This document shows, piece after piece, positions 1 to 64,000 of a stretch of DNA of 64,000 bases. Both the position numbers and the translations under genes were made by a program. The stretch is taken from contig NZ_VWVM01000002.1 of NCBI RefSeq assembly GCF_008632075.1, positions 379,462-443,461 on the forward strand, read 5' to 3'. Every line of letters begins with the position of its first letter. Positions within the stretch are counted from its first letter, which is position 1. The DNA comes from Candidatus Pantoea gossypiicola (GTDB lineage: Bacteria; Pseudomonadota; Gammaproteobacteria; Enterobacterales; Enterobacteriaceae). The notes beneath the pieces are model-generated. The model ran no database searches. It saw nothing but the letters and a program-made list of their open reading frames with translations, and was not told the origin of the DNA.

Positions 1-47
1 ACGCGCCTTAAACTCATGTGCCGTCAGGTTAACCTGACCTGCGAATC

Positions 48-123
<76 letters not shown>

Positions 124-197
124 AATTTTCAGCAATTTCGTCGAACCTGCTGATTTTATTTATCTTCTGGCAGCCTGGCTGCCGTTCGATGCGTTGC

Positions 198-225
198 ATT
201 CTACTTAGATGACGCAATGAGTCAA
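198..225 (-). promoter_or_regulatory. sigma-70 promoter of the tRNA-Gly cluster
   Basis: On the minus strand TTGACT and TAGAAT are separated by 16 bases, followed by a GC-containing discriminator, about 70 bases before the tRNA. This is the form of a strong stable-RNA promoter. Inferred from sequence only. Confidence 0.7.
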
Positions 226-275
226 TAAAATTATCCTCACAGCGCGTCCGTTTGCTGCTTTTTAAATCGTATCGA

Positions 276-824
276 TCACGGTTCGAGCAGATCGCCGCGC
301 GCGGCGCTTAAATACTGGAACATAGACCAGAAAGTCAGCACTGCAGCAATGTATAACGCGACTACGCCAACCGCCACAACGGTGGCATCAGGTCGCCACA
401 GCAAGGCAAACAGTGAGAACATCTGCGCGGTGGTTTTCACTTTACCAATCCAGGAAACCGACACGCTGCTGCGTTTGCCAATCTCCGCCATCCATTCACG
501 CAGTGCGGAGATAATGATCTCGCGGGCAATCATGGTGGCTGCGGGCAGCGTGATCCACCAGGCGTGGAAATATTCCGCTACCAGCACCAACGCAATCGCC
601 ACCATCACTTTATCCGCTACTGGATCGAGAAACGCACCAAAGCGCGTGGTCTGCTTCCAGCGGCGCGCCAGAAAGCCATCAAACCAGTCAGTGATGGCAG
701 CAAAAACGAAAATCAGTGAGGTAGCCAGCGGCGCCCAGGTGAACGGCAGATAGAAAGCCAGCACAAAGAACGGGATGAGCACGACTCGAAACAGGGTGAG
801 ACACGTCGGGATGTTTAATTGCAT
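276..824 (-). CDS. pgsA: CDP-diacylglycerol--glycerol-3-phosphate 3-phosphatidyltransferase
   Basis: This inner-membrane enzyme makes phosphatidylglycerophosphate from CDP-diacylglycerol and glycerol-3-phosphate, the committed step to phosphatidylglycerol and cardiolipin. The 182-residue protein has the CDP-alcohol phosphotransferase signature around residues 46-72, with DWFDG, AR, G, and the D-x3-D pair in FLDPVADK. Several hydrophobic segments fit an integral membrane protein. Length matches E. coli PgsA. It lies downstream of uvrC on the same strand, a 69-bp gap away, as in E. coli, and upstream of the tRNA-Gly promoter. Confidence 0.96.
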
Positions 825-893
825 ATGCCGGTAACTGTCTGGATATAGGTAAAATTTAGCCTATGTTCCTACATTGCCCCCCCCGTTTCAATG

Positions 894-2726
894 CTAGTGT
901 TTCAGTGAGTAGTATATTTTTTCTGCCAGCGCGTGTGAGATACCCGGTACATTGGCGATCTCCTCTACCGACGCATTCATCAGCGGTTGCAGGCCCCCCA
1001 TGTACTTGAGCAGTTGCTGACGTCGTTTTGGCCCCACCCCTTCGATGCTCTCCAGTGCACTGGTATTCTTTACTTTAGCCCGTTTTTTACGGTGGCCCGA
1101 AATAGCATGATTGTGAGCGTCGTCACGAATGTGCTGGATCACATGCAGCGCGGGCGAATCCGGTGGCAGCGAAACGCCCTCACCTTCCGCCTCAAAGAAC
1201 AGCGTCTCCAGTCCGGCTTTACGATCGCTGCCTTTCGCAACGCCGAGTAAAATGGGCCGGTTTTTATCCCACGGCACATCCAGCTCTGCGAAAACCTGCT
1301 TTGCCTGAGAGAGCTGGCCTTTACCGCCATCGATCAGAATCACATCCGGGATTTTATCTTCTTCAATCGCCTTACCATACCGGCGTCGTAACACCTGATT
1401 CATGGCAGCGTAATCATCGCCCGGCGTAATGCCGGTGATATTATAGCGACGATAGTCAGCACGCAGCGGACCGTTCTGGTCAAACACCACACAGGATGCG
1501 ATGGTCTGCTCACCCATGGTGTGGCTGATATCGAAACACTCCATGCGCGTGATCCGGTCGAGCTCAAGGAACTCCGCCAGTGCCATCAGCCGCTGATGAA
1601 TCGTGGAGTGCTGAGACAGACGCGTGGTTAATGCCGTCGCGGCGTTGGTGCGCGCCAGTTTAAGATAACGGGCGCGATCGCCACGCGGCTTGCTCTGGAT
1701 ATTCACCCGGCGTCCCGCCAGTGCACTGAGCGACTCCGCCAGCAGTTCGCGCTCCGGCAAGGTAAAGTCCAGCAGAATATCACCCGGCAGCGTGCGTGCC
1801 TCGCTGCCCTGCAGATAAAACTGCCCGACAAAGGTCTGAACCACTTCGGCAAGATCGGTATCTACCGGCACTTTCGGGAAGTAGCTGCGGCTGCCTAATA
1901 CTTTACCCTGACGGATAAACAGCACGTGAAGACAGGCCATGCCCGCTTCATAAGCTACACCCATCACATCCAGATCATCACCCTGATTGGAAACAAACTG
2001 CTTTTCGGTGATGCGGCGTACGGCCTGAATCTGATCCCGCAGCCGTGCTGCTTCCTCGAAGCGCAGCCCAATGCTTGCTTCTTCCATGCGTTTGACCAGC
2101 TGATTGAGAACCTGATCGTCTTTACCGGCTAAAAACAGGCGCACGTAATCAGTCTGCTGCGCATACTCCTCTTCACTGACCAGGCCCGCGACACAGGGAC
2201 CAAGACAGCGACCAATCTGATATTGCAGACAGGGCCGGGAGCGATTGCGGTAAACGCTATTTTCACACTGGCGGATAGGAAAGACTTTTTGCAGCAGGCC
2301 CAGCGTTTCGCGCACCGCATAACCATTTGGAAACGGGCCAAAGTATTCACCTTTGGCATGCTTTGCGCCACGGTGCATCGCCAGCCGCGGATGGGTATCA
2401 CTGCTAAGAAAAATGTAGGGATACGATTTATCGTCGCGCAGCAGTACGTTATAGCGCGGCTGATAGAGCTTGATGTAGTTATGCTCAAGCAGCAGCGCTT
2501 CGGTTTCGGTGTGGGTAACGGTGACATCGATGTGCTGGATATTGCTGACCAGCGCTTCGGTTTTGCGGCTGCCGACCTGGGTGCGGAAGTAGCTGGTGAG
2601 ACGCTTCTTCAGGTCTTTGGCTTTGCCCACATAGATGACGGTGCCTGAGGCGTCATACATGCGGTAAACACCGGGTTTGCTGGTTACCGTACTCAGAAAG
2701 GCTCTGGAATCAAAAACGTCATTCAC
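894..2726 (-). CDS. uvrC: UvrABC excinuclease subunit C
   Basis: UvrC makes the 3' and 5' incisions flanking a UvrB-bound DNA lesion in nucleotide excision repair. The 610-residue protein has the E. coli length. It starts with a GIY-YIG nuclease domain ([20 protein letters not shown]) at about residues 18-95. A Cys-rich segment follows ([13 protein letters not shown]), then a UVR motif at about 205-240, an RNase-H-like domain with [10 protein letters not shown] and IDGGKGQL, and C-terminal tandem helix-hairpin-helix motifs ([18 protein letters not shown]). The start codon is GTG. The gene overlaps the end of uvrY by 8 bases, so the two are probably translationally coupled. Confidence 0.97.
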
Positions 2727-3378
2727 TACTGATTAACGGCTCCGCATTATAGAGGCCATGTCGAATGGCCAGATGCGTTAACTCTACGTCGCCACTGATA
2801 TTCAGCTTACTGAACATCCGGTAACGGTAGCTGTTAACGGTTTTAGGACTGAGATTTAACTGCTCGGAAATTTCCGTCACCTTTTGTCCTCGGGTGATCA
2901 TCAGCATAATCTGCAATTCCCTTTCCGACAAACAGCTAAAGGGCGATTCCGCTTTTTGCGGCTCAATCTGGCTCAGCGCCATCTGCTGAGCAATGTCTGA
3001 CGCGATGTAGCGCTGACCGGCATTCACTGAGCGAATCGCGTTAATCACTTCCTGTGGCGCAGCACCTTTACTGAGGTAGCCTGCTGCACCCGCCTGCATA
3101 ACCTTAGCAGGCAGCGGATTTTCCGTGTGAATAGTCAGCATGATAATTTTGATATCGGGATTATAACGCACGATTTTGCGCGTCGCCTCCAGTCCGCCGA
3201 TCCCCGGCATGTTCATGTCCATGAGGACCACATCAACCTGATTGGTACGGCACCATCTGGCGGCATCCTCACCACAGTTGACCTCTCCGACCACAGCCAG
3301 GCCTTTCACATCCTCCAGGATGCGACGGATACCCGCGCGGACAAGTTCATGGTCATCAACAAGAAGCACACTGATCAA
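2719..3378 (-). CDS. uvrY: BarA/UvrY two-component response regulator
   Basis: UvrY is the FixJ/NarL-type response regulator that, phosphorylated by BarA, activates the Csr small RNAs. The receiver domain covers residues 1-120, with acidic D8/D9, phospho-acceptor D54 in LMDMNMPG, and the conserved Lys in LSKGAAPQE. The LuxR-type helix-turn-helix is at about 145-205 ([24 protein letters not shown]). Translation probably starts at a TTG codon, since the homologous N-terminus begins there and a GGAG lies 8 bases before it. I recall a UUG start for E. coli uvrY too. It is the first gene of a uvrY-uvrC-pgsA unit. Confidence 0.96.
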
Positions 3379-3809
3379 CGGGGAAACTCCAGAGGCTAAA
3401 AAAGAAGAAGTAATTCACGATTTCAGGCGTTAATCATACCCGCTTTTACCTCAAAAGCACATCAACAAAGCAAAACAGTGTAAGTGTTACATCATTGCTG
3501 CCAGGTTCATCCAGACGAGATTGATGGACGGTTATTAACTGAGACCGGATGGCAAAAAAACCATCAAATGATAGTTTTTTCAGTGCATTATCACCGTCTC
3601 GCCTCAGGGTTTAGTGCCGTGCATCCTCGCGACTGCTGAGCCGATGAAGCTTGTGATTACTTTCAGCGATTGATTAGTTGTACTGGACAAACCAGCCTTT
3701 CCGGACGAAACGAAGCGGCCGTCTCAGCAACTTACTGCCTCTGTGATATACTCACGCACTGCTGCTCGGACAGATTGCCGACACGTTGTCATTCACCAAG
3801 GAGAAACGC
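3379..3809. other. uvrY-yecF divergent intergenic region
   Basis: This 431-bp stretch separates leftward uvrY from rightward yecF and should hold promoters for both. I see no convincing ORF. It contains an A/T-flanked inverted repeat at 3554-3580: AAAAAAC-C-ATC, a 4-base loop, then GAT-A-GTTTTTT. Its T-tract on the plus strand resembles an intrinsic terminator, though no plus-strand gene lies to its left. The yecF ribosome-binding site AAGGAG is at 3798-3803. Confidence 0.6.
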
Positions 3810-4034
3810 ATGAGCGATGAAGATTTTGCAACTTCCCAGGAAGCCCGGAAATTAGCGGATGAAATTGCGGGTCTGAAGATGATGATCACCCTGATTCTGA
3901 AAGGTATGGGACAGGCTGATGCCGGAAAAGTGATTATTAACATGGAACGCTATGTGCAGACGCTGGGCGACAAGCCTCAGGCGGAAGTGTTCAGCAATAC
4001 CATCAAACAGATCAAAACAGCCTACCGTCAGTAA
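3810..4034 (+). CDS. yecF: YecF family protein (DUF2594)
   Basis: Small 74-residue soluble protein of unknown function, the same length as E. coli YecF and in the same neighbourhood (uvrY-yecF-sdiA). It is predicted mostly helical, with charged and methionine-rich stretches (LKMMITLILKGMG) and no signal peptide or membrane span. An upstream in-frame ATG at 3786 is less likely; the ATG at 3810 follows AAGGAG by 6 bases. Function is not known; only the family is recognised. Confidence 0.9.
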   Translation: MSDEDFATSQEARKLADEIAGLKMMITLILKGMGQADAGKVIINMERYVQTLGDKPQAEVFSNTIKQIKTAYRQ

Positions 4035-4039
4035 GCTTT

Positions 4040-4063
4040 TTTGCCCCCAGCAGCGGGGGCAAA
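4040..4063. repeat. Inverted repeat between convergent yecF and luxI
   Basis: Nine-base arms TTTGCCCCC and GGGGGCAAA flank a 6-base loop between the yecF and luxI stop codons. It sits where a bidirectional terminator would, but the bases after the stem on either strand are A-rich, so there is no U-tract outside the stem. It may act only as an mRNA 3'-end hairpin. Confidence 0.55.
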
Positions 4064-4067
4064 TACG

Positions 4068-4679
4068 CTAACTGTGTGCCTGCCAGTTAACTGAAACGCC
4101 CAGCGTTGGCAGCACCTCTTCCGGGCTGAAACGACGTGTTCCCCGATATTTCTCTGCCAGAGTGGGTTGAACCACCGGAATACGGATCGCAAACAGATTA
4201 TCTTCTGACAGAATGAGTCCGGGCGTCAGCGGCTCATATACCACGCCATGCTCCTCAAACATCTTCTCCAGCATCGGCGTTGCCGAACTGATGATGTACT
4301 CCATGCCGTTCAGCTCTGCCAGCTGTACCGCGTGCCAGAGAATATTCAGCGGCAGTTCAGCATCGACTTCCAGCCGTGCTGAGAAGCGCGACATCTCCCA
4401 CACTTTTTCATGGCTGAAAGGCAGCACAATGCCCTCACTCTGCTCAGGTTCGAACCAGGGCATCAGACGCGCGCAGCCACTAATGCCCTCGCGCACATTC
4501 CATGCGATTAGCCAGGTGACATCTGAACGATCGTAGCGATCATATTCCTGTCCTGGCGTGCTCAGGCGTGGGGGTATTGACCACCCTTCGCCGCGCGCAA
4601 AAACGCTATAACGGTAGCTGCCGAGTTCGGCAAGCAAAGAGGATGGCATATCCTTTAATTGCGTTTGCACTATTTTCAT
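4068..4679 (-). CDS. LuxI-family acyl-homoserine lactone synthase
   Basis: The protein should make an N-acyl-homoserine lactone signal from S-adenosylmethionine and acyl-ACP. In the chosen 203-residue form the conserved LuxI residues are present: R23, F27, W33, E45, D47, D50, R71, and the WEMSRF block with E95, S97 and R98. The ORF is open 42 codons further upstream, but AGAGG lies 6 bases before the ATG at 4679 and the family starts near here; ATG 4682 is the close alternative. The sequence looks closer to the ExpI/PhzI and RhlI-like branches than to the EanI/PagI type, from memory. It lies directly downstream of sdiA on the same strand, with a 20-bp dyad in the 122-bp gap, so SdiA is the likely receptor. 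The acyl chain cannot be read from sequence. Confidence 0.93.
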   Translation of the reverse strand: MKIVQTQLKDMPSSLLAELGSYRYSVFARGEGWSIPPRLSTPGQEYDRYDRSDVTWLIAWNVREGISGCARLMPWFEPEQSEGIVLPFSHEKVWEMSRFSARLEVDAELPLNILWHAVQLAELNGMEYIISSATPMLEKMFEEHGVVYEPLTPGLILSEDNLFAIRIPVVQPTLAEKYRGTRRFSPEEVLPTLGVSVNWQAHS

Positions 4680-4718
4680 CATACGCCTCTGACATCCCCA
4701 TGTTTGCAATGATTTCTT

Positions 4719-4746
4719 TGCGCCAGCCCGGCAAAGCCCCGGCGCA
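4719..4746 (-). repeat. Hairpin in the luxI leader
   Basis: On the minus strand TGCGCC and GGCGCA form a perfect 6-bp stem around a GC-rich 16-base interior, about 40 bases upstream of the luxI start. If transcription begins near the lux-box-like site, this falls in the untranslated leader. Any regulatory role is inference. Confidence 0.4.
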
Positions 4747-4772
4747 GGGTAGACAACAGACCTGTACAAAGG

Positions 4773-4792
4773 AACTGCCAAATGTAGCAGTT
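4773..4792 (-). promoter_or_regulatory. Candidate lux box upstream of luxI
   Basis: A perfect 20-bp dyad, AACTGC-N8-GCAGTT, carries the CTG...CAG core and exact length typical of LuxR-family operators. It lies between the sdiA stop and the luxI start, 94 bases before luxI, suited to a site near a luxI promoter. A second half-site-like ACCTGTAC is just downstream. Binding by SdiA is inferred. Confidence 0.6.
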
Positions 4793-4801
4793 GTGTTATG
4801 T

Positions 4802-5524
4802 TCAAATCAGTCCGATTGCCGCTGCGTAGCAGGCAATCTGCGTTTTATTGGAAACATTGAAACGCTTTTGCATATTTTTTTGGTGAAAGTTAACGGTATG
4901 TTCAGAGATGGATAAAATTAGTGAAATTTCGACCGCCGTTTTTCCTTCGGCTGTCCATTTCATAATTTCCAGCTCGCGCTGACTAAACGCTTCTTTTAGT
5001 ACCATCATTGCATCATCGCTAAAGCGTTCCAGCGTATCCAGGCTTAGTTCCGCTAAAAGGTGTAGTTTCACCTCCAGCTCAGCATGGCGGAGCTGGACAG
5101 AAATGGGCTGTTGCGACGATATAGATAATATACCAATGACGCGATTTGGTGCCATTGCGGAGCAAGAAAATCCGCTCTGCAGCCCATATTCTCTCGCCTC
5201 ATGCCAAAGATTGCCGGCGTCAGCGAACTGTTCTTCTATCCAGGCCATCCCTCTGCCCGGTCGCTGACACAATGTGAGCACCGGATCGACAGCGTAATAA
5301 TTCTGCTTCTCATAACGTTTAACCCATAATTTGGGATAGGTGCTATGTAAATGAATACGCGGCCGGGTAAATGGCACCGGATGCTGAATCAAAAAGGCAA
5401 AATAATCGAAGCCTAATGATTCAGTAAACTGTTGCAATAACGTCTTCAATTCAGAAGAAGCCGTTAATGCCTGAAATTTTTCTTTCACCTCACTTCGCCA
5501 GGCGAAATAGTTTTCAGTACTCAT
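4802..5524 (-). CDS. sdiA: SdiA, LuxR-family quorum-sensing regulator
   Basis: SdiA binds acyl-homoserine lactones through its N-terminal domain and DNA through a LuxR helix-turn-helix. The 240-residue length equals E. coli SdiA. Conserved pocket residues Y63, W67, Y71 and D80 are present after the PVPFTRP block. The C-terminal region, about 170-240, includes SQRELEIMKWTAEGKT and SEHTVNFHQKNMQKR, close to E. coli. In E. coli SdiA is an orphan; here a LuxI synthase follows it. AT-rich inverted repeats lie upstream, but no regulator can be assigned to them. Confidence 0.95.
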   Translation of the reverse strand: MSTENYFAWRSEVKEKFQALTASSELKTLLQQFTESLGFDYFAFLIQHPVPFTRPRIHLHSTYPKLWVKRYEKQNYYAVDPVLTLCQRPGRGMAWIEEQFADAGNLWHEAREYGLQSGFSCSAMAPNRVIGILSISSQQPISVQLRHAELEVKLHLLAELSLDTLERFSDDAMMVLKEAFSQRELEIMKWTAEGKTAVEISLILSISEHTVNFHQKNMQKRFNVSNKTQIACYAAAIGLI

Positions 5525-6693
5525 ATTGCCTCAGCGTTAATTTCACTCGCCCTTCCGGTATTATTCATTCGGATTCATCGGATAAATTTAATTAATAGTA
5601 AAAAATTAATTTATCGTTGAGGTGAACCCTCACCCTATACAGCGCATAATGCCATTCACCGTTATGGCGCAGTGAAAAAATGCCCTCCCCCTGTAATGTG
5701 AGGCCGGCCGCAGCAATTTCAATCACCCCAGAAGAATAAGATTTTTCTGATAGAAATTCAATCCCTGGCAATGAATCAATTTTATCTCAGCTTTGAAAAG
5801 CTGCCGGGAATATTGAATCGGTCTACGGGATGTTGAGTAAATAATGCGTAAACAAGGCGTTAATTGCGTCCCAATAAGCGAAGCGGCAGTCGAAAACTGC
5901 TGACATATTTTTTATCAGGAAATAAGCTCTGCTCGCCAGGCGATGCCCCATTCCTGCTATCAGTCCCTCTGTATGGAAGCACACGCCTCTCTAACCGAAA
6001 AAGGTAACAGGTGCGCAGACTACATCTGCCGCCTCTCGATGCTGATTCTGCTCCCTTTTCCTTAGCTGTCTGACAGGCATAGCGAAGAGTTGTTTGATAA
6101 GAATATTCTGCCCGGCTGCAATGACTACCGCACAAATTGACCCGCTCAGCCCTTAAACAATCTTTTTGACTGCGAATAATCTGAGCCGAAAGCAGCGCAT
6201 TAAAGGAAATCAGCTTTATCTGTCTCCTGCCTTAACATAATACGTGGCACAGATCACTATTTATGCCGATAGTACGTTATGGCAACAGTACGCTCAACGC
6301 TGACGCTATGTTAGTCATGAAAATCACTATACCGTTAGTCACACAACTCAATCACTGAAAAACTCAAAGGGAAAATCCCCTATCGTTATTTGATGCTGCA
6401 CACTTTATCGATGCAGTTAATTTCCCCTAATTCACTTTGCAGCATCGTGAATTAATTTCATCCAGATGCTGCTCGCCCTGTTCGGATAAGACGGCGAAAC
6501 TTTACCGCTGATTGCATTTATGGGCAATTTTCTGTTGTAACTCATGGCCCTGAAAAAGCCTGCCCGATCGGCCGCCTGATTTATTGCTGCTGATTGTCAG
6601 GTATGTCTGCGCTGGCAATGATAACTGGTTTGGTTTTTCCCTTACCGGCAGTTTTATTCTTAATCAAACACGGTCTTAATCCTGCCTGATGAT
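5525..6693. other. Long non-coding spacer upstream of sdiA
   Basis: About 1.17 kb has no convincing coding frame; the only ORF, 91 codons at 5860-6135 on the minus strand, has no recognisable family or ribosome-binding site. Near sdiA are two dyads: GATAAATT/AATTTATC at 5581-5615 and GGTGA-ACCC-TCACC at 5621-5634. Further out the octamer GATGCTGC occurs at 6392 and 6465 and inverted at 6439, so 6439-6472 forms an 8-bp inverted repeat. The segment is AT-richer than the flanking genes. It probably holds the sdiA promoter; the rest may be decayed sequence or an unrecognised small RNA. Confidence 0.5.
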
Positions 6694-7389
6694 TTATCGG
6701 CAGTAGCCCGCGCCACGCATACCCAGATGAAAATGTGAGGCGTGAGCAGCGTTGAAGTCCGGCCCCAGCGCATTGCCGAATACGTCACAGCCGCCACGCC
6801 ACAGCGTGTGCAGCATGGCCGCTTTATCTTCTGGCTGTTGCCAGTGACGACTGACCTCAAGCCGCTGGCCATCAGCCAGCTGGAAGCCGGTCACATCCCA
6901 GGCATCGGCGGTGGCATGCTCACTAAGCCGCCCCTCTGCGCGATGATAAATATTACGACAGGCATAGCTGCCGACATGGGTAATTCGTACCAGTGGACTG
7001 TGCATGTCCCGGGCAATCTGTTCCCGGCTGCGCAGGGCATACATGGTGCTGGCGACGGCCATTGGACAGCTGGCGAGAAAGCTGCTGCTGAGGCTGACCG
7101 GACCAAATTTCTGAATTCGCAGTGGATGGCTGATCGGACAGTTGCCCGTGACGGCCGGACGTTCGCTGAAACTGACCCATCCCGCCTGTTGGGCACGACG
7201 CATCACCGCCAGACATTCGTCGGGATCCTGGGCCAGCCTTTTCATCTTTATCTGCGTCATCCAGCCTGGAGGATCGGTGACGGAGAGCGGTATAAAAGGA
7301 TTGAACTGGGGCGGGAGATGCTGCTTAAGCCAGGGTAAGCTGACCCATCCCAGCGCAATTAACAGCAGAAACAGGATAAGCGTGCGCAT
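6694..7389 (-). CDS. Extensin-like family protein, membrane-anchored or exported
   Basis: The 231-residue protein starts with a hydrophobic segment (MRTLILFLLLIALGWVSL), a signal anchor or uncleaved signal peptide. A periplasmic domain of the bacterial extensin-like C-terminal family follows. Candidate metal-site residues resembling M15-type peptidases are visible: ADAWDVTGF near the middle and HASHFHLGM near the C-terminus. Cysteine pairs in the mature part could form disulfides. The start at 7389 is preferred over the ORF start 20 codons upstream because AAGGG precedes it and the signal segment then begins at residue 1. A peptidoglycan-related role is inference. Adjacent genes give no clue. 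Confidence 0.8.
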   Translation of the reverse strand: MRTLILFLLLIALGWVSLPWLKQHLPPQFNPFIPLSVTDPPGWMTQIKMKRLAQDPDECLAVMRRAQQAGWVSFSERPAVTGNCPISHPLRIQKFGPVSLSSSFLASCPMAVASTMYALRSREQIARDMHSPLVRITHVGSYACRNIYHRAEGRLSEHATADAWDVTGFQLADGQRLEVSRHWQQPEDKAAMLHTLWRGGCDVFGNALGPDFNAAHASHFHLGMRGAGYCR

Positions 7390-7646
7390 AATTCCCTTTG
7401 CAGCATAATGATTAATAACTAAAAAGTGTAGAAGCACATTCCGCTTCACGCCGTCTGCCTGACATAACGTGATGAATAATTACCCAGACTGACGCAGGAT
7501 TGAACGAAACTGCCCGTTATTACGACTTGCGGAGCATCAGGCTTCACAATTGATAAAAAAGCGTTACCCGATTCCGGCCCTCTTCCTCTATCTTATGCCC
7601 ACTTGCCTCTCGGGCAGACGCGTTTACTAACAGCCAGCAGAGCTGA

Positions 7647-7654
7647 CACAACAT
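7647..7654 (+). promoter_or_regulatory. Candidate GcvB small-RNA target in the cycA leader
   Basis: The C/A-rich motif CACAACAT lies 21 bases before the cycA start. GcvB R1 binds such motifs in amino-acid transporter mRNAs, and cycA is a known GcvB target in E. coli. Pairing is not demonstrated here. Confidence 0.5.
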
Positions 7655-7675
7655 CAAGACAGGAAAGACAATTCT

Positions 7676-9070
7676 ATGGTCGACCAATCTAAAGAAACCG
7701 CACGCGCGCACGACGCGCCCGACAAGCTACAGCGCAACCTGCATAATCGCCATATTCAGCTGATTGCCATAGGGGGTGCTATCGGTACCGGCCTGTTTAT
7801 GGGTTCCGGTAAAACCATTAGTCTGGCTGGTCCCTCGATCATTTTCGTCTATATGATCATCGGCTTCATGCTGTTCTTCGTGATGCGCGCAATGGGAGAG
7901 CTGCTGCTTTCCAACCTTGAATACAAGTCTTTCAGTGATTTTGCCGCGGATCTGCTTGGACCGTGGGCGGGCTATTTTACCGGCTGGACTTACTGGTTCT
8001 GCTGGGTAGTCACCGGTATCGCCGACGTCGTGGCCATCAGCGCCTATTTCCAGCTCTGGTTCCCGGGCTTTTCAGTCTGGATGAGCGCCCTGCTCTGTGT
8101 GGTGGTTTTTCTGGCGCTGAACATCGCCACGGTTAAGCTGTTTGGTGAGTTGGAGTTCTGGTTCGCGATAATCAAAATCGTCGCCATTGTCGCGCTGATC
8201 GTCACAGGGATTGTGCTGGTATCGATTCACTACCCTTCACCCGGTGGCGGCACCGCGGCGCTGAGCAACATCTGGGATCACGGCGGGATGTTCCCGAAAG
8301 GACTCAGCGGCTTCTTTGCAGGATTCCAGATTGCGGTGTTTGCCTTTGTCGGCATTGAACTGGTCGGAACGGCAGCCGCTGAAACCCACGATCCACATAG
8401 AGTCTTACCGCGCGCGATTAACGCGATTCCACTGCGGGTCATCATGTTTTATGTGCTGGCGCTGATGGTGATCATGGCGGTGACGCCGTGGACCCAGGTG
8501 ATGGCCGACCGCAGTCCGTTTGTCGAGATGTTCGTACTGATTGGCCTGCCTGCTGCGGCGAGTATCGTTAACTTTGTCGTGCTGACCTCTGCCGCCTCTT
8601 CAGCCAACAGCGGCATCTTCTCCACCAGCCGTATGCTCTATGGCCTGTCGCAGCAAGGCGTCGCGAGCCGCGCGTTTGGCCGTCTCTCTGCCCGTGCGGT
8701 CCCGACTACCGGCCTGTTCTTCTCCTGCCTGTGTCTGCTGCTCGGTGTGGCGTTGATCTACCTGATCCCGGATGTGATGAAGGTCTTTACGCTGGTGACC
8801 ACCGTTTCAGCCATTCTGTTTATGTTCGTCTGGACCATCATTCTGTGCAGCTATCTGGCTTACCGTAAAAAGCATCCTGAGCGCCATGCCAGATCGGCCT
8901 TTAAGATGCCACTGGGCAAATTTATGTGCTGGGTCTGCATGGCCTTCTTTGCATTTGTGCTGGTGCTGCTGACGCTGCAGGAAGATACGCGCCAGGCGCT
9001 GATGGTCACGCCTCTCTGGTTTGTGCTGCTGGGTGTGGGCTGGACGTTGCGTCATCGCCGCAGCCGTTAA
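7676..9070 (+). CDS. cycA: D-serine/D-alanine/glycine:proton symporter
   Basis: CycA imports glycine, D-alanine, D-serine and the antibiotic D-cycloserine with protons across the inner membrane. The 464-residue protein has about twelve hydrophobic spans of the APC amino-acid permease family. The first span has the signature IAIGGAIGTGLFMGSG, and long stretches such as GLSGFFAGFQIAVFAFVGIE and the SSANSG motif match E. coli CycA as I recall it. The start follows an AGGAAAG site. A strong terminator follows the gene. The leader carries a candidate GcvB target. Confidence 0.95.
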   Translation: MVDQSKETARAHDAPDKLQRNLHNRHIQLIAIGGAIGTGLFMGSGKTISLAGPSIIFVYMIIGFMLFFVMRAMGELLLSNLEYKSFSDFAADLLGPWAGYFTGWTYWFCWVVTGIADVVAISAYFQLWFPGFSVWMSALLCVVVFLALNIATVKLFGELEFWFAIIKIVAIVALIVTGIVLVSIHYPSPGGGTAALSNIWDHGGMFPKGLSGFFAGFQIAVFAFVGIELVGTAAAETHDPHRVLPRAINAIPLRVIMFYVLALMVIMAVTPWTQVMADRSPFVEMFVLIGLPAAASIVNFVVLTSAASSANSGIFSTSRMLYGLSQQGVASRAFGRLSARAVPTTGLFFSCLCLLLGVALIYLIPDVMKVFTLVTTVSAILFMFVWTIILCSYLAYRKKHPERHARSAFKMPLGKFMCWVCMAFFAFVLVLLTLQEDTRQALMVTPLWFVLLGVGWTLRHRRSR

Positions 9071-9089
9071 TCGCTGACGGCATGTTAAA

Positions 9090-9117
9090 AGCCCGGTCCC
9101 CTGACCGGGCTTTTTTT
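9090..9117 (+). terminator. cycA rho-independent terminator
   Basis: AGCCCGGTC and GACCGGGCT form a 9-bp stem with a 4-base loop, followed by seven T residues. The T-run overlaps the stop codon of the convergent gene that ends at 9116. Confidence 0.9.
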
Positions 9118-10090
9118 ACAGGCGTTCACCCAGCGCAGAGAAAATGGCGGACAACGTGGGGCGTTCATAAGGTAAGCGCTGCGGCCGGGGATCGGGCTGC
9201 TGCGGCGTGCCCAGGCCAAAGGTGAAAGTAGAGTTATCGCCTTCGCCCATGCGCAGGTCGGCTATCGTGGTCTGCCCATCCTGCTCACGCAAAGCGTAGA
9301 AGCCGTGGCTGAACCAGGCGACACGTTCTGCATACCCGCTGCCCCGGAAGGCGTCGAACAGTTCAGGGTGACGTGGATACCACGTGACCTGCAGCGGACG
9401 CGAGGGCGACAACAGTGACCAGTAAGCTTCGCCATAGCGATCCGCCGTCATAATTACGCTGCGCCAGACCAGCGTATTAAAGGCCGTAGGTGTCACCAGG
9501 ACTTTATTGGCCGCAATGCCCTGCGCCGTCAGCGAATCACGAATCTGCCAGCCTGCCATGCCCTGAATGACCACACTCCAGACCAGATAAAGCGTACTCA
9601 GCGCCAGCCCGATCCGGTTCCCGCGCATGCCTCTGTCACCACGACGCCACAGCGCGACACCCAGCCCTATCAGCAACGGCAGCGTATAGAAGGGATCGAC
9701 GATGTAGATACTGCCAATGGCATAAGGATAATCGGTGATCGGCAGGCCAAGCTGGGTCCCATACACCGTCATTAAATCAAGCAGCGGATGAGTAATCAGC
9801 GCCAGCCAGACCGCGGGCCACCACACCGCCCACTTCACCCGCTGACGAAAAAGTCCTGCAATCCCCCATGCCATCAGAGGGGAGATCAGCGTAAGCCAGA
9901 GCAGCGCATGTGTTTCCGTACGATGCAGGGTCATGTTGCGTATCGCATCGCCATGGTCAATAAACACATCCAGATCGGGTAAGGTGCCGCAGACGCCACC
10001 CACCAGCGCAGCCTGCCAGATCGGCACCCGACGTCCCATCACCGCCACACTGACCGAAGCACCCAACACTAACTGCGAAACAGAATCCAT
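9116..10090 (-). CDS. YdjM/YbcI-type membrane-bound metal-dependent hydrolase family (DUF457)
   Basis: The 324-residue protein has several hydrophobic spans in its first 190 residues and the family's polar motifs: GTLPDLDVFIDHGD, HRTETHALL, and THPLLDLMTVYGTQ. The repeated His/Asp pattern is read as a metal site. The C-terminal 120 residues are soluble and proline-rich at the end. Catalytic activity is assigned by family only; the substrate is unknown. It runs convergently into cycA and downstream of rutR, 38 bp away and on the same strand, so it may share rutR transcripts. I saw no LexA-type box in front of it. Confidence 0.8.
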   Translation of the reverse strand: MDSVSQLVLGASVSVAVMGRRVPIWQAALVGGVCGTLPDLDVFIDHGDAIRNMTLHRTETHALLWLTLISPLMAWGIAGLFRQRVKWAVWWPAVWLALITHPLLDLMTVYGTQLGLPITDYPYAIGSIYIVDPFYTLPLLIGLGVALWRRGDRGMRGNRIGLALSTLYLVWSVVIQGMAGWQIRDSLTAQGIAANKVLVTPTAFNTLVWRSVIMTADRYGEAYWSLLSPSRPLQVTWYPRHPELFDAFRGSGYAERVAWFSHGFYALREQDGQTTIADLRMGEGDNSTFTFGLGTPQQPDPRPQRLPYERPTLSAIFSALGERL

Positions 10091-10128
10091 TGATTCACTC
10101 CGTCACCGAATTGTGAATGTGTCCTGAA

Positions 10129-10764
10129 TTAGCGTACGCGAATTCCTTCAATGATCATGCGCTGGACGTTTTCGACGGTCTGATCGAAAAACGCCGGATC
10201 GCTGAGCGTCTGACCAGTCACGGCCTCAACCTGGGTGGCAAAGTCGGCGTAATGTTGCGTGGTGGCCCACAGCATAAAGATCAGGTGCTGTGGCTGTACG
10301 CCCGCCAGCCGTCCTTCATCAATCCAGCGTTCAATAATAGCCGCTTTGTCATCCACCAGTTGTTTGAGATCGCCCGCCAGTTCTCCTTTCAGTAAGGGTG
10401 CGCCCTGCAGCATCTCCAGGCAGAACAGCCGGGAAGCCTGCGGATGATCGCGCGATACTTCCAGCTTTAGCCGGATATAACGCCGTATGGCCACCAGCGG
10501 ATCCTGATCGTGCGCCAGCGCGCGCAAGGGTGCCAGCCAGACATCCAGAATCTGTTTAAGCACCGCCACATAGAGCACTTCTTTTGAGGGAAAATAGTAG
10601 AGCAGATTAGTTTTAGAGACATCGGCCCGTTCGGCCACTTTATCGAGGCTGGTACCGTGAATGCCAAACTGTGAGAAGAAGGTTAACGCCGCTTCCAGTA
10701 TGGCAGCCCGCTTCGCTGCCACCGCACGCGAACGACGCGTTGGCTTTTTTTCATCGCTATTCAC
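10129..10764 (-). CDS. rutR: RutR, TetR-family pyrimidine-responsive regulator
   Basis: RutR represses the rut operon and is released by uracil or thymine. The 211-residue protein has a TetR helix-turn-helix at about residues 18-65 (AAILEAALTFFSQFGIHGT, SKTNLLYYFPSKEVLY) and a ligand-binding domain ending in QTVENVQRMIIEGIRVR, very like E. coli RutR. Translation likely begins at GTG, with GAGG 7 bases before it. It is divergent from rutA. A RutR-box-like sequence lies between them at 10878. Confidence 0.93.
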   Translation of the reverse strand: MNSDEKKPTRRSRAVAAKRAAILEAALTFFSQFGIHGTSLDKVAERADVSKTNLLYYFPSKEVLYVAVLKQILDVWLAPLRALAHDQDPLVAIRRYIRLKLEVSRDHPQASRLFCLEMLQGAPLLKGELAGDLKQLVDDKAAIIERWIDEGRLAGVQPQHLIFMLWATTQHYADFATQVEAVTGQTLSDPAFFDQTVENVQRMIIEGIRVR

Positions 10765-10853
10765 ACGTTTACCTCATCCTTCTGGTGTCAGCGCATCATA
10801 GCAAAGGGATGAGTCGCTGCCCAATCCGCGCCCTGCACCTTTTTTGCTCAGCC

Positions 10854-10870
10854 TGCATGCAAAACGTGCA
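10854..10870 (+). promoter_or_regulatory. NtrC-like binding site
   Basis: The dyad GCATG-N5-CGTGC, flanked by T and A, matches the NtrC pattern GCACC-N5-GGTGC at most half-site positions. It lies about 100 bp upstream of the -24/-12 element, the usual distance for an enhancer. NtrC control of rut is known in E. coli. Confidence 0.55.
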
Positions 10871-10877
10871 GTGAATT

Positions 10878-10893
10878 TTGACCAGATGGTCCG
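10878..10893 (+). promoter_or_regulatory. RutR operator
   Basis: TTGACCA-GA-TGGTCCG matches the RutR consensus TTGACCA-NN-TGGTCAA at 14 of 16 positions. A second dyad, TGGTCC-N5-GGACCA (10887-10903), overlaps its right arm. Confidence 0.75.
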
Positions 10894-10966
10894 AAATGGA
10901 CCAGTTACTCTACTTACCTCTTTCGGGTTAATTTTAACTATTTGTTATTTATAAGAATAAAAAATG

Positions 10967-10982
10967 TGGCACACCATTTGCA
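10967..10982 (+). promoter_or_regulatory. Sigma-54 promoter of the rut operon
   Basis: TGGCAC-N5-TTGCA matches the -24/-12 consensus, with GG and GC at the canonical spacing. Transcription should start near 10993. It implies nitrogen-limitation control through RpoN and NtrC. Confidence 0.88.
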
Positions 10983-11070
10983 CAATTGTGACTGAGCGCA
11001 GCTTATACGGATGTAGCAGGATGCAGTGCAGCGCGTGAAACACCTTTCCCCCATCGCAACGAGGTTTCAC

Positions 11071-12162
11071 ATGAAGATAGGCGTCTTTATTCCGATTGGT
11101 AACAATGGCTGGCTGATTTCGTCCAACGCGCCGCAGTACATGCCGACCTTTGAACTGAACAAAGCCATCGTGCTGAAAGCAGAGCATTACCACTTCGACT
11201 TTGCGCTCTCGATGATCAAACTGCGCGGCTTCGGCGGAAAAACAGAGTTCTGGGATCATAACCTGGAGTCATTCACCCTGATGGCAGGCCTGGCGGCCGT
11301 CACCTCACGCATCGAAATCTACGCCACCGCTGCCACCCTGACGCTGCCTCCAGCGATCGTGGCGCGCATGGCATCCACGATTGATTCCATTTCAGGCGGT
11401 CGTTTCGGCGTTAATCTGGTGACCGGCTGGCAGAAACCTGAATATGAGCAGATGGGGATGTGGCCGGGCGATGAGTACTTCGGCAGCCGTTATTCTTATC
11501 TGACCGAGTACGTTACCGTGCTGCGCGACCTGTGGGGCACCGGAAAATCGGACTTCAAAGGTGAGTTCTTCACGATGAATGACTGCCGCGTCAGTCCACA
11601 GCCGCAGCGTCCGATGAAGGTGATCTGCGCCGGACAGAGCGATGCCGGTATGGCCTTCTCCGCTCAGCACGCCGATTACAACTTCTGCTTCGGCAAAGGG
11701 GTTAACACGCCTGCTGCGTTCAGTTCGACTTCGATTCGCATGAAGCAGGCCGCAGAAAAAGCGGGCCGCAATGTCGGCTCTTACGTGCTGTTTATGATTA
11801 TTGCCGCCGAAACAGATGAAGAAGCGCGGGCTAAGTGGGAACACTACAAAGCTGGTGCAGACGAAGAGGCGCTCTCGTGGCTCACTACCCAGAGTCAACA
11901 GGATACCAAATCAGGCAGCGACACCAATGTGCGCCAGATGGCAGACCCGACCTCGGCCGTCAACATCAATATGGGTACCCTGGTGGGGTCATACGCCAGC
12001 GTCGCGCGGATGCTGGATGAAGTGGCGCAGGTTGAAGGCACTCACGGTGTGCTGCTGACCTTTGATGATTTCCTGCAAGGTATTGAGAACTTCGGACAAC
12101 ACATCCAGCCGCTGATGAGCTGTCGCAGCGCCCTGCTGGACGCACAGAAGGAGGTGGCATGA
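11071..12162 (+). CDS. rutA: Pyrimidine oxygenase RutA
   Basis: RutA is the flavin-dependent oxygenase that opens the uracil ring between N3 and C4, giving ureidoacrylate peracid; it uses reduced FMN supplied by RutF. The 363-residue protein is of the luciferase-like monooxygenase fold, with [10 protein letters not shown], the SRYSYLTEY block and [14 protein letters not shown]. The start at 11071 follows GAGG by 6 bases and gives the E. coli length; the ORF extends 15 codons further upstream without support. Its last bases overlap the first ATG of rutB. Confidence 0.96.
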
Positions 12163-12875
12163 TGAATACTGTTTACTGCGCCCACACGCCGGATGTTCCG
12201 CAGGTTGAACTGCCTGCTCGTCCGGAGCCGATCGCTTTTCCGCCAGGCCAGACGGCGCTGATTGTCGTGGATATGCAGAACGCCTATGCCACTGAAGGGG
12301 GCTACCTCGACCTGGCGGGCTTTGATGTTTCCGCAACGAAACCAGTGATTGCGAAGATCCACCAGGCGGTGACGGCGGCGCGTGCGGCCGGCGTGCAGAT
12401 CATCTGGTTCCAGAACGGCTGGGACAGTGACTACGTTGAAGCCGGAGATGCCGGTTCCCCCAACTTTCACAAATCGAATGCGCTGAAAACCATGCGTAAA
12501 CGGCCCGAACTGCAGGGCTCGCTGCTGTCAAAAGGCGGCTGGGATTATGCGCTGGTCGATGAGCTGGTGCCACAAGCCGGTGACATCGTGCTGCCAAAAT
12601 CGCGTTACAGCGGCTTCTATAACACGCCGCTCGACAGCATGCTGCGCAGTCGCGGGATCCGTCATCTGATTTTCACCGGCATCGCCACCAATGTCTGTGT
12701 GGAATCGACGCTGCGTGACGGCTTCTTTCTGGAGTACTTCGGCGTGGTGCTGGAAGACGCCACCTATCAGGCTGGCCCGCCCTTTGCTCAGCAGGCGGCG
12801 CTGTTCAATATTGAAACCTTTTTTGGCTGGGTATCGGATGTCGATACCTTCTGCGAAAGCCTGAATGCCCGCTAA
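12159..12875 (+). CDS. rutB: Ureidoacrylate amidohydrolase RutB
   Basis: RutB hydrolyses the ureidoacrylate product to aminoacrylate, releasing carbamate. The 238-residue isochorismatase-like hydrolase shows the catalytic triad: Asp in [10 protein letters not shown], Lys in LPKSRYSGF, and the nucleophilic Cys in [10 protein letters not shown]. Two adjacent ATG codons (12159 and 12162) follow AAGGAGG; the first overlaps the rutA stop. It acts between RutA and RutC/RutD in the pathway. Confidence 0.95.
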
Positions 12876-12895
12876 CCCACGAAGAGGATGTCGTT

Positions 12896-13291
12896 ATGCC
12901 GAAAAGTAGTATTGTGCCGCCAGGCACCACGGCCCCCATCGCCCCGTTTGTCCCCGGCACGCTGGCGGATGGCGTGGTCTATGTCTCGGGTACGCTGCCG
13001 TTTGATGGTGATAACAACGTGGTCCATGTGGGTGATGCCGCCGCGCAGACCCGTCATGTGCTGGAAACCATTAAAAAGGTGATTGAGACCGCCGGTGGCA
13101 ACATGGCCGATGTGACGTTTAACTCGATCTTTATCACCGACTGGTCGAATTACGCCGCGGTTAATCAGGTTTATGCCGAATATTTCCCCGGTGAAAAGCC
13201 TGCCCGTTTCTGCATTCAGTGCGGGCTGGTCAAGCCTGACGCGCTGATTGAGATCGCCAGCGTGGCGCACATCGGCAAGCCGGAGGTCTGA
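12896..13291 (+). CDS. rutC: RutC, RidA-family aminoacrylate deaminase
   Basis: RutC belongs to the YjgF/YER057c/UK114 (RidA) family and is thought to help convert 3-aminoacrylate in uracil breakdown. The 131-residue sequence contains the family's [23 protein letters not shown], and C-terminal [16 protein letters not shown] blocks, with the Arg before FCIQCG in PARFCIQ. It is three residues longer than the E. coli form I recall. GAGGA precedes the ATG. The stop codon overlaps the rutD start. Confidence 0.95.
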
Positions 13292-14100
13292 TGCAGCTGG
13301 ATATTCTGGGTCTGCAGAATCCCGAGGCACCGACGCTGGTGCTCTCTTCCGGTCTGGGTGGCGTGGCGGGTTTCTGGCAGCCGCAGCTGGCGGCGCTGAC
13401 AGCACGCTATCGGGTCGTGCTCTATGACCAGCGCGGCACCGGTCGCAGCACGGACAGCTTACCGGAAGGCTACAGCATGGCGATGATGGCGGCGGAGCTG
13501 GCCGACGCGCTGGCGCAACACGGCATTCTGCGCTTCAGCCTGATCGGTCACGCGCTGGGCGGTCTGGCAGGAATGCAGCTGGCGCTGGATTATCCGGATC
13601 GGATCGAACGGATCGTCGTGATCAATGGCTGGCTGACACTGCATCCGCATACCCGCCGCTGCTTCCAGGTGCGGCAGGATCTGCTGCTCAATGTCGGCGT
13701 CGAAGCTTTCGTCCGCGCTCAGCCGTTGTTTCTCTATCCTGCTGAATGGATGGCCGGGAATCAGACGCGTCTGGATCAGGAAGATAGCCATCACGTCACG
13801 CATTTTCAGGGGATGGAAAATCTGATGCGACGGCTGCATGCCCTGATGAGCGCCGACTTCAGCGCACGGGCTGCCGCCATTCCGCAACCGGTGCTGGTGA
13901 TTGCCAGCCAGGACGATCTGCTGGTGCCGTGGAGCTGTTCAACCGAGCTGGCCGCGGCGCTGCCGAACGCGACTGAACAGATGATGACCTGGGGCGGCCA
14001 CGCCATGAGCGTTACCGACCCCGAAAAATTCAATGCCCTGCTGCTGCAGTGGCTGGATCAGACTGATGACGTGCAGCCGTTGCAGCGCGTCGCCGGATAG
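13291..14100 (+). CDS. rutD: RutD, alpha/beta-hydrolase-fold protein of the rut pathway
   Basis: RutD is assigned to the conversion of aminoacrylate to malonic semialdehyde. The 269-residue alpha/beta hydrolase has an oxyanion-region SGLGG, DQRGTGRS, and a late His in GGHAM. At the nucleophile elbow the sequence is GHALGG, with Ala where a Ser is usual. I recall the same in E. coli RutD, so it is a family trait, not decay. It is joined to rutC by a TGATG overlap. Confidence 0.93.
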   Translation: MQLDILGLQNPEAPTLVLSSGLGGVAGFWQPQLAALTARYRVVLYDQRGTGRSTDSLPEGYSMAMMAAELADALAQHGILRFSLIGHALGGLAGMQLALDYPDRIERIVVINGWLTLHPHTRRCFQVRQDLLLNVGVEAFVRAQPLFLYPAEWMAGNQTRLDQEDSHHVTHFQGMENLMRRLHALMSADFSARAAAIPQPVLVIASQDDLLVPWSCSTELAAALPNATEQMMTWGGHAMSVTDPEKFNALLLQWLDQTDDVQPLQRVAG

Positions 14101-14118
14101 CCCTTAACGGAGAAGACT

Positions 14119-14631
14119 ATGAGCCTGGATACCCTTACCCCCGCCGTTGAGAAAATGGCGTTTCGTCATGCGATGTCTCGACTGGGCGCTGCGGTCAACA
14201 TCATCACGACGGAAGGCCCGGCCGGACGCGCAGGCTTTACCGCTTCAGCGGTATGCAGCGTCACCGATTCGCCGCCCACGCTGCTGGTCTGCCTGAACCG
14301 CTCAGCCTCGGTCTATCCGGTGTTCCGCGAAAACATGCAGCTCTGCGTTAATACGCTGGCGGCGGGACACGAAGCGCTCTCCACTCTGTTTGGCGGGAAA
14401 ACACCGATGACCGAGCGTTTTAGTGCCGCTGAGTGGTCGACGGCCGTGACCGGTTCGCCAGTACTGAGCGGCGCAGTTGCCTCCTTTGACTGCCGCATTA
14501 CGCAGATTGTCAGCGTCGGTACGCATGACACGCTGTTCTGCGAAGTCGTGGGCATAGTGCGTAATGATGATACCCACGGCCTTATGTGGTTTGACCGGGG
14601 CTACCATCCCCTGATGCGGCAGGAAGCCTGA
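14119..14631 (+). CDS. rutF: RutF, NADH-dependent FMN reductase
   Basis: RutF supplies reduced FMN to RutA. The 170-residue protein is a flavin reductase-like (split-barrel) protein, with [34 protein letters not shown] and the C-terminal WFDRGYHPL. The start follows GGAG. It begins 18 bp after rutD; in E. coli rutE lies between rutD and rutF, and here there is no room for it. Confidence 0.94.
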
Positions 14632-14680
14632 TAACTCTTCCCTGAAACTTACCGGCATTCATCACGCTCTGGAGTAGACG

Positions 14681-16009
14681 ATGGCACGATCATGGTTTCC
14701 GCAATGGCAAAAGAAGTCGGCACTGACTGAAAACGGCATTATCGCCCCGGATGAAACACTGCCGCTGGGGCAGACGCTGGTGCTGGGTTTGCAGCACGCG
14801 GTGGCGATGTTTGGCGCAACGGTGCTGATGCCGCTGCTGATGGGGCTGGATCCCAATCTGGCGATTCTGGTCTCGGGTATTGGCACCCTGCTGTTCTTCT
14901 TTATAACCGGTGGTCGCGTGCCCAGCTATCTCGGGTCGAGCGCCGCCTTTGTTGGTGTAGTGATTGCGGTGACCGGCTTCAGCGGTCAGGGACTGAATCA
15001 AAACCTCAGCGTGGCGCTGGGCGGCGTTATCGCCTGCGGCATACTCTACACGCTGATTGGGCTGGTGGTCATGAAGTCCGGCACGCGCTGGATCGAAAAC
15101 CTGATGCCGCCGGTAGTGACCGGCGCGGTGGTGATGGCGATCGGGCTGAATCTGGCTCCCATCGCGGTTCATAGCGTCTCCGCCTCTTCATTCGACAGCT
15201 GGGTCGCGGTGATGACCGTGCTCTGTATCGGTCTTGTGGCGGTGTTTACCCGCGGGATGGTACAGCGTCTGCTGATTCTGGTCGGCCTGATTCTGGCCTG
15301 GGCGATCTATGCGCTGCTGACTAACGTTCTGGGGCTGGGCAAGCCGGTCGATTTTACGCTGCTGTCACAGGCAGCCTGGTTTGGCCTGCCGCATACCACC
15401 ACACCGACCTTTGATCTGCAGGCGATGGTGCTGATCGCCCCCGTCGCCATTATCCTGGTGGCGGAAAATCTGGGACATCTGAAAGCCGTGGCGGGCATGA
15501 CTGGCCGTAACCTCGACCCTTACATGGGACGCGCCTTTGTGGGCGATGGACTGGCCACAATGCTCTCCGGCTCGATTGGCGGTAGTGGCGTAACCACCTA
15601 TGCTGAGAACATCGGGGTGATGGCCGTGACTAAGGTCTACTCCACGCTGGCGTTTGTCGCCGCAGCTGTTATCGCCATCCTCACCGGTTTCTCACCAAAG
15701 TTTGGTGCGCTGATCCACACCATTCCGGCCCCGGTGATTGGCGGCGCATCCATTGTGGTGTTTGGGCTGATTGCGGTGGCGGGCGCACGCATCTGGGTGC
15801 AGAACCACGTCGATTTAGGTCAGAACAGTAACCTGATTATGGTCGCCACCACGCTGGTGCTCGGCGCAGGGGATTTCGCGCTGAAAATCGGCTCTTTCAC
15901 GCTTGGCGGGATCGGCACTGCTACCTTTGGCGCGATTATCCTCAATGCCATTCTGCGCCGACGCAGTGCGACACAGCAGGATGAACCGCTGGCGCGACAA
16001 CAGGGTTAA
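14681..16009 (+). CDS. rutG: RutG, uracil permease of the NCS2 family
   Basis: RutG imports pyrimidines across the inner membrane for the pathway. The 442-residue protein has the NCS2 pattern: QTLVLGLQHAVAMFGATVL, SSAAFVG near the third span, ILVAENLGHLKAVAGMTGRN and the GGSGVTTYAENIGVMAVTKV stretch around the substrate site. It has the E. coli length. It closes the operon; its stop codon abuts the stop of the convergent exporter gene, with no terminator hairpin visible between them. Confidence 0.94.
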   Translation: MARSWFPQWQKKSALTENGIIAPDETLPLGQTLVLGLQHAVAMFGATVLMPLLMGLDPNLAILVSGIGTLLFFFITGGRVPSYLGSSAAFVGVVIAVTGFSGQGLNQNLSVALGGVIACGILYTLIGLVVMKSGTRWIENLMPPVVTGAVVMAIGLNLAPIAVHSVSASSFDSWVAVMTVLCIGLVAVFTRGMVQRLLILVGLILAWAIYALLTNVLGLGKPVDFTLLSQAAWFGLPHTTTPTFDLQAMVLIAPVAIILVAENLGHLKAVAGMTGRNLDPYMGRAFVGDGLATMLSGSIGGSGVTTYAENIGVMAVTKVYSTLAFVAAAVIAILTGFSPKFGALIHTIPAPVIGGASIVVFGLIAVAGARIWVQNHVDLGQNSNLIMVATTLVLGAGDFALKIGSFTLGGIGTATFGAIILNAILRRRSATQQDEPLARQQG

Positions 16010-16924
16010 CTACTCCAGCGGTGTAGCAGCAGGCTGCACCGCTTTTTTCCGTTTCAGCCGTAGTTCACTGACGATAACCCCGCAGACAATCAGCGCTCCA
16101 CCCAGCAACGCCAGCGCAGGCAGTCGCTCACCGGCAATACGCCCTACCACGCCCGCCCAGACCGGTTCCCCGGCATAAATCACCGTTGCGCGGGTTGGCG
16201 AAACGCTGCGTTGCGCCCAGTTCATGGTGACCTGAATCAGGGCGCTGGCCGCGCCCAGCCCCAGCGCGCTGAGCAGCAGTGGCGTTGAGATCGCGGGCAC
16301 CGTTTCGCCATTGGGGATCATCAGCGCAAAAGCACACAGTGACGCCACCGCCAGCTGGATTAGCGTCACGCGGCGTACATCAACCTGACCGGCATAGCGG
16401 CTGATTAAGATAATCTCGGCGGCAATCGCCAGGGTACTGAGCAGTGTCGCTATTTCACCGGCGTTCAGGCTGATACGGCCATCCTGCGGCCCCGCCACCA
16501 GCAGCAGGCCGGTAAATGCCAGCACAATCCCCAGCCACGACATTAATCCCGGCGGACGGCGTAAAAACAGCCACTGCAGTAGCGGCACCACCGGAACATA
16601 AAGCGCAGTAAGAAAGGCGGACTGACTGCTGGAAATAGTCTGCATGCCCCAGGTCTGAAGACCATAACCTCCGGCAATAGACAGGCCAATCAGTGCGCCC
16701 GCTTTCACTTCCAGCCAGGTCATGCCGGCCAGATAACGGCGAAAAAAGAGCGCCAGCAGCAGTGCGGCAGTGGCAAAACGCAGGCCGACAAAGAAGAACG
16801 GGCCGGCGTGCTGCATCGCACGATGCACCACCAGAAAGGTGCCGCCCCAGATCATGGTGATAAACAGTAATACCAGCTCCTGCCGCGTCAGGCGCAGGGT
16901 TAAACCGCGGGGTGTGTCCGACAT
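16010..16924 (-). CDS. EamA-family (DMT) transporter
   Basis: The 304-residue protein has about ten hydrophobic spans arranged as two EamA repeats (residues about 15-145 and 155-290), with the family pattern MIWGGTFLVVHRAM and, late in repeat two, YAGEPVWAGVVGRIAGERL. It should export a small metabolite across the inner membrane; the substrate cannot be told. The tail is short and basic. It meets rutG stop-to-stop. I know of no equivalent at this position in E. coli, where rutG and ymdF are neighbours. Confidence 0.85.
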   Translation of the reverse strand: MSDTPRGLTLRLTRQELVLLFITMIWGGTFLVVHRAMQHAGPFFFVGLRFATAALLLALFFRRYLAGMTWLEVKAGALIGLSIAGGYGLQTWGMQTISSSQSAFLTALYVPVVPLLQWLFLRRPPGLMSWLGIVLAFTGLLLVAGPQDGRISLNAGEIATLLSTLAIAAEIILISRYAGQVDVRRVTLIQLAVASLCAFALMIPNGETVPAISTPLLLSALGLGAASALIQVTMNWAQRSVSPTRATVIYAGEPVWAGVVGRIAGERLPALALLGGALIVCGVIVSELRLKRKKAVQPAATPLE

Positions 16925-17020
16925 AATTCACCTGATGATGTGTCCGGACGATATTGTGGGTAGAGCGAGCGGGAAAAGCAACGACGTTAACCGCCGGCCT
17001 CAACCGGCGGCAGAGTGGGA

Positions 17021-17194
17021 TTATGCGTCCGCTTTTTTTGGACTACTGCGCCCGCCCTTCTCACCGGCACGCGCGGCGCGCTGCGGATCGTTTTTGAAAT
17101 TACCGCCGCTGTTTTTGCCCCCTTTACGCCCTGCTTCTGCGGCACGTTCACGGTTCTCAGCAAAATTTCCTGAACCTCCACGATGTGCTGTCAT
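17021..17194 (-). CDS. ymdF: YmdF, KGG-domain (Con-10) general stress protein
   Basis: The 57-residue hydrophilic protein begins MTAHRGGSGNF and has two KGG repeats (AAEAGRKGGKNSGG and ARAGEKGGRSS), the form of Con-10 stress-induced proteins. AGGAG lies 7 bases before the ATG. The neighbouring wrbA and the E. coli gene order rutG-ymdF-wrbA support the name. In enterobacteria these genes are usually stationary-phase or desiccation-induced; no promoter was assigned here. The sequence is unusually rich in Gly, Lys and Arg. Confidence 0.88.
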   Translation of the reverse strand: MTAHRGGSGNFAENRERAAEAGRKGGKNSGGNFKNDPQRAARAGEKGGRSSPKKADA

Positions 17195-17493
17195 GATTTG
17201 CTCCTGTCGCGTAGTGCGATAAATAAGAATGAAATAGCAGAGAGCTGACGGCCAGAAGCCGAATTCAACTCATGGTTAAATAATAGCCAGATTCTGCTTT
17301 AACTCGCCCGACAGTCACATTTAGCAACAGAGTAATCACCAGCAATTTGATTAAACAACGAACATTCTGCCAGCTTACAACCGATTAGCTGCAGATTTAA
17401 TGCCCGACTCATCTACTGCGGACTAACCATCGCCTGCGTAAAACGAAAGCTCTTCTATACTTTTCTGGACGCCAAAACCACCTGGAGAGATTT

Positions 17494-18093
17494 ATGGCCA
17501 AAATTCTGGTGCTCTATTACTCGATGTACGGACATATTGAAACGATGGCGAACGCGGTTGCAGAAGGCGCTCGTCGGGTTCCCGGTGCGGAAGTGGATAT
17601 CCTGCGGGTACCAGAAACGATGGAGGCCGATCGCTTTGCACAGGTGGGCGGTAAAACCAATCAGCAGGCAGCAGAAGCGACGCCTGAGGTATTGCCGCAG
17701 TATGACGCGATTATCGTCGGCACCCCGACCCGCTTTGGCAACATGTCCGGACAGATGCGCACATTCTGGGACCGCACCGGCAGTCTCTGGGCGTCAGGCG
17801 CGCTGTTTGGCAAGGTTGCCAGCGTCTTTACCTCAACCGGCACCGGCGGCGGTCAGGAACAGACCATTACCTCGGTCTGGACCACGCTGGCGCATCACGG
17901 CATGGTCATTGTGCCTATCGGCTACGGCACCAAAGAGTTGTTCGATATCTCACAGGTTCGCGGTGGCACGCCTTATGGTGCGACCACGCTGGCGGGTGGC
18001 GATGGTTCGCGTCAGCCGACAGAAGCGGAACTGAATATTGCCCGTTTCCAGGGTGAACATGTTGCCGGACTGACAGTGAAACTGCAGGACTGA
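17494..18093 (+). CDS. wrbA: WrbA, NAD(P)H:quinone oxidoreductase
   Basis: WrbA is a tetrameric FMN-binding flavodoxin-like protein that reduces quinones by two electrons and limits redox cycling. The 199-residue protein has the phosphate loop YYSMYGHIE, a [18 protein letters not shown] segment at about 80-97, and the [13 protein letters not shown] loop. The ATG follows TGGAGAG. It is followed 20 bp later by yccJ; the two are probably co-transcribed, as in E. coli, where the pair is RpoS-dependent. Confidence 0.96.
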
Positions 18094-18113
18094 TTTAAAC
18101 AAAGGAGAAAAAT

Positions 18114-18344
18114 ATGTCTACTGAACAATCGAAAGCACACCACGTTGGCGAATGGGCCAGTCTGCGTCATACCTCCCCTGAAATTGCCGAGGCCATTTTC
18201 GAAGTGGCCAATTACGATGAAAGACTGGCAGAAGAGATCTGGCGTCAGCAAGGCAGCGATGACGTGCTGATCCGTGCCTTCGAAAAAACCGATAAAGATC
18301 TCCTGACCTGGGATGACAAGCCCGTTGAACGTAAGAACGTCTGA
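18114..18344 (+). CDS. yccJ: YccJ family protein
   Basis: Small, acidic 76-residue protein of unknown function found next to wrbA in enterobacteria. It has no signal peptide or membrane span; the sequence reads as mostly helical ([21 protein letters not shown]). AAGGAG precedes the start. A terminator follows. Only the family is recognised. Confidence 0.92.
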
Positions 18345-18349
18345 TTCAG

Positions 18350-18376
18350 GGGCGGGACCTTCCCGCCCTCATTTTT
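18350..18376 (+). terminator. wrbA-yccJ terminator
   Basis: GGGCGGGA and TCCCGCCC form an 8-bp stem with a 3-base loop, followed by TCATTTTTA. Confidence 0.85.
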
Positions 18377-18396
18377 AGCTCACCAAGGAGTACGCT

Positions 18397-19770
18397 ATGT
18401 CTTCCTATCAAAGCATTAATCCCGCCAATAACCAGTTGCTGAAAAGCTGGCCGTCGCATGATGAGGCCGCTGTCAGCCATGCCCTGGACGTCGCCGATCG
18501 CCTGTTCCATTCGTCATGGAGCAAAGGTGAAATCCAGCCACGTCTGCAGGTACTGAAAAAACTGGCTGACCTGATTGATAGCCGTGCGGAAGAACTGGCC
18601 ACCATCGCCAGTAAAGAGATGGGGAAACTGATTGGTCAGAGCCGTGGCGAAGTGAAAATCTGTTCGCAGATTGCCCGCTACTACGCAGAGAATGCGGAAC
18701 GTATTCTGCAGCCGCAGTCCTATCCCAGCGAACTGGGTGAAGCCTGGGTTGAGTATCACCCGATTGGTGTGTTAGTTGCTGTCGAGCCGTGGAACTTCCC
18801 TTACTACCAGCTGATGCGCGTGCTGGCCCCTAACCTGGCGCTGGGTAACCCGGTGCTGGCGAAACATGCCAATATCGTGCCGCACTGTGCCGATGTCTTT
18901 GAAAAGCTGGTGCGTGAAGCGGGTGCACCTGAAGGGGCCTGGACTAACCTGTTCATCTCCACCGATCAGGTTGCCGATCTGATTGCTGATGACCGGGTTC
19001 AGGGTGTTGCTCTGACCGGTTCCGAGCGCGCGGGCAGTGCGGTGGCTGAGCAGGCCGGTAAGCATCTGAAAAAATCGACGCTGGAACTGGGCGGCAATGA
19101 TGTGTTTGTTGTGCTGGACGATGCCGATCTCGACGAAGCCGTCCGTCAGGGTGTGCAGGCGCGTCTCAGCAACTGCGGCCAGGTCTGTACCGCCGCAAAA
19201 CGTTTCATTCTGCATGAGAAGATTGCCGATCGCTTTATCAGCCAGTTCAGTGCCGCACTGAGTTCCGCCACGCTGGGCGATCCGCTGGATGAGAAAACCA
19301 CGCTTGGCCCGCTCTCTTCCGCTGACGCGCGCGACCGTCTGGTAAAACAGGTAGACGAAGCCGTCGCCAATGGCGCAAAACTGGTGACGGGTGGCAAAGC
19401 CGTTGAAGGTACAGGTTGCTTCTATCAGCCCACCATTCTGACTGGCATTACCCCGGATAATCCTGCCTATTATCAGGAGTTCTTCGGCCCGGTGGCGCAG
19501 GTTTATGTTGTGGGTGACGATCAGGCGGCTGTAGCGCTGGCGAACGACTCCCACTATGGACTGGGTGGGTCGGTCTGGACCCGTGACATTGCACGGGGTC
19601 GGAAACTGGCTTCCGCCATTGAAACGGGCATGGTGTTTATCAACTCTCAGAGCGATACCTCTGCTGAGCTGCCGTTTGGTGGTGTGAAACGTTCAGGCTA
19701 TGGTCGTGAGCTTTCTGATCTGGGCATCAAAGAGTTTGCTAACCAGAAACTGGTGGTCGTGGCGGGTTAA
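18397..19770 (+). CDS. sad: NAD(P)-dependent succinate-semialdehyde dehydrogenase, Sad type
   Basis: The 457-residue enzyme belongs to the aldehyde dehydrogenase superfamily and oxidises a semialdehyde acid, probably succinate semialdehyde. Visible: PWNFPYYQ for the cofactor loop, the catalytic Glu in LELGGND, the catalytic Cys in SNCGQVCTAAKR, and the late EFFGPV and SQSDTSAELPFGGVKRSGYG. Its length and motifs are closer to Sad/YneI than to GabD or PutA, from memory. It sits alone between yccJ and agp, with AAGGAG in front and a bidirectional terminator behind. Which semialdehyde it uses cannot be told. Confidence 0.85.
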   Translation: MSSYQSINPANNQLLKSWPSHDEAAVSHALDVADRLFHSSWSKGEIQPRLQVLKKLADLIDSRAEELATIASKEMGKLIGQSRGEVKICSQIARYYAENAERILQPQSYPSELGEAWVEYHPIGVLVAVEPWNFPYYQLMRVLAPNLALGNPVLAKHANIVPHCADVFEKLVREAGAPEGAWTNLFISTDQVADLIADDRVQGVALTGSERAGSAVAEQAGKHLKKSTLELGGNDVFVVLDDADLDEAVRQGVQARLSNCGQVCTAAKRFILHEKIADRFISQFSAALSSATLGDPLDEKTTLGPLSSADARDRLVKQVDEAVANGAKLVTGGKAVEGTGCFYQPTILTGITPDNPAYYQEFFGPVAQVYVVGDDQAAVALANDSHYGLGGSVWTRDIARGRKLASAIETGMVFINSQSDTSAELPFGGVKRSGYGRELSDLGIKEFANQKLVVVAG

Positions 19771-19786
19771 TCGTTCTGCAGCCATA

Positions 19787-19814
19787 AAAAAACCCCGTCG
19801 CGACGGGGTTTTTT
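19787..19814. terminator. Bidirectional terminator between sad and agp
   Basis: A perfect 28-bp palindrome, AAAAAACCCCGTCG and its complement, gives a GC stem with A/T tracts on both sides. It can stop transcription from both convergent genes. Confidence 0.92.
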
Positions 19815-19835
19815 ATTATCGGCCGTAAAGCGCAA

Positions 19836-21551
19836 TTACTGTGTGGCCACAGCCGCTGACGTTGAATTGTCATCTTTCGTGGTTGCAGGCGCTTTTGCAG
19901 CGTCAGCTTTGTCAGTCGTGGCTTTATTATCACTGGCTGATTCTGCTGCATTGTCGGCTTTCGATTTCTCAGCAGCGGCTTTTTCTTCTGCTGCTTTGTC
20001 AGCTTTTGCCTTTTCAGCTGCGGCTTTTTCAGCTGCAGCTTTATCCGCTTTTGCCTTTTCTGCTTTTGCCTTTTCTGCGGCAGCTTTATCGGCTGCGGCT
20101 TTATCCGCTTTCGCTTTTTCAGCAGCGGCTTTGTCCGCATCTGACTTATCAGCGGCAGCTTTATCTGCGTCAGATTTCTCTTTGGCTGCGGTTGCTTTGT
20201 CCGCTTCAGCTTTATTGGCTGCAGCATCCTGCGTCGCAGCGGCTTTCGCACTGTCATCGTCAGCCTGAGCTGCCGGTTGTGGTGCCGCAGCAGGCTGCAT
20301 CGGTGTACCCTGCAGTGCAGCATTCAGCACCTGGGAGAACTGATCCCAGCTGCAATAGCCATTCGCATCGGCTTCACAACCCGCCAGCTGCAGCGTCACG
20401 CGCTTCGGTGGGTTCTTCAGGCTCAGTACATCCGCATTGCGTAGCTGATCGGCGGTCTGATAGACATACTCCACCTTGAGCAGGTCTTTATCGTTTTTTG
20501 CATCATGCCAGCGTTCGAAAACAACCTGACCGCCAATTGGCGTTTTTTCCCAGGTGTCAGGCAGCTCATAAGGCTTGACCTGCAGCGCGCTCAGCAGTGA
20601 AGCGATGTTCGAGTCATGGCCGACCATCAGCGTGATTTTCGGCGCGTTGGCTTTGTCCTGATCCACTAACTGACTGCGGATGTAATCCACCAGCGGTGCT
20701 GCCACTTCACGGGAAACGTCCGGGCTGGTGAACAGCGCATCCTGATAACCATTTTTAATCGCTGACAGCTCTTTCCACTGTTCCGGCGTTTTGATCTGGC
20801 CCCAGGCAACCTGGTCCAGCGGGAAACCTTCGTAATATTGCAGCGTGAACGCATCCATCAGCGAATTACCCACTTTCAGCGGACCGCTGACACCAGGCTC
20901 TTTACCGTTTTCAGCGCTGAAGGTGTTCTGACCACTGCTAAGGTCGCACTGCTTTTTATTGTTACAGGCAGGCGAAGCTTTGTAGTCGACAATCTTTTCC
21001 AGCCGCTGGAAGGCGGGCTTCAGCGACAGTTTTTCATTGGCAGCGGCCATGGCAGCCAGCGCTTTTTTATTGAAGGCTTCGCTGTCATCAGTGATGACCG
21101 GATTGAAGACAGGATCCATGGAACCCATTTCATCCTGATGCGTGACGGCAACGTCACAGCCTGGGAAGGCGCCATTGACAAAGAACTGCGCGGTAGCGAC
21201 AGTGCGCTGCAGGCTGTTCGCATAAACAAAGACATTATTGCTGTCAGGACAGCTACCGTTCTTCACCAGGCCCTGCTGTGCCAGCCACTGACGGGTGTAG
21301 TTACCCATGTAGACTTCCAGCACACCACCTTTCGTAGTCAGCTGTCCGCCGGGAACATCCCACTGCGGCCAGCTCTTTTTGGTCGACTGCTCCAGCACGC
21401 TGCCATTATCGGCCAGCGGCGCGCGCAGATTGTGACGGCTTAACATCAGCACCTGTTGCAGCTGCATATCGCCATCAGCAGCAAATGCTACCGTTCCGAC
21501 CGGCAATGCAGCGAGCACTGACAATGCGCAAAGACTCAGTTTCTTGATCAT
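19836..21551 (-). CDS. agp: Periplasmic glucose-1-phosphatase with a long low-complexity tail
   Basis: Agp is a periplasmic histidine acid phosphatase that scavenges glucose from glucose-1-phosphate. The chosen 571-residue form begins with a signal peptide ([19 protein letters not shown], cleavage likely after TVAFA). The phosphatase domain to about residue 415 has the catalytic SRHNLRAPL and the proton-donor [11 protein letters not shown], and looks like E. coli Agp throughout. The remaining 156 residues are Ala/Lys/Asp/Glu-rich (repeats such as [10 protein letters not shown]), about 150 residues beyond the E. coli end as I recall it. The start at 21551 is preferred over the ATG six codons upstream, which has no ribosome-binding site. 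In E. coli agp lies next to yccJ-wrbA too. Confidence 0.93.
19839..20306 (-). repeat. Ala/Lys-rich repeat tract encoding the Agp tail
   Basis: About 468 bp code for 156 residues of repeating [15 protein letters not shown]-type units, the core being near 19930-20190. Both DNA and protein are repetitive. It resembles TolA domain II or a solvent-exposed helical stalk. Recombination within the repeats could vary its length. Confidence 0.85.
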
Positions 21552-21788
21552 TGTGCCTATTCCATTCATTCAGTAAAGAAACACTCTGGCTATCAACCGA
21601 TTAGCTCGCCTCAGAGCGATGTATTTAACAGTGTAACTCAGCTCGCCTCAGAAAAGCGCCAGATGTTTGCAAAAACAGTGAGTGGACTATAGCAGAGATG
21701 CACCGGGCAGATGAATGCGCTGCCGCGCGTCACCGGAAGAGGCGTGCTTTTTTCGGACTGGAGGAAAAACAGGAATAGCAGAAACGAA

Positions 21789-21815
21789 ACAGGCCAGCAC
21801 TATGTGCTGGCCTGT
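21789..21815 (-). terminator. Terminator of the tRNA-Ser pair
   Basis: ACAGGCCAGCAC and GTGCTGGCCTGT form a 12-bp stem with a TAT loop, followed on the minus strand by a T-rich TTTCGTTTC tail. It lies 6 bp beyond the downstream tRNA end. Confidence 0.8.
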
Positions 21816-21821
21816 AGAATG

Positions 21822-21909
21822 TGGCGGAGGAGGAGAGATTCGAACTCTCGGATGGTTTCCCATCGGCGGTTTTCAAGACCGCTGCCTTAAGCCGCTCGGC
21901 CACCCCTCC
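21822..21909 (-). tRNA. serT: tRNA-Ser (anticodon UGA), copy 1
   Basis: An 88-nt minus-strand cloverleaf with the long variable arm of class II tRNAs; anticodon loop CTTGAAA and encoded CCA. It is identical to the second copy. E. coli has serT next to yccA, on which the name rests. Confidence 0.95.
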
Positions 21910-21975
21910 GTTTTGAAACTGTACTGCTTCGGTAAACTTACTGATTTACCGCTTTATTGCCCGTGGCAGATAAAG

Positions 21976-22063
21976 TGGCGGAGGAGGAGAGATTCGAACT
22001 CTCGGATGGTTTCCCATCGGCGGTTTTCAAGACCGCTGCCTTAAGCCGCTCGGCCACCCCTCC
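21976..22063 (-). tRNA. tRNA-Ser (anticodon UGA), copy 2
   Basis: Identical in all 88 bases to the copy at 21822-21909, same strand, separated by 66 bp of unrelated sequence. The two probably form one transcript ending at the hairpin at 21789-21815. It is the promoter-proximal copy. Confidence 0.95.
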
Positions 22064-22298
22064 GCAATGACGCGCACTATAAACATCCCGTTTAGCGATG
22101 TAAAGCATCTATCTGTCTATTCGCCTGAAAAACAGCCAGATTGCGATTTTTCGCTGTGAAAATCGCCACTCTGCTCAAACAATTAGCAGAATAGCGCGTA
22201 AAGAAGGGTAAAACGCCTTTTCCCTCTTTAATGGCCTGCGTATTCTCGGCACATATTTAGTGTTCTGCTGATTAGTGTTCTGCTTAAAGGAGCGCAAC

Positions 22299-22952
22299 AT
22301 GGAAAGAATTGTCACCTCATCGCAGTCCTCACTGCTGTCAACGCACAGAGTTCTGCGTAATACCTATTTTCTGCTGGGACTGACCCTGGCCTTTTCCGCG
22401 GTGACGGCGACAGCCAGCACTCTGCTGGCCCTGCCTGCACCGGGTCTGATCCTGATGCTGGTCGGCTTTTATGGCTTAATGTTTTTAACCTACCGTCTGG
22501 CGAACAGCCCGATGGGTATTCTGGCCGCGTTTGCGTTTACCGGCTTCCTGGGATATTGCCTGGGTCCTATCCTGAGTTCATTCCTGACCGCAGGCATGGG
22601 CGACGTGATAGCGCTGGCACTGGGCGGTACGGCGCTGGTGTTCTTCTGCTGTTCTGCTTACGTGCTGACGACCCGTCGTGATATGTCCTTCCTGGGCGGC
22701 ATGATGATGGCTGGCTTTGTGGTGCTGCTGGTCGCGGTGGTTGCGAATATCTTCCTGCAGCTGCCTGCGCTGCATCTGGCTATCAGCGCCCTGTTCATCC
22801 TGTTCTCAGCCGGTGCCATTTTGTGGGAAACCAGCAACATCATTCATGGTGGCGAAACCAACTACATCCGCGCAACGGTCAGCCTCTATGTTTCGCTCTA
22901 TAACATCTTCGTCAGCCTGCTGAGCCTGCTGGGTTTTGCCCGCAGCAACTAA
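22299..22952 (+). CDS. yccA: YccA, inner-membrane FtsH-interacting protein (BI-1 family)
   Basis: YccA is a seven-span Bax-inhibitor-1/LifeGuard protein that in E. coli is a substrate and modulator of the FtsH protease and protects jammed SecY. The 217-residue protein has seven hydrophobic spans and is close to the E. coli sequence ([32 protein letters not shown]). ATG 22299 follows AAGGAG; the ORF runs 8 codons further upstream. The short hydrophilic N-terminus, the FtsH-recognised part, is kept. A UUCG-loop terminator follows. Confidence 0.93.
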
Positions 22953-22975
22953 CCGGCAGTGACAGTCAGCCTGTG

Positions 22976-22999
22976 AAACCCCGCTTCGGCGGGGTTTTT
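22976..22999 (+). terminator. yccA terminator
   Basis: AAACCCCGC and GCGGGGTTT close a TTCG tetraloop, followed by a T-run. Confidence 0.92.
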
Positions 23000-23057
23000 G
23001 CTTTTACTGCCCGCCAGGTTTGCTAAACTGCGCCGTCATTTACAGAGAGGACATCAC

Positions 23058-23384
23058 GTGAATTTTAACGGTAACGAAATCGCCGTCGATGCCGAAGGCT
23101 ATCTGAAGAGTATCGACGACTGGAGTGAGGCGCTGGCGGCGCACATCGCGGAACAGGAAGGGCTTACCATGACTGAAGCACACTGGGAAGTGGTCCATTT
23201 CGTGCGCGCCTTTTATCTGGAATTTAACACCTCACCCGCCGTGCGAATGCTGGTCAAGGCAATGGCACAGAAGTATGGGGAAGAGAAAGGTAACAGCCGC
23301 TACCTGTTTCGCCTCTTTCCGGAAGGACCCGCTAAACAGGCGACGAAAATCGCCGGTCTGCCTAAACCGGCGAAATGCCTGTAA
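23058..23384 (+). CDS. tusE: TusE, sulfur-relay protein (DsrC family)
   Basis: TusE accepts persulfide sulfur from TusBCD and passes it to MnmA for 2-thiouridine at the wobble position of tRNAs. The 108-residue form starts at GTG, after GAGAGG, where the homologous N-terminus begins. The DsrC-family core is present ([39 protein letters not shown]), with the essential penultimate cysteine in PAKCL. The gene ends at the base before the yccX stop on the other strand. Confidence 0.93.
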
Positions 23385-23663
23385 TTAACCGGTTTTAAAA
23401 TCGCGGGGCGGTTCTGCGGGCTGATGCGGCTCCACCAGCACCTTATCCACGCGCGCACTGCGGGGTCCGCCCGCTTTAAGCCAGGCAATCAGCGCTTCAA
23501 CCTGATCCGACTCGCCCCATGCCAGCACCTCGACGCTGCCGTCATCCAGATTTCGCGCGTAACCCAGTACGCCCAGGGTTCTGGCTTCAGCCTGTGTACT
23601 ATAGCGAAACCCAACGCCCTGGACGCGGCCATGAACCCATGCTTTAAAACAGGCTGCTGACAT
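23385..23663 (-). CDS. yccX: Acylphosphatase
   Basis: Small cytosolic enzyme that hydrolyses acyl phosphates. The 92-residue protein has the full signature: [17 protein letters not shown] with catalytic Arg, and [17 protein letters not shown] with the catalytic Asn. Length equals E. coli YccX. It is convergent with tusE and divergent from rlmI. Confidence 0.95.
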
Positions 23664-23748
23664 TCTTATCTCCCGCTGCTGTTCGTTGCAATTTCCCGTT
23701 ATCCACCGGACAATGGCGGCTCATTTTTTCAGGTAAGCATAGCAAACT

Positions 23749-24939
23749 ATGACAGTCAGATTGATTCTCGCAAAGGGACGTGAAAAGTCCCTGCTCCGTC
23801 GCCATCCATGGGTCTTTTCAGGTGCCGTTGCACGTCTGGAAGGTAAAGCGCAACTGGGTGAAACCATTGACGTGTGTGATAGCAACGGTAAATGGCTGGC
23901 ACGTGCCGCTTATTCACCCGAGTCGCAGATCCGCGCCCGCGTCTGGAGCTGGCAGGCCGATGAATCCATCGATATCGCCTTCTTTGTGCGCCGTTTTGAA
24001 CAGGCGCAGCAGTGGCGCAAATGGCTGGCGGCCCGCGATGGTCTGGATAGCTATCGCCTGATCGCCGGTGAATCAGATGGTTTACCGGGCGTTACCATCG
24101 ATCGCTTTGGCAACTTTTTAGTGCTTCAGCTGCTCTCGGCAGGCGCAGAATATCAGCGTGCGGCGATCATCACTGCCCTGCAACAGTGCTTCCCTGGCTG
24201 TGCCATCTATGACCGCTCTGACGTCGCTGTGCGTAAGAAAGAGGGTCTGGAACTGACGCAGGGCACCGTCACCGGTGAACTGCCTCCGCCTCTGCTGCCG
24301 ATTACCGAGCATGGCATGAAGCTGCTGGTTGATATTCAGGGCGGTCATAAAACCGGCTATTACCTTGATCAGCGTGATAGCCGTCTTGCCACACGTCGTT
24401 ACGCGCAGGATGCCCGCGTGCTTAACTGCTTCTCTTATACTGGCGGCTTCGCGGTTTCTGCACTGATGGGCGGCTGTAAAGAAGTGATCAGCGTGGATAC
24501 CTCACAGGAGGCGCTGGACGTTGCCCGTCAGAACGTGGAACTGAATGAGCTGGCTCTCTCTCGCGCGCGCTTTGAGCGTGATGATGTATTCAAACTGCTG
24601 CGCCGTTATCGTGACAGCGGGGAGAAATTTGATCTGATCATCATGGATCCGCCTAAGTTTGTCGAAAACAAAAGCCAGTTGATGGGTGCCTGCCGCGGCT
24701 ATAAAGACATTAATATGCTCGCCATTCAGCTACTGAACCCGGGCGGCGTGCTGCTGACGTTCTCCTGTTCCGGTCTGATGGCCACCGATCTGTTCCAGAA
24801 GATCATCGCCGATGCGGCGCTGGATGCGGACCGCGAAGTGCAATTTATTGAGCAGTTCCGGCAGGCAGCGGATCATCCGGTCATCGCCAGCTATCCGGAA
24901 GGTCTCTATCTGAAAGGTTTCGCCTGCCGCGTGATGTGA
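23749..24939 (+). CDS. rlmI: RlmI, 23S rRNA m5C1962 methyltransferase
   Basis: RlmI methylates C1962 of 23S rRNA with S-adenosylmethionine. The 396-residue protein has an N-terminal PUA domain (residues 1-80, [14 protein letters not shown]) and a Rossmann methyltransferase domain: [26 protein letters not shown] (motif I), [15 protein letters not shown], the MDPPKF motif and a Cys in FSCSG. The EEHQ motif linker and the size match E. coli RlmI. The next gene, hspQ, begins 58 bp downstream. Confidence 0.95.
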
Positions 24940-24997
24940 CTTGAAAAAACAGCTCCTGCCCCCATATTGGAAAGAGAGCTTTTTTTCGGAGGTCACT

Positions 24998-25315
24998 ATG
25001 ATTGCCAGTAAATTTGGTATTGGTCAGCAGGTTCGTCATCGTTTGTCCGGCGTTCTGGGCGTTATTGTTGATGTCGATCCTGAATACTCGCTTGATGAGC
25101 CTAAAATTGAAGATGTTGGCGCGGAAGAAAAGATGCGCACTGCGCCCTGGTATCATGTGGTGATGGAAGATGAGGAAGGCGATCAGGTTCATACCTATGT
25201 TGCCGAAATTCAGCTTTCCGGTGAAACCAGCATTGAGCATCCTGAGCAGCCTTCAATGGATGAGCTGGCGGCGTCAGTACGTCAGCAATTACAGGCACCT
25301 CATCTGCGGCATTAA
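24998..25315 (+). CDS. hspQ: HspQ, heat-shock hemimethylated-DNA-binding protein
   Basis: HspQ was described as a heat-induced protein that affects DnaA stability and acts as an adaptor for Lon in E. coli and Yersinia. The 105-residue protein has the YccV-like domain ([40 protein letters not shown]). ATG 24998 follows GGAGG by 5 bases. The ORF is open further up through the rlmI terminus, which is not used. A hairpin follows. Confidence 0.93.
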
Positions 25316-25318
25316 TCT

Positions 25319-25350
25319 GTGGCGGCACGCTCTGCCGCCACGCTAATTTT
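25319..25350 (+). terminator. hspQ terminator
   Basis: GTGGCGGCA and TGCCGCCAC form a 9-bp stem, followed by GCTAATTTTT. It sits between hspQ and the convergent yccU. Confidence 0.75.
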
Positions 25351-25763
25351 TAACGCGTTATCCCCAGGCGCGGAATTTCAATCTTCGGGCAGCGATCCAT
25401 AATCACCGTCATACCCGCATCCTGTGCCAGTACCGCCGCCTGCTCATTAATCACACCCAGTTGGAGCCATAATGTTTTTGCACCTGCTGCAATGGCTTCC
25501 TGCGCCACGCCCCATGCGGCTTCTGAATTGCGGAAGACATCTACCATATCAATCTCGCCCGGTACATCCGCCAGGCTGCCATAAGCCTGCTGCCCCAGCA
25601 GAGTTTTACCGGCCAGTTTCGGGCTGACCGGGATCACGTCATAGCCCTGATCGAGCAGATATTTCATCACACCATAACTGGGACGGTCGGGACGATCGCT
25701 TGCCCCTACTAAGGCGATACGTTGGGTACGCGTCAGCACATCGCGAATTGTCTGGTCGTTCAT
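25350..25763 (-). CDS. yccU: CoA-binding domain protein YccU
   Basis: Small soluble Rossmann-fold protein of the CoA_binding family, related to the N-terminal domain of acyl-CoA synthetases; its cellular role is unknown. The 137 residues show [18 protein letters not shown] (nucleotide-loop region), [13 protein letters not shown] and [15 protein letters not shown] lies before the ATG. It is convergent with hspQ. Confidence 0.9.
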
Positions 25764-25939
25764 CTTTATCTCCTTTCAGGTCAGTGTTGAGTGTAGTTTG
25801 GCGGATGCTTTAATCGTTAAGTCCCTGACGAAATTAATTGAACCCGCGCACGAATAAATATGTTTAAATGTAAATTAACTGCCATAATGTAAGAATTTGC
25901 TACACGCCATCTTTTACGTCACCACTTACCGGAGTTGAA

Positions 25940-26581
25940 ATGAAGCTGTCGCTGGCCTTAACGGGGTTACTTACACTCCTTGTTTCGGCATCCTGTTCTG
26001 CCATCACATTAAAGCTCGATCCCCAAATCGATCTGCTGGTGCTGGATGGTCGAAAAATTTCAGGCTCGCTCCTCAAAGGAGCAGACAGCTTAGAGCTGGA
26101 TCGCGGTCAGCATCAATTTCTGTTTCGGGTTGAGCAGCAGCGCAAAGGGCAGAAAGAGAGTGTGATCGCTTATCAGTCTGCACCGATGATCGTTACCTTT
26201 ACTGCCGTGGCCAAAACCATCACCATCCGGTTACCGGCGCTGGAGACAAAACGTGAGCGCTATCATTTTGACCGCAGTCTGAATTTTCAGCTGGTGGATG
26301 AGAAAGGCAATGAGATCACCAGCGTGCGTGACCACCTGCCAGCCACCGCGACAGCTGATATGGAAAAAGCGATGCTGAATTACAATCGCACCCATCAGAT
26401 TGCCTCTGTACCAAGGTTTGCAAATTCCGCTTCTGCTGCGCCCTCTTCTTCCCGCCTCACCGCCGATCTGGACTGGACAACCCAGGCTGAACTGCCCTCG
26501 CTGAATCGCTGGTTTCACCGCTTCGACGAAGCCACGCGTCAGCAATTTCTGACGCTGGTCAAAATGCTGCGTACGAGTTGA
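25940..26581 (+). CDS. yccT: YccT family exported protein (DUF2057)
   Basis: The 213-residue protein begins with a signal peptide (MKLSLALTGLLTLLVSASCS, cleaved before or near ITLKL). The mature domain carries the DUF2057 pattern (LLVLDGRKISGSLLKGAD, RGQHQFLFRVEQ). In Salmonella and E. coli the YccT/CsgI protein restrains curli subunit assembly in the periplasm; that role here is by family only. It precedes mgsA, 69 bp away. Confidence 0.88.
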   Translation: MKLSLALTGLLTLLVSASCSAITLKLDPQIDLLVLDGRKISGSLLKGADSLELDRGQHQFLFRVEQQRKGQKESVIAYQSAPMIVTFTAVAKTITIRLPALETKRERYHFDRSLNFQLVDEKGNEITSVRDHLPATATADMEKAMLNYNRTHQIASVPRFANSASAAPSSSRLTADLDWTTQAELPSLNRWFHRFDEATRQQFLTLVKMLRTS

Positions 26582-26650
26582 TAGCGTTGAAGGGCCGGAG
26601 GTAAACTCGAGCTTTCTCTTCTTGCGCATGAGCCTTATCAGGACGCTTTT

Positions 26651-27109
26651 ATGGAACAGACCTTTCGTACCCTTGGCACCACAAAACATATCGCGCTGGT
26701 CGCCCATGACCACTGCAAAGCCGCCCTGCTTGAATGGGTTAAACAAAACCAGCCCGCACTTGATCCACACATCCTCTATGCGACCGGCACCACCGGAAAT
26801 CTGATCAATCGTCATACCGGTCTGAATGTGACAGCTATGCTGAGCGGCCCGATGGGCGGCGATCAACAGGTAGGCGCGCTGATATCGGAAGGGAAAATTG
26901 ATGCGCTGATTTTTTTCTGGGATCCGCTCAACGCCGTGCCGCACGATCCGGATGTGAAAGCCCTGCTGCGTCTGGCGACCGTCTGGAATATACCGGTCGC
27001 CACGAACCGCTCCACAGCGGATTTTATTATTCAGTCACCCCTGTTTGCGCAAAACGTTGAGATTATGATCCCCGACTATCAGCGCTATCTGGCCGATCGT
27101 CTGAAATAA
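26651..27109 (+). CDS. mgsA: Methylglyoxal synthase
   Basis: MgsA converts dihydroxyacetone phosphate to methylglyoxal and phosphate, bypassing lower glycolysis under phosphate limitation. The 152 residues equal the E. coli length and hold the key blocks: HDHCKA, GTTGN (phosphate), [12 protein letters not shown] with the catalytic Asp, and [14 protein letters not shown], with catalytic His and Asp near VPHDPDV. The stop is followed by the helD stop on the other strand, with one base between. Confidence 0.96.
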
Positions 27110-27110
27110 C

Positions 27111-29165
27111 TCAGGCTTTACGCAGCACGGGAACGCCCAGTTCGCGGAAGTGATCGACAAACGGTGACGGCGCGGCCTTGTCAAACATCAGAAAGACCTT
27201 CTGGCGCGCGCGCGTCAGCGCCACATAGGCCAGACGGCGTTCTTCGGCATCCGGAAACGCTTCGGGCTGCGGTAACAGGCCCTGTTCGATAATCGACTCA
27301 CGTCCCTCCGCCGGGAAACCCTCTTTGCCCTGCTGCAATCCCAGCAGAATAACATAATCCGCCTGCTGACCTTTGCTGGCATGGATTGTCATAAATTCCA
27401 GACTAAGTTTCGGCCAGCGGGTTCTGGCTTTATCGAGCAGCTCCGGTCGCAGATAGTGATAGCGCGCCAGTAGCAGAATGCGTTCTTCAGGCTTCGCATA
27501 ACCGCTGAGTTTATTCAGCAGGGCTTCCAGCTGATCCTCCGCCAGCAGCGAAATCGACTTTTTATTGCCTTTGGTGACACTGTTCAGCGGTTTTGCCAGC
27601 TGCTGCGGATTCTGCTGGATAAACCGGTTCGCAATGTCACCGATGCGATCGTTAAAGCGATAGGTGGTGTCCAGCACGCACCGATCGCCCTCACCGAAGT
27701 AGTGATGAAATGCGGTGGTCAGCGTCATCTCTGCGCCGCTGAAGCGGTAGATAGCCTGCCAGTCATCGCCGACAGCAAACAGCGCGGTGCGCTTATTCTG
27801 CTGGCGTAGTGCGCTGAGCAATGCGGCACGCTGAGGCGAGATATCCTGGAATTCATCCACCAGAATGTGTTTCCACGGACTGATAAACCGTCCTTTTTCC
27901 AGAATCGCAATGGCCTGGTGAATGAGGCCCGAGAAATCGACCGCGCCCTCTTCTTTCAGCGCGCTTTTCCACGCTTTCAGCAGGGGTGCCATCAGTTTGA
28001 TGCGTTTACTAAAGCGCTCCCGGATCTCTTCCGGCACATCCGCGATCATGGCCGCCTGTGCGCCGCCATGCATGCGCATCAGGCCGAGCCAGCGCTCAAG
28101 TCGGGACGCCAGCCGGTTTGCCAGCCTGTCGTCCTCCCAGAACGGCCCTTCCGGTAACTCCCATTCCAGTTCGTCACGGAGCCACTGACGCCAGCCATTT
28201 GCCATCGCCTTTTTATCATGGCACTGCTGCCGCCACTCCCTGAGTAGCAGTGTGCGACGCGCATCGGCATCGCTCTCCAGCTTGCTGATAACCGGCTGCT
28301 TATTGCTGCCTTCACGAATAATATGCAGAGCCAGAGAATGGAAAGTCTTTGCCTGGATGTCACCCGCAGAGAGCCGGGACTGAATACGTGCGTTCATCTC
28401 TTCAGCAGCCTGGCGGCCAAATGCCAGCAGCAGGATTTGATCGGCGCTGGCCAGCCTGCGCTCCATCAACCAACCTGCACGGGCCACCAGCACCGAGGTT
28501 TTACCGCTGCCCGCACCGGCCAGTACCAGCAGAGAATCCTCGCCATTAACCACGGCCTCACACTGCGATTGATTGAGTGGCGTGCTCTCGACGCTGGCGA
28601 AGAACGACTGATAGCGGGTTAGCATGGCAGCAGTCCAGTCGCGGTTTCGCTGCCGCAGGGCCGACTCACCCTGATCCAGCCAGTGCTGGCAAAATGCCAG
28701 GTTATTACGGCAGTCAGGAAAATCGTTTAAGCGGAGGAGCGGCATCGGTAACGCGTCGAACTGTTTGAGAATTTTTGTTTTCAGCGCCTGCAGCTCGTGG
28801 CGATTCAGCCAGCGATCCTGCGCGCTAAACGTCTCAATTTCGTCGCGCAGTGACTGGAGCACCTCGCGGCACACCGCGCTCATCTCCAGACTCCAGTTCT
28901 GCCAGGCCTGCATCAGATAGTGGTGAAAGCGCTGCGTCTCCTGCCATTCCGTTCCGTGCAGCCGGACCACTTTTTCATCGGCCAGCAAAAATTCCAGCTC
29001 GCCCCATACCAGCCCGCGCTTGCAGGCAATATCCAGTAACTGGTTAAAGGGGATCAGATACTCATGCTTATCGCCACTGACTTCGACACCCGCTGTCAGC
29101 AGACGAACACGGTTATAAGGATGCTGGGCAAGCCGTTTGCCCATTGAGGTTGCTTTCAGTTCCAC
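27111..29165 (-). CDS. helD: DNA helicase IV
   Basis: HelD is a 3'-5' superfamily-1 helicase with a role in RecF-pathway recombination. The 684 residues equal the E. coli length. Visible motifs: Walker A VLAGAGSGKTSV (about residue 214), motif Ia, VDEFQDIS (motif II), GDDWQAIYRFSG (III), TYRFN (IV), MTIHASKGQQADYV (V) and LAYVALTRARQ (VI). The start codon is GTG with a weak ribosome-binding site. It is divergent from yccF. Confidence 0.95.
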   Translation of the reverse strand: MELKATSMGKRLAQHPYNRVRLLTAGVEVSGDKHEYLIPFNQLLDIACKRGLVWGELEFLLADEKVVRLHGTEWQETQRFHHYLMQAWQNWSLEMSAVCREVLQSLRDEIETFSAQDRWLNRHELQALKTKILKQFDALPMPLLRLNDFPDCRNNLAFCQHWLDQGESALRQRNRDWTAAMLTRYQSFFASVESTPLNQSQCEAVVNGEDSLLVLAGAGSGKTSVLVARAGWLMERRLASADQILLLAFGRQAAEEMNARIQSRLSAGDIQAKTFHSLALHIIREGSNKQPVISKLESDADARRTLLLREWRQQCHDKKAMANGWRQWLRDELEWELPEGPFWEDDRLANRLASRLERWLGLMRMHGGAQAAMIADVPEEIRERFSKRIKLMAPLLKAWKSALKEEGAVDFSGLIHQAIAILEKGRFISPWKHILVDEFQDISPQRAALLSALRQQNKRTALFAVGDDWQAIYRFSGAEMTLTTAFHHYFGEGDRCVLDTTYRFNDRIGDIANRFIQQNPQQLAKPLNSVTKGNKKSISLLAEDQLEALLNKLSGYAKPEERILLLARYHYLRPELLDKARTRWPKLSLEFMTIHASKGQQADYVILLGLQQGKEGFPAEGRESIIEQGLLPQPEAFPDAEERRLAYVALTRARQKVFLMFDKAAPSPFVDHFRELGVPVLRKA

Positions 29166-29288
29166 GCCGACACCAACGTCAGATAACAGGATTAGGGGGA
29201 GTTTACCTGTCAGACCCTTGGCGCTCCAGCCTTAAAACAGGCTAAACTTGGCGTCACATCTTGCGGAATGCAAAAGGAAAAGAAGATC

Positions 29289-29729
29289 ATGCGCACCGTT
29301 TTAAATATTCTTAATTTTGTCCTGGGCGGCTTTTTCACCACCCTGAGCTGGCTGTTTGCCACCTTAATCAGCATCGTGCTGGTTTTTACCCTTCCGCTGA
29401 CCCGCTCCTGCTGGGAAATTACCAAACTCTCGCTGCTGCCATTTGGCAACGAGGCGGTACATGTTGATGTGCTGCGCCCTGAAAGTAAGAGCCATATTAT
29501 GAACACCGGCGGGACCTTCCTGAATATCTTCTGGCTGATTTTCTTCGGCTGGTGGCTCTGCCTTTCGCATATCTCCGTCGGCATTGTGCAGTGCATCAGT
29601 ATCATCGGTATTCCGGTGGGGATTGCGAACTTTAAGATCGCCGCTATTGCGCTCTGGCCGGTTGGACGCCGGGTGGTGTCAGTGGAAGAAGCGCGTGCTG
29701 CGCGCGAAGCCAATGCCCGCCGCTATTAA
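29289..29729 (+). CDS. yccF: YccF, inner-membrane protein
   Basis: The 146-residue protein has four hydrophobic spans in two DUF307 repeats: FVLGGFFTTLSWLFATL then LTRSCWEITKLS, and a later FWLIFFGWW with IIGIPVGIANFKIAAIALWP. The function is unknown. ATG 29289 gives the E. coli N-terminus (MRTVLNILNF). yccS follows immediately, one base away, and is likely translationally coupled. Confidence 0.93.
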   Translation: MRTVLNILNFVLGGFFTTLSWLFATLISIVLVFTLPLTRSCWEITKLSLLPFGNEAVHVDVLRPESKSHIMNTGGTFLNIFWLIFFGWWLCLSHISVGIVQCISIIGIPVGIANFKIAAIALWPVGRRVVSVEEARAAREANARRY

Positions 29730-29730
29730 T

Positions 29731-31872
29731 ATGATGTCCGATGCAGTGCCTGGCTGGCGAAAATATCTGTTTAACAGTACGTGGCGCTATCTGTTGCGGA
29801 TCCTGTTTGCGCTGAGTGGTTGCGCTGCCATTCCCTGGTGGCTGCATCAGATTGAGTGGACGATTCCCTTAACGCTGGGGGTGGTCGCGGCTGCGCTGGC
29901 CGATCTTGATGATCGCCTGGCCGGTCGCCTGAAGAACCTGCTGATTACCCTGCTCTGCTTCTGCATCGCCTCGGTTTCCGTAGAGCTGCTGTTTCCCTGG
30001 CCCTTCGCCTTTATGGTCGGACTGGCGATTTCGACCTGGGGCTTTATTCTGCTGGGTGCCCTGGGACAGCGCTACGCCACTATCGCTTTTGGTGCGCTGC
30101 TGATTGCGGTCTATACCATGCTCGGCATCGGGCTGTTCAGCCAGTGGTACATGCAGCCGATTCTGCTGCTGGTCGGCGCGCTCTGGTATAACCTGCTGAC
30201 CCTGCTGGGTCATCTGATGTTCCCGGTCAGGCCGGTCCAGGAACAGCTGGCGGGAAGCTTTTCACAACTGGCGCGCTACCTTGATGCCAAGGCGAATCTG
30301 TTCGATCCCGATGCAGGCGAGCAGGATGATGCGGCGTTTATCGATGCAGCGATGGTGAACAGCCAGTTAGTGGCGCAGCTCAATCTGACCAAAACCACGC
30401 TGCAGAGCCGTCTGCGCGGCGATCGCGGATCGCGCGGCACCCGTCGCAGTCTGCACTACTACTTTGTGGCGCAGGATATTCATGAACGCGCCAGCTCTTC
30501 TCATCTGCAATATCACCTGCTGCGCGGCGACTGGCGCTATAACGAAATTCTGTTTCGCTTTCAGCGGCTGCTGAATATGCAGGCGCAAGCCTGTCGCCAG
30601 CTGGCACACTGCATCCTGATGCGTGAAAGATGGGTGCATGACAGCCGCTTTGAGCGCACGTTTGAACGCTTGCAGAAAGCGATTGAACGGCTTGAGCAGC
30701 ACGAGCCAGAGGCTCCGCATACCCGCGCGCTGTTCTGGCTGCTGCGTAACCTGCGTGCCATTGACGCACAGCTTGCCTCCATTGAATCAGAGCAGACGCT
30801 GGCCGGTGAAGATCCGCAGCACAGTGACAATCTGTTGTCACGTGAAGGGTTGAGTGGCTGGAGTGATATCCGGCTACGCTTCAGCCGTCATCTCTCTCCC
30901 GCGTCGGCGCTGTTCCGGCATGCGGTTCGGATGTCAGTGGTACTCTGTATTGGATACGGCTTCATTCAGATAACCGGACTGGAGCGGGGATACTGGATTT
31001 TGCTGACCAGTCTGTTTGTCTGCCAGCCAAACTATAACGCCACGCAGCGACGTCTAGCCTTGCGCATCGGCGGAACGCTGGCGGGAATTGCGATTGGTTT
31101 ACCCGTTTTATGGCTGGTACCCTCCATTGAAGGGCAGTTAATCCTGATTGTGATTACTGGCGTGCTGTTCTTCGCTTTCAGGCAGGTGCAGTATGCGCAG
31201 GCTACGCTGTTTATCACTCTGCTGGTGCTGCTTTGCTTCAACCTGTTAGGTGAAGGGTTTGACGTCGCCCTGCCCCGTGTCGTGGATACCTTACTCGGAT
31301 GTGGTCTGGCCTGGCTGGCTGTCGCCTTTATCTGGCCTGACTGGCGCTTTCGTCAACTGCCCGCGGTGGCAGAGCGAACCCTGAAAGCGAACTGTCGCTA
31401 TCTGGATGCGATCATGGAGCAATATCACCAGGGTAAAGATAACCGGCTTGCCTATCGTATCGCCCGCCGTGATGCGCATAATGCGGATGCTGAACTGGCG
31501 TCTGTCGTCTCAAATATGAGCAGTGAAAGTCGTACCAGCCAGAAGCTGCGTGATTCAGCTTTTCAGTTGCTCTGCTCCAATCACTCATTTCTGAGCTACA
31601 TTTCCGCGCTGGGCGCTCACCGCGATAAAATTACTGCGCCAGACCTGCTCGCCTTACTGGATGATACGGTCTGCTATGTCGAGGATGTACTTCAGACAGA
31701 CGTGGTCAGCGATGAACATGTTGAAGCGATGCGCCAGCAACTGGCACAGCGAATCAGCCAGCTGGCTGCAGATGCAGATACGCGTGCGCCGCTGGTGCTC
31801 CAGCAACTCGGTCTGCTGGTGGCATTAATGCCCGATGTGGCTCGCCTGCGCCGCACGCTCATTACTGACTAG
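29731..31872 (+). CDS. yccS: YccS, FUSC-family inner-membrane protein
   Basis: YccS belongs to the YccS/YhfK (FUSC) family of putative inner-membrane exporter components. The 713-residue form has two hydrophobic clusters, at about 15-170 and 400-535, separated by large cytosolic domains, and very E. coli-like stretches (RRSLHYYFVAQDIHERASS, YNATQRRLALRIGGTLAGI). The start is uncertain: ATG 29731 or 29734 has no strong ribosome-binding site, which fits coupling to yccF, and an ATG at 29713 is also in frame. The 3' end overlaps sxy by 4 bp. Confidence 0.9.
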   Translation: MMSDAVPGWRKYLFNSTWRYLLRILFALSGCAAIPWWLHQIEWTIPLTLGVVAAALADLDDRLAGRLKNLLITLLCFCIASVSVELLFPWPFAFMVGLAISTWGFILLGALGQRYATIAFGALLIAVYTMLGIGLFSQWYMQPILLLVGALWYNLLTLLGHLMFPVRPVQEQLAGSFSQLARYLDAKANLFDPDAGEQDDAAFIDAAMVNSQLVAQLNLTKTTLQSRLRGDRGSRGTRRSLHYYFVAQDIHERASSSHLQYHLLRGDWRYNEILFRFQRLLNMQAQACRQLAHCILMRERWVHDSRFERTFERLQKAIERLEQHEPEAPHTRALFWLLRNLRAIDAQLASIESEQTLAGEDPQHSDNLLSREGLSGWSDIRLRFSRHLSPASALFRHAVRMSVVLCIGYGFIQITGLERGYWILLTSLFVCQPNYNATQRRLALRIGGTLAGIAIGLPVLWLVPSIEGQLILIVITGVLFFAFRQVQYAQATLFITLLVLLCFNLLGEGFDVALPRVVDTLLGCGLAWLAVAFIWPDWRFRQLPAVAERTLKANCRYLDAIMEQYHQGKDNRLAYRIARRDAHNADAELASVVSNMSSESRTSQKLRDSAFQLLCSNHSFLSYISALGAHRDKITAPDLLALLDDTVCYVEDVLQTDVVSDEHVEAMRQQLAQRISQLAADADTRAPLVLQQLGLLVALMPDVARLRRTLITD

Positions 31873-32498
31873 CTTTCACTGCTTCTGAGGTTCGGGTTGG
31901 ATAAAAGCGTGCGCTGGAACCATGCATTCAGCTCTGCCCGGGTTGCCTGTGGCAGCGCAGCCGCATGGTGGCCCGTAATAGCCCCCTGCAGCGCCAGTAA
32001 TGTCTGAAACCCCACGTGCTGGTTGATCGCTTTTAGCTTCAGCCAGCACTGCTTGGCCCCTATCTGATAGAGATGATTGACGCTCATTACGCCCGCCTCA
32101 AAGAGCATCATCTCCATGCGTACACTGAGATTAGGCAAATCTTTCAGCCGCGGTGACGCTTGCCTGTCCTGCAACTCCAGCTGGGCGGTCTCTAAAGAGG
32201 CAGCAGAGAGCGCCAGCAGATGGGCAGAATCGCGCCATAACGCCTCATCAACCCGAAAATAATTGAGGCAGACCAGTTTTCCCCTCTTGCGAAAAATCAA
32301 GGGTTGCAGCGGGCGATCGGTAATGTATTCGCGCAACGGTTCACTGGCCCGCAGATAGAGTTCATCTTTATTAATTAAGGCAAAAACCACACTTTCGACA
32401 GCCAGAGCATACCCCCCAAACTGGGTGCGGGACTCTATGGGTCCCAATGGGGCCAGACGCGCTCTGGAGCGCTCTACGACCGGATTCACCTTTTTCAT
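31869..32498 (-). CDS. sxy: Sxy/TfoX, competence regulator
   Basis: Sxy co-activates with CRP at CRP-S promoters and drives DNA-uptake genes in Haemophilus and E. coli. The 209-residue protein has the TfoX N domain (LAPLGPIESRTQFGGYALAV) and the TfoX C domain (LKDLPNLSVRMEMMLFEAGV, SVNHLYQIGAKQCWLKLKA). Length equals E. coli Sxy. Overlap with yccS and divergence from sulA match the E. coli order. Confidence 0.93.
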   Translation of the reverse strand: MKKVNPVVERSRARLAPLGPIESRTQFGGYALAVESVVFALINKDELYLRASEPLREYITDRPLQPLIFRKRGKLVCLNYFRVDEALWRDSAHLLALSAASLETAQLELQDRQASPRLKDLPNLSVRMEMMLFEAGVMSVNHLYQIGAKQCWLKLKAINQHVGFQTLLALQGAITGHHAAALPQATRAELNAWFQRTLLSNPNLRSSES

Positions 32499-32669
32499 TG
32501 CACCACCTCCATGTCAGAAATATTTCTTAAATTGCCTTGGGTATCAGGCAATTAGAAGATAGAAAAAAGTGTCAGCCGGTTCAATGAATAAATAACGCTT
32601 CAACTAATCTTGTCGCGTTTTTGCGAGGCGTTTTCAGAAATTTGGGTTGATCTTTATCCAGGATGACAG

Positions 32670-32689
32670 TACTGTATATTCATACAGTC
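32670..32689 (+). promoter_or_regulatory. LexA (SOS) box of sulA
   Basis: TACTGT-N8-ACAGTC carries the LexA core CTGT-N8-ACAG with an AT-rich centre. It is 20 bp before the sulA start, in the promoter region. Confidence 0.92.
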
Positions 32690-32708
32690 AACTGCTGGTG
32701 ATTAACTT

Positions 32709-33200
32709 ATGCGAACACAACATCCTGATAATACACGCTATGCTCATCATTACGCGTCCTCTTCCGTTCCGGCCTCTCAGGGCGGTGGAATTACCGAGTT
32801 ACGCTGCAGCGAGCAGCCCGGTATGATGCAGATGCTGCTGTTGCCATTATTACAGCAGCTGAGTCAGCAATCACGCTGGCAGTTGTGGTTAACACCGGCA
32901 CATAAACTGAATCGCACCTGGATGCAGGAGTCGGGATTACCGCTGGATAAAAGTATGCATATCGCCGATTCTGAACGTCTTAATGCGGTGGAAGCGATGG
33001 TCAAGGCATTACGTACCGGAAATTACAGTGTCGTTCTGGCATGGATTCCTTATGACCTTGACGAAGATGAGCGCCGTCAACTTGAAAATGCGGCGGCAGA
33101 AGGTGAAGCGCTGGGTTTGATTTTGCGGGCAAGCGGGACATCGGAAGCGCCTCTCAGACCGCAAAGTGCCATAAAAATTCAGTCGGATTTGTTTCATTAA
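32709..33200 (+). CDS. sulA: SulA, SOS cell-division inhibitor
   Basis: SulA binds FtsZ and blocks division during SOS; it is degraded by Lon. The 163-residue protein has the family core GGGITELRCSEQPGMMQML, LLPLLQQLSQQSRWQLW, MQESGLPLDKS, and the conserved LERLNAV-type segment (SERLNAVEAMVKALRTGNYS). The C-terminal QSDLFH is like the Lon-recognition end of E. coli SulA (ending in Tyr/His). It is controlled by the LexA box upstream. Confidence 0.94.
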   Translation: MRTQHPDNTRYAHHYASSSVPASQGGGITELRCSEQPGMMQMLLLPLLQQLSQQSRWQLWLTPAHKLNRTWMQESGLPLDKSMHIADSERLNAVEAMVKALRTGNYSVVLAWIPYDLDEDERRQLENAAAEGEALGLILRASGTSEAPLRPQSAIKIQSDLFH

Positions 33201-33550
33201 GTAAAAATCAGAAGTTTCCCAAGCTATTTTTCTTATCTGTCGTCGCTAAACCACTGATTCTGTTAGTTCGAGCTGTGACAATGGTTTAGCAGGTTTTTAA
33301 GGCTTTTTGCCGCGACAATACTACCAGGCTAATTGTTAGAAATTGTGTATAAATCGCTGTTTTTTTACAGAAGCGCCTCACATCATACTTGTAAGTTTCC
33401 AATCTCGTTGTAGACTTTATCTCGCCAGGGTGCTCAATAACCTCCGTTTTTTGCGGTAGAGTCATAAGCGAGCGTTTTGACCCGGCGAAGGATTTAAACC
33501 AAGAGCAACCTTTTTGCTCATTGCCTATTTGGATGATAACGAGGCGCAAA
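33201..33550. promoter_or_regulatory. ompA promoter and long stabilising leader
   Basis: The region contains CTTGTAAGTTT and a -10-like TAGACT (33411-33416), positioned as in the E. coli ompA promoter, giving a start near 33424. The resulting leader is about 127 bases. It has 3'-proximal text almost identical to the E. coli leader (TTTGGATGATAACGAGGCGC), the region bound by Hfq and MicA sRNA. The leader hairpins give the mRNA its long half-life in E. coli. No ORF is present. Confidence 0.75.
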
Positions 33551-34621
33551 ATGAAAAAGACAGCTATCGCAATTGCAGTGGCACTGGCTGGCTTCGCTAC
33601 CGTAGCGCAGGCCGCTCCGAAAGATGACACCTGGTACACCGGTGCTAAACTGGGCTGGTCTCAGTATCACGACACTGGTTACTACGGTAACGGTTACGAG
33701 AACAACAACGGTCCAACTCATGAAAGCCAGCTGGGCGCAGGTGCGTTCGTTGGTTATCAGGCAAACCCATACCTGGGCTTCGAGCTGGGCTATGACTGGC
33801 TGGGCCGCATGCCTAACAAAGGCACTGTGACTAACGGCGCATTCAAAGCACAAGGCGTTCAGCTGGCTGCTAAACTGAGCTACCCAATCTATGACGATCT
33901 GGACGTGTACACTCGTCTGGGCGGCATGGTATGGCGTGCAGATGCAACGCAGACTAACCCAACTACTGGCCGCATCAGCGACCACGACACCGGCGTATCT
34001 CCGCTGGCTGCAGTTGGTGTTGAATATGCACTGACCAAAAACTGGGCTACCCGTCTGGATTACCAGTGGGTTAACAACATCGGTGATGCACAGACCGTTG
34101 GTACCCGTCCAGACAATGGCATGCTGAGCGTAGGCGTTTCATACCGCTTCGGTCAGGATGACGTCGCTGCTCCGGCTCCAGCTCCGGCTCCAGCACCAGC
34201 TCCAGTTGTTGAAACCAAGCGTTTCACTCTGAAGTCTGACGTTCTGTTCACCTTCAACAAATCTACCCTGAAGCCAGAAGGCCAGCAGGCTCTGGATCAG
34301 CTGTACAGCCAGCTGAGCTCAATGGATCCTAAAGATGGCTCCGTTGTCGTACTGGGCTTCACCGATCGCATCGGTTCAGAGCAGTATAACCAGAAACTGT
34401 CTGAGAAACGTGCTCAGTCAGTCGTAGACTACCTGGTATCTAAAGGTATCCCTTCTAACAAGATCTCTGCACGTGGCATGGGTAAATCTAACCCAGTTAC
34501 CGGCAACACCTGTGACAGCGTGAAAGGCCGTAACGCCCTGATCGACTGCCTGTCTCCGGACCGTCGTGTAGAAATCGATGTTAAAGGCATCAAAGACGTT
34601 GTAACTCAGCCACAGGCTTAA
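33551..34621 (+). CDS. ompA: Outer membrane protein A
   Basis: OmpA is an abundant outer-membrane beta-barrel anchored to peptidoglycan. The 356-residue precursor begins with a signal peptide ([20 protein letters not shown], cleaved after AQA). The N-terminal eight-strand barrel ends near GVSYRFGQ. An Ala/Pro hinge ([12 protein letters not shown]) joins it to the periplasmic OmpA-C domain with [18 protein letters not shown], the diaminopimelate-binding Asp/Arg region ([20 protein letters not shown]) and a disulfide pair in [15 protein letters not shown]. Codon use is strongly biased, as expected for a highly expressed gene. Confidence 0.98.
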
Positions 34622-34634
34622 GTTCTCACGTCAT

Positions 34635-34662
34635 AAAAACCCCGCTAAGGCGGGGTTTTTTT
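34635..34662 (+). terminator. ompA terminator
   Basis: CCCCGC and GCGGGG form the stem, extended by A/T pairs and followed by seven T residues. Confidence 0.92.
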
Positions 34663-34712
34663 ATGCCGGTAATCTAACGGTGACCGCACACATTCTGAAA
34701 TCTCCTGCCTGC

Positions 34713-35180
34713 TTACTCGCTTTCTGAACCCGATTTACCCAGAATCGCCTGCAAATCCTGCTTCAGACTCGACATCTGAGTAGCATATTTCTCTTTGCGC
34801 TCCGCATCTTCTATCAGCTGAACAATCGTTTCTGAAAGCGTGCAGCCGCGCCGCTGAGCCAGGCCTGCCAGCCGCTGCCAGACCAGATACTCCAGGTCTA
34901 TCGATTTTTTTCGGGTATGCTGATGTTCGGCGTTGAAATGGCGTTTCCGCCGTGCGCGGATGGTCTGTTTCAGTCGGTTATCAAGTTCGGCATGGATATG
35001 TTCTGCAATCCACTCGTTCACTGTCACCGGATTATTTTCCATCGCCAGCAGTTTATCCACTGCCGCCTGTGCCGCGCTTAATTCAAGGTGACGCGTGATC
35101 AGTTCACCTTCCCGATGTTTTTTCACCAGGTATTTCCACTTCCATCCACATTCAAGATTTTCGAGTTGCTGGTATTTCAT
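34713..35180 (-). CDS. matP: MatP, Ter macrodomain organiser
   Basis: MatP binds matS sites to condense the terminus macrodomain and links it to ZapB and the divisome. The 155-residue protein begins [22 protein letters not shown] and ends with a ribbon-helix-helix and coiled coil ([36 protein letters not shown]). ATG 35180 is preferred over the ORF start 24 codons upstream because it matches the E. coli N-terminus. Confidence 0.94.
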
Positions 35181-35350
35181 CGGAATCTCATCGTGATCAC
35201 GTAACGGGCTAAGAATAACAGCTTTTTTCCCGGATGCAGCAACGAAAAACATGCTGCCATCATCACATCTTCAACAGGAAGTCTGCAGTGCTTAACAAGG
35301 GTGAATCCTGTATAATCTCGCTTTTATTAAAACAGACAAATGCGATTATT

Positions 35351-37102
35351 TTGACCAGCACTCAACTTACGTGGCAGACCTTACAGCCGGATAGCGCGCA
35401 ATACCAATCCGTTTTCTCCCGAATTGCAGATGAAGAAACTGATGCTCTGGCAACGGTACAGCCCCGGTTGCTGAATGCGCTGGCGCATTTACATCACCAG
35501 TCGCAGGGATTCCCATTACTGCTGGTTCGAAGCCAGGAAAATCGCGATTATCTGACATTCATCGTTCAGGCTGCGCAGCGGGTCATGGCTGACACTACCA
35601 CTCTGTCCGGCGGTGATTACCATATCATAGCTGACAACGTCACGCTTCAGCCCCCATCAGATCCGCAACGCCCATTCACCAGTCAGGGTGGTATTCACTT
35701 TGCTGAGTGGATTGAGATGGAGCAGTTGTTTGGCTGCGTGCGGCAGTATAAAGATCGCATCCAGCTTGAGCCAGGGCTGATCCACCGTGCCAACGGCGGC
35801 ACGCTGGTACTGTCACTGCGTAGCCTGCTGACGCAGCCAATTCTATGGCTGCGCCTGAAAAAGTGTATTGAACAAGGCTATGTGGAGTGGACTTCTCAGG
35901 ATGAACGCCGCCCGCTACCTGTCTCGATTCCTTCATTACCACTCAGTCTTAACCTGGTCCTGTGTGGCGACAGGGAAGCGCTTGCGGATTTTCAGGAGCT
36001 CGACCCTGAAGCGCATGAAATGGCCATCTATACTGAATTTGAAGAGAACATTCAGGTTCTTGATGAAGATGACATGCTGGCCTGGTGTCGCTGGAGTGCT
36101 GAACTGGCGCAACAGGCGGGCCTGCCCGTGCCGGAAGTGGACTTCTGGCCAGAGCTGATCAAAGAAGGTGTCCGTTACAGCGGCGATCAGGATACGCTGC
36201 CACTCTGCCCGCGCTGGCTTCAACGTCAGATGCGCGAGTCGGCCCTGATGGGCGACGTACTCAATGCCGAAGCATTACGTGATGCGCTTGAAGCGCGCTT
36301 GTGGCGCGAGAATTATCTCAATGAACGAATGCGTGATGAGATCCTGCTGCGACAGATTCTGATTGAAACCGAAGGCGAAGTCGTCGGTCAGATTAACGGC
36401 CTGTCGGTGGTGGAATATCCTGGTCATCCCCGAGCCTGGGGTGATCCCTCTCGTATTACCTGCGTGGTACATCCCGGCGATGGCGAGTTCATGGATATTG
36501 AGCGCAAAGCGGAGCTGGGCGGTAACATTCATGCTAAAGGCATGATGATTATGCAGGCATTTTTGATTGCCGAGCTGGAGCTCGATCAGCAACTGCCCTT
36601 CTCAGCCTCAATGGTCTTTGAGCAATCCTATTCCGAGGTGGACGGTGACAGCGCTTCGCTGGCTGAACTTTGTGCCTTGATCAGCGCACTGGCGAATCAG
36701 CCGATCAATCAGCAAATCGCCGTGACTGGCTCAGTCGATCAATTTGGCAACGTACAACCGGTAGGCGGACTGAATGAGAAGATCGAAGGCTTCTTTGATA
36801 TCTGTCATCAGCGGGAACTGACGGGTCAGCAGGGTGTGATCATTCCTGCCTGCAACGTGCGTCATCTCAGTCTTAACCAGGCCGTTGTGACAGCAGTTGA
36901 ACAGGGTCGCTTCCATATCTGGGCGATCGACCGTGCTGATGAAGCGCTGCCGCTTCTGACCGGTAAAATCTGGAGTACTGAAGATGGCCAGGGCGACTGC
37001 CTGCTGAATACCATCCAGGAACGCATTAGCCTGTTTAACCAGCCGGACGTGCCGCAACGTCCCTGGGCGCTCCGCTGGCTTAACTGGTTCAACCACCGTT
37101 AA
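35351..37102 (+). CDS. lonH: LonH/YcbZ, Lon-family protease without AAA+ core
   Basis: This is a Lon-family protein with a C-terminal serine-lysine protease domain: catalytic Ser in EVDGDSASLAEL and Lys in PVGGLNEKIEGFF. The N-terminal half lacks the Walker motifs of classical Lon. The 583-residue form starts at TTG 35351, whose translation (TSTQLTWQTL) aligns with the E. coli N-terminus; no in-frame ATG or GTG lies close. A TATAAT at 35311-35316 is in a suitable place for a promoter. Its substrates are not known from sequence. It is the gene between matP and fabA in E. coli too. Confidence 0.88.
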   Translation: MTSTQLTWQTLQPDSAQYQSVFSRIADEETDALATVQPRLLNALAHLHHQSQGFPLLLVRSQENRDYLTFIVQAAQRVMADTTTLSGGDYHIIADNVTLQPPSDPQRPFTSQGGIHFAEWIEMEQLFGCVRQYKDRIQLEPGLIHRANGGTLVLSLRSLLTQPILWLRLKKCIEQGYVEWTSQDERRPLPVSIPSLPLSLNLVLCGDREALADFQELDPEAHEMAIYTEFEENIQVLDEDDMLAWCRWSAELAQQAGLPVPEVDFWPELIKEGVRYSGDQDTLPLCPRWLQRQMRESALMGDVLNAEALRDALEARLWRENYLNERMRDEILLRQILIETEGEVVGQINGLSVVEYPGHPRAWGDPSRITCVVHPGDGEFMDIERKAELGGNIHAKGMMIMQAFLIAELELDQQLPFSASMVFEQSYSEVDGDSASLAELCALISALANQPINQQIAVTGSVDQFGNVQPVGGLNEKIEGFFDICHQRELTGQQGVIIPACNVRHLSLNQAVVTAVEQGRFHIWAIDRADEALPLLTGKIWSTEDGQGDCLLNTIQERISLFNQPDVPQRPWALRWLNWFNHR

Positions 37103-37114
37103 TCCGATTTGCTC

Positions 37115-37132
37115 AGCGTACAACTGTTCGCT
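37115..37132 (+). promoter_or_regulatory. Candidate FabR operator of fabA
   Basis: AGCGTACAACTGTTCGCT matches the FabR-type palindrome (AGCG...CGCT) seen before fabA in enterobacteria, 38 bp before the start codon. Recalled from memory; binding is inferred. Confidence 0.55.
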
Positions 37133-37170
37133 AATATTCGTGATTCACTAAAACAAGGCTTATTGAAAAC

Positions 37171-37689
37171 ATGGTAGATAAACGCGAATCCTATACCAAA
37201 GAAGATCTGATTCTGTCAGGTCGTGGTGAACTGTTTGGCGAAAATGGTCCGCCGCTTCCATCTGGCAACATGCTGATGATGGACCGCGTGGTCAAAATGA
37301 CCGAAGACGGCGGCAAATATGACAAAGGCTTTGTTGAAGCCGAGCTGGATATCAATCCTGACCTCTGGTTCTTCGGCTGTCACTTTATTGGTGATCCAGT
37401 GATGCCGGGTTGTCTGGGCCTGGATGCCATGTGGCAGCTGGTCGGTTTCTATCTGGGCTGGCTGGGCGGCGAAGGTAAAGGTCGCGCGCTGGGCGTGGGT
37501 GAAGTGAAATTCACCGGACAGGTCCTGCCGGACGCGAAGAAAGTCACCTACCGCATTCACTTCAAACGCGTGATCAACCGCAAGCTGGTGATGGGCGTGG
37601 CAGATGGCGAAGTGCTGGTTGACGGTAACCTGATCTACACCGCCAGCGATCTCAAAGTGGGTCTGTTTAAAGACACCGCGGCATTCTGA
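37171..37689 (+). CDS. fabA: FabA, 3-hydroxydecanoyl-ACP dehydratase/isomerase
   Basis: FabA dehydrates 3-hydroxydecanoyl-ACP and isomerises the product to cis-3-decenoyl-ACP, the branch point for unsaturated fatty acids. The 172-residue protein has the hot-dog fold residues: catalytic His in [13 protein letters not shown], and Asp in [19 protein letters not shown]. Length equals E. coli FabA. A FabR-like site lies upstream and a terminator follows. Confidence 0.97.
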
Positions 37690-37709
37690 GCATTCTGCAC
37701 AGAAACAAA

Positions 37710-37738
37710 AACCTCCGCGCCAGGCGGAGGTTATTTTC
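37710..37738 (+). terminator. fabA terminator
   Basis: AACCTCCGC and GCGGAGGTT form a 9-bp stem with a 5-base loop, followed by ATTTTCC. Confidence 0.85.
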
Positions 37739-37757
37739 CTTTTTCAGTGACATCCGG

Positions 37758-37925
37758 TTATGCTGCTACCGACCTGTCCTCCATGGCTTGTCGCCAACCT
37801 CCCAACCAGTGAGACTTAGCGTCAATCAACTGATACGGACACATCTCTTTTGAGCGTCCAGTAATGCCTGCCTGATAACCACGTGAATGGGCGCGTTCGA
37901 GGCGGTCTCGTTTCTGTCTCTTCAT
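37758..37925 (-). CDS. rmf: Ribosome modulation factor
   Basis: RMF dimerises 70S ribosomes to 100S particles in stationary phase and on starvation. The 55-residue basic protein begins MKRQKRDRLERAHSRGYQAG and ends KSHWLGGWRQAMEDRSVAA, nearly the E. coli sequence. It lies convergent with fabA and downstream of the pqi genes, as in E. coli. The upstream 200 bp should hold its ppGpp/CRP-responsive promoter. Confidence 0.96.
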   Translation of the reverse strand: MKRQKRDRLERAHSRGYQAGITGRSKEMCPYQLIDAKSHWLGGWRQAMEDRSVAA

Positions 37926-38204
37926 ACTCCGTGTCCCTCATGTAAGGTCTGTGGAATCTGGTGGAAAGAAAAGTGGTGAATTAATGTTCAACCACCCTTA
38001 TGTTCTACCCCCTGCGCACCCAAAGATCAATGCTCAATCTTCATACCAGTGTCATAAATGTGACCTTAATCGGTAAAATTAAGGACATTTTGTGATGCAT
38101 ACGCCAGCACTATCTTTCTGAATAAGCTAATAAAAAAGCCCCTGAATGACGCCGATAAAACACGACAATCGTTCAGGGGCTTAGCTTATTTATTCACATT
38201 TTTA
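37926..38204. other. rmf-pqiC intergenic region
   Basis: This 279-bp stretch holds the rmf promoter and leader and the pqi terminator. It has a 21-bp dyad, CCTTAAT-N7-ATTAAGG, at 38064-38084, and a T/A-rich start near rmf. The dyad resembles an operator but no regulator can be named. Confidence 0.6.
38121..38190 (-). terminator. pqiABC terminator within a long inverted repeat
   Basis: AAGCCCCTGAA (38136-38146) and TTCAGGGGCTT (38172-38182) form an 11-bp stem followed on the minus strand by TTTTATTAG. Outer arms AATAAGCT and AGCTTATT extend it to 70 bp. It lies just after pqiC. Confidence 0.75.
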
Positions 38205-38774
38205 TTAATTTAACGCAACCACACTATTAGCAATCTTCTGTGCGGTCTGCTGCCAGCCCGCCGCCAGCGTTCTGACCATCGCATCGTAGCCATCTTCAGT
38301 CTGCGGCAGCACGAGGTTAAACGCTTGTTTGGTCACACGGCCCTGATGTTCCAGCGTCCATTCGCCACTGACAATCGCTTTACCATCGTAGCGTCCCTGG
38401 AAGCCTGTAATGGTGACATTCAGCGTGTCGTGCTGCGCGCCTAACGGAGATCCCGCCACTAATCGGCCAGGCAGCGCCTTGCTTAGATTAGTAATCAGCG
38501 TCTGCTGCAACTGCTGATCAAGCGGGCTGGCCCAGAGATTATTCGCGGCGATAACATATTTGACATCACTGGTCTGGTAAACCAGTCCATTACCTGCCAG
38601 ATAGTCCGGCACCGTCACCTGCTGCACCCACAACATCGGCTGTGCTTCATTCAGCTGACTGCTGGTGACCTGCATGGACGCCGCCCCGGAGGGCAGCTGA
38701 TACCAGGTATTATCAACGCTGCTGCTACACGCACTCAACACCAGCGCGGCACAAAGTATCAATCCTTTTTTCAT
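38205..38774 (-). CDS. pqiC: PqiC, outer-membrane lipoprotein of the Pqi system
   Basis: PqiC is the lipoprotein partner of the PqiAB MCE system that moves lipids between membranes. The 189-residue protein begins with a lipoprotein signal ending in LSACSS, cleaved before Cys 16. The mature domain is of the DUF330/ABC-type-lipoprotein family (SGEWTLEHQGRV, VLPQTEDGYDAMVRTLAAGW). The start overlaps the pqiB stop by 4 bases. E. coli calls it YmbA/PqiC. Confidence 0.93.
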   Translation of the reverse strand: MKKGLILCAALVLSACSSSVDNTWYQLPSGAASMQVTSSQLNEAQPMLWVQQVTVPDYLAGNGLVYQTSDVKYVIAANNLWASPLDQQLQQTLITNLSKALPGRLVAGSPLGAQHDTLNVTITGFQGRYDGKAIVSGEWTLEHQGRVTKQAFNLVLPQTEDGYDAMVRTLAAGWQQTAQKIANSVVALN

Positions 38775-40414
38775 TGTTTCGCCCTCTTCGGCTGGGGATC
38801 CTGTCCCGGTTTCGCCTCAAATACCAGCGCATTACTCTTAGTGTTAAGCGTTCTCAACACTGGCTGGAGTTCACGCAACACCTGATCCAGCCGCTGCATA
38901 TCGCCGACCAGCTTGCTGTAGGCAGGCGAACCTGGCTGCAGGCCCTTCATGCTGCGGTTTAGCTCGCGCAAGGTCTGCTGTAGATCTTCCGGCAGCGTTT
39001 TCATGGCTGGGCTGGCGGTGACTTTGTTGATGTTGTCGATGGTGCGCTGCAGATCACGCATCGTCTTCTGGCTCTCTTTCAGCGTGCCGGTCGCTTCGTT
39101 GACCATACCGTTCAGTGGCAGACTGTTAATCTTATCCAGCGCCGCCATCAGTTTCTGCTGAATCTGGCTCAGTCCGCCGCTGACGGTTGGGATCACTTCA
39201 TAGCCTGAGACTTTCTGCGGGCCTTTGTAGGCCGGCGCATTGTCATAGAAGTCGAGATCGACATAGAGCGCGCCCGACAACAGGTTGCCGGTTTTCAGCG
39301 TTGCGCGCAGACCCCGTTTTTTACCATCCTGCAGATGCTGCTCGAGATCGAAGTTTTCACCCAGTCGGCTGATAAAGCGATCCGGCTCGATGCGGATTAG
39401 CACCGGCACGCGGTAATCATTATTCAGTGCCTGATCCAGGCCCGCTTTCATCAGTGGCGCTTCGGAGACGGTACCCAGACGAATGCCACGGAACTCAACC
39501 GGCGCACCCGCCTGCAGACCCCTAATCGAGTCAGAGAAGAACATCACGTAGTCGATATGATTGGTGTAGAGCGAGTCCTGAATGCTGCGCTGATCGTCAA
39601 ACAGATGGTAGTCAGACTTGTTCTGCGCTGGCTCGCCCAGCTCCCAGCCATCCGGCACGTCAAAACTGACACCGCCGCTGAAGAGCGTGGTAAGCGATCC
39701 CATTTCCACCCGCATCCCTGAGGCGGACATATCCACGGCGATGCCGCTGTCCTTCCAGAAGCGTACGTTGGTGGTAATCAGGCGATCGTAGGGTGCAGCG
39801 ACAAACAGCTGATAGGTCATCATACGTTTGTCAGTATCAAAAACGCTGGTCTCAACCGTACCGACACGGTAGCCACGGAACAGCACCGGATCACCCGGAT
39901 TAAGCTGGCCAGCCTTTTTGCTGTCCAGCACGATACGAATACCTTTGGCATCCGGTGGCGCTAACGGCGGCGCATCCAGCAGTTTAAATTGCTCGGGTGG
40001 CTGTTCTTTGGTGCCGGGCTGCAGTTCGATATAAGCACCGGACAGCAGCGTGCCAAGCCCGCTGATGCCTTCACGCCCCACCTGCGGTTTCACTACCCAG
40101 AAAACGCTGTCGCTGTGGAGCAGTTTTTCCATGCCCGCATTCAGACGCGCTTTGATTTCCACATGGTGAAGATCGTCGCTCAATACCGCGCTCTCCACCA
40201 CGCCGACATCGACGCTGCGACTTTTAATCGTGGTTTTACCGGCAACAATGCCTTCGGCATTTTCGGTGATTAAGGTGACTTCCGGCCCCTGATGGCTGAA
40301 GTGATAAAAGAGAATCCAGCCGCCGATTAACAGCGTAACGATGGGGACAATCCAGACCGGCGACCAGCGCTTAATCTGTTCCACCTTTGCATGGCCGTGG
40401 TTAGTTTCCGTCAA
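38771..40414 (-). CDS. pqiB: PqiB, three-MCE-domain periplasmic bridge protein
   Basis: PqiB forms a needle-like hexamer of MCE domains that spans the periplasm for lipid transfer. The 547-residue protein has a single membrane span near 20-40 and three MCE repeats, each marked by GxxFRGxxVG-like motifs (VLFRGYRVGTV, VEFRGIRLGTV), followed by a coiled coil (LKESQKTMRDLQRTIDNIN). Translation starts at TTG with AAGGAG 7 bases before it, within the last codons of pqiA (14 bp overlap). Confidence 0.93.
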   Translation of the reverse strand: MTETNHGHAKVEQIKRWSPVWIVPIVTLLIGGWILFYHFSHQGPEVTLITENAEGIVAGKTTIKSRSVDVGVVESAVLSDDLHHVEIKARLNAGMEKLLHSDSVFWVVKPQVGREGISGLGTLLSGAYIELQPGTKEQPPEQFKLLDAPPLAPPDAKGIRIVLDSKKAGQLNPGDPVLFRGYRVGTVETSVFDTDKRMMTYQLFVAAPYDRLITTNVRFWKDSGIAVDMSASGMRVEMGSLTTLFSGGVSFDVPDGWELGEPAQNKSDYHLFDDQRSIQDSLYTNHIDYVMFFSDSIRGLQAGAPVEFRGIRLGTVSEAPLMKAGLDQALNNDYRVPVLIRIEPDRFISRLGENFDLEQHLQDGKKRGLRATLKTGNLLSGALYVDLDFYDNAPAYKGPQKVSGYEVIPTVSGGLSQIQQKLMAALDKINSLPLNGMVNEATGTLKESQKTMRDLQRTIDNINKVTASPAMKTLPEDLQQTLRELNRSMKGLQPGSPAYSKLVGDMQRLDQVLRELQPVLRTLNTKSNALVFEAKPGQDPQPKRAKQ

Positions 40415-41669
40415 GGCGCGACTCCTTCATATTGTTTTCGCGTACACGATCCCAGGTTAATCGCGGGTCAAAGGTCATGGCAGCGATCATGGTAATAATG
40501 ACCACCATCGCAAACAATACTGCCCCCCACGCGGGATAAACATTCATTAATTGCCCCATACGCACCAGCGCAGAGAGCACGGCAATCACAAACACGTCGA
40601 TCATCGACCAGCGGCCAACAAACTCGACCACTTCATAAATCTTATGCATTTTGTGGCTGTCCCGCCGTCCGCGTCCGCTGGCATCCCAGCAGAGCCAGCC
40701 AATTGCCAGCATTTTCAGCGTCGGCACCATGATGCTGGCGATAAAGATCACCAGCGCCACCGGATAGGAGCCATCAGCCCACAGCACAATCACCCCCGCC
40801 ATGATATTGGAGGGATAGGCACTGCCCAGCGTCTCCGTAACCATAATCGGCATCAGGTTAGCCGGAATGTAGAGCAGCACCGAGGTGAGCAGCAGCGCCA
40901 GCGTCCATTGCAGGCTGTGCTTACGCCGCGCCTGTGCGGTAACGCCACAGCGTGGGCAGGTGTGCTCAGCTTCCGGCAGAATGGCGGTACAGCAGGGACA
41001 GGAGCGCAGGCCCTGCTCTAAACCACTGATGCCCACTTCGGGTGAATGAGGGGTAGCGGGTCGCGGGGAAAGACCGTCCCACAAGCCCCGCCGGTCAACG
41101 CACTGAAAGGCCCGCAACTGTAACAGGCAGAACATCACCCACGGCCAGAAGCTGGTTTCCAGTCCGATATCACCATAGGCCATCAGCTTGACGAAGCTGA
41201 CCAGTACGCCCGCCATAAAGATTTCTGCCATGCCCCAGTTACGCAGCTGAAACAGGCTACGTGCCAGACCAGTTTTGAGGCGGACGGGCAGAGGGATCGG
41301 ATTGACCAGCAGAATAATGGTGACCATGCAATAGGCCGGAACCGCCTGCACAAACAGCAGAAACAGTGTCGCCAGGCTGCTGTAATCTTCCGTCACCATC
41401 ACTTGTGGGATCTGCGACAGCGTAATCTGGCTGGTCAGCCCCGCCACTTTCATGGAGACAAAAGGAAACAGATTCGCCAGCAGCAGCATAAAAAGTGCCG
41501 CCAGCGCATAGCCCGTTGGCCGTTTGCGGGGTTCGTGCCAGTTAGCCGTCAGAGAGGTATCGCAGCGCGGGCATGACGCACGGCTGCCAACGGGAATGTC
41601 CGGCAGCTTAATCATTAAATCGCATTGTGGACAGAGCATCCACGCGTTACTTTTCACTGCTGAACACAT
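40401..41669 (-). CDS. pqiA: PqiA, inner-membrane protein of the Pqi system
   Basis: PqiA is the polytopic inner-membrane member of the paraquat-inducible pqiABC operon. The 422-residue protein has two similar halves, each with a zinc-ribbon-like cysteine set (CPQC...CPRC; CCTAIL...CPRC) followed by four membrane spans, and repeated motifs (EIFMAGVLVSFVKLMAYG; KMLAIGWLCWDASG). It begins 14 bp after uup and in E. coli is SoxRS-induced; I did not find a clear SoxS box. Confidence 0.93.
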   Translation of the reverse strand: MCSAVKSNAWMLCPQCDLMIKLPDIPVGSRASCPRCDTSLTANWHEPRKRPTGYALAALFMLLLANLFPFVSMKVAGLTSQITLSQIPQVMVTEDYSSLATLFLLFVQAVPAYCMVTIILLVNPIPLPVRLKTGLARSLFQLRNWGMAEIFMAGVLVSFVKLMAYGDIGLETSFWPWVMFCLLQLRAFQCVDRRGLWDGLSPRPATPHSPEVGISGLEQGLRSCPCCTAILPEAEHTCPRCGVTAQARRKHSLQWTLALLLTSVLLYIPANLMPIMVTETLGSAYPSNIMAGVIVLWADGSYPVALVIFIASIMVPTLKMLAIGWLCWDASGRGRRDSHKMHKIYEVVEFVGRWSMIDVFVIAVLSALVRMGQLMNVYPAWGAVLFAMVVIITMIAAMTFDPRLTWDRVRENNMKESRLDGN

Positions 41670-41683
41670 CCGTTAGCCCTGCC

Positions 41684-43600
41684 CTACGCGCCGTTTTTCA
41701 GTGACTCAAGCTCTTCCCAGCGCGCAAAAGCGGTTTCCAGCTCCTGCTCAGCCTGAGCCAGATTATCCAGCACTGGTTGCGTCTGATCGTGTGCCTGACT
41801 GAAGAAGTCCGGGTGACTCATTTTCGCCTGCAGTTCACCGATGCGCGCTTCCAGCTGCTCCAGTTTTTGCGGCAGCTGTTCCAGCTCACGCGCCAGATTG
41901 TAGCTGAGCTTATTCACGCTACGCTTCGCTTCACTCTTTTCGGCGGTGGGCTTAGCGGTATTCGCTGTCGCTTTTGCCGGTGAAGCAGACCTGTGCTGCC
42001 GGTAAGCGGCACGCTGCTGCTGCGCATCGTGATAACCGCCAACAAAGGTACCAATTTCGCCGTTGCCTTCAAAAATCCAGCACTCGGTGACCGTATTGTC
42101 GACGAACTGACGATCGTGGCTCACCAGTAAGACAGTGCCCTGATAACCATCAATCAGCTCTTCCAGCAGCTCCAGCGTTTCGACATCGAGGTCGTTGGTC
42201 GGTTCATCGAGGATCATCAGGTTGCTGGGACGCAGGAACAGACGCGCCAGCAGCAGGCGGTTACGTTCCCCACCAGAGAGCGCGCGCACCGGCGTCATAG
42301 CCCGTTTCGGATGGAACAGGAAGTCCTGCAGATAACCCAGAACGTGACGCGGTTTGCCGTTGACCAGCACTTCCTGCTTGCCTTCGGCCAGATTGTCCAT
42401 CACGGTGCGATCCGGATCCAGCTCCGCACGGTGCTGGTCAAAATAGGCCACTTCCAGCTTGGTGCCGGAATGCACGCGGCCATGATCGGCCTTAAGCTGT
42501 TGCAGCATCAGGCGCAGCAGTGTGGTTTTACCGCAACCATTTGGCCCAATCAAAGCAATCTTGTCGCCACGCTGTACCTGGGAAGAGAAATCCTTCACCA
42601 GCACTTTGCCATCGACCGCGTAATCGACATTTTCCAGTTCAAAGACAATTTTGCCCGAGCGGGAGGCTTCGCCCACCTGCATGTTAGCCTTGCCCATCAC
42701 TTCGCGGCGTTCAGAACGCTCGCGACGCAGGGCTTTCAGCGCACGCACGCGACCTTCATTGCGGGTACGACGGGCTTTGATGCCCTGACGGATCCACACC
42801 TCTTCCTGCGCCAGCTTGCGGTCAAACTCCGCGTTCTGCATCTCTTCGACGCGCAGCGCTTCCTCTTTACCCGCCAGATACTGATCGTAGTTGCCCGGCC
42901 AGGAGACCAGTTTGCCGCGGTCAAGGTCGACGATCCGCGTCGCCATGTTGCGGATAAACGAACGGTCATGGGAGATAAAGACGATGCTGCCGCTGAAGTT
43001 CTTCAGGAAGGTTTCCAGCCAGTCGATGGTTTCAATATCGAGGTGGTTGGTGGGCTCATCCAGCATCAGAACGCGCGGATTGCTCACCAGCGCACGGCCC
43101 AGCGCCGCTTTACGCAGCCAGCCGCCGGAGAGCGATGAGAGCTCGGTATCGGGCTTCAGGCCAATCTGCTCGAGCACATCATGGATACGGCTTTCCAGCT
43201 GCCACAGATTCTGATGGTCGAGAATGCTCTGCAGACGCGCCATCTCATTGAGGTTTTTATCGCTGGGATCGTCCATCACCAGATGGGAAATGGCGTGATA
43301 GGCTTTCAGATGCTCAGCCTGCTCTTCAACGCCTTCAGCCACAAAGTCATAGACCGAACCGGTAATATTGCGTGGGGGGTCCTGCTGCAGACGCGCCACG
43401 ACCAGATCGGTTTCATAAATAATGCGGCCATCATCCAGGGGCTGTTCGCCATTGATGATTTTCATCAGCGTGGATTTACCCGCACCGTTACGGCCTACCA
43501 GACAGACGCGTTCATTCTCTTCGATGTGCAGTTCGGTATTGTCTAACAGCGGCGCATCGCTGAAGGAAAGATAGGCACCGTGGATACTGATTAATGACAT
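41684..43600 (-). CDS. uup: Uup, ABC-F family ATPase
   Basis: Uup is a soluble ABC-F protein affecting ribosomes or DNA structure; loss raises precise transposon excision in E. coli. The 638-residue protein has two ATPase domains: Walker A GRNGAGKST and GPNGCGKTT, signature motifs LSGGWLRKAALGRAL and LSGGERNRLLLARLF, Walker B LDEPTNHLD and LDEPTNDLD, and the linker rich in KARRTRNEGRVRALKALR. The C-terminal coiled coil (NKLSYNLARELEQLPQKLE) is the DNA-binding tail of Uup. It follows rlmKL, 6 bp away. Confidence 0.95.
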   Translation of the reverse strand: MSLISIHGAYLSFSDAPLLDNTELHIEENERVCLVGRNGAGKSTLMKIINGEQPLDDGRIIYETDLVVARLQQDPPRNITGSVYDFVAEGVEEQAEHLKAYHAISHLVMDDPSDKNLNEMARLQSILDHQNLWQLESRIHDVLEQIGLKPDTELSSLSGGWLRKAALGRALVSNPRVLMLDEPTNHLDIETIDWLETFLKNFSGSIVFISHDRSFIRNMATRIVDLDRGKLVSWPGNYDQYLAGKEEALRVEEMQNAEFDRKLAQEEVWIRQGIKARRTRNEGRVRALKALRRERSERREVMGKANMQVGEASRSGKIVFELENVDYAVDGKVLVKDFSSQVQRGDKIALIGPNGCGKTTLLRLMLQQLKADHGRVHSGTKLEVAYFDQHRAELDPDRTVMDNLAEGKQEVLVNGKPRHVLGYLQDFLFHPKRAMTPVRALSGGERNRLLLARLFLRPSNLMILDEPTNDLDVETLELLEELIDGYQGTVLLVSHDRQFVDNTVTECWIFEGNGEIGTFVGGYHDAQQQRAAYRQHRSASPAKATANTAKPTAEKSEAKRSVNKLSYNLARELEQLPQKLEQLEARIGELQAKMSHPDFFSQAHDQTQPVLDNLAQAEQELETAFARWEELESLKNGA

Positions 43601-43606
43601 GTAATC

Positions 43607-45721
43607 TTATTCCTTACCGGCATGAGTGATCAGCCAGCAGTTGTGAATCTGACGGTTACGCGCAAAGTCCTGCGACTGCGTTTTCTGGGTAATATCCTGC
43701 GCCTGCAGGCCCAGTGTTTTCAGACCATCCATGTCCATTTTGAAACCACGTTTATTATTAGAGAACATGATGGTGCCGCCGCGACGCAGCATGCGCTTCA
43801 GATTACGCATCAGCATCATATGATCGCGCTGAACGTCAAAGCTCTCTTCCATACGTTTTGAGTTGGAGAAGGTTGGCGGATCGATAAAGATCAGGTCAAA
43901 ATTCTCATCGCTCTCATTCAGCCAGCTCAGGCAGTCTGCCTGCATCAGACGGTGCTGACGCCCGGTCAGCCCATTGAGACGCAGGTTGCGCTCCGCCCAT
44001 TCCAGATAGGTACGCGACATATCTACCGTGGTGGTTGAGCGCGCACCGCCCAGACCGGCGTGCACACTGGCGGTGGCGGTGTAGGCAAACAGGTTCAGGA
44101 AATCTTTGCCCTGACTCATCTGACCGAGCATTTTACGGGCAATGCGGTGATCGAGGAACAGGCCGGTGTCGAGATAGTCGGTCAGGTTCACCCAGAAATG
44201 CGCATTAAACTCTTTAACTTCAAAATAGTCGCCCTTCTCGCCGAGCTTCTGATACTGCGCTTTACCTTTCTGGCGCTCACGCGTTTTCATAATCAGGCGG
44301 TCAGCGGGCAGCTGCAGTACGCTCAGTGTTGCGCTGATCACATCGAACAGGCGCTGCCGCGCTTTATTTGGATCGATGGTCTTCGGTGGCGCATACTCCT
44401 GGATAATCACCCAGTCGCCATAGCGATCGACAGCAACGTTGTAGTCTGGCAGATCGGCATCGTAAATGCGGTAGCATTCAATGCCTTCCTGGCGTGCCCA
44501 CTTCTCCAGCTTCTTCACATTTTTACGCAGACGGTTTGCGTAATCTTCCGCAATCTGTCCGGCGCTTTCATGGCTGTTAACCGCCAGCTGATAGTTTTTC
44601 TGCACGCAATCCAGCGGACCATTCTTCGCTTTAAACTGGCGATCGGCTCGCAGTTGCAGGCAGCTTAGCAGTTCAGGCGAGGCGCTGAACAGCGACAGGT
44701 TCCAGCCGCCAAAATGCTGCTTCATCAGACGTCCGAGCTGGCTGTGGAGCGCAATCAGGGCCGGTTCGCTCTCCAGACGTTCACCGTACGGCGGGTTACT
44801 CAGCACCGTACCGTAAACCGCCGGATCGAGCGGATTGGTCAACTGCAGCAGGTCCTGCTGCGCAAACGTAAAGAGTTCAAAGACACCAGCACGACGGGCA
44901 TTCGCCTGCGCCCACTCCAGTACCCGACCATTGTTATCGTAGCCAAAGAAGCGCGCCTGAGTCGCGGCCGTGCCTGCGCGGGCACGGTTCTGCGCCTCGG
45001 TTTTCACGTCCTGCCACAGCGCAGCATCAAACTTGTTCCAGGCAGTGAAGCCCCAGTGCTTACGTAGCAGGCCCGGTGCCCGATCGCAGGCGATCAGCGC
45101 CGCTTCAATCAGCAGCGTACCCGAACCACACATCGGGTCGATCAGCGGCGTGGTCGGCTCCCAGCCTGAACGCAGCACAATCGCCGCCGCCAGGGTCTCT
45201 TTTAACGGAGCCTGACCCGTCTGCTGGCGATAACCGCGCTGATGCAGTGAGGTGCCGCTAAGATCCAGCGCAATGCTGGCGCGATCGTCATTCAGCCAGA
45301 CGTTGACACGAATATCCGCCTGCTCACGATCGACATCAGGCCGCTCGAGATTCTGACGGGTAAAGCTGTCCACGATGGCATCTTTCACTTTCAGCGCGCC
45401 GAACTGGCTGTTACGAATCGAATCGTTGGTGCCGCTGAAATGCACGACAAAGGTTTTATCGCTGCCGAACATCGACGGCCAGTCCACGCTCTGTACACCC
45501 AGATAGAGATCGAGATCGCTGTAGACGCCAAATTCTCCCAGCGGCAACAGGATGCGTGATGCTAAACGGCTCCACATCAGGCTTTGGTACATGACGCGAT
45601 CGTCGGCTTCGTAGTGAACGCCTCCCTGCACCACTTGCAAATCCTGCGCGCCCAGCGCGTCCAGCTCACTTTTTAACAGCTCTTCGAGCCCACGCGCCGT
45701 GCTGGCAAACAGAGAATTCAT
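43607..45721 (-). CDS. rlmKL: RlmKL, bifunctional 23S rRNA methyltransferase
   Basis: The fused protein makes m2G2445 (N-terminal RlmL part) and m7G2069 (C-terminal RlmK part) in 23S rRNA. The 704-residue protein has a THUMP domain (residues 45-155), a first methyltransferase with [15 protein letters not shown] and SNPPYGERL, and a second with [20 protein letters not shown] and [14 protein letters not shown]. The structure is as in E. coli. It is the first gene of the leftward rlmKL-uup-pqiABC run. Confidence 0.95.
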
Positions 45722-45831
45722 ATCGTCACTTTTTAACTCTTGAGAAAATTGTCGCGCATTATAGCGAATCGGAGACCTATGTCATAAAGTTAGCTTCTTT
45801 TGTGTCGCGCGTCGGGTTCAAGGAGAACACC

Positions 45832-46941
45832 ATGATCACGCTTTCCCGCTTATTTATTCATCCTGTGAAGTCAATGCGGGGATTAGCGTTGTCACATGCG
45901 CTGGTCACTGACAGCGGACTGGCGTTTGATCGTCTGTTTATGGTGACCGAACCTGATGGCACCTTTATTACTGCACGCCAGCACCCGGAGATGGTGCGCT
46001 TTACACCCGCGATCCTGCCGGATGGCCTGCTGCTGGTCGCGCCGGATGGCAGCCAGTCCCTGATCCGCTTCAGCGATTTTAGTGAGCAGGATCATCCCAC
46101 CGAAGTCTGGGGCAACCACTTCACTGCGCGCATTGCGCCCGAAGCAGTTAATCAGTGGCTGAGCCAGTTCTTCCCGCGTGACGTTCAGCTGCGCTGGGTC
46201 GGGCCGCAACCGACTCGCCGGGTCAAAAAGTTTGATCATATTCCGCTGAGCTTTGCCGATGGCTTTCCGTTTTTGCTGATCAACAATGCTTCGCTGCACG
46301 ATCTGCAACAGCGCTGCCCGGCCAGCGTCCGTGCCGAACAGTTTCGCCCGAATCTGATCGTCAGCGGTGCGGCCGCCTGGGATGAGGATAGCTGGGCAGA
46401 GATTCAGATTGGTGACGTCATTTTTGAGGCTCCCAAGCCCTGCAGTCGCTGTGTACTTACCACGGTCAGCACCGAGACCGGACTTAAGCATCCGACCGGT
46501 CATCCGCTGGCGACACTGCAGACTTTCCGCACCGCTCAGGATGGCAGTGGTGACATCGATTTCGGTCTGAACTTAGTGGCGCGTAACAGTGGTGTGGTGC
46601 GTGTGGGTGATGAAATGATCGTCCTGAAACGTCATGCGCCGCGCAGCTATGGTGCCGGCGAAGTGGTCGAAACGCTGAAACCACAGCAACAGATTCCGGA
46701 TGCCGTGACCATCACGTTTCAGGGTCAGACCTTCACCGGAGATAATCAGCAGGTATTACTGGATCAGCTGGAGATGCAGGGTTTTCGCATCCCTTACTCC
46801 TGTCGGGCAGGTCTGTGTGGTAGCTGCAAGCTGAATCTGGTGACCGGTGAGGTAAAGGCGCTTAAACAGAGTGCCCTGCGTCAGGACGGCACACTCTTAA
46901 GCTGCAGCTGTATTCCGGCAGGTGATATAGAAGTGAAGTAA
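45832..46941 (+). CDS. ycbX: YcbX, MOSC-domain iron-sulfur reductase
   Basis: YcbX reduces N-hydroxylated base analogues such as 6-hydroxylaminopurine with molybdenum cofactor. The 369-residue protein has an N-terminal MOSC beta-barrel ([14 protein letters not shown]), the MOSC core ([32 protein letters not shown]) and a C-terminal plant-type 2Fe-2S ferredoxin ([20 protein letters not shown]). ATG 45832 follows AAGGAG; the ORF start 10 codons upstream has less support. zapC ends at the adjacent base. Confidence 0.93.
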
Positions 46942-47481
46942 TCAGACCGCGCGGGCGTAGTGCGCGACATCCTGGTACCAGGGTTGCAGGCGATCGTTCA
47001 TCACCTTGATGGCATCGCCGAGAACCATATTTTTACCCGCCAGGGTTAATCCTGGCTGCGCCAGCAGGCAGAGTGCCGCATTATCACCGCTCTCAACCAC
47101 CAGCAGACGTGCCTGTGTGCCCTCTTCGGCCAGCGTAACCTGCACCATCTCACCGGGACGGGGCTGCATTGCAGGGGCATAAGCGGCGAAATGCCAGCTT
47201 TTTGGCATCAGTGGTTTGAGGAAACGCGCGGCGACCAGCGCATTCAGCACCAGTTCAGCGCAATGGCTGCCACTGAGTTTGCACTGACGGCAGGTCTCTT
47301 CAAAGGTGTAATACAGAGCGGCGTCATCGACACAGAAACCCGACTCAGAGAACGCATCCGGCGTGAGCATTTTGCGGGAAAAGCGGGAACGAAAAAGCAT
47401 CCCGTCAGCCAGGTCGAGCATCATTCGGTCATGGCTGCTATCAAAATACCAGCGCCAGTTATCATCGGGTTTAATTTTCAT
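46942..47481 (-). CDS. zapC: ZapC, Z-ring-associated protein
   Basis: ZapC bundles FtsZ protofilaments and stabilises the Z ring. The 179-residue protein begins [20 protein letters not shown] and contains [20 protein letters not shown] and [20 protein letters not shown], close to E. coli ZapC. The ATG at 47481 fits the E. coli N-terminus; the ORF continues 29 codons upstream. It is leftward, between ycbX and pyrD, as in E. coli. Confidence 0.93.
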
Positions 47482-47634
47482 CGTGTGCCCTGTATTTACC
47501 GCTGCGCCAAAAATCGCGCAGAATTCAGCGAAAAAAGAAACATAAGGAAAAGCTGAAAAAGCGTGCAACAGGACAAAATATAAACGAGCCGAGGGGATAA
47601 ATAAACCCCCCGGCCAATCATTGTGAGAATTGTC

Positions 47635-48645
47635 TTAGAGATGCGTGACGATATCTTTAATTAATCCTGGCCCCTGATAAATAAAGCCTGAATAAATCTG
47701 AACCAGCGTTGCGCCAGCGGCGATTTTTTCACGCGCAGCGGTCAGAGAATCGATGCCGCCAACGCCGATAATGGGAAGGCGTCCCTGCAGTTCCTGAGAG
47801 AGGCGCTGGATCACTGCCGTACTGCGCGACTGCACTGGCCGTCCACTTAATCCACCCGCTTCTTCTGCATGCTTAAGACCGCTTACCAGCGTACGATCGA
47901 GCGTTGTATTGCTGGCAATGACGCCATCAATCTGATGCCGAATCAAACTGTCCGCGACCTGAATTAACTCTTCCTCAGAGAGATCGGGCGCAATTTTTAC
48001 GGCCAGCGGAACATATTTAAGATGACGCTTTTCAAGCTCTTTTTGTTTTTGTTTGATGGAAGAAAGCAAATCATCCAGCGCCTCGCCATATTGCAGTGAA
48101 CGCAAACCTGGCGTGTTAGGCGACGAAATATTGATGGCGATATAGCCGGCATGGGCATAGACCTTTTCCATGCAGATCAGATAATCCTCTTTGCCCTGCT
48201 CAACCGGCGTATCTTTATTTTTACCGATATTGATCCCGAGCACGCCGTTAAAACGCGCTTTTTTCACATTCTCAACCAGGTGGTCAACGCCCAGATTATT
48301 AAATCCCATCCGGTTGATAATGCCGCCGGCTTCCACCAGACGAAACATCCGCGGCTTATCATTACCTGCCTGCGCGCGCGGCGTGACGGTGCCGACTTCA
48401 ACAAAACCAAACCCCATCGCCGCAAACGCATCAATGCACTCTGCGTTCTTATCCAGACCCGCAGCCAGGCCCAGGGCATTTTTAAAGGTCAGTCCCATGC
48501 AGGTAACCGGACGCGACGGCAGATTCTGGCGATAAAACCGCTCCAGCGGCGTGCCGTTCATAAAACGCAGTTGCTGAAAGGTGAGTTCGTGCGCGCGTTC
48601 GGGGTCGAGTTTAAACAGCGCCGGTCGGACGATAGGATAAAACAT
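47635..48645 (-). CDS. pyrD: Dihydroorotate dehydrogenase (quinone)
   Basis: PyrD is the membrane-bound class-2 dihydroorotate dehydrogenase in de novo pyrimidine synthesis. The 336 residues equal E. coli. The FMN and substrate residues are visible: [55 protein letters not shown] (catalytic Ser) and VASNTTLDR. The N-terminal helix ([19 protein letters not shown]) is the membrane-association segment of this class. Confidence 0.96.
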
Positions 48646-48697
48646 GCACTCTCCTGAAGGACGGAAGCAATCGTGAAAGTCGGTGCACGGGAAAATG

Positions 48698-48727
48698 TGC
48701 GCCAGAATGGTAAAGTGCTCTGGCGCA
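48698..48727. repeat. Inverted repeat upstream of pyrD
   Basis: TGCGCCAGA and TCTGGCGCA form a perfect 9-bp stem around a 12-base loop, 52 bp before the pyrD start and 52 bp after the flippase stop. It could end the upstream leftward transcript or fold in the pyrD leader; there is no clear T-run after it. Confidence 0.55.
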
Positions 48728-48779
48728 AAAGTAAATCGAAGGGCGGGGATGCAGAAAACTATATGAACATGCTTTGATC

Positions 48780-50081
48780 TTAAACGGCGGAATCGTTTAC
48801 GGGCTGGTTTTTCACTTCGGAAGGAAACAGATACTCCCGCAGAATACCGTGACGTTGCATGATGCCAAAGATACCAAGACAGACAAACGCTTCAGCCCCC
48901 ACCATCGACCATGCGGCACCGATAGCACCAAACTTCCACGCCAGGAAACAGCATAGCGGCACGTTTATCACGCCAGCGGCCATCATGACCCACATACGCT
49001 GACGCGCCAGACCATGTGGGATCAGAATCTGCAATCCAGCCGGATAAGCAATGTTGCCGAACAGGAAGCAGAGCACGAAGACGCGCAGCACATCCGCCGA
49101 CGGAATAAAGTCTTTACCCAGTAAAATAGAGACCACCAGGTCAGCAAAGAACCAGGTAAAGATCACAATCGACAGACTCAGGGAGAACGACAGCAGCAGG
49201 CTTTTGCGCGTCGCCGCAATGGCGGCACGTTTATCCCGGCCAAACAGGTGGCTGACGCGCGGGAAGAAAGCACTGCCGATCTGCTCGGGTACAGAGTTAG
49301 CTGCTTTACGCAGACGATCTGCACCGTTGTAGATACCGACCATATAGGTAGAGGTAAAGGACGCCAGGATCACCACGTTGACGCTGTTAAACAGATTGGC
49401 ACCCGCGATAGCAATAAACACATCCATACTGTCTGTGATGCGCTGTTTGATTTCGCGCGGTTCAAAGCGGTAACGGCCAATGACCTTCATCTCCAGCACA
49501 AACTTCAGCGTAATCGCTGCACTGATGATGGAGACCGTGCCAGGGATCAGCGCCGCCAGCCAGGTATCCTGCGGGGACTTCACCAGCAAAAAGGTCAGCG
49601 GAATGGCACAGAAGTTACCGAAGGTGGCAATCATCGCCGTTTTACCCAGCTTCTCAAAACCCTGCATCAGCCAGCCGAATGAAAACAGCGAGCCTATCAG
49701 CGTGGTGCAGTTTGCCAGAATGATAAAAAACAGCGGATGCCAGGCGGGATTAAACCAGGTCGCCGTCAGTAACGTGCCACTGGTTACCACCAGCAGCATC
49801 AGCTTGGCGTTAAAGGTTGACCAGAAGAGCTGACTGACGCGTTCCTTGTCATCACGATGGTGAGCAATGTCTTTAGTAGTAAAGACGTTGAATCCCCAGT
49901 CAGAGATGGTGCTGCAATAGAGCACGCAGGCGATGGCCAGCGCCAGCGTACCCATCTGCTCTACGCCCAGAACGCGGGCAAGATAGGGCAGCGTGGCCAG
50001 CGGAAACAAAAATGATGCGCCGCGGTAGGCCAGCAGCGAGAAAATATTAATAACCAGACTTTTATCAAGTACTTTTGCCAT
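48780..50081 (-). CDS. Wzx-like polysaccharide flippase (MOP superfamily)
   Basis: The 433-residue protein has about twelve to fourteen membrane spans and reads as a MATE/RfbX-type flippase, with an N-terminal [20 protein letters not shown] and [13 protein letters not shown]. It should flip an undecaprenyl-linked oligosaccharide, or related lipid-linked sugar, across the inner membrane. It is the second gene after the glycosyltransferase, 83 bp downstream on the same strand, and precedes pyrD. No polymerase, ligase or nucleotide-sugar gene is near, so the substrate must come from elsewhere. I do not recognise a specific gene name. Confidence 0.85.
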
Positions 50082-50164
50082 GACGCAACAACCTTATACA
50101 CATTGCATGTCTCACCTTCTCATTTCGCTAAGGCATAAACAATATCGCTTCACATTTTTCAGAA

Positions 50165-51175
50165 TCAGGCGGCGCCCCTGAGTTCTTTTTTAACCTTGTA
50201 ATGCTGCAATGCAATAAACAGCTCCGGTCGGTTGAACAATAGCCACTCTTTAATATTTTCTGTTTTAACGTTACGTCCCATAAAGCGGATAGCGTTAATG
50301 ACATATTCCGGAACAGGAGTTCCATTATAAAGTGATAAATAGATCATCAGGCGAAAAGATTGCAATAAATATGCTTTCTCCAGCGAATTACGCCAGTCTG
50401 ATTTAGGTAACGAACTGACTAGCGTGTTGTAAGCGTGCATAAAGGCATCATAACGCTGATAGAAAAACTCATTTCCTTTGGTACTGTTAGTCAGTGAACC
50501 GCTGCGGATTCGCTGTTTATAATAAACCTGGCGACTTACCCAGGCGTGCTGACACTTCATAAAGACGGAAAGCGTAAAATTGTGGTCTTCATGAACGCGA
50601 CGTACAAAGCGTAATTTGTGCTGTTCAATCACGCTTTTCCGCAGTACATAATTCCAGACGGCAGAGGTATAGCGCCCATTACGTAACAGGCGCAAAAAGA
50701 CTTCCTGCGGTTTTTGCTGGCCAAAGTGATCATGTCTGACTTTGGGTGAGGTCACATCAATGTGGCCATCTTCATAGACGCAGGAGTTAAAGCAGAAGAG
50801 ATCAGTTTCCGGATGCTTTTCCGCCACCATGGCCAGCTCAGTCACCAGCCCATCCACTACCACATCATCCGGATCACAGAAGAAGATAAACTGTCCCTGT
50901 GCCAGTGCGATGCCGGTATCACGCGCATTACCGAGACCGCCATTTTCAATGGTAATTACTTTTACCTGAGAAAGATGCGTATAATTCTGTTCAATTAAGG
51001 CTAATGTTCCGTCGGTGGATCCATCATTCACAATAATTATTTCATTGGGCGCTTTAACCTGACGTAATAATGAATCGACGCACTCCACAATATATTTCTC
51101 TACATTGTAGGTTGGAATAATAACTGATAACAGGATGTCAGACATATGCAATTCTCTGCTGTTAGAAAATGACAT
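50165..51175 (-). CDS. Family 2 glycosyltransferase
   Basis: The 336-residue protein has a GT-A fold: SVIIPTYNVEKYIVECVDSL, the nucleotide-binding IVNDGSTDGT, GGLGNARDTG, and the DXD-type CDPDD at about 105. A later H-E-D motif (RRVHEDHNF) fits the catalytic region. The C-terminal part is AT-rich and unlike known enzymes I can recall. ATG 51175 has an AGGTGA site 6 bases before it; ATG 51145 is the alternative with no strong site. Sugar donor and acceptor are unknown. The visibly lower GC content compared with pyrD and ssu suggests acquisition by transfer. Confidence 0.85.
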   Translation of the reverse strand: MSFSNSRELHMSDILLSVIIPTYNVEKYIVECVDSLLRQVKAPNEIIIVNDGSTDGTLALIEQNYTHLSQVKVITIENGGLGNARDTGIALAQGQFIFFCDPDDVVVDGLVTELAMVAEKHPETDLFCFNSCVYEDGHIDVTSPKVRHDHFGQQKPQEVFLRLLRNGRYTSAVWNYVLRKSVIEQHKLRFVRRVHEDHNFTLSVFMKCQHAWVSRQVYYKQRIRSGSLTNSTKGNEFFYQRYDAFMHAYNTLVSSLPKSDWRNSLEKAYLLQSFRLMIYLSLYNGTPVPEYVINAIRFMGRNVKTENIKEWLLFNRPELFIALQHYKVKKELRGAA

Positions 51176-51896
51176 TACGATTCACCTGCCAGATGCAGGG
51201 ACTGACCAGAGGCGAAACGTCGAAAAAGAGTAATACGCTACTATTATGATGGCTTTGATTGAGCCTGATTATCTTAAACCGGTTATGCGAAAAAAGACCA
51301 GTCGTAAAAATTATCTTAACGTTTCACCTGATTATCACTGTTAAAAAAAGTGCATCTATCGCCCGCGTTAATGTTAAAACCGTTGAGGAACGATTTAAAT
51401 TATCCCCATCAGGCAGGCGTAACCAGAATCATGAATATGTAAGCGAACATCTGAAACCGTGAATAACTTCAGCATTCCTTCATTTTTATTACAGTTTACG
51501 CTCTGCAATTAATCCTAATGTCGTGCTGGAACATGGCTGAAATACGCTGATGTCAGGCTGCTTTACCTTCCGGTTTCGGGCTGCCGCTGTGCTTGAACAT
51601 GGTTTCAGCCACAAGCAGAATGGTTAAGCAATCAGAAGAAAGATAATTTTTTCCGCCATGCGTCTTCTTTTACCCCTCTTGCATCACTGCTCTTAATGAA
51701 TGGTTTCGCTGCTCGCCTTTATTTTAAGAATTTTCGGAAGCGATATTTTTATTATCTGCCACCAGCATGTCTATTTGCAGTTTTCACCCTTGCTTTGCCG
51801 GATAAATCATTTAAGCCCACTCCCCTGCTCTGACAGTATGAAGGCATAAGTTCTCAACATTTGATAATCAATAACTTTTAGTTATAAGGAGTGATG
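51176..51896. other. Spacer between glycosyltransferase gene and ssuE
   Basis: About 720 bp with no recognisable gene. A 67-codon ORF at 51259-51462 has no ribosome-binding site or family. The region is AT-rich. Near ssuE is the dyad ATAACT-TTT-AGTTAT (51871-51885), directly before the AAGGAG ribosome-binding site. The region must hold the divergent promoters of the glycosyltransferase unit and ssuE; no Cbl site was confidently found. Confidence 0.55.
51871..51885 (+). repeat. Dyad next to the ssuE ribosome-binding site
   Basis: ATAACT-TTT-AGTTAT, a perfect 6-bp inverted repeat with a 3-base spacer, ends at the base before AAGGAG. It could be an operator or an mRNA hairpin near the initiation region. 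Confidence 0.5.
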
Positions 51897-52448
51897 ATGC
51901 GAGTTATTACGCTGGCAGGCAGCCCACGATTTCCCTCCCGCTCAACCTCATTACTGACGTTGTGTCAGCACAAGCTAGAGGCACGTGGCATTGAAGTCAT
52001 TCCCTGGAATATTCACAACTTTCAGCCTGACGATCTGATTAACGCGCGCTTTGATGCGCCCGCGCTGCTGGCCCTGCGTGACGATCTGGCCTCGGCTGAT
52101 GGCCTGATTGTGGCAACGCCGATTTATAAAGCGTCGTTTTCGGGCGCGCTGAAGACTTTGCTCGACCTGCTGCCTGAGCGCGCACTGGAGCACAAAGTTG
52201 TATTGCCACTCGCCAGCGGTGGCAGTGTCGGTCATATGCTGGCGCTGGACTACGCGCTGAAGCCGGTTCTTAACGCTTTAAAAGCACAGGAAATTCTGCA
52301 TGGGGTCTACGCCGAAGACAGCCAGGTCACGCATTACGATCGTCAGCCTGTACTGGAAGATTCACTGGCAGAGCGTCTTGACGAAGCCGTCTCCGCTTTC
52401 TGGCTGGCGCTGACCCGTCATCACCATCCCGTTGCGCAGGCAGTATAA
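51897..52448 (+). CDS. ssuE: SsuE, NADPH-dependent FMN reductase
   Basis: SsuE supplies reduced FMN to the alkanesulfonate monooxygenase SsuD. The 183-residue flavodoxin-like protein has the FMN loop GSPRFPSRSTSLL and LIVATPIYKASFSGALKTLLD with the pi-helix region of SsuE. Three in-frame start candidates exist (GTG 51891, ATG 51894, ATG 51897); ATG 51897 is 5 bases after AAGGAG and matches E. coli MRVITLAGSP. It is the first gene of ssuEADCB. Confidence 0.95.
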   Translation: MRVITLAGSPRFPSRSTSLLTLCQHKLEARGIEVIPWNIHNFQPDDLINARFDAPALLALRDDLASADGLIVATPIYKASFSGALKTLLDLLPERALEHKVVLPLASGGSVGHMLALDYALKPVLNALKAQEILHGVYAEDSQVTHYDRQPVLEDSLAERLDEAVSAFWLALTRHHHPVAQAV

Positions 52449-52459
52449 GGAAGCGATTG

Positions 52460-53413
52460 ATGAAGCAGAGATTAGGAAAGTGGCTGGTGGCAGGACTGTT
52501 ACTGGCTGGCCTTCAGGTACAGGCCGCCGAATCGGATCCGGCTCAGATTCGCATCGGCTATCAGAAAGGTTCAGTCAGCATGGTGCTGGCGAAGTCACAT
52601 CAGTTGCTGGAGAAGCGTTTTCCCCATACTCAGATTAAGTGGATCGAGTTCCCGGCTGGTCCGCAAATGCTGGAAGCGCTGAACATCAACAGCATTGACC
52701 TCGGCAGCACGGGTGACCTTCCGCCACTGTTTGCCCAGGCCGCAGGCGCAGATCTGCTCTATGTCGGTTCAGAGCCGCCTAAACCGAAATCAGAAGTGAT
52801 TCTGGTGCCGAAAAACAGCGCGCTGAAACAGGTTGCCGATCTGAAAGGCAAAAAAGTCGCTTTTCAGAAAGGTTCCAGCTCACACAACTTACTGCTGCGC
52901 GCCTTACAGCAGGCGGGCCTCACCTTCAAAGACATCACACCCGTCTATCTGACGCCCGCCGATGCGCGCGCCGCCTTCCAGCAGGGTGATGTGGATGCCT
53001 GGGCAATCTGGGATCCCTACTACTCTTCGGTGCTGCTGCAGGGTAATTCGCGCCTGCTGATTGATGGCAGCTCACTGAATCTGACCGGTTCCTTCTATCT
53101 GGCAACGCGCAGCTATGCCGAAGCCCACGGCGCGTTTATCCAGCAGGTGCTCGACACCTTCAGCAGTGCCGACGCGCTGACGATCAGCCAGCCTCAGCAG
53201 AGCACTACGCTTCTGGCGCAGGCGATGGGCCTGCCTGAACCGGTTATTGCCAGCTATCTCAGCCATCGTCCACCTACCCGGATTTCGCCGGTCAGTGCTG
53301 AAACCGCAGCCGCCCAGCAGCGTACCGCTGACCTGTTTTATGCCAATCATCTGTTGCCAGTCAAAGTGACGATCCAGGATCGCATCTGGCAACCGCATAC
53401 CGTAACGCAGTAA
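52460..53413 (+). CDS. ssuA: SsuA, periplasmic aliphatic-sulfonate binding protein
   Basis: SsuA captures sulfonates in the periplasm for the SsuBC importer. The 317-residue protein has a signal peptide (MKQRLGKWLVAGLLLAGLQV, cleaved after QAA) and the NMT1/SsuA-like binding fold: GYQKGSVSMVLAKSHQLLEK, LGSTGDLPPLFAQAAGADLL, FQKGSSSHNLL, DVDAWAIWDPYYSSV. The AGGAAG precedes; the ORF's TTG start is not used. The ssuE stop is 11 bp before. Confidence 0.95.
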   Translation: MKQRLGKWLVAGLLLAGLQVQAAESDPAQIRIGYQKGSVSMVLAKSHQLLEKRFPHTQIKWIEFPAGPQMLEALNINSIDLGSTGDLPPLFAQAAGADLLYVGSEPPKPKSEVILVPKNSALKQVADLKGKKVAFQKGSSSHNLLLRALQQAGLTFKDITPVYLTPADARAAFQQGDVDAWAIWDPYYSSVLLQGNSRLLIDGSSLNLTGSFYLATRSYAEAHGAFIQQVLDTFSSADALTISQPQQSTTLLAQAMGLPEPVIASYLSHRPPTRISPVSAETAAAQQRTADLFYANHLLPVKVTIQDRIWQPHTVTQ

Positions 53414-53422
53414 GGAGCAATA

Positions 53423-54571
53423 ATGAGCGTATCCATTTTCTGGTTCCTGCCGACGCATGGCGACAGCCACTATCTTGGTACCGCGGAAGGCGCGCGCCCG
53501 GTTGATCACGCCTATTTACAACAGGTGGCGCAGGCTGCTGACCGTCTCGGCTTTGGCGGGGTGCTGATCCCGACCGGCCGCTCCTGCGAAGACGCCTGGC
53601 TGGTTGCCGCCTCCCTGATTCCGGTGACGCAGCGCCTGCGTTTCCTGGTCGCACTGCGGCCCGGCGTCATTTCACCGACTCAGGCCGCGCGTCAGGCTGC
53701 CACCCTGGATCGCCTCTCCAACGGCCGTGCCCTGTTCAATCTGGTAACCGGCGGCGATCCGGAAGAGCTGGCGGGTGACGGCGTTTTCCTGGATCACCGT
53801 GAGCGATACGCAGAATCCGCTGAGTTCACCCGCGTCTGGCGTCGCGTGCTGGAAGGCGAAACCGTCGATTACGAAGGTAAGCACGTAAAGGTTCGCGGCG
53901 CACGTCTGATGTTTAAACCGGTACAGCAGCCTCGCCCACCACTCTGGTTTGGTGGCTCTTCTGAACCGGCTCAGGAACTGGCGGCCGAACAGGTCGATGT
54001 TTACCTTACCTGGGGCGAACCGCCTGCTCAGGTTCGGGAGAAGATTGAACAGGTACGCGCGAAAGCGGCCGCGCAGGGACGTACGGTGCGGTTTGGTATC
54101 CGCCTGCATGTGATTGTGCGCGAAACGAATGAAGAAGCCTGGCAGGCCGCCGACCGGCTGATTGCCAATGTCGATGACGCCACTATTGCGAAGGCACAGG
54201 CAGCGTTCCAGCGGGCCGATTCTGTGGGTCAGCGCCGGATGGCCGCGCTGCACGGTGGTCGCCGCGACAAACTCGAAATTAGCCCGAATCTGTGGGCAGG
54301 AGTGGGTCTGGTACGCAGCGGAGCCGGTACAGCGCTGGTCGGTGATGGCCCGACCGTTGCCGCACGCATCAAAGAGTATGAAGCACTGGGCATCGAGACC
54401 TTTATTTTGTCAGGTTATCCGCATCTGGAAGAGGCTTATCGCGTTGGCGAACTGCTGTTCCCGCATCTTGATCTGCAGATTCCATTGGTGCCACAACCGC
54501 GCGTCGTTCAGGCGCACGGAGAAGCGGTAGCCAACGATTTTACCCCTGAGAAAAAAGTCGCCCGGGGCTGA
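53423..54571 (+). CDS. ssuD: SsuD, FMNH2-dependent alkanesulfonate monooxygenase
   Basis: SsuD converts alkanesulfonates to aldehydes and sulfite, giving sulfur under sulfate limitation. The 382-residue luciferase-like protein shows [15 protein letters not shown], the conserved Cys in [47 protein letters not shown] and [16 protein letters not shown]. The C-terminal loop [19 protein letters not shown] is present. Length matches E. coli. AAGGAG precedes. Confidence 0.96.
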
Positions 54572-54581
54572 GGAGAGCATG

Positions 54582-55373
54582 ATGGCCAGAACCCGAAAAC
54601 GCCTTGCTGATACGCTGGTGCCGTGGCTATTGCCGACGCTGCTTGTTGTGGTGTGGCAGATTGCTTCGCAAACCGGCTGGTTATCGAACCGTATTCTGCC
54701 CGCGCCGGAGAAAATTGTGACCACTTTCTGGCAGCTGTCTGCCAGCGGTGAACTCTGGCAGCATCTGGTGATAAGCAGCTGGCGTGCACTGATCGGCTTC
54801 AGTATTGGCGGTTCTATCGGCCTGGTACTTGGGCTGATCACCGGCACCTCAAAAACTGGTGAACGCCTGCTGGATACGTCGGTACAGATGCTGCGCAACG
54901 TGCCACATCTGGCGCTGATCCCGCTGGTGATCCTCTGGTTCGGAATCGACGAGTCCGCCAAAATCTTTCTGGTGGCGCTGGGCACGCTGTTCCCGATCTA
55001 CCTGAATACCTATCACGGCATCCGCAATATTGATCGCGGGCTGGTTGAGATGGCGCGCAGCTATGGCCTCTCCGGCTGGAGCCTGTTTATCCAGGTGATC
55101 CTGCCCGGCGCACTGCCGAATATTATGGTCGGCGTGCGTTTCGCGCTCGGTCTGATGTGGCTGACGCTGATTGTCGCTGAAACCATCTCCGCCAACGCGG
55201 GCATTGGCTATCTGGCAATGAACGCGCGTGAATTCCTGCAGACCGATGTGGTGGTGGTCGCCATCATTCTCTATGCCCTGCTCGGCAAACTGGCGGATGT
55301 CGCCGCGTTATTACTGGAACGCGTCTGGCTGCGCTGGCACCCCGCTTACCAACTGAAGGAGGAGAACGCATGA
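54582..55373 (+). CDS. ssuC: SsuC, sulfonate ABC transporter permease
   Basis: SsuC is the inner-membrane permease of the SsuABC importer. The 263-residue protein has about six spans and the EAA loop [25 protein letters not shown] 54582 is preferred over ATG 54579 because AGGAG is 6 bases before it and the E. coli protein begins MATP. It overlaps ssuB by 4 bases. Confidence 0.94.
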
Positions 55374-56158
55374 GCCAGACTTTCTCACCAGCACGCCTTA
55401 ACACCGGCACACCGGTTGGCGTTAATGGCGTCAGCAAACAGTATGGCAGTCGTACCATTCTCAATAAGATCGACCTGCACATTCCTTCAGGTCAGTTTGT
55501 GGCGGTAGTGGGTCGCAGCGGCTGCGGTAAAAGCACCCTGCTTCGCCTGCTGGCCGGACTTGAACAAAGCTCCAGCGGTGAACTGCTGGCAGGCAATGCG
55601 CCACTGCAGTCGGCGCGCGACGATACCCGCCTGATGTTTCAGGATGCGCGACTGCTGCCGTGGAAAAAAGTGATCGATAACGTCGGGCTGGGCCTGCGCG
55701 GACGCGAATGGCGCAGTGCCGCGATGGATGCCCTGACGGCGGTGGGACTGGCCGATCGCGCCAATGAGTGGCCGGCTGCACTTTCTGGTGGGCAAAAACA
55801 GCGTGTGGCGCTGGCCCGAGCGCTGATTCATCGGCCCGGCTTACTGCTGCTGGATGAACCCCTGGGGGCGCTGGATGCCCTGACTCGTATTGAAATGCAG
55901 GGATTGATTGAGTCACTGTGGCAGCAACATCACTTCACCGTTCTGCTGGTCACGCATGATGTCAGTGAAGCGGTCGTGATGGCGGATCGCGTGTTGTTGA
56001 TCGAAGAGGGTGAGATCGGTCTGGATCTGCAGGTGGATCTGCCGCGTCCGCGGCGTCGGGGATCGGCGCGGCTGGCCGAGCTGGAAGCGGAGGTGCTGGA
56101 TCGGGTGATGCAGCGTACGGAACGACCGCAGCCGGTACGTTACGCGCAGCAGCGCTGA
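55370..56158 (+). CDS. ssuB: SsuB, sulfonate ABC transporter ATPase
   Basis: SsuB powers the sulfonate importer. The 262-residue protein has Walker [17 protein letters not shown]-loop [10 protein letters not shown], signature [15 protein letters not shown], Walker [13 protein letters not shown] and the H-loop [10 protein letters not shown]. Start ATG overlaps the ssuC stop. A terminator follows. The operon order ssuEADCB is as in E. coli. Confidence 0.96.
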
Positions 56159-56160
56159 AA

Positions 56161-56188
56161 AAGGGAGCGTCTCAGACGCTCCCTTTTG
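56161..56188 (+). terminator. ssu operon terminator
   Basis: AAGGGAGCGTCT and AGACGCTCCCTT form a 12-bp stem with a one-base centre and a following T-run; it can also serve the convergent pepN. Confidence 0.88.
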
Positions 56189-56193
56189 TATTA

Positions 56194-58809
56194 TCAGGCG
56201 TTCAGTGCCCGGGTAATTTTTTCGTAGAGATCGCCAGAGAGTTTATCCAGCTCCAGCAGCTGCTCCAGCGCCTGACGCATCATCGCCTGACGGCCTTCGT
56301 CATAACGTTTCAGACGAATCAGCGGCTCCACCATTCGTGCCGCAACCTGCGGATTGCGGGTGTTCAGATCGGTGAGCATCTCCACCAGGAACTTGTAGCC
56401 GCTGCCATCTTTAGCATGGAACGCGGCCGGGTTAGCCGAGGCAAAAGCCCCCACCAGCGAGCGAACGCGGTTTGGATTGCTCATAGTGAAGGAGCGATGA
56501 TTCAGCAGCTGACGCACGTTGCGCATCACGTTAGCAGCCGGACTGGTCGCCTGCAGCACAAACCATTTGTCCATCACCAGACCATCCTGATGCCAGCGCT
56601 CATCGTAAGCCGCCAGCAGCGCATCACGGCACGGTAATTGAGCCGCCACAGCAGCGGAAAGCGCCGCGAGTGCATCGGTCATGTTGGTCGCCTGGTGATA
56701 CTGCGTCTGCACCAGTTTGTCCGCCAGCTGTGCGTCGCTGAAGGCAAGATAGGTCAGGCAGATATTTTTCAGGCTGCGCTGACCAATCGCGTCATGCTCC
56801 ACACGGTATTCAGGCTGCTGATTGGCGTTGTAGATCGCAAAGAACTCATCGGCCAGCTCGCGTGCCAGTGTGCGTTGCAGGGCGTCACGTACCAGCGCAA
56901 TCGCCTGCGGATCGATAGTATCGAACAGCTCGGCAATCTCATTTTCTGACGGCAGCGTCAGGATCAACGCGGTCAGGGCCGGGTCACAATCGGTATCGAG
57001 CAGCACCGCGCGGAAAGCATCGGCAACATGCAGCGGCAGTGACAGATGCTGGCCCTGCTGATAGCGGGCAACGTTCAGGCGGATGTAGGTCGCCAGCAGG
57101 CTCTGAGCCGCATCCCAGCGGGAGAAGTCGTTGCGTGCATGACGCATCAGGAAAGTGAGCTGAGCATCACTCCATTTGTAGTCGAGCTTCACCGGCGCAG
57201 AGAATTCACGCAACAGCGACGGCACCGGCTGGAAGTAGACGTTATCGAAAATAAAAGTCTGGAACTCTTCGGTAACATTCAGTACATGATGCACCGGATG
57301 GCCGTTATTCTGCAGCGGGATCACCTTGCCTTCACCGTCATACAGCTCAATATCCAGCGGGATATGCAGCGGCAGTTTCTCTTTCTGATCGGCAGTGGCT
57401 GGCGTGTGCTGCGTAACGTGCAGCGTATACTGTTCAAGCTCCGGATTGTAATCATCGCGCACCGTCAGTACCGGCGTACCGGACTGGCTGTACCAGCGGC
57501 GGAACTGCGACAGATCGACATTTGAGGCATCTTCCATCGCCTGAACAAAGTCATCACAGGTGGCGGCGCTGCCGTCGTGACGATCAAAATAGAGCTTCAT
57601 GCCCTTCTGGAAGTTCTCTTCTCCCAGCAGGGTGTGCATCATACGGATGACTTCAGACCCTTTTTCATACACCGTCAGGGTGTAGAAGTTGTTCATTTCG
57701 ATAACCTGATCCGGGCGGATCGGGTGTGCCATCGGGCTGGCATCTTCGGCGAACTGCGCGCCGCGCACAATACGCACATTATCGATGCGGTTTACCGCAC
57801 GTGAACCCAGATCGGAGCTGAACTCCTGATCGCGGAACACCGTCAGTCCCTCTTTCAGGCTGAGCTGGAACCAGTCGCGGCAGGTCACACGGTTACCGGT
57901 CCAGTTGTGGAAATATTCGTGACCGATAACCGCCTCAATGCCGAGGTAATCTTTGTCGGTCGCCGTTTCCGCTTTCGCCAGCACATATTTGGCATTGAAA
58001 ACGTTCAGACCTTTGTTCTCCATGGCCCCCATGTTGAAGAAGTCCACTGCGACGATCATAAAGATGTCGAGGTCATACTCCAGGCCGAAACGCTCTTCAT
58101 CCCACTTCATGCTGTTTTTCAGCGACGTCATCGCCCAGTCGGCACGGTCAAGATTCCCGCGATCAACGAAGATCTCCAGCGCCACATCACGTCCTGAACG
58201 GGTGGTGAAGCTGTCGCGCAGCACGTCGAAATCGCCCGCCACCAGCGCAAACAGGTAGCACGGTTTCGGGAACGGATCTTCCCACTTGACCCAGCTGCGG
58301 CCCTGCTCATCCCGGCCGCTGTCGATGCGGTTACCGTTGGAAAGCAGGAACGGATAACGCTCACCGTCGGCGTAAATCGTGGTGGTAAAACGTGCCAGCA
58401 CATCAGGACGATCGAGATACCAGGTAATATGACGGAAGCCTTCAGCCTCACATTGGGTGCAGAGCGCCTCGCCCGATTTGTACAGCCCTTCCAGCGCGGT
58501 GTTCTGATCCGGATGAATATCATTGATGATTTTCAGGGTAAAGCTGTCCGGCAGCTGGCTGATGACCAGTGCGCCCTCTTCTTCACGAAAGGCCGTCCAG
58601 GGTTGCCCGTCGACCTCCAGCGCAATCAGCGTTAACGCTTCGCCGTCGAGTCGCAGCTCAGCCTGGCTGTCGCCCACGCGTTTAACCTGGCTGATGGCCG
58701 TTACACGGGTCGTCGACGCATCCAGTTCAAAAGTTAAATCGATATCGGTAATGGTGTAATCGGGCGCACGATAGTCGTGGCGATACTTGATTTGGGGCTG
58801 TTGCGTCAT
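56194..58809 (-). CDS. pepN: Aminopeptidase N
   Basis: PepN is the main broad-specificity M1 zinc aminopeptidase. The 871-residue protein has the GAMEN substrate motif (NMGAMENKGLN), the zinc HEXXH at VIGHEYFHNWTGN with the third ligand Glu in LKEGLTVFRDQEF, and the catalytic Tyr in FYTLTVYEKGSEV. N- and C-terminal domains align with E. coli throughout. It ends just beyond the ssu terminator and is divergent from pncB. Confidence 0.97.
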   Translation of the reverse strand: MTQQPQIKYRHDYRAPDYTITDIDLTFELDASTTRVTAISQVKRVGDSQAELRLDGEALTLIALEVDGQPWTAFREEEGALVISQLPDSFTLKIINDIHPDQNTALEGLYKSGEALCTQCEAEGFRHITWYLDRPDVLARFTTTIYADGERYPFLLSNGNRIDSGRDEQGRSWVKWEDPFPKPCYLFALVAGDFDVLRDSFTTRSGRDVALEIFVDRGNLDRADWAMTSLKNSMKWDEERFGLEYDLDIFMIVAVDFFNMGAMENKGLNVFNAKYVLAKAETATDKDYLGIEAVIGHEYFHNWTGNRVTCRDWFQLSLKEGLTVFRDQEFSSDLGSRAVNRIDNVRIVRGAQFAEDASPMAHPIRPDQVIEMNNFYTLTVYEKGSEVIRMMHTLLGEENFQKGMKLYFDRHDGSAATCDDFVQAMEDASNVDLSQFRRWYSQSGTPVLTVRDDYNPELEQYTLHVTQHTPATADQKEKLPLHIPLDIELYDGEGKVIPLQNNGHPVHHVLNVTEEFQTFIFDNVYFQPVPSLLREFSAPVKLDYKWSDAQLTFLMRHARNDFSRWDAAQSLLATYIRLNVARYQQGQHLSLPLHVADAFRAVLLDTDCDPALTALILTLPSENEIAELFDTIDPQAIALVRDALQRTLARELADEFFAIYNANQQPEYRVEHDAIGQRSLKNICLTYLAFSDAQLADKLVQTQYHQATNMTDALAALSAAVAAQLPCRDALLAAYDERWHQDGLVMDKWFVLQATSPAANVMRNVRQLLNHRSFTMSNPNRVRSLVGAFASANPAAFHAKDGSGYKFLVEMLTDLNTRNPQVAARMVEPLIRLKRYDEGRQAMMRQALEQLLELDKLSGDLYEKITRALNA

Positions 58810-58848
58810 ATTGCGTCTCGCGTTGTTATAAGTTTACCGGCAAAGTCT

Positions 58849-58868
58849 AAGCTTGTTACTACAAGCTT
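58849..58868. repeat. Inverted repeat A in the pepN-pncB gap
   Basis: AAGCTTGT-TACT-ACAAGCTT, a perfect 8-bp dyad, 40 bp from the pepN start. Candidate operator or nonspecific palindrome. Confidence 0.5.
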
Positions 58869-58905
58869 GCCACGCACAATGCACCTAAAGGGTGAAATGG
58901 CTACA

Positions 58906-58919
58906 CTTTGTTAACAAAG
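58906..58919. repeat. Inverted repeat B in the pepN-pncB gap
   Basis: CTTTGTTAACAAAG is a perfect 14-bp palindrome about 130 bp before pncB. It may be an operator for one of the divergent genes; no regulator is named from sequence. Confidence 0.5.
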
Positions 58920-59052
58920 GCACAGATTGGCCTCGACCCGTCCGACTGAAATATGCTGTGATCGGCTTCAGATAGTGAATTATACTTTTGCGTCTTTATG
59001 ACTGTGTACAACACCGGGCACTGCGCCACCGAACAGGATGCTGAAACGCGCC

Positions 59053-60258
59053 ATGACAGGACATGCTTCCCCGATACTGACCTCCCTGCTGGATACGGAC
59101 GCCTACAAGCTCCATATGCAGCAGGCCGTTTTCCACCGATATCATGACGTAACGGTGGCGGCGGAGTTTCGCTGCCGCGGCGACGAACTGCTGGGTCTCT
59201 ACGCTGACGAAATTCGTGACGCGATTACTGCTATGCAACACCTGGCGCTGACTGATGATGAAGCGACCTGGTTATCCCGCCTTCCCTTTTTCCAACAGGA
59301 TTACCTCAGCTGGTTGCGCCAGTTCCGCTATAACCCGGAGCAGGTTGAGGTGCGCAATCACCACGGCAAACTGGAACTTCGAATCCAGGGACCGTGGCGT
59401 GAAGTGATACTGTGGGAGGTGCCACTGCTGGCGCTGATCAGCGAGATTGTGCATCGTCATCGCACGCCGCAGGTCACCACCCAGCAGGCGATCGACCATC
59501 TGCATCAGAAACTCGGCGACTTTAAGACGCAGGTGGCTGATCTTGATATGTCGCGCTTCCGCCTGATGGATTTCGGCACCCGCCGCCGCTATTCGCAGGA
59601 TGTGCAGCAGTCGATTGTCTCCACGCTGAAGCAGGATTTTCCGTGGCTGATTGGCACCAGTAACTATGATCTGGCGCGCCGTCTGTCTCTGACGCCGGTT
59701 GGTACTCAGGCGCATGAGTGGTTCCAGGCCTTCCAGCAGATCAGCCCGGTTCTCGCCAACAGTCAGCGTGCTGCGCTTCAGGCGTGGCTGGACGAGTATG
59801 ACGATCAGCTGGGTATCGCGCTGACCGACTGCATCGCCATGGATGCGTTCCTGCGCGATTTCGGTCCGGTGTTTGCCCGCCGCTATCAGGGACTGCGTCA
59901 CGACTCCGGCGATCCGGTTGAATGGGGCGAGAAAGCGCTGGCGCACTATCAGAAGCTGGGTATCGATCCGCAAAGTAAACACCTGGTCTTTTCTGACAAC
60001 CTGAATCTCGACAAAGCACTGGCGCTTTATCGCCACTTTGGCCAGCGGACGAATGTGGTTTTCGGTATCGGCACCCGCCTGACCTGCGATATCCCGGGCG
60101 TCACGCCACTGAATATCGTCATCAAACTGGTGCAGTGCAACGGCAAACCGGTGGCGAAACTCTCCGACAGCCCGGGTAAAACGATCTGTCAGGACAAAGC
60201 CTTTGTCAGAGCGCTGCGTAAAGCCTTCGACCTACCGCTGGTGAAAAAAGCGAGTTAA
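59053..60258 (+). CDS. pncB: Nicotinate phosphoribosyltransferase
   Basis: PncB makes nicotinate mononucleotide from nicotinate and PRPP in NAD salvage. The 401-residue protein shows [15 protein letters not shown], the PRPP-site [14 protein letters not shown] with catalytic His region, [20 protein letters not shown] (a conserved strand-turn block), [18 protein letters not shown] and [10 protein letters not shown]. The ATG at 59053 aligns with the E. coli N-terminus; the ORF's earlier ATG (59038) has no better site. In E. coli NadR controls it; no NadR box was identified. Confidence 0.95.
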
Positions 60259-60270
60259 ACCTCTTCTTAT

Positions 60271-60290
60271 CGGGGCGTCAATACGCCCCG
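60271..60290 (+). terminator. Hairpin after pncB
   Basis: CGGGGCGT and ACGCCCCG form an 8-bp stem with a CAAT loop, 12 bp after the pncB stop. There is no T-run, so if it ends transcription it may be Rho-aided. Confidence 0.5.
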
Positions 60291-60414
60291 CCTCTGCTGT
60301 AATAAATCCGCTTTCCCCCTGAATTTTGCTTGTTTCCTGAAGACTCGCAAGTAACATAGCAAAACCCCGGATGGGGCAACTTTTAACTCACTTCTTCTAT
60401 ATAGAGAGATATTT

Positions 60415-61815
60415 ATGAGCGTAGTGCCTGTAGCGGACGTACTGCACGGTCGCGTCGCGGTTGACAGTGAAGTCACCGTACGTGGTTGGGTGCGTACCCG
60501 AAGAGATTCCAAAGCCGGTCTTTCCTTCATCGCTGTCTATGACGGCTCCTGCTTTAATCCCGTTCAGGCTGTCGTCAATAATTCTCTGAATAATTATCAG
60601 GATGAAGTGCTGCGTCTGACCACGGGCTGTTCCGTTATCGTCACCGGTAAAGTGGTGTCATCACCAGGTCAGGGCCAGGCGTTTGAAATTCAGGCGACCA
60701 GCCTGGAAGTGGTCGGCTGGGTCGAAGATCCGGACAGCTACCCGATGGCGGCAAAACGCCACAGCATCGAGTATCTGCGCGAAGTGGCGCACCTGCGTCC
60801 GCGCACTAACCTGATTGGCGCGGTCGCCCGCGTTCGCCATACTCTGGCGCAGGCGCTGCATCGCTTCTTCCATGAAAATGGCTATTTCTGGGTTTCTACC
60901 CCGCTGATCACTGCCTCCGATACCGAAGGAGCTGGCGAGATGTTCCGTGTCTCGACGCTGGATATGGAAAACCTGCCGCGTAACGATCAGGGCAAAGTTG
61001 ACTTCAGCGAAGATTTCTTTGGCAAAGAAGCCTTCCTGACCGTTTCCGGTCAGCTGAACGGCGAAACCTATGCCAGCGCCCTGTCGAAGATCTACACCTT
61101 CGGCCCGACGTTCCGCGCAGAGAACTCCAATACCAGCCGCCATCTGGCAGAATTCTGGATGCTGGAGCCGGAAATTGCGTTTGCCTCACTGGATGATGCG
61201 GCTGCACTGGCCGAAGCAATGCTGAAGTATGTCTTCAACGCGGTGCTGGAAGAGCGTGCCGATGACATGGCGTTCTTCGCTGAGCGCGTGGATAAAGACG
61301 CGGTTGAACGTCTTCAGCGTTTCATTACCACCGATTTTGCCCAGGTCGACTATACCGATGCGGTTGAGATCCTGATGAACTGCGGTCAGACCTTCGAGAA
61401 TCCGGTTTCCTGGGGTATCGATCTCTCCTCAGAGCATGAGCGTTACCTGGCGGAAAAACACTTTAAAGCGCCGGTGGTGGTGAAAAACTATCCGAAAGAC
61501 ATCAAAGCGTTCTACATGCGCCTGAACGAGGATGGCAAAACCGTGGCGGCGATGGACGTTCTGGCACCGGGCATTGGTGAGATCATTGGCGGTTCACAGC
61601 GTGAAGAGCGTCTGGATGTGCTGGATGCGCGTCTGGAAGAGATGGGGCTGAATAAAGAGGATTACTGGTGGTATCGTGACCTGCGTCGCTACGGTACTGT
61701 GCCGCATTCTGGCTTTGGTCTGGGCTTTGAACGTTTAATCGCCTATGTGACTGGCGTGCAGAATGTCAGGGACGTTATCCCCTTCCCACGCACTCCTCGC
61801 AATGCGAGTTTCTGA
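60415..61815 (+). CDS. asnS: Asparaginyl-tRNA synthetase
   Basis: AsnS is a class IIb aminoacyl-tRNA synthetase charging tRNA-Asn. The 466-residue protein has an N-terminal OB-fold anticodon domain ([20 protein letters not shown]), a class II core with motif 2 [20 protein letters not shown], and motif 3 [16 protein letters not shown]. The start codon lies after AGAGATATTT. Length equals E. coli. A terminator follows at 61853. Confidence 0.97.
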
Positions 61816-61852
61816 TATTCGGCATTAAATATAAGAAAATCATATATATAAA

Positions 61853-61880
61853 GAGGTCGGCACTGCCGGCCTTTTTTTAT
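61853..61880 (+). terminator. asnS terminator
   Basis: AGGTCGGC and GCCGGCCT pair (one G-T) with a 3-4 base loop and then TTTTTTT. Confidence 0.85.
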
Positions 61881-61919
61881 TTTTGTAAATTTTGAGTTCT
61901 CTCACAAAGTTCCGTCTTT

Positions 61920-61979
61920 TTTACATTTTGTAATACAAATTTTCCTTTAGAAACCAGATTACGAGTTTAGTAGCATTTA
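61920..61979 (+). promoter_or_regulatory. OmpR-binding boxes of ompF
   Basis: Three 20-base elements in tandem (about 61920, 61940 and 61960) match the OmpR F1-F3 pattern: TTTACATTTTGTAATACAAA, TTTTCCTTTAGAAACCAGAT and ACGAGTTTAGTAGCATTT. They end just before a -10-like TAGAAT at 61985-61990. EnvZ/OmpR osmotic control is inferred by analogy with E. coli ompF. Confidence 0.8.
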
Positions 61980-61984
61980 AGCGC

Positions 61985-62115
61985 TAGAATTACGGCGGGT
62001 TGGATGGAAAGATGCGTGCAGACACAGGAAGACACCAAACTTCGCTCAGGGTTCTGTAAAGATTTCCTGACGGCAGTGGCAGGTGTACAAATAACTCCAA
62101 TGAGGGTAATGAATA
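61985..62115 (+). promoter_or_regulatory. ompF promoter -10 and leader
   Basis: TAGAAT (61985-61990) is followed by a leader of about 120 bases. Its 3' end, TGAGGGTAATGAATAATGATG, is nearly that of E. coli ompF, where MicF sRNA pairs. MicF control is inferred. Confidence 0.6.
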
Positions 62116-63219
62116 ATGATGAAGCGCAATATTCTTGCAGTGGTTATCCCTGCTCTGTTAGCCGCCGGCGCAGCAAATGCTGCAGAAATCTATAACAAAG
62201 ACGGCAACAAACTGGACCTGTACGGTAAAGCAGTCGGCCTGCACTACTTCTCTGATAACGATGGCAGCGATGGCGACAAGTCATACGTTCGCTTCGGCTT
62301 CAAAGGTGAAACTCAGATTAATGACCAACTGACCGGTTACGGCCAGTGGGAATACAACATTCAGGCTAACAACTCTGAAGGTTCTGACGCTCAGAACAAC
62401 AACAAAACCCGTCTGGGCTTTGCCGGTCTGAAATTCGGCGATGCGGGTTCAATCGACTACGGTCGTAACTACGGTGTGGTTTACGATGCAATCGGCTGGA
62501 CCGATATGCTGCCAGAGTTCGGTGGCGACTCAGGATACTCAGATAACTTCATGAACGGTCGTAGCACCGGCCTGCTGACCTACCGCAATACCAACTTCTT
62601 CGGTCTGGTTGATGGCTGGGACTTCGCAGTTCAGTATCAGGGCAAAAATGAACGTAGTGACATTCGTCGTGCTAACGGCGACGGCTGGGGTCTCTCAACC
62701 TCTTACGTTTCACCAATCGGCGTAGGTGTTGTTGGTGCTTATAGCAGCAGCGATCGTACTGATGCACAGGCAGCCGGTGTAGCCGCTAACGGTACTGTTG
62801 TTGGTCAGGGCAAGCGCGCTGAAAACTGGGCAACCGGTCTGAAATATGACGCGAACAATGTTTATCTGGCCGCTTACTACGGTGAAACCCGTAACTCAAC
62901 GCCATTCGATCTGACTATTGCTCCTGGCACCACCACAACTGCATTCGCTAACAAGGCTCAGAACATTGAGCTGGTTGCACAGTACCAGTTCGACTTCGGT
63001 CTGCGTCCTTCCGTTGCCTATGTGCAGTCTAAAGGCAAGGATATTGAAGGCGTGGGCGATGCGGACCTGGTTAAATACATCGACGTTGGCGCGACGTATT
63101 ACTTCAACAAAAACATGTCTACCTATGTGGACTATCAGATCAACCAGCTGGATGACAACAACCGTCTGGGTCTGAACACAGACGACGTGGTTGGTGTTGG
63201 CCTGGTTTACCAGTTCTAA
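62116..63219 (+). CDS. ompF: OmpF-type general porin
   Basis: OmpF forms trimeric outer-membrane diffusion pores for small solutes. The 367-residue precursor has a signal peptide ([20 protein letters not shown], cleaved after ANA), mature [20 protein letters not shown], the L3 constriction region [20 protein letters not shown], and a C-terminal Phe ([10 protein letters not shown]) required for outer-membrane assembly. The ATGATG start and GAGGG site are as in E. coli. Position between asnS and aspC is the E. coli ompF location. Confidence 0.95.
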
Positions 63220-63240
63220 TTCTGCTTTAAGCATGTTGAA

Positions 63241-63268
63241 AAACGGGGCTGTGGCCCCGTTTTTTTAT
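63241..63268 (+). terminator. ompF terminator
   Basis: AAACGGGGC and GCCCCGTTT with a TGTG loop, then a T-run. Confidence 0.92.
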
Positions 63269-63451
63269 ACCTGTTATTAACTTGTCCGCGTTTCTCCCCG
63301 CCCTTTTGCTCAGCGTTAACCTCAGCTTCTCCTGATAGTGAAATCAAAGCCGCAAAATAGTGGATTTTGTCTCGCAAACGGTTGGCATTTGCCTGGCCGG
63401 GCGCTACCCTGACAGCTCTCTTGCTTACGTTCACGCTAATGGACCTGACAC

Positions 63452-64000
63452 ATGTTTGAATCGATCTCTGCTGCACCCGCCGATCCTATTCTCGGGCTGG
63501 CCGATCTGTTTCGTGCTGACGACCGCCCTGAAAAAATCAACCTGGGCATCGGCGTCTACAAAGACGAAACCGGCAAGACCCCGGTACTGACCAGTGTTAA
63601 AAAAGCTGAGCAGTACCTGCTGGAAAACGAAACCACGAAAAACTATCTCAGCATTGATGGTCTGGCGGATTTCGCTCGTTGCACACAGGCGCTGCTGTTT
63701 GGCAATCAAAGCCCGCTGATCACCGCAGGCCGCGCACGTACGGCTCAGACGCCAGGTGGCACAGGTGCGTTACGTGTAGCAGCAGATTTCCTCGCGACGC
63801 AGACCTCTGTAAAGCGGGTCTGGATCAGCAATCCGAGCTGGCCGAATCACAACAACGTATTCAATGCTGCCGGTCTTGAAGTCTGTGAATACCATTACTA
63901 TGACGCAGCAAACCATACGCTGGATTTCGAGGGGATGCTGGCGTCACTGCAGCAGGTTCAGCCTGGCGACGTGGTGTTGTTCCATGGCTGCTGCCATAAC
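63452..64000 (+). CDS. aspC: Aspartate aminotransferase (5' part, cut by window end)
   Basis: AspC transfers the amino group between aspartate and 2-oxoglutarate using pyridoxal phosphate. The first 183 codons are present; the gene runs off the right edge at base 64000. Visible N-terminal features: [53 protein letters not shown] and [11 protein letters not shown]. The catalytic Lys lies beyond the window. The location after ompF agrees with E. coli aspC. The tyrB-like alternative is less likely by position. Confidence 0.92.

Follow-up and report, generated by a model that had tools for sequence, protein, structure and literature searches.

A conserved dyad between sdiA and a luxI-type synthase gene as a probable SdiA operator in Pantoea and its relatives

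Enteric bacteria use SdiA as their eavesdropping receptor of the LuxR type. In the window, the whole 64,000-nucleotide stretch of Candidatus Pantoea gossypiicola DNA analyzed here, sdiA is followed in tandem on the minus strand by a luxI-type synthase gene, the two adjoining yecF and uvrY (Table 1), and between them lies a perfect 20-bp dyad that is the probable SdiA operator, a lux box of the las/rhl type. We consider it likely, with a probability of roughly 0.8, that SdiA together with an acyl-homoserine lactone (AHL) activates luxI from this dyad, giving positive feedback and a complete quorum-sensing circuit of ancestral type. In such a circuit, LuxI would make an AHL, SdiA would bind it, and an SdiA dimer would occupy the palindrome just past its own gene and there recruit RNA polymerase to a weak luxI promoter with a poor -10 element, TACCCT, so that signal production would feed back on itself. 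Both parts of this proposal, the identity of SdiA as the binding protein and its action as an activator and not a repressor, are suggested by sequence comparison.

A sequence-only reading had placed sdiA beside a LuxI-type gene in the same direction on the yecF side, and these positions are borne out, as is the perfect AACTGC-N8-GCAGTT dyad that it described between the two genes. Its spacings of 10 and 94 bp hold only approximately: 9 bp separate the sdiA stop codon from the dyad, and the dyad lies 90 bp from the first of two tandem luxI ATG codons (at 4682) and 93 bp from the second (at 4679), the 204 residues being counted from the first. No RNA family was found with Rfam within positions 3300-7700.

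Table 1 Features of the sdiA-luxI locus, in positions of the window.
Feature	Position	Strand	Basis or remark
sdiA (SdiA/ExpR/PhzR orthologue, 240 aa)	4802-5524	-	autoinducer-binding domain and GerE helix-turn-helix
Probable SdiA operator, 20-bp dyad AACTGCTACATTTGGCAGTT (minus-strand reading), las/rhl type	4773-4792	-	conservation
Conserved block TTGTCTACCCTGCGCC, probable -10 region	4741-4756	-	exactly 16 bp past the box
Putative -10 hexamer TACCCT	4746-4751	-	inferred from position relative to the box
luxI leader, 58 nt past the block; putative ribosome-binding site just 5' of the ATGs	4683-4740	-	sequence
luxI-type AHL synthase gene (ExpI/PhzI lineage, 204 aa)	4068-4682	-	translation; Pfam PF00765; residues; AlphaFold2
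yecF (DUF2594), synteny marker	3810-4034	+	PF10769, 126.3 bits; NF007904 over cut-off
uvrY/sirA/gacA response regulator, synteny marker defining sdiA orthology	2719-3378	-	NF007018, 438.6 bits (cut-off 280)

The pair itself is already known. ExpR/ExpI of Erwinia and PhzR/PhzI of Pantoea (PMC3474713) occupy the same locus, with the synteny sdiA-luxI-yecF-uvrY, and fall in the same clade; comparison of the P. ananatis LMG 2665 and E. persicina loci with that of the window reveals no difference in the genes. That account mentions neither an operator nor a promoter. The box sequences AACTACTAAATTTAGTAGTT, AACTACTAATTTTAGTAGTT, AACTGCTACATTTGGCAGTT and AACTACCAGATCTGGTAGTT were not found in the literature searched, from which subscription journals were mostly absent, and no description of the luxI operator was found among titles and abstract starts on lux and SdiA boxes, Pantoea, Erwinia amylovora expR and luxI promoters. 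Judged from sequence, the operator and promoter together appear to be a new and well-supported regulatory element.

The dyad and the luxI promoter

With up to two mismatches allowed, the window contains 3 matches to the dyad where shuffling leads one to expect 3.43, the dyad being the sole perfect one. Nor does the genome (4,936,004 bases in 47 contigs) contain a second perfect match; at up to two mismatches it yields 325 matches against 254 for a reversed-pattern control. By calculation, roughly 2% of equally long intergenic regions would contain by chance some perfect inverted repeat with 6-bp arms, whatever its letters, and a spacer of 8, and about 0.3 perfect matches to the dyad would be expected genome-wide. 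Because of this last figure uniqueness is weak evidence by itself, and it is conservation that provides the decisive support.

To follow the dyad across species we pooled 114 loci, 68 from named genomes and 46 from searches of genus and family genomes (the 46 representing part of those searches' matches only). Once loci identical in their upstream-plus-LuxI sequence were merged, 84 distinct ones remained, in the Pantoea/Mixta/Erwinia group. Inspection assigned sdiA as intact at 75 of these (counting L087, whose N-terminus is unclear), broken at five (L080, L081, L082, L132 and L141) and absent at four. A box of the form AACTRC-N8-GYAGTT, sought 90-135 bp upstream of luxI, is exact at 70 of the 75 loci with sdiA judged intact, at two of the five with broken sdiA and at none of the four without it (Fisher p = 5.6e-6 for intact versus the rest, shared ancestry being ignored). 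The box kept at two loci with frame-broken sdiA could reflect recent decay. Four intact-sdiA loci carry an imperfect box, with one mismatch at L117 and two at L077, L135 and L058, and at L134 (Pantoea sp. 1.19) sdiA is intact while the box and the conserved block downstream of it are both missing.

The 72 exact boxes represent 33 distinct sequences, in which the constancy of the core follows from the search pattern. Positions 5 and 16 read A/T in 57 of the 72, so that the AT-richer stem AACTAC/GTAGTT is the common form, with G/C in 11 and a mixed G/T in four. These two positions are complementary in 31 of the 33 distinct boxes, compared with a mean of 20.9 after shuffling and a value as high in 0 of 2000 shuffles, as is expected of a site bound by a dimer. 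For the inner pairs 7/14, 9/12 and 10/11, no coupling beyond shuffling was found in the 33 distinct boxes; symmetry extends over all 20 bp, centre included, in 15 of the 72. A lux box of the las/rhl type is a palindrome of about 20 bp with a CT-N12-AG core, and this core is present in the window box. RhlR ChIP sites of P. aeruginosa resemble the box, for example phzA1 ACCTACCAGATCTTGTAGTT (PMC10732425), beside which the E. typographi luxI box may be set, AACTACCAGATCTGGTAGTT.

Co-evolution of SdiA with the box was considered and rejected: the GC and AC symmetric dialects share one recognition helix, so a switch in SdiA does not explain them. As a separate observation, loci L086 and L090 (P. 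allii and P. ananatis) and L082, with its broken sdiA, combine an H to Y change in the helix with an asymmetric box, in what looks like one clade; in Mixta, locus L112 combines an asymmetric box with a helix that lacks this change.

Alignment of 74 upstream regions revealed a second conserved block, TTGTCTACCCTGCGCC. When this block was sought with up to six mismatches anywhere in 260 bp, box and block were both located at 78 loci, and at 77 of these the block lay exactly 16 bp past the box. The -10 candidate within it is a poor match to the consensus; taken as the -10, it would put the box centre near -43 and predict a luxI transcription start at about 4738-4740. Activated (class II) lux promoters have a box centred near -42.5 at a fixed distance from the -10, and the 16-bp geometry fits a LuxR-type activated promoter of this kind, the start itself being a prediction.

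This layout bears directly on whether the dyad could instead be a repressor operator, at which SdiA would block luxI until AHL relieved the block, as EsaR and EanR do at their own genes. We think this unlikely, since the box lies upstream of the -10-like block and not over it, and the fixed 16 bp and poor -10 are those of an activated lux-type promoter. Repression does exist as a mode in the genus: EsaI/EsaR and EanI/EanR are AHL synthase/receptor pairs of Pantoea, and EanR of P. ananatis, unlike the role proposed here for SdiA, is a repressor that AHL de-represses (PMC7883899). E. coli SdiA, for its part, is described as a protein that can be purified without AHL (PMC12086679). Two natural variants point the other way. 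At L077 (P. agglomerans NBRC 102470) the box is changed in both halves, at L126 (E. endophytica) sdiA and the box are lost, and at both the -10 reads TATTCT in place of TACCCT, nearer to consensus, as loss of an activator would favor; with two cases only, this is suggestive. Activation of luxI by SdiA is thus the reading we prefer for the promoter. Control of the luxI leader by CsrA/RsmA through a ACAUGGGGAUGU hairpin was also considered and was rejected, as GGA counts equal those of shuffled leaders (1.90 versus 1.87 per leader, from 73 leaders and single-base shuffles).

The synthase, its receptor and their distribution

The window LuxI scores 22.8 bits against Pfam PF00765, under the cut-off of 24, and the match covers residues 15-100 only. 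All eight positions that we take to be catalytic in AHL synthases (R, F, W, D, D, R, E, R) are nonetheless present: R24, W34, D51, R72 and R99 are kept in 78 of 78 aligned LuxI sequences and F28, D48 and E96 in 77 of 78. For six of the 84 distinct loci, left out of this alignment, the scripted start yielded no LuxI reading of more than 150 aa, a misplaced start being the cause in at least L118, L133 and L138. An AlphaFold2 model of the synthase, built from 20 members of the locus (pLDDT 79.6, pTM 0.81), was compared with known structures by Foldseek. AHL synthases make up its nine best matches, led by TofI, with query TM-scores of 0.61-0.66; the model is closest to TofI, BjaI and LasI, and other acetyltransferases rank after the AHL synthases. 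Going by these residues and the predicted model, the synthase is divergent yet retains the catalytic positions and the fold of an AHL synthase, and its product would be an AHL.

In a 40-row tree, all 17 of the included locus synthases form one group with support of 100/100, apart from the 23 other rows, on a very long stem branch of 3.75 changes per site. The nearest named relatives outside the clade, among the matches listed, are beta-proteobacterial and Acinetobacter synthases at 25-32% identity; the named LuxI closest to that of the window belongs to Candidatus Pantoea varia (99% identical). The assignment of the pair to the ExpI/PhzI lineage in the sequence-only reading agrees with this tree, from which RhlI was absent: P. 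ananatis and E. persicina share the locus, and the window LuxI groups with the Erwinia and Pantoea locus synthases.

The low Pfam score and the long stem branch could also mean that the synthase makes some other signal or nothing at all, the pair being a relic, which would be compatible with the operator reading. E. pyrifoliae, which has an SdiA-like/synthase gene pair, is reported as silent in two AHL biosensors (PMC2827408), and the product of that pair may be unusual or unmade. We regard this alternative reading of the synthase as distinctly improbable given the near-invariant catalytic residues, the AHL-synthase fold of the model, the statement that ExpI and PhzI produce oxoC6 (PMC3474713), and the strength of conservation of the synthase. 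LuxI is conserved above SdiA at 74 of 74 loci (including L081, where the end of sdiA is out of frame), with a median identity to the window of 86.5% versus 69.2%, which makes the synthase the better-kept half of the pair in this clade, the opposite of the situation in E. coli. Identity to the window LuxI falls no lower than 63% at intact-sdiA loci and 58% at all loci. The locus also appears to matter in the living cell: the grazing-susceptible mutants listed for P. ananatis BRT175 include transposon hits both within phzI and in the region ahead of phzR/sdiA (PMC4863597). A need for rhlI/rhlR of P. ananatis LMG 2665 in biofilm formation is cited in a genome note (PMC5532839); we take these genes to be the present sdiA/luxI pair, an equation that is ours and not the note's. 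A functional AHL synthase paired with SdiA thus remains the reading that we favor.

The window receptor matches Pfam PF03472 (107.7 bits) and PF00196 (69.6 bits), and its best NCBIfam model is SdiA (NF007561), at 301.5 bits over positions 1-240 of 240, with the next model at 50.6. The equivalog cut-off of NF007561 is 350 bits, so NCBI's rule would withhold the name SdiA; the receptor is called an SdiA orthologue here only as PMC3474713 uses that term. Among solved structures, SdiA (4lfu, 224.2 bits) and RhlR (7r3j, 195.6 bits) are far ahead of LasR and TraR, the next LuxR protein being 3szt at 109.6 bits, and by this comparison SdiA is the RhlR-like protein. The likeness to RhlR/RhlI of P. aeruginosa extends to the receptor and the letters of the box, whereas the window synthase is far diverged and the signal stated for ExpI and PhzI is oxoC6 (PMC3474713), not C4.

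The synthase was matched in 59 of 61 genomes of the genus, with 58 unbroken frames and one 2.4-Mb genome (G041) in which the fragments hold stops; the two genomes without it are reduced, at 2.9 and 1.4 Mb. A draw across the family yielded synthase matches in 31 of 392 genomes; 20 of these reach at least 58% identity, and the other 11 match distantly only. The 68 loci from named genomes come from Pantoea, Mixta, Winslowiella, Izhakiella and Erwinia, together with a small number of records that carry the label Enterobacter, unclassified or symbiont. yecF lies downstream in all 68 and uvrY in 67, the exception being L084, where no uvrY match is present in the available stretch, which stops at a contig end. 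This distribution agrees with the published account in which Erwinia and Pantoea retain the synthase of SdiA and other lineages have lost it (PMC3474713; likewise PMC12086679).

At four loci (L126, L137, L139 and L053) the synthase frame is intact and sdiA is absent, with sdiA remnants at L126 and L139; these loci are scattered over the tree, in placements that are not all well resolved. Such loci speak to whether another LuxR protein might bind the dyad, for example the EsaR-like one of the second luxI/luxR pair that the window genome carries elsewhere, where the genes for an EsaI-like synthase and a LuxR-type partner converge (L001; G000:C5). We hold this to be very improbable: none of the four loci has the box, although their genomes hold other LuxR-like proteins (best other SdiA match 28-32% identical), and the letters of the box are those of RhlR sites, SdiA being the RhlR-like protein. 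That the dyad is a transcription terminator, an RNA hairpin ending sdiA, is scarcely credible, for although it begins 9 bp past the sdiA stop and a simple scan finds it terminator-like on the plus strand, that strand is opposite to sdiA, the sdiA-strand tail CCTTTGTACA has no T run, the symmetry can span the very centre that a hairpin would have to leave as its loop (it does so in 15 of the 72 exact boxes), and the stem is the AT-richer one in 57. The designation of the dyad as lux-box-like in the sequence-only reading is, in sum, strongly backed by conservation, symmetric change at positions 5 and 16, promoter geometry and absence of the box where sdiA is lacking.

Strict matches in the genomes

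Of the 61 genus genomes, 56 contain the strict box AACTRCYNNNNNNRGYAGTT, 43 of them once and 13 twice, against 0-5 matches per genome for the control, and by eye the luxI site is present in each box-bearing genome. In the window genome the exact 16-bp core is found at five places, four inside longest reading frames and the fifth at luxI, and the sole additional exact core match in a second genome (G005) also lies in a reading frame; at up to one mismatch, the core has 155 matches in the window genome and the control 446. In its strict form the site therefore appears to belong to luxI, judging by these matches; weaker targets are possible and would be missed. The genome-wide search for further boxes proposed in the sequence-only reading thus recovered the luxI site and no regulon above control: among the matches listed for the 61 genomes, the few strict ones beyond luxI do not exceed the reversed-pattern control, which is unmatched in composition, and a box regulon was rejected. 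Among 15 extra near-perfect sites inspected, a few are box-like; no regulon is claimed from them.

Solo SdiA and its disputed DNA site

The DNA site of SdiA is described as disputed (PMC12086679). A 2026 paper uses AAAAG(N8)GAAAA as the SdiA site, aligned with E. coli ftsQ, and itself notes that this box lacks mutational proof (PMC13209580); its letters are unlike those of the dyad, and it is not an inverted repeat. In the main text of a 2024 study of the SdiA regulon, a term search found no use of motif, consensus, palindrom-, box or binding site (PMC11619404). A lineage that retains SdiA's own synthase offers a natural experiment on this question, one in which the amino acids of the synthase drifted while evolution kept a 20-bp palindrome and a promoter layout constant throughout Pantoea, Mixta, Winslowiella and Erwinia. 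The dyad makes the disputed site directly testable, for example with E. coli SdiA, and luxI is a clean native target with which to ask whether the ancestral circuit was one of positive feedback. We tentatively propose, at slightly less than even odds, that AACTRC-N8-GYAGTT is the ancestral SdiA operator and is still read by solo SdiA, that AAAAG-N8-GAAAA is wrong or secondary, and that the only strict target of the paired circuit is the promoter of its own synthase.

Among solo sdiA loci of E. coli and its relatives, no luxI remnant was found behind sdiA in the 36 of 36 loci read (L216 with a broken sdiA), and no fossil of box plus block was found at these 36 loci, which indicates that the loss of the synthase was clean. 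Box matches with two or three mismatches are scattered over solo loci, one of them (two mismatches) lying 11 bp behind sdiA at L212. In 35 solo genomes the strict pattern has 1-8 matches each, below the 11-43 of the reversed-pattern control, among the matches listed. A 4.5-kb stretch around K-12 sdiA contains 11 matches at up to three mismatches against 4.79 expected, as many being reached in 3 of 200 shuffles, and the best of them, with two mismatches, lies inside tcyL; this excess is informative neither way. The recognition helix of SdiA is nearly unchanged between K-12 (NTVNFHQKNMQKKINAPNKTQ) and E. persicina (NTVNFHQKNMQKRFNAPNKTQ), which makes the dyad a strong candidate for a general SdiA operator and suggests that E. 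coli SdiA would read the same letters.

Receptor loss and changes at the luxI promoter

Four of the compared loci (L126, L137, L139 and L053) lack both sdiA and the box, the AACTRC-N8-GYAGTT dyad that is the probable SdiA operator upstream of luxI, while the luxI frame remains intact, and sdiA remnants are still present in two of the four. These loci have kept the synthase and lost the receptor, the opposite of E. coli, whose solo SdiA has no synthase of its own. At five further loci sdiA is broken (see table), and in one of these, the symbiont of Euschistus servus (L080), one of the catalytic aspartates is missing from the synthase as well. The putative -10 hexamer of the luxI promoter, TACCCT, is replaced by TATTCT both in P. 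agglomerans NBRC 102470 (L077), whose box is altered in its two halves, and in E. endophytica (L126), which has no box left, possibly marking a move toward SdiA-independent luxI expression. In P. allii and P. ananatis (L086, L090), an altered SdiA recognition helix, NFYQKNMKK, co-occurs with an asymmetric box, AACTGC-N8-GTAGTT.

Features of the window and of the compared loci
Locus	Positions	Feature
Window	5525-6693	sdiA upstream stretch, about 1.2 kb, weak ORF only
Window	4600-6700	region scanned for hairpins
L001 (G000:C5)	1438-2878	convergent luxI/luxR pair
L273, L274, L276	2001-2020	near-perfect box
L268, L269	2001-2020	box-like palindrome ACCTACTATATTTAGTAGTT
L080		broken sdiA, Pantoea symbiont of Euschistus servus
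L081		broken sdiA, Candidatus P. haifensis
L082		broken sdiA, P. stewartii CCUG 26359
L132		broken sdiA, E. psidii
L141		broken sdiA, Plautia stali symbiont

Box-like sites away from luxI

Among the matches listed, a near-perfect box with a single outer mismatch occurs in three genomes, adjoining a small cytidine/dCMP-deaminase-type gene in two of them, and may represent a second SdiA target. The box-like palindrome was found in two genomes among these matches, with a flagellin gene downstream in L268.

Other synthases and the surroundings of sdiA

Within the same bacterial family, the family-wide genome search recovered a separate, distant LuxI group (L064-L073), with approximately 40% identity across the N-terminal half. 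Its members adjoin a LuxR protein with 28-35% identity to SdiA, and no uvrY match was found in the stretches of approximately 3.3 kb searched. The window genome itself carries another luxI/luxR pair, whose synthase scores fully in Pfam and has EsaI as its closest PDB match (134.6 bits). Around sdiA in the window, the hairpin scan returned 7 terminator-like hairpins versus 1.8 in shuffles. The Pantoea-type locus was also present in genome records titled Enterobacter ludwigii (L093) and Enterobacter cancerogenus (L101), which are probably misnamed.
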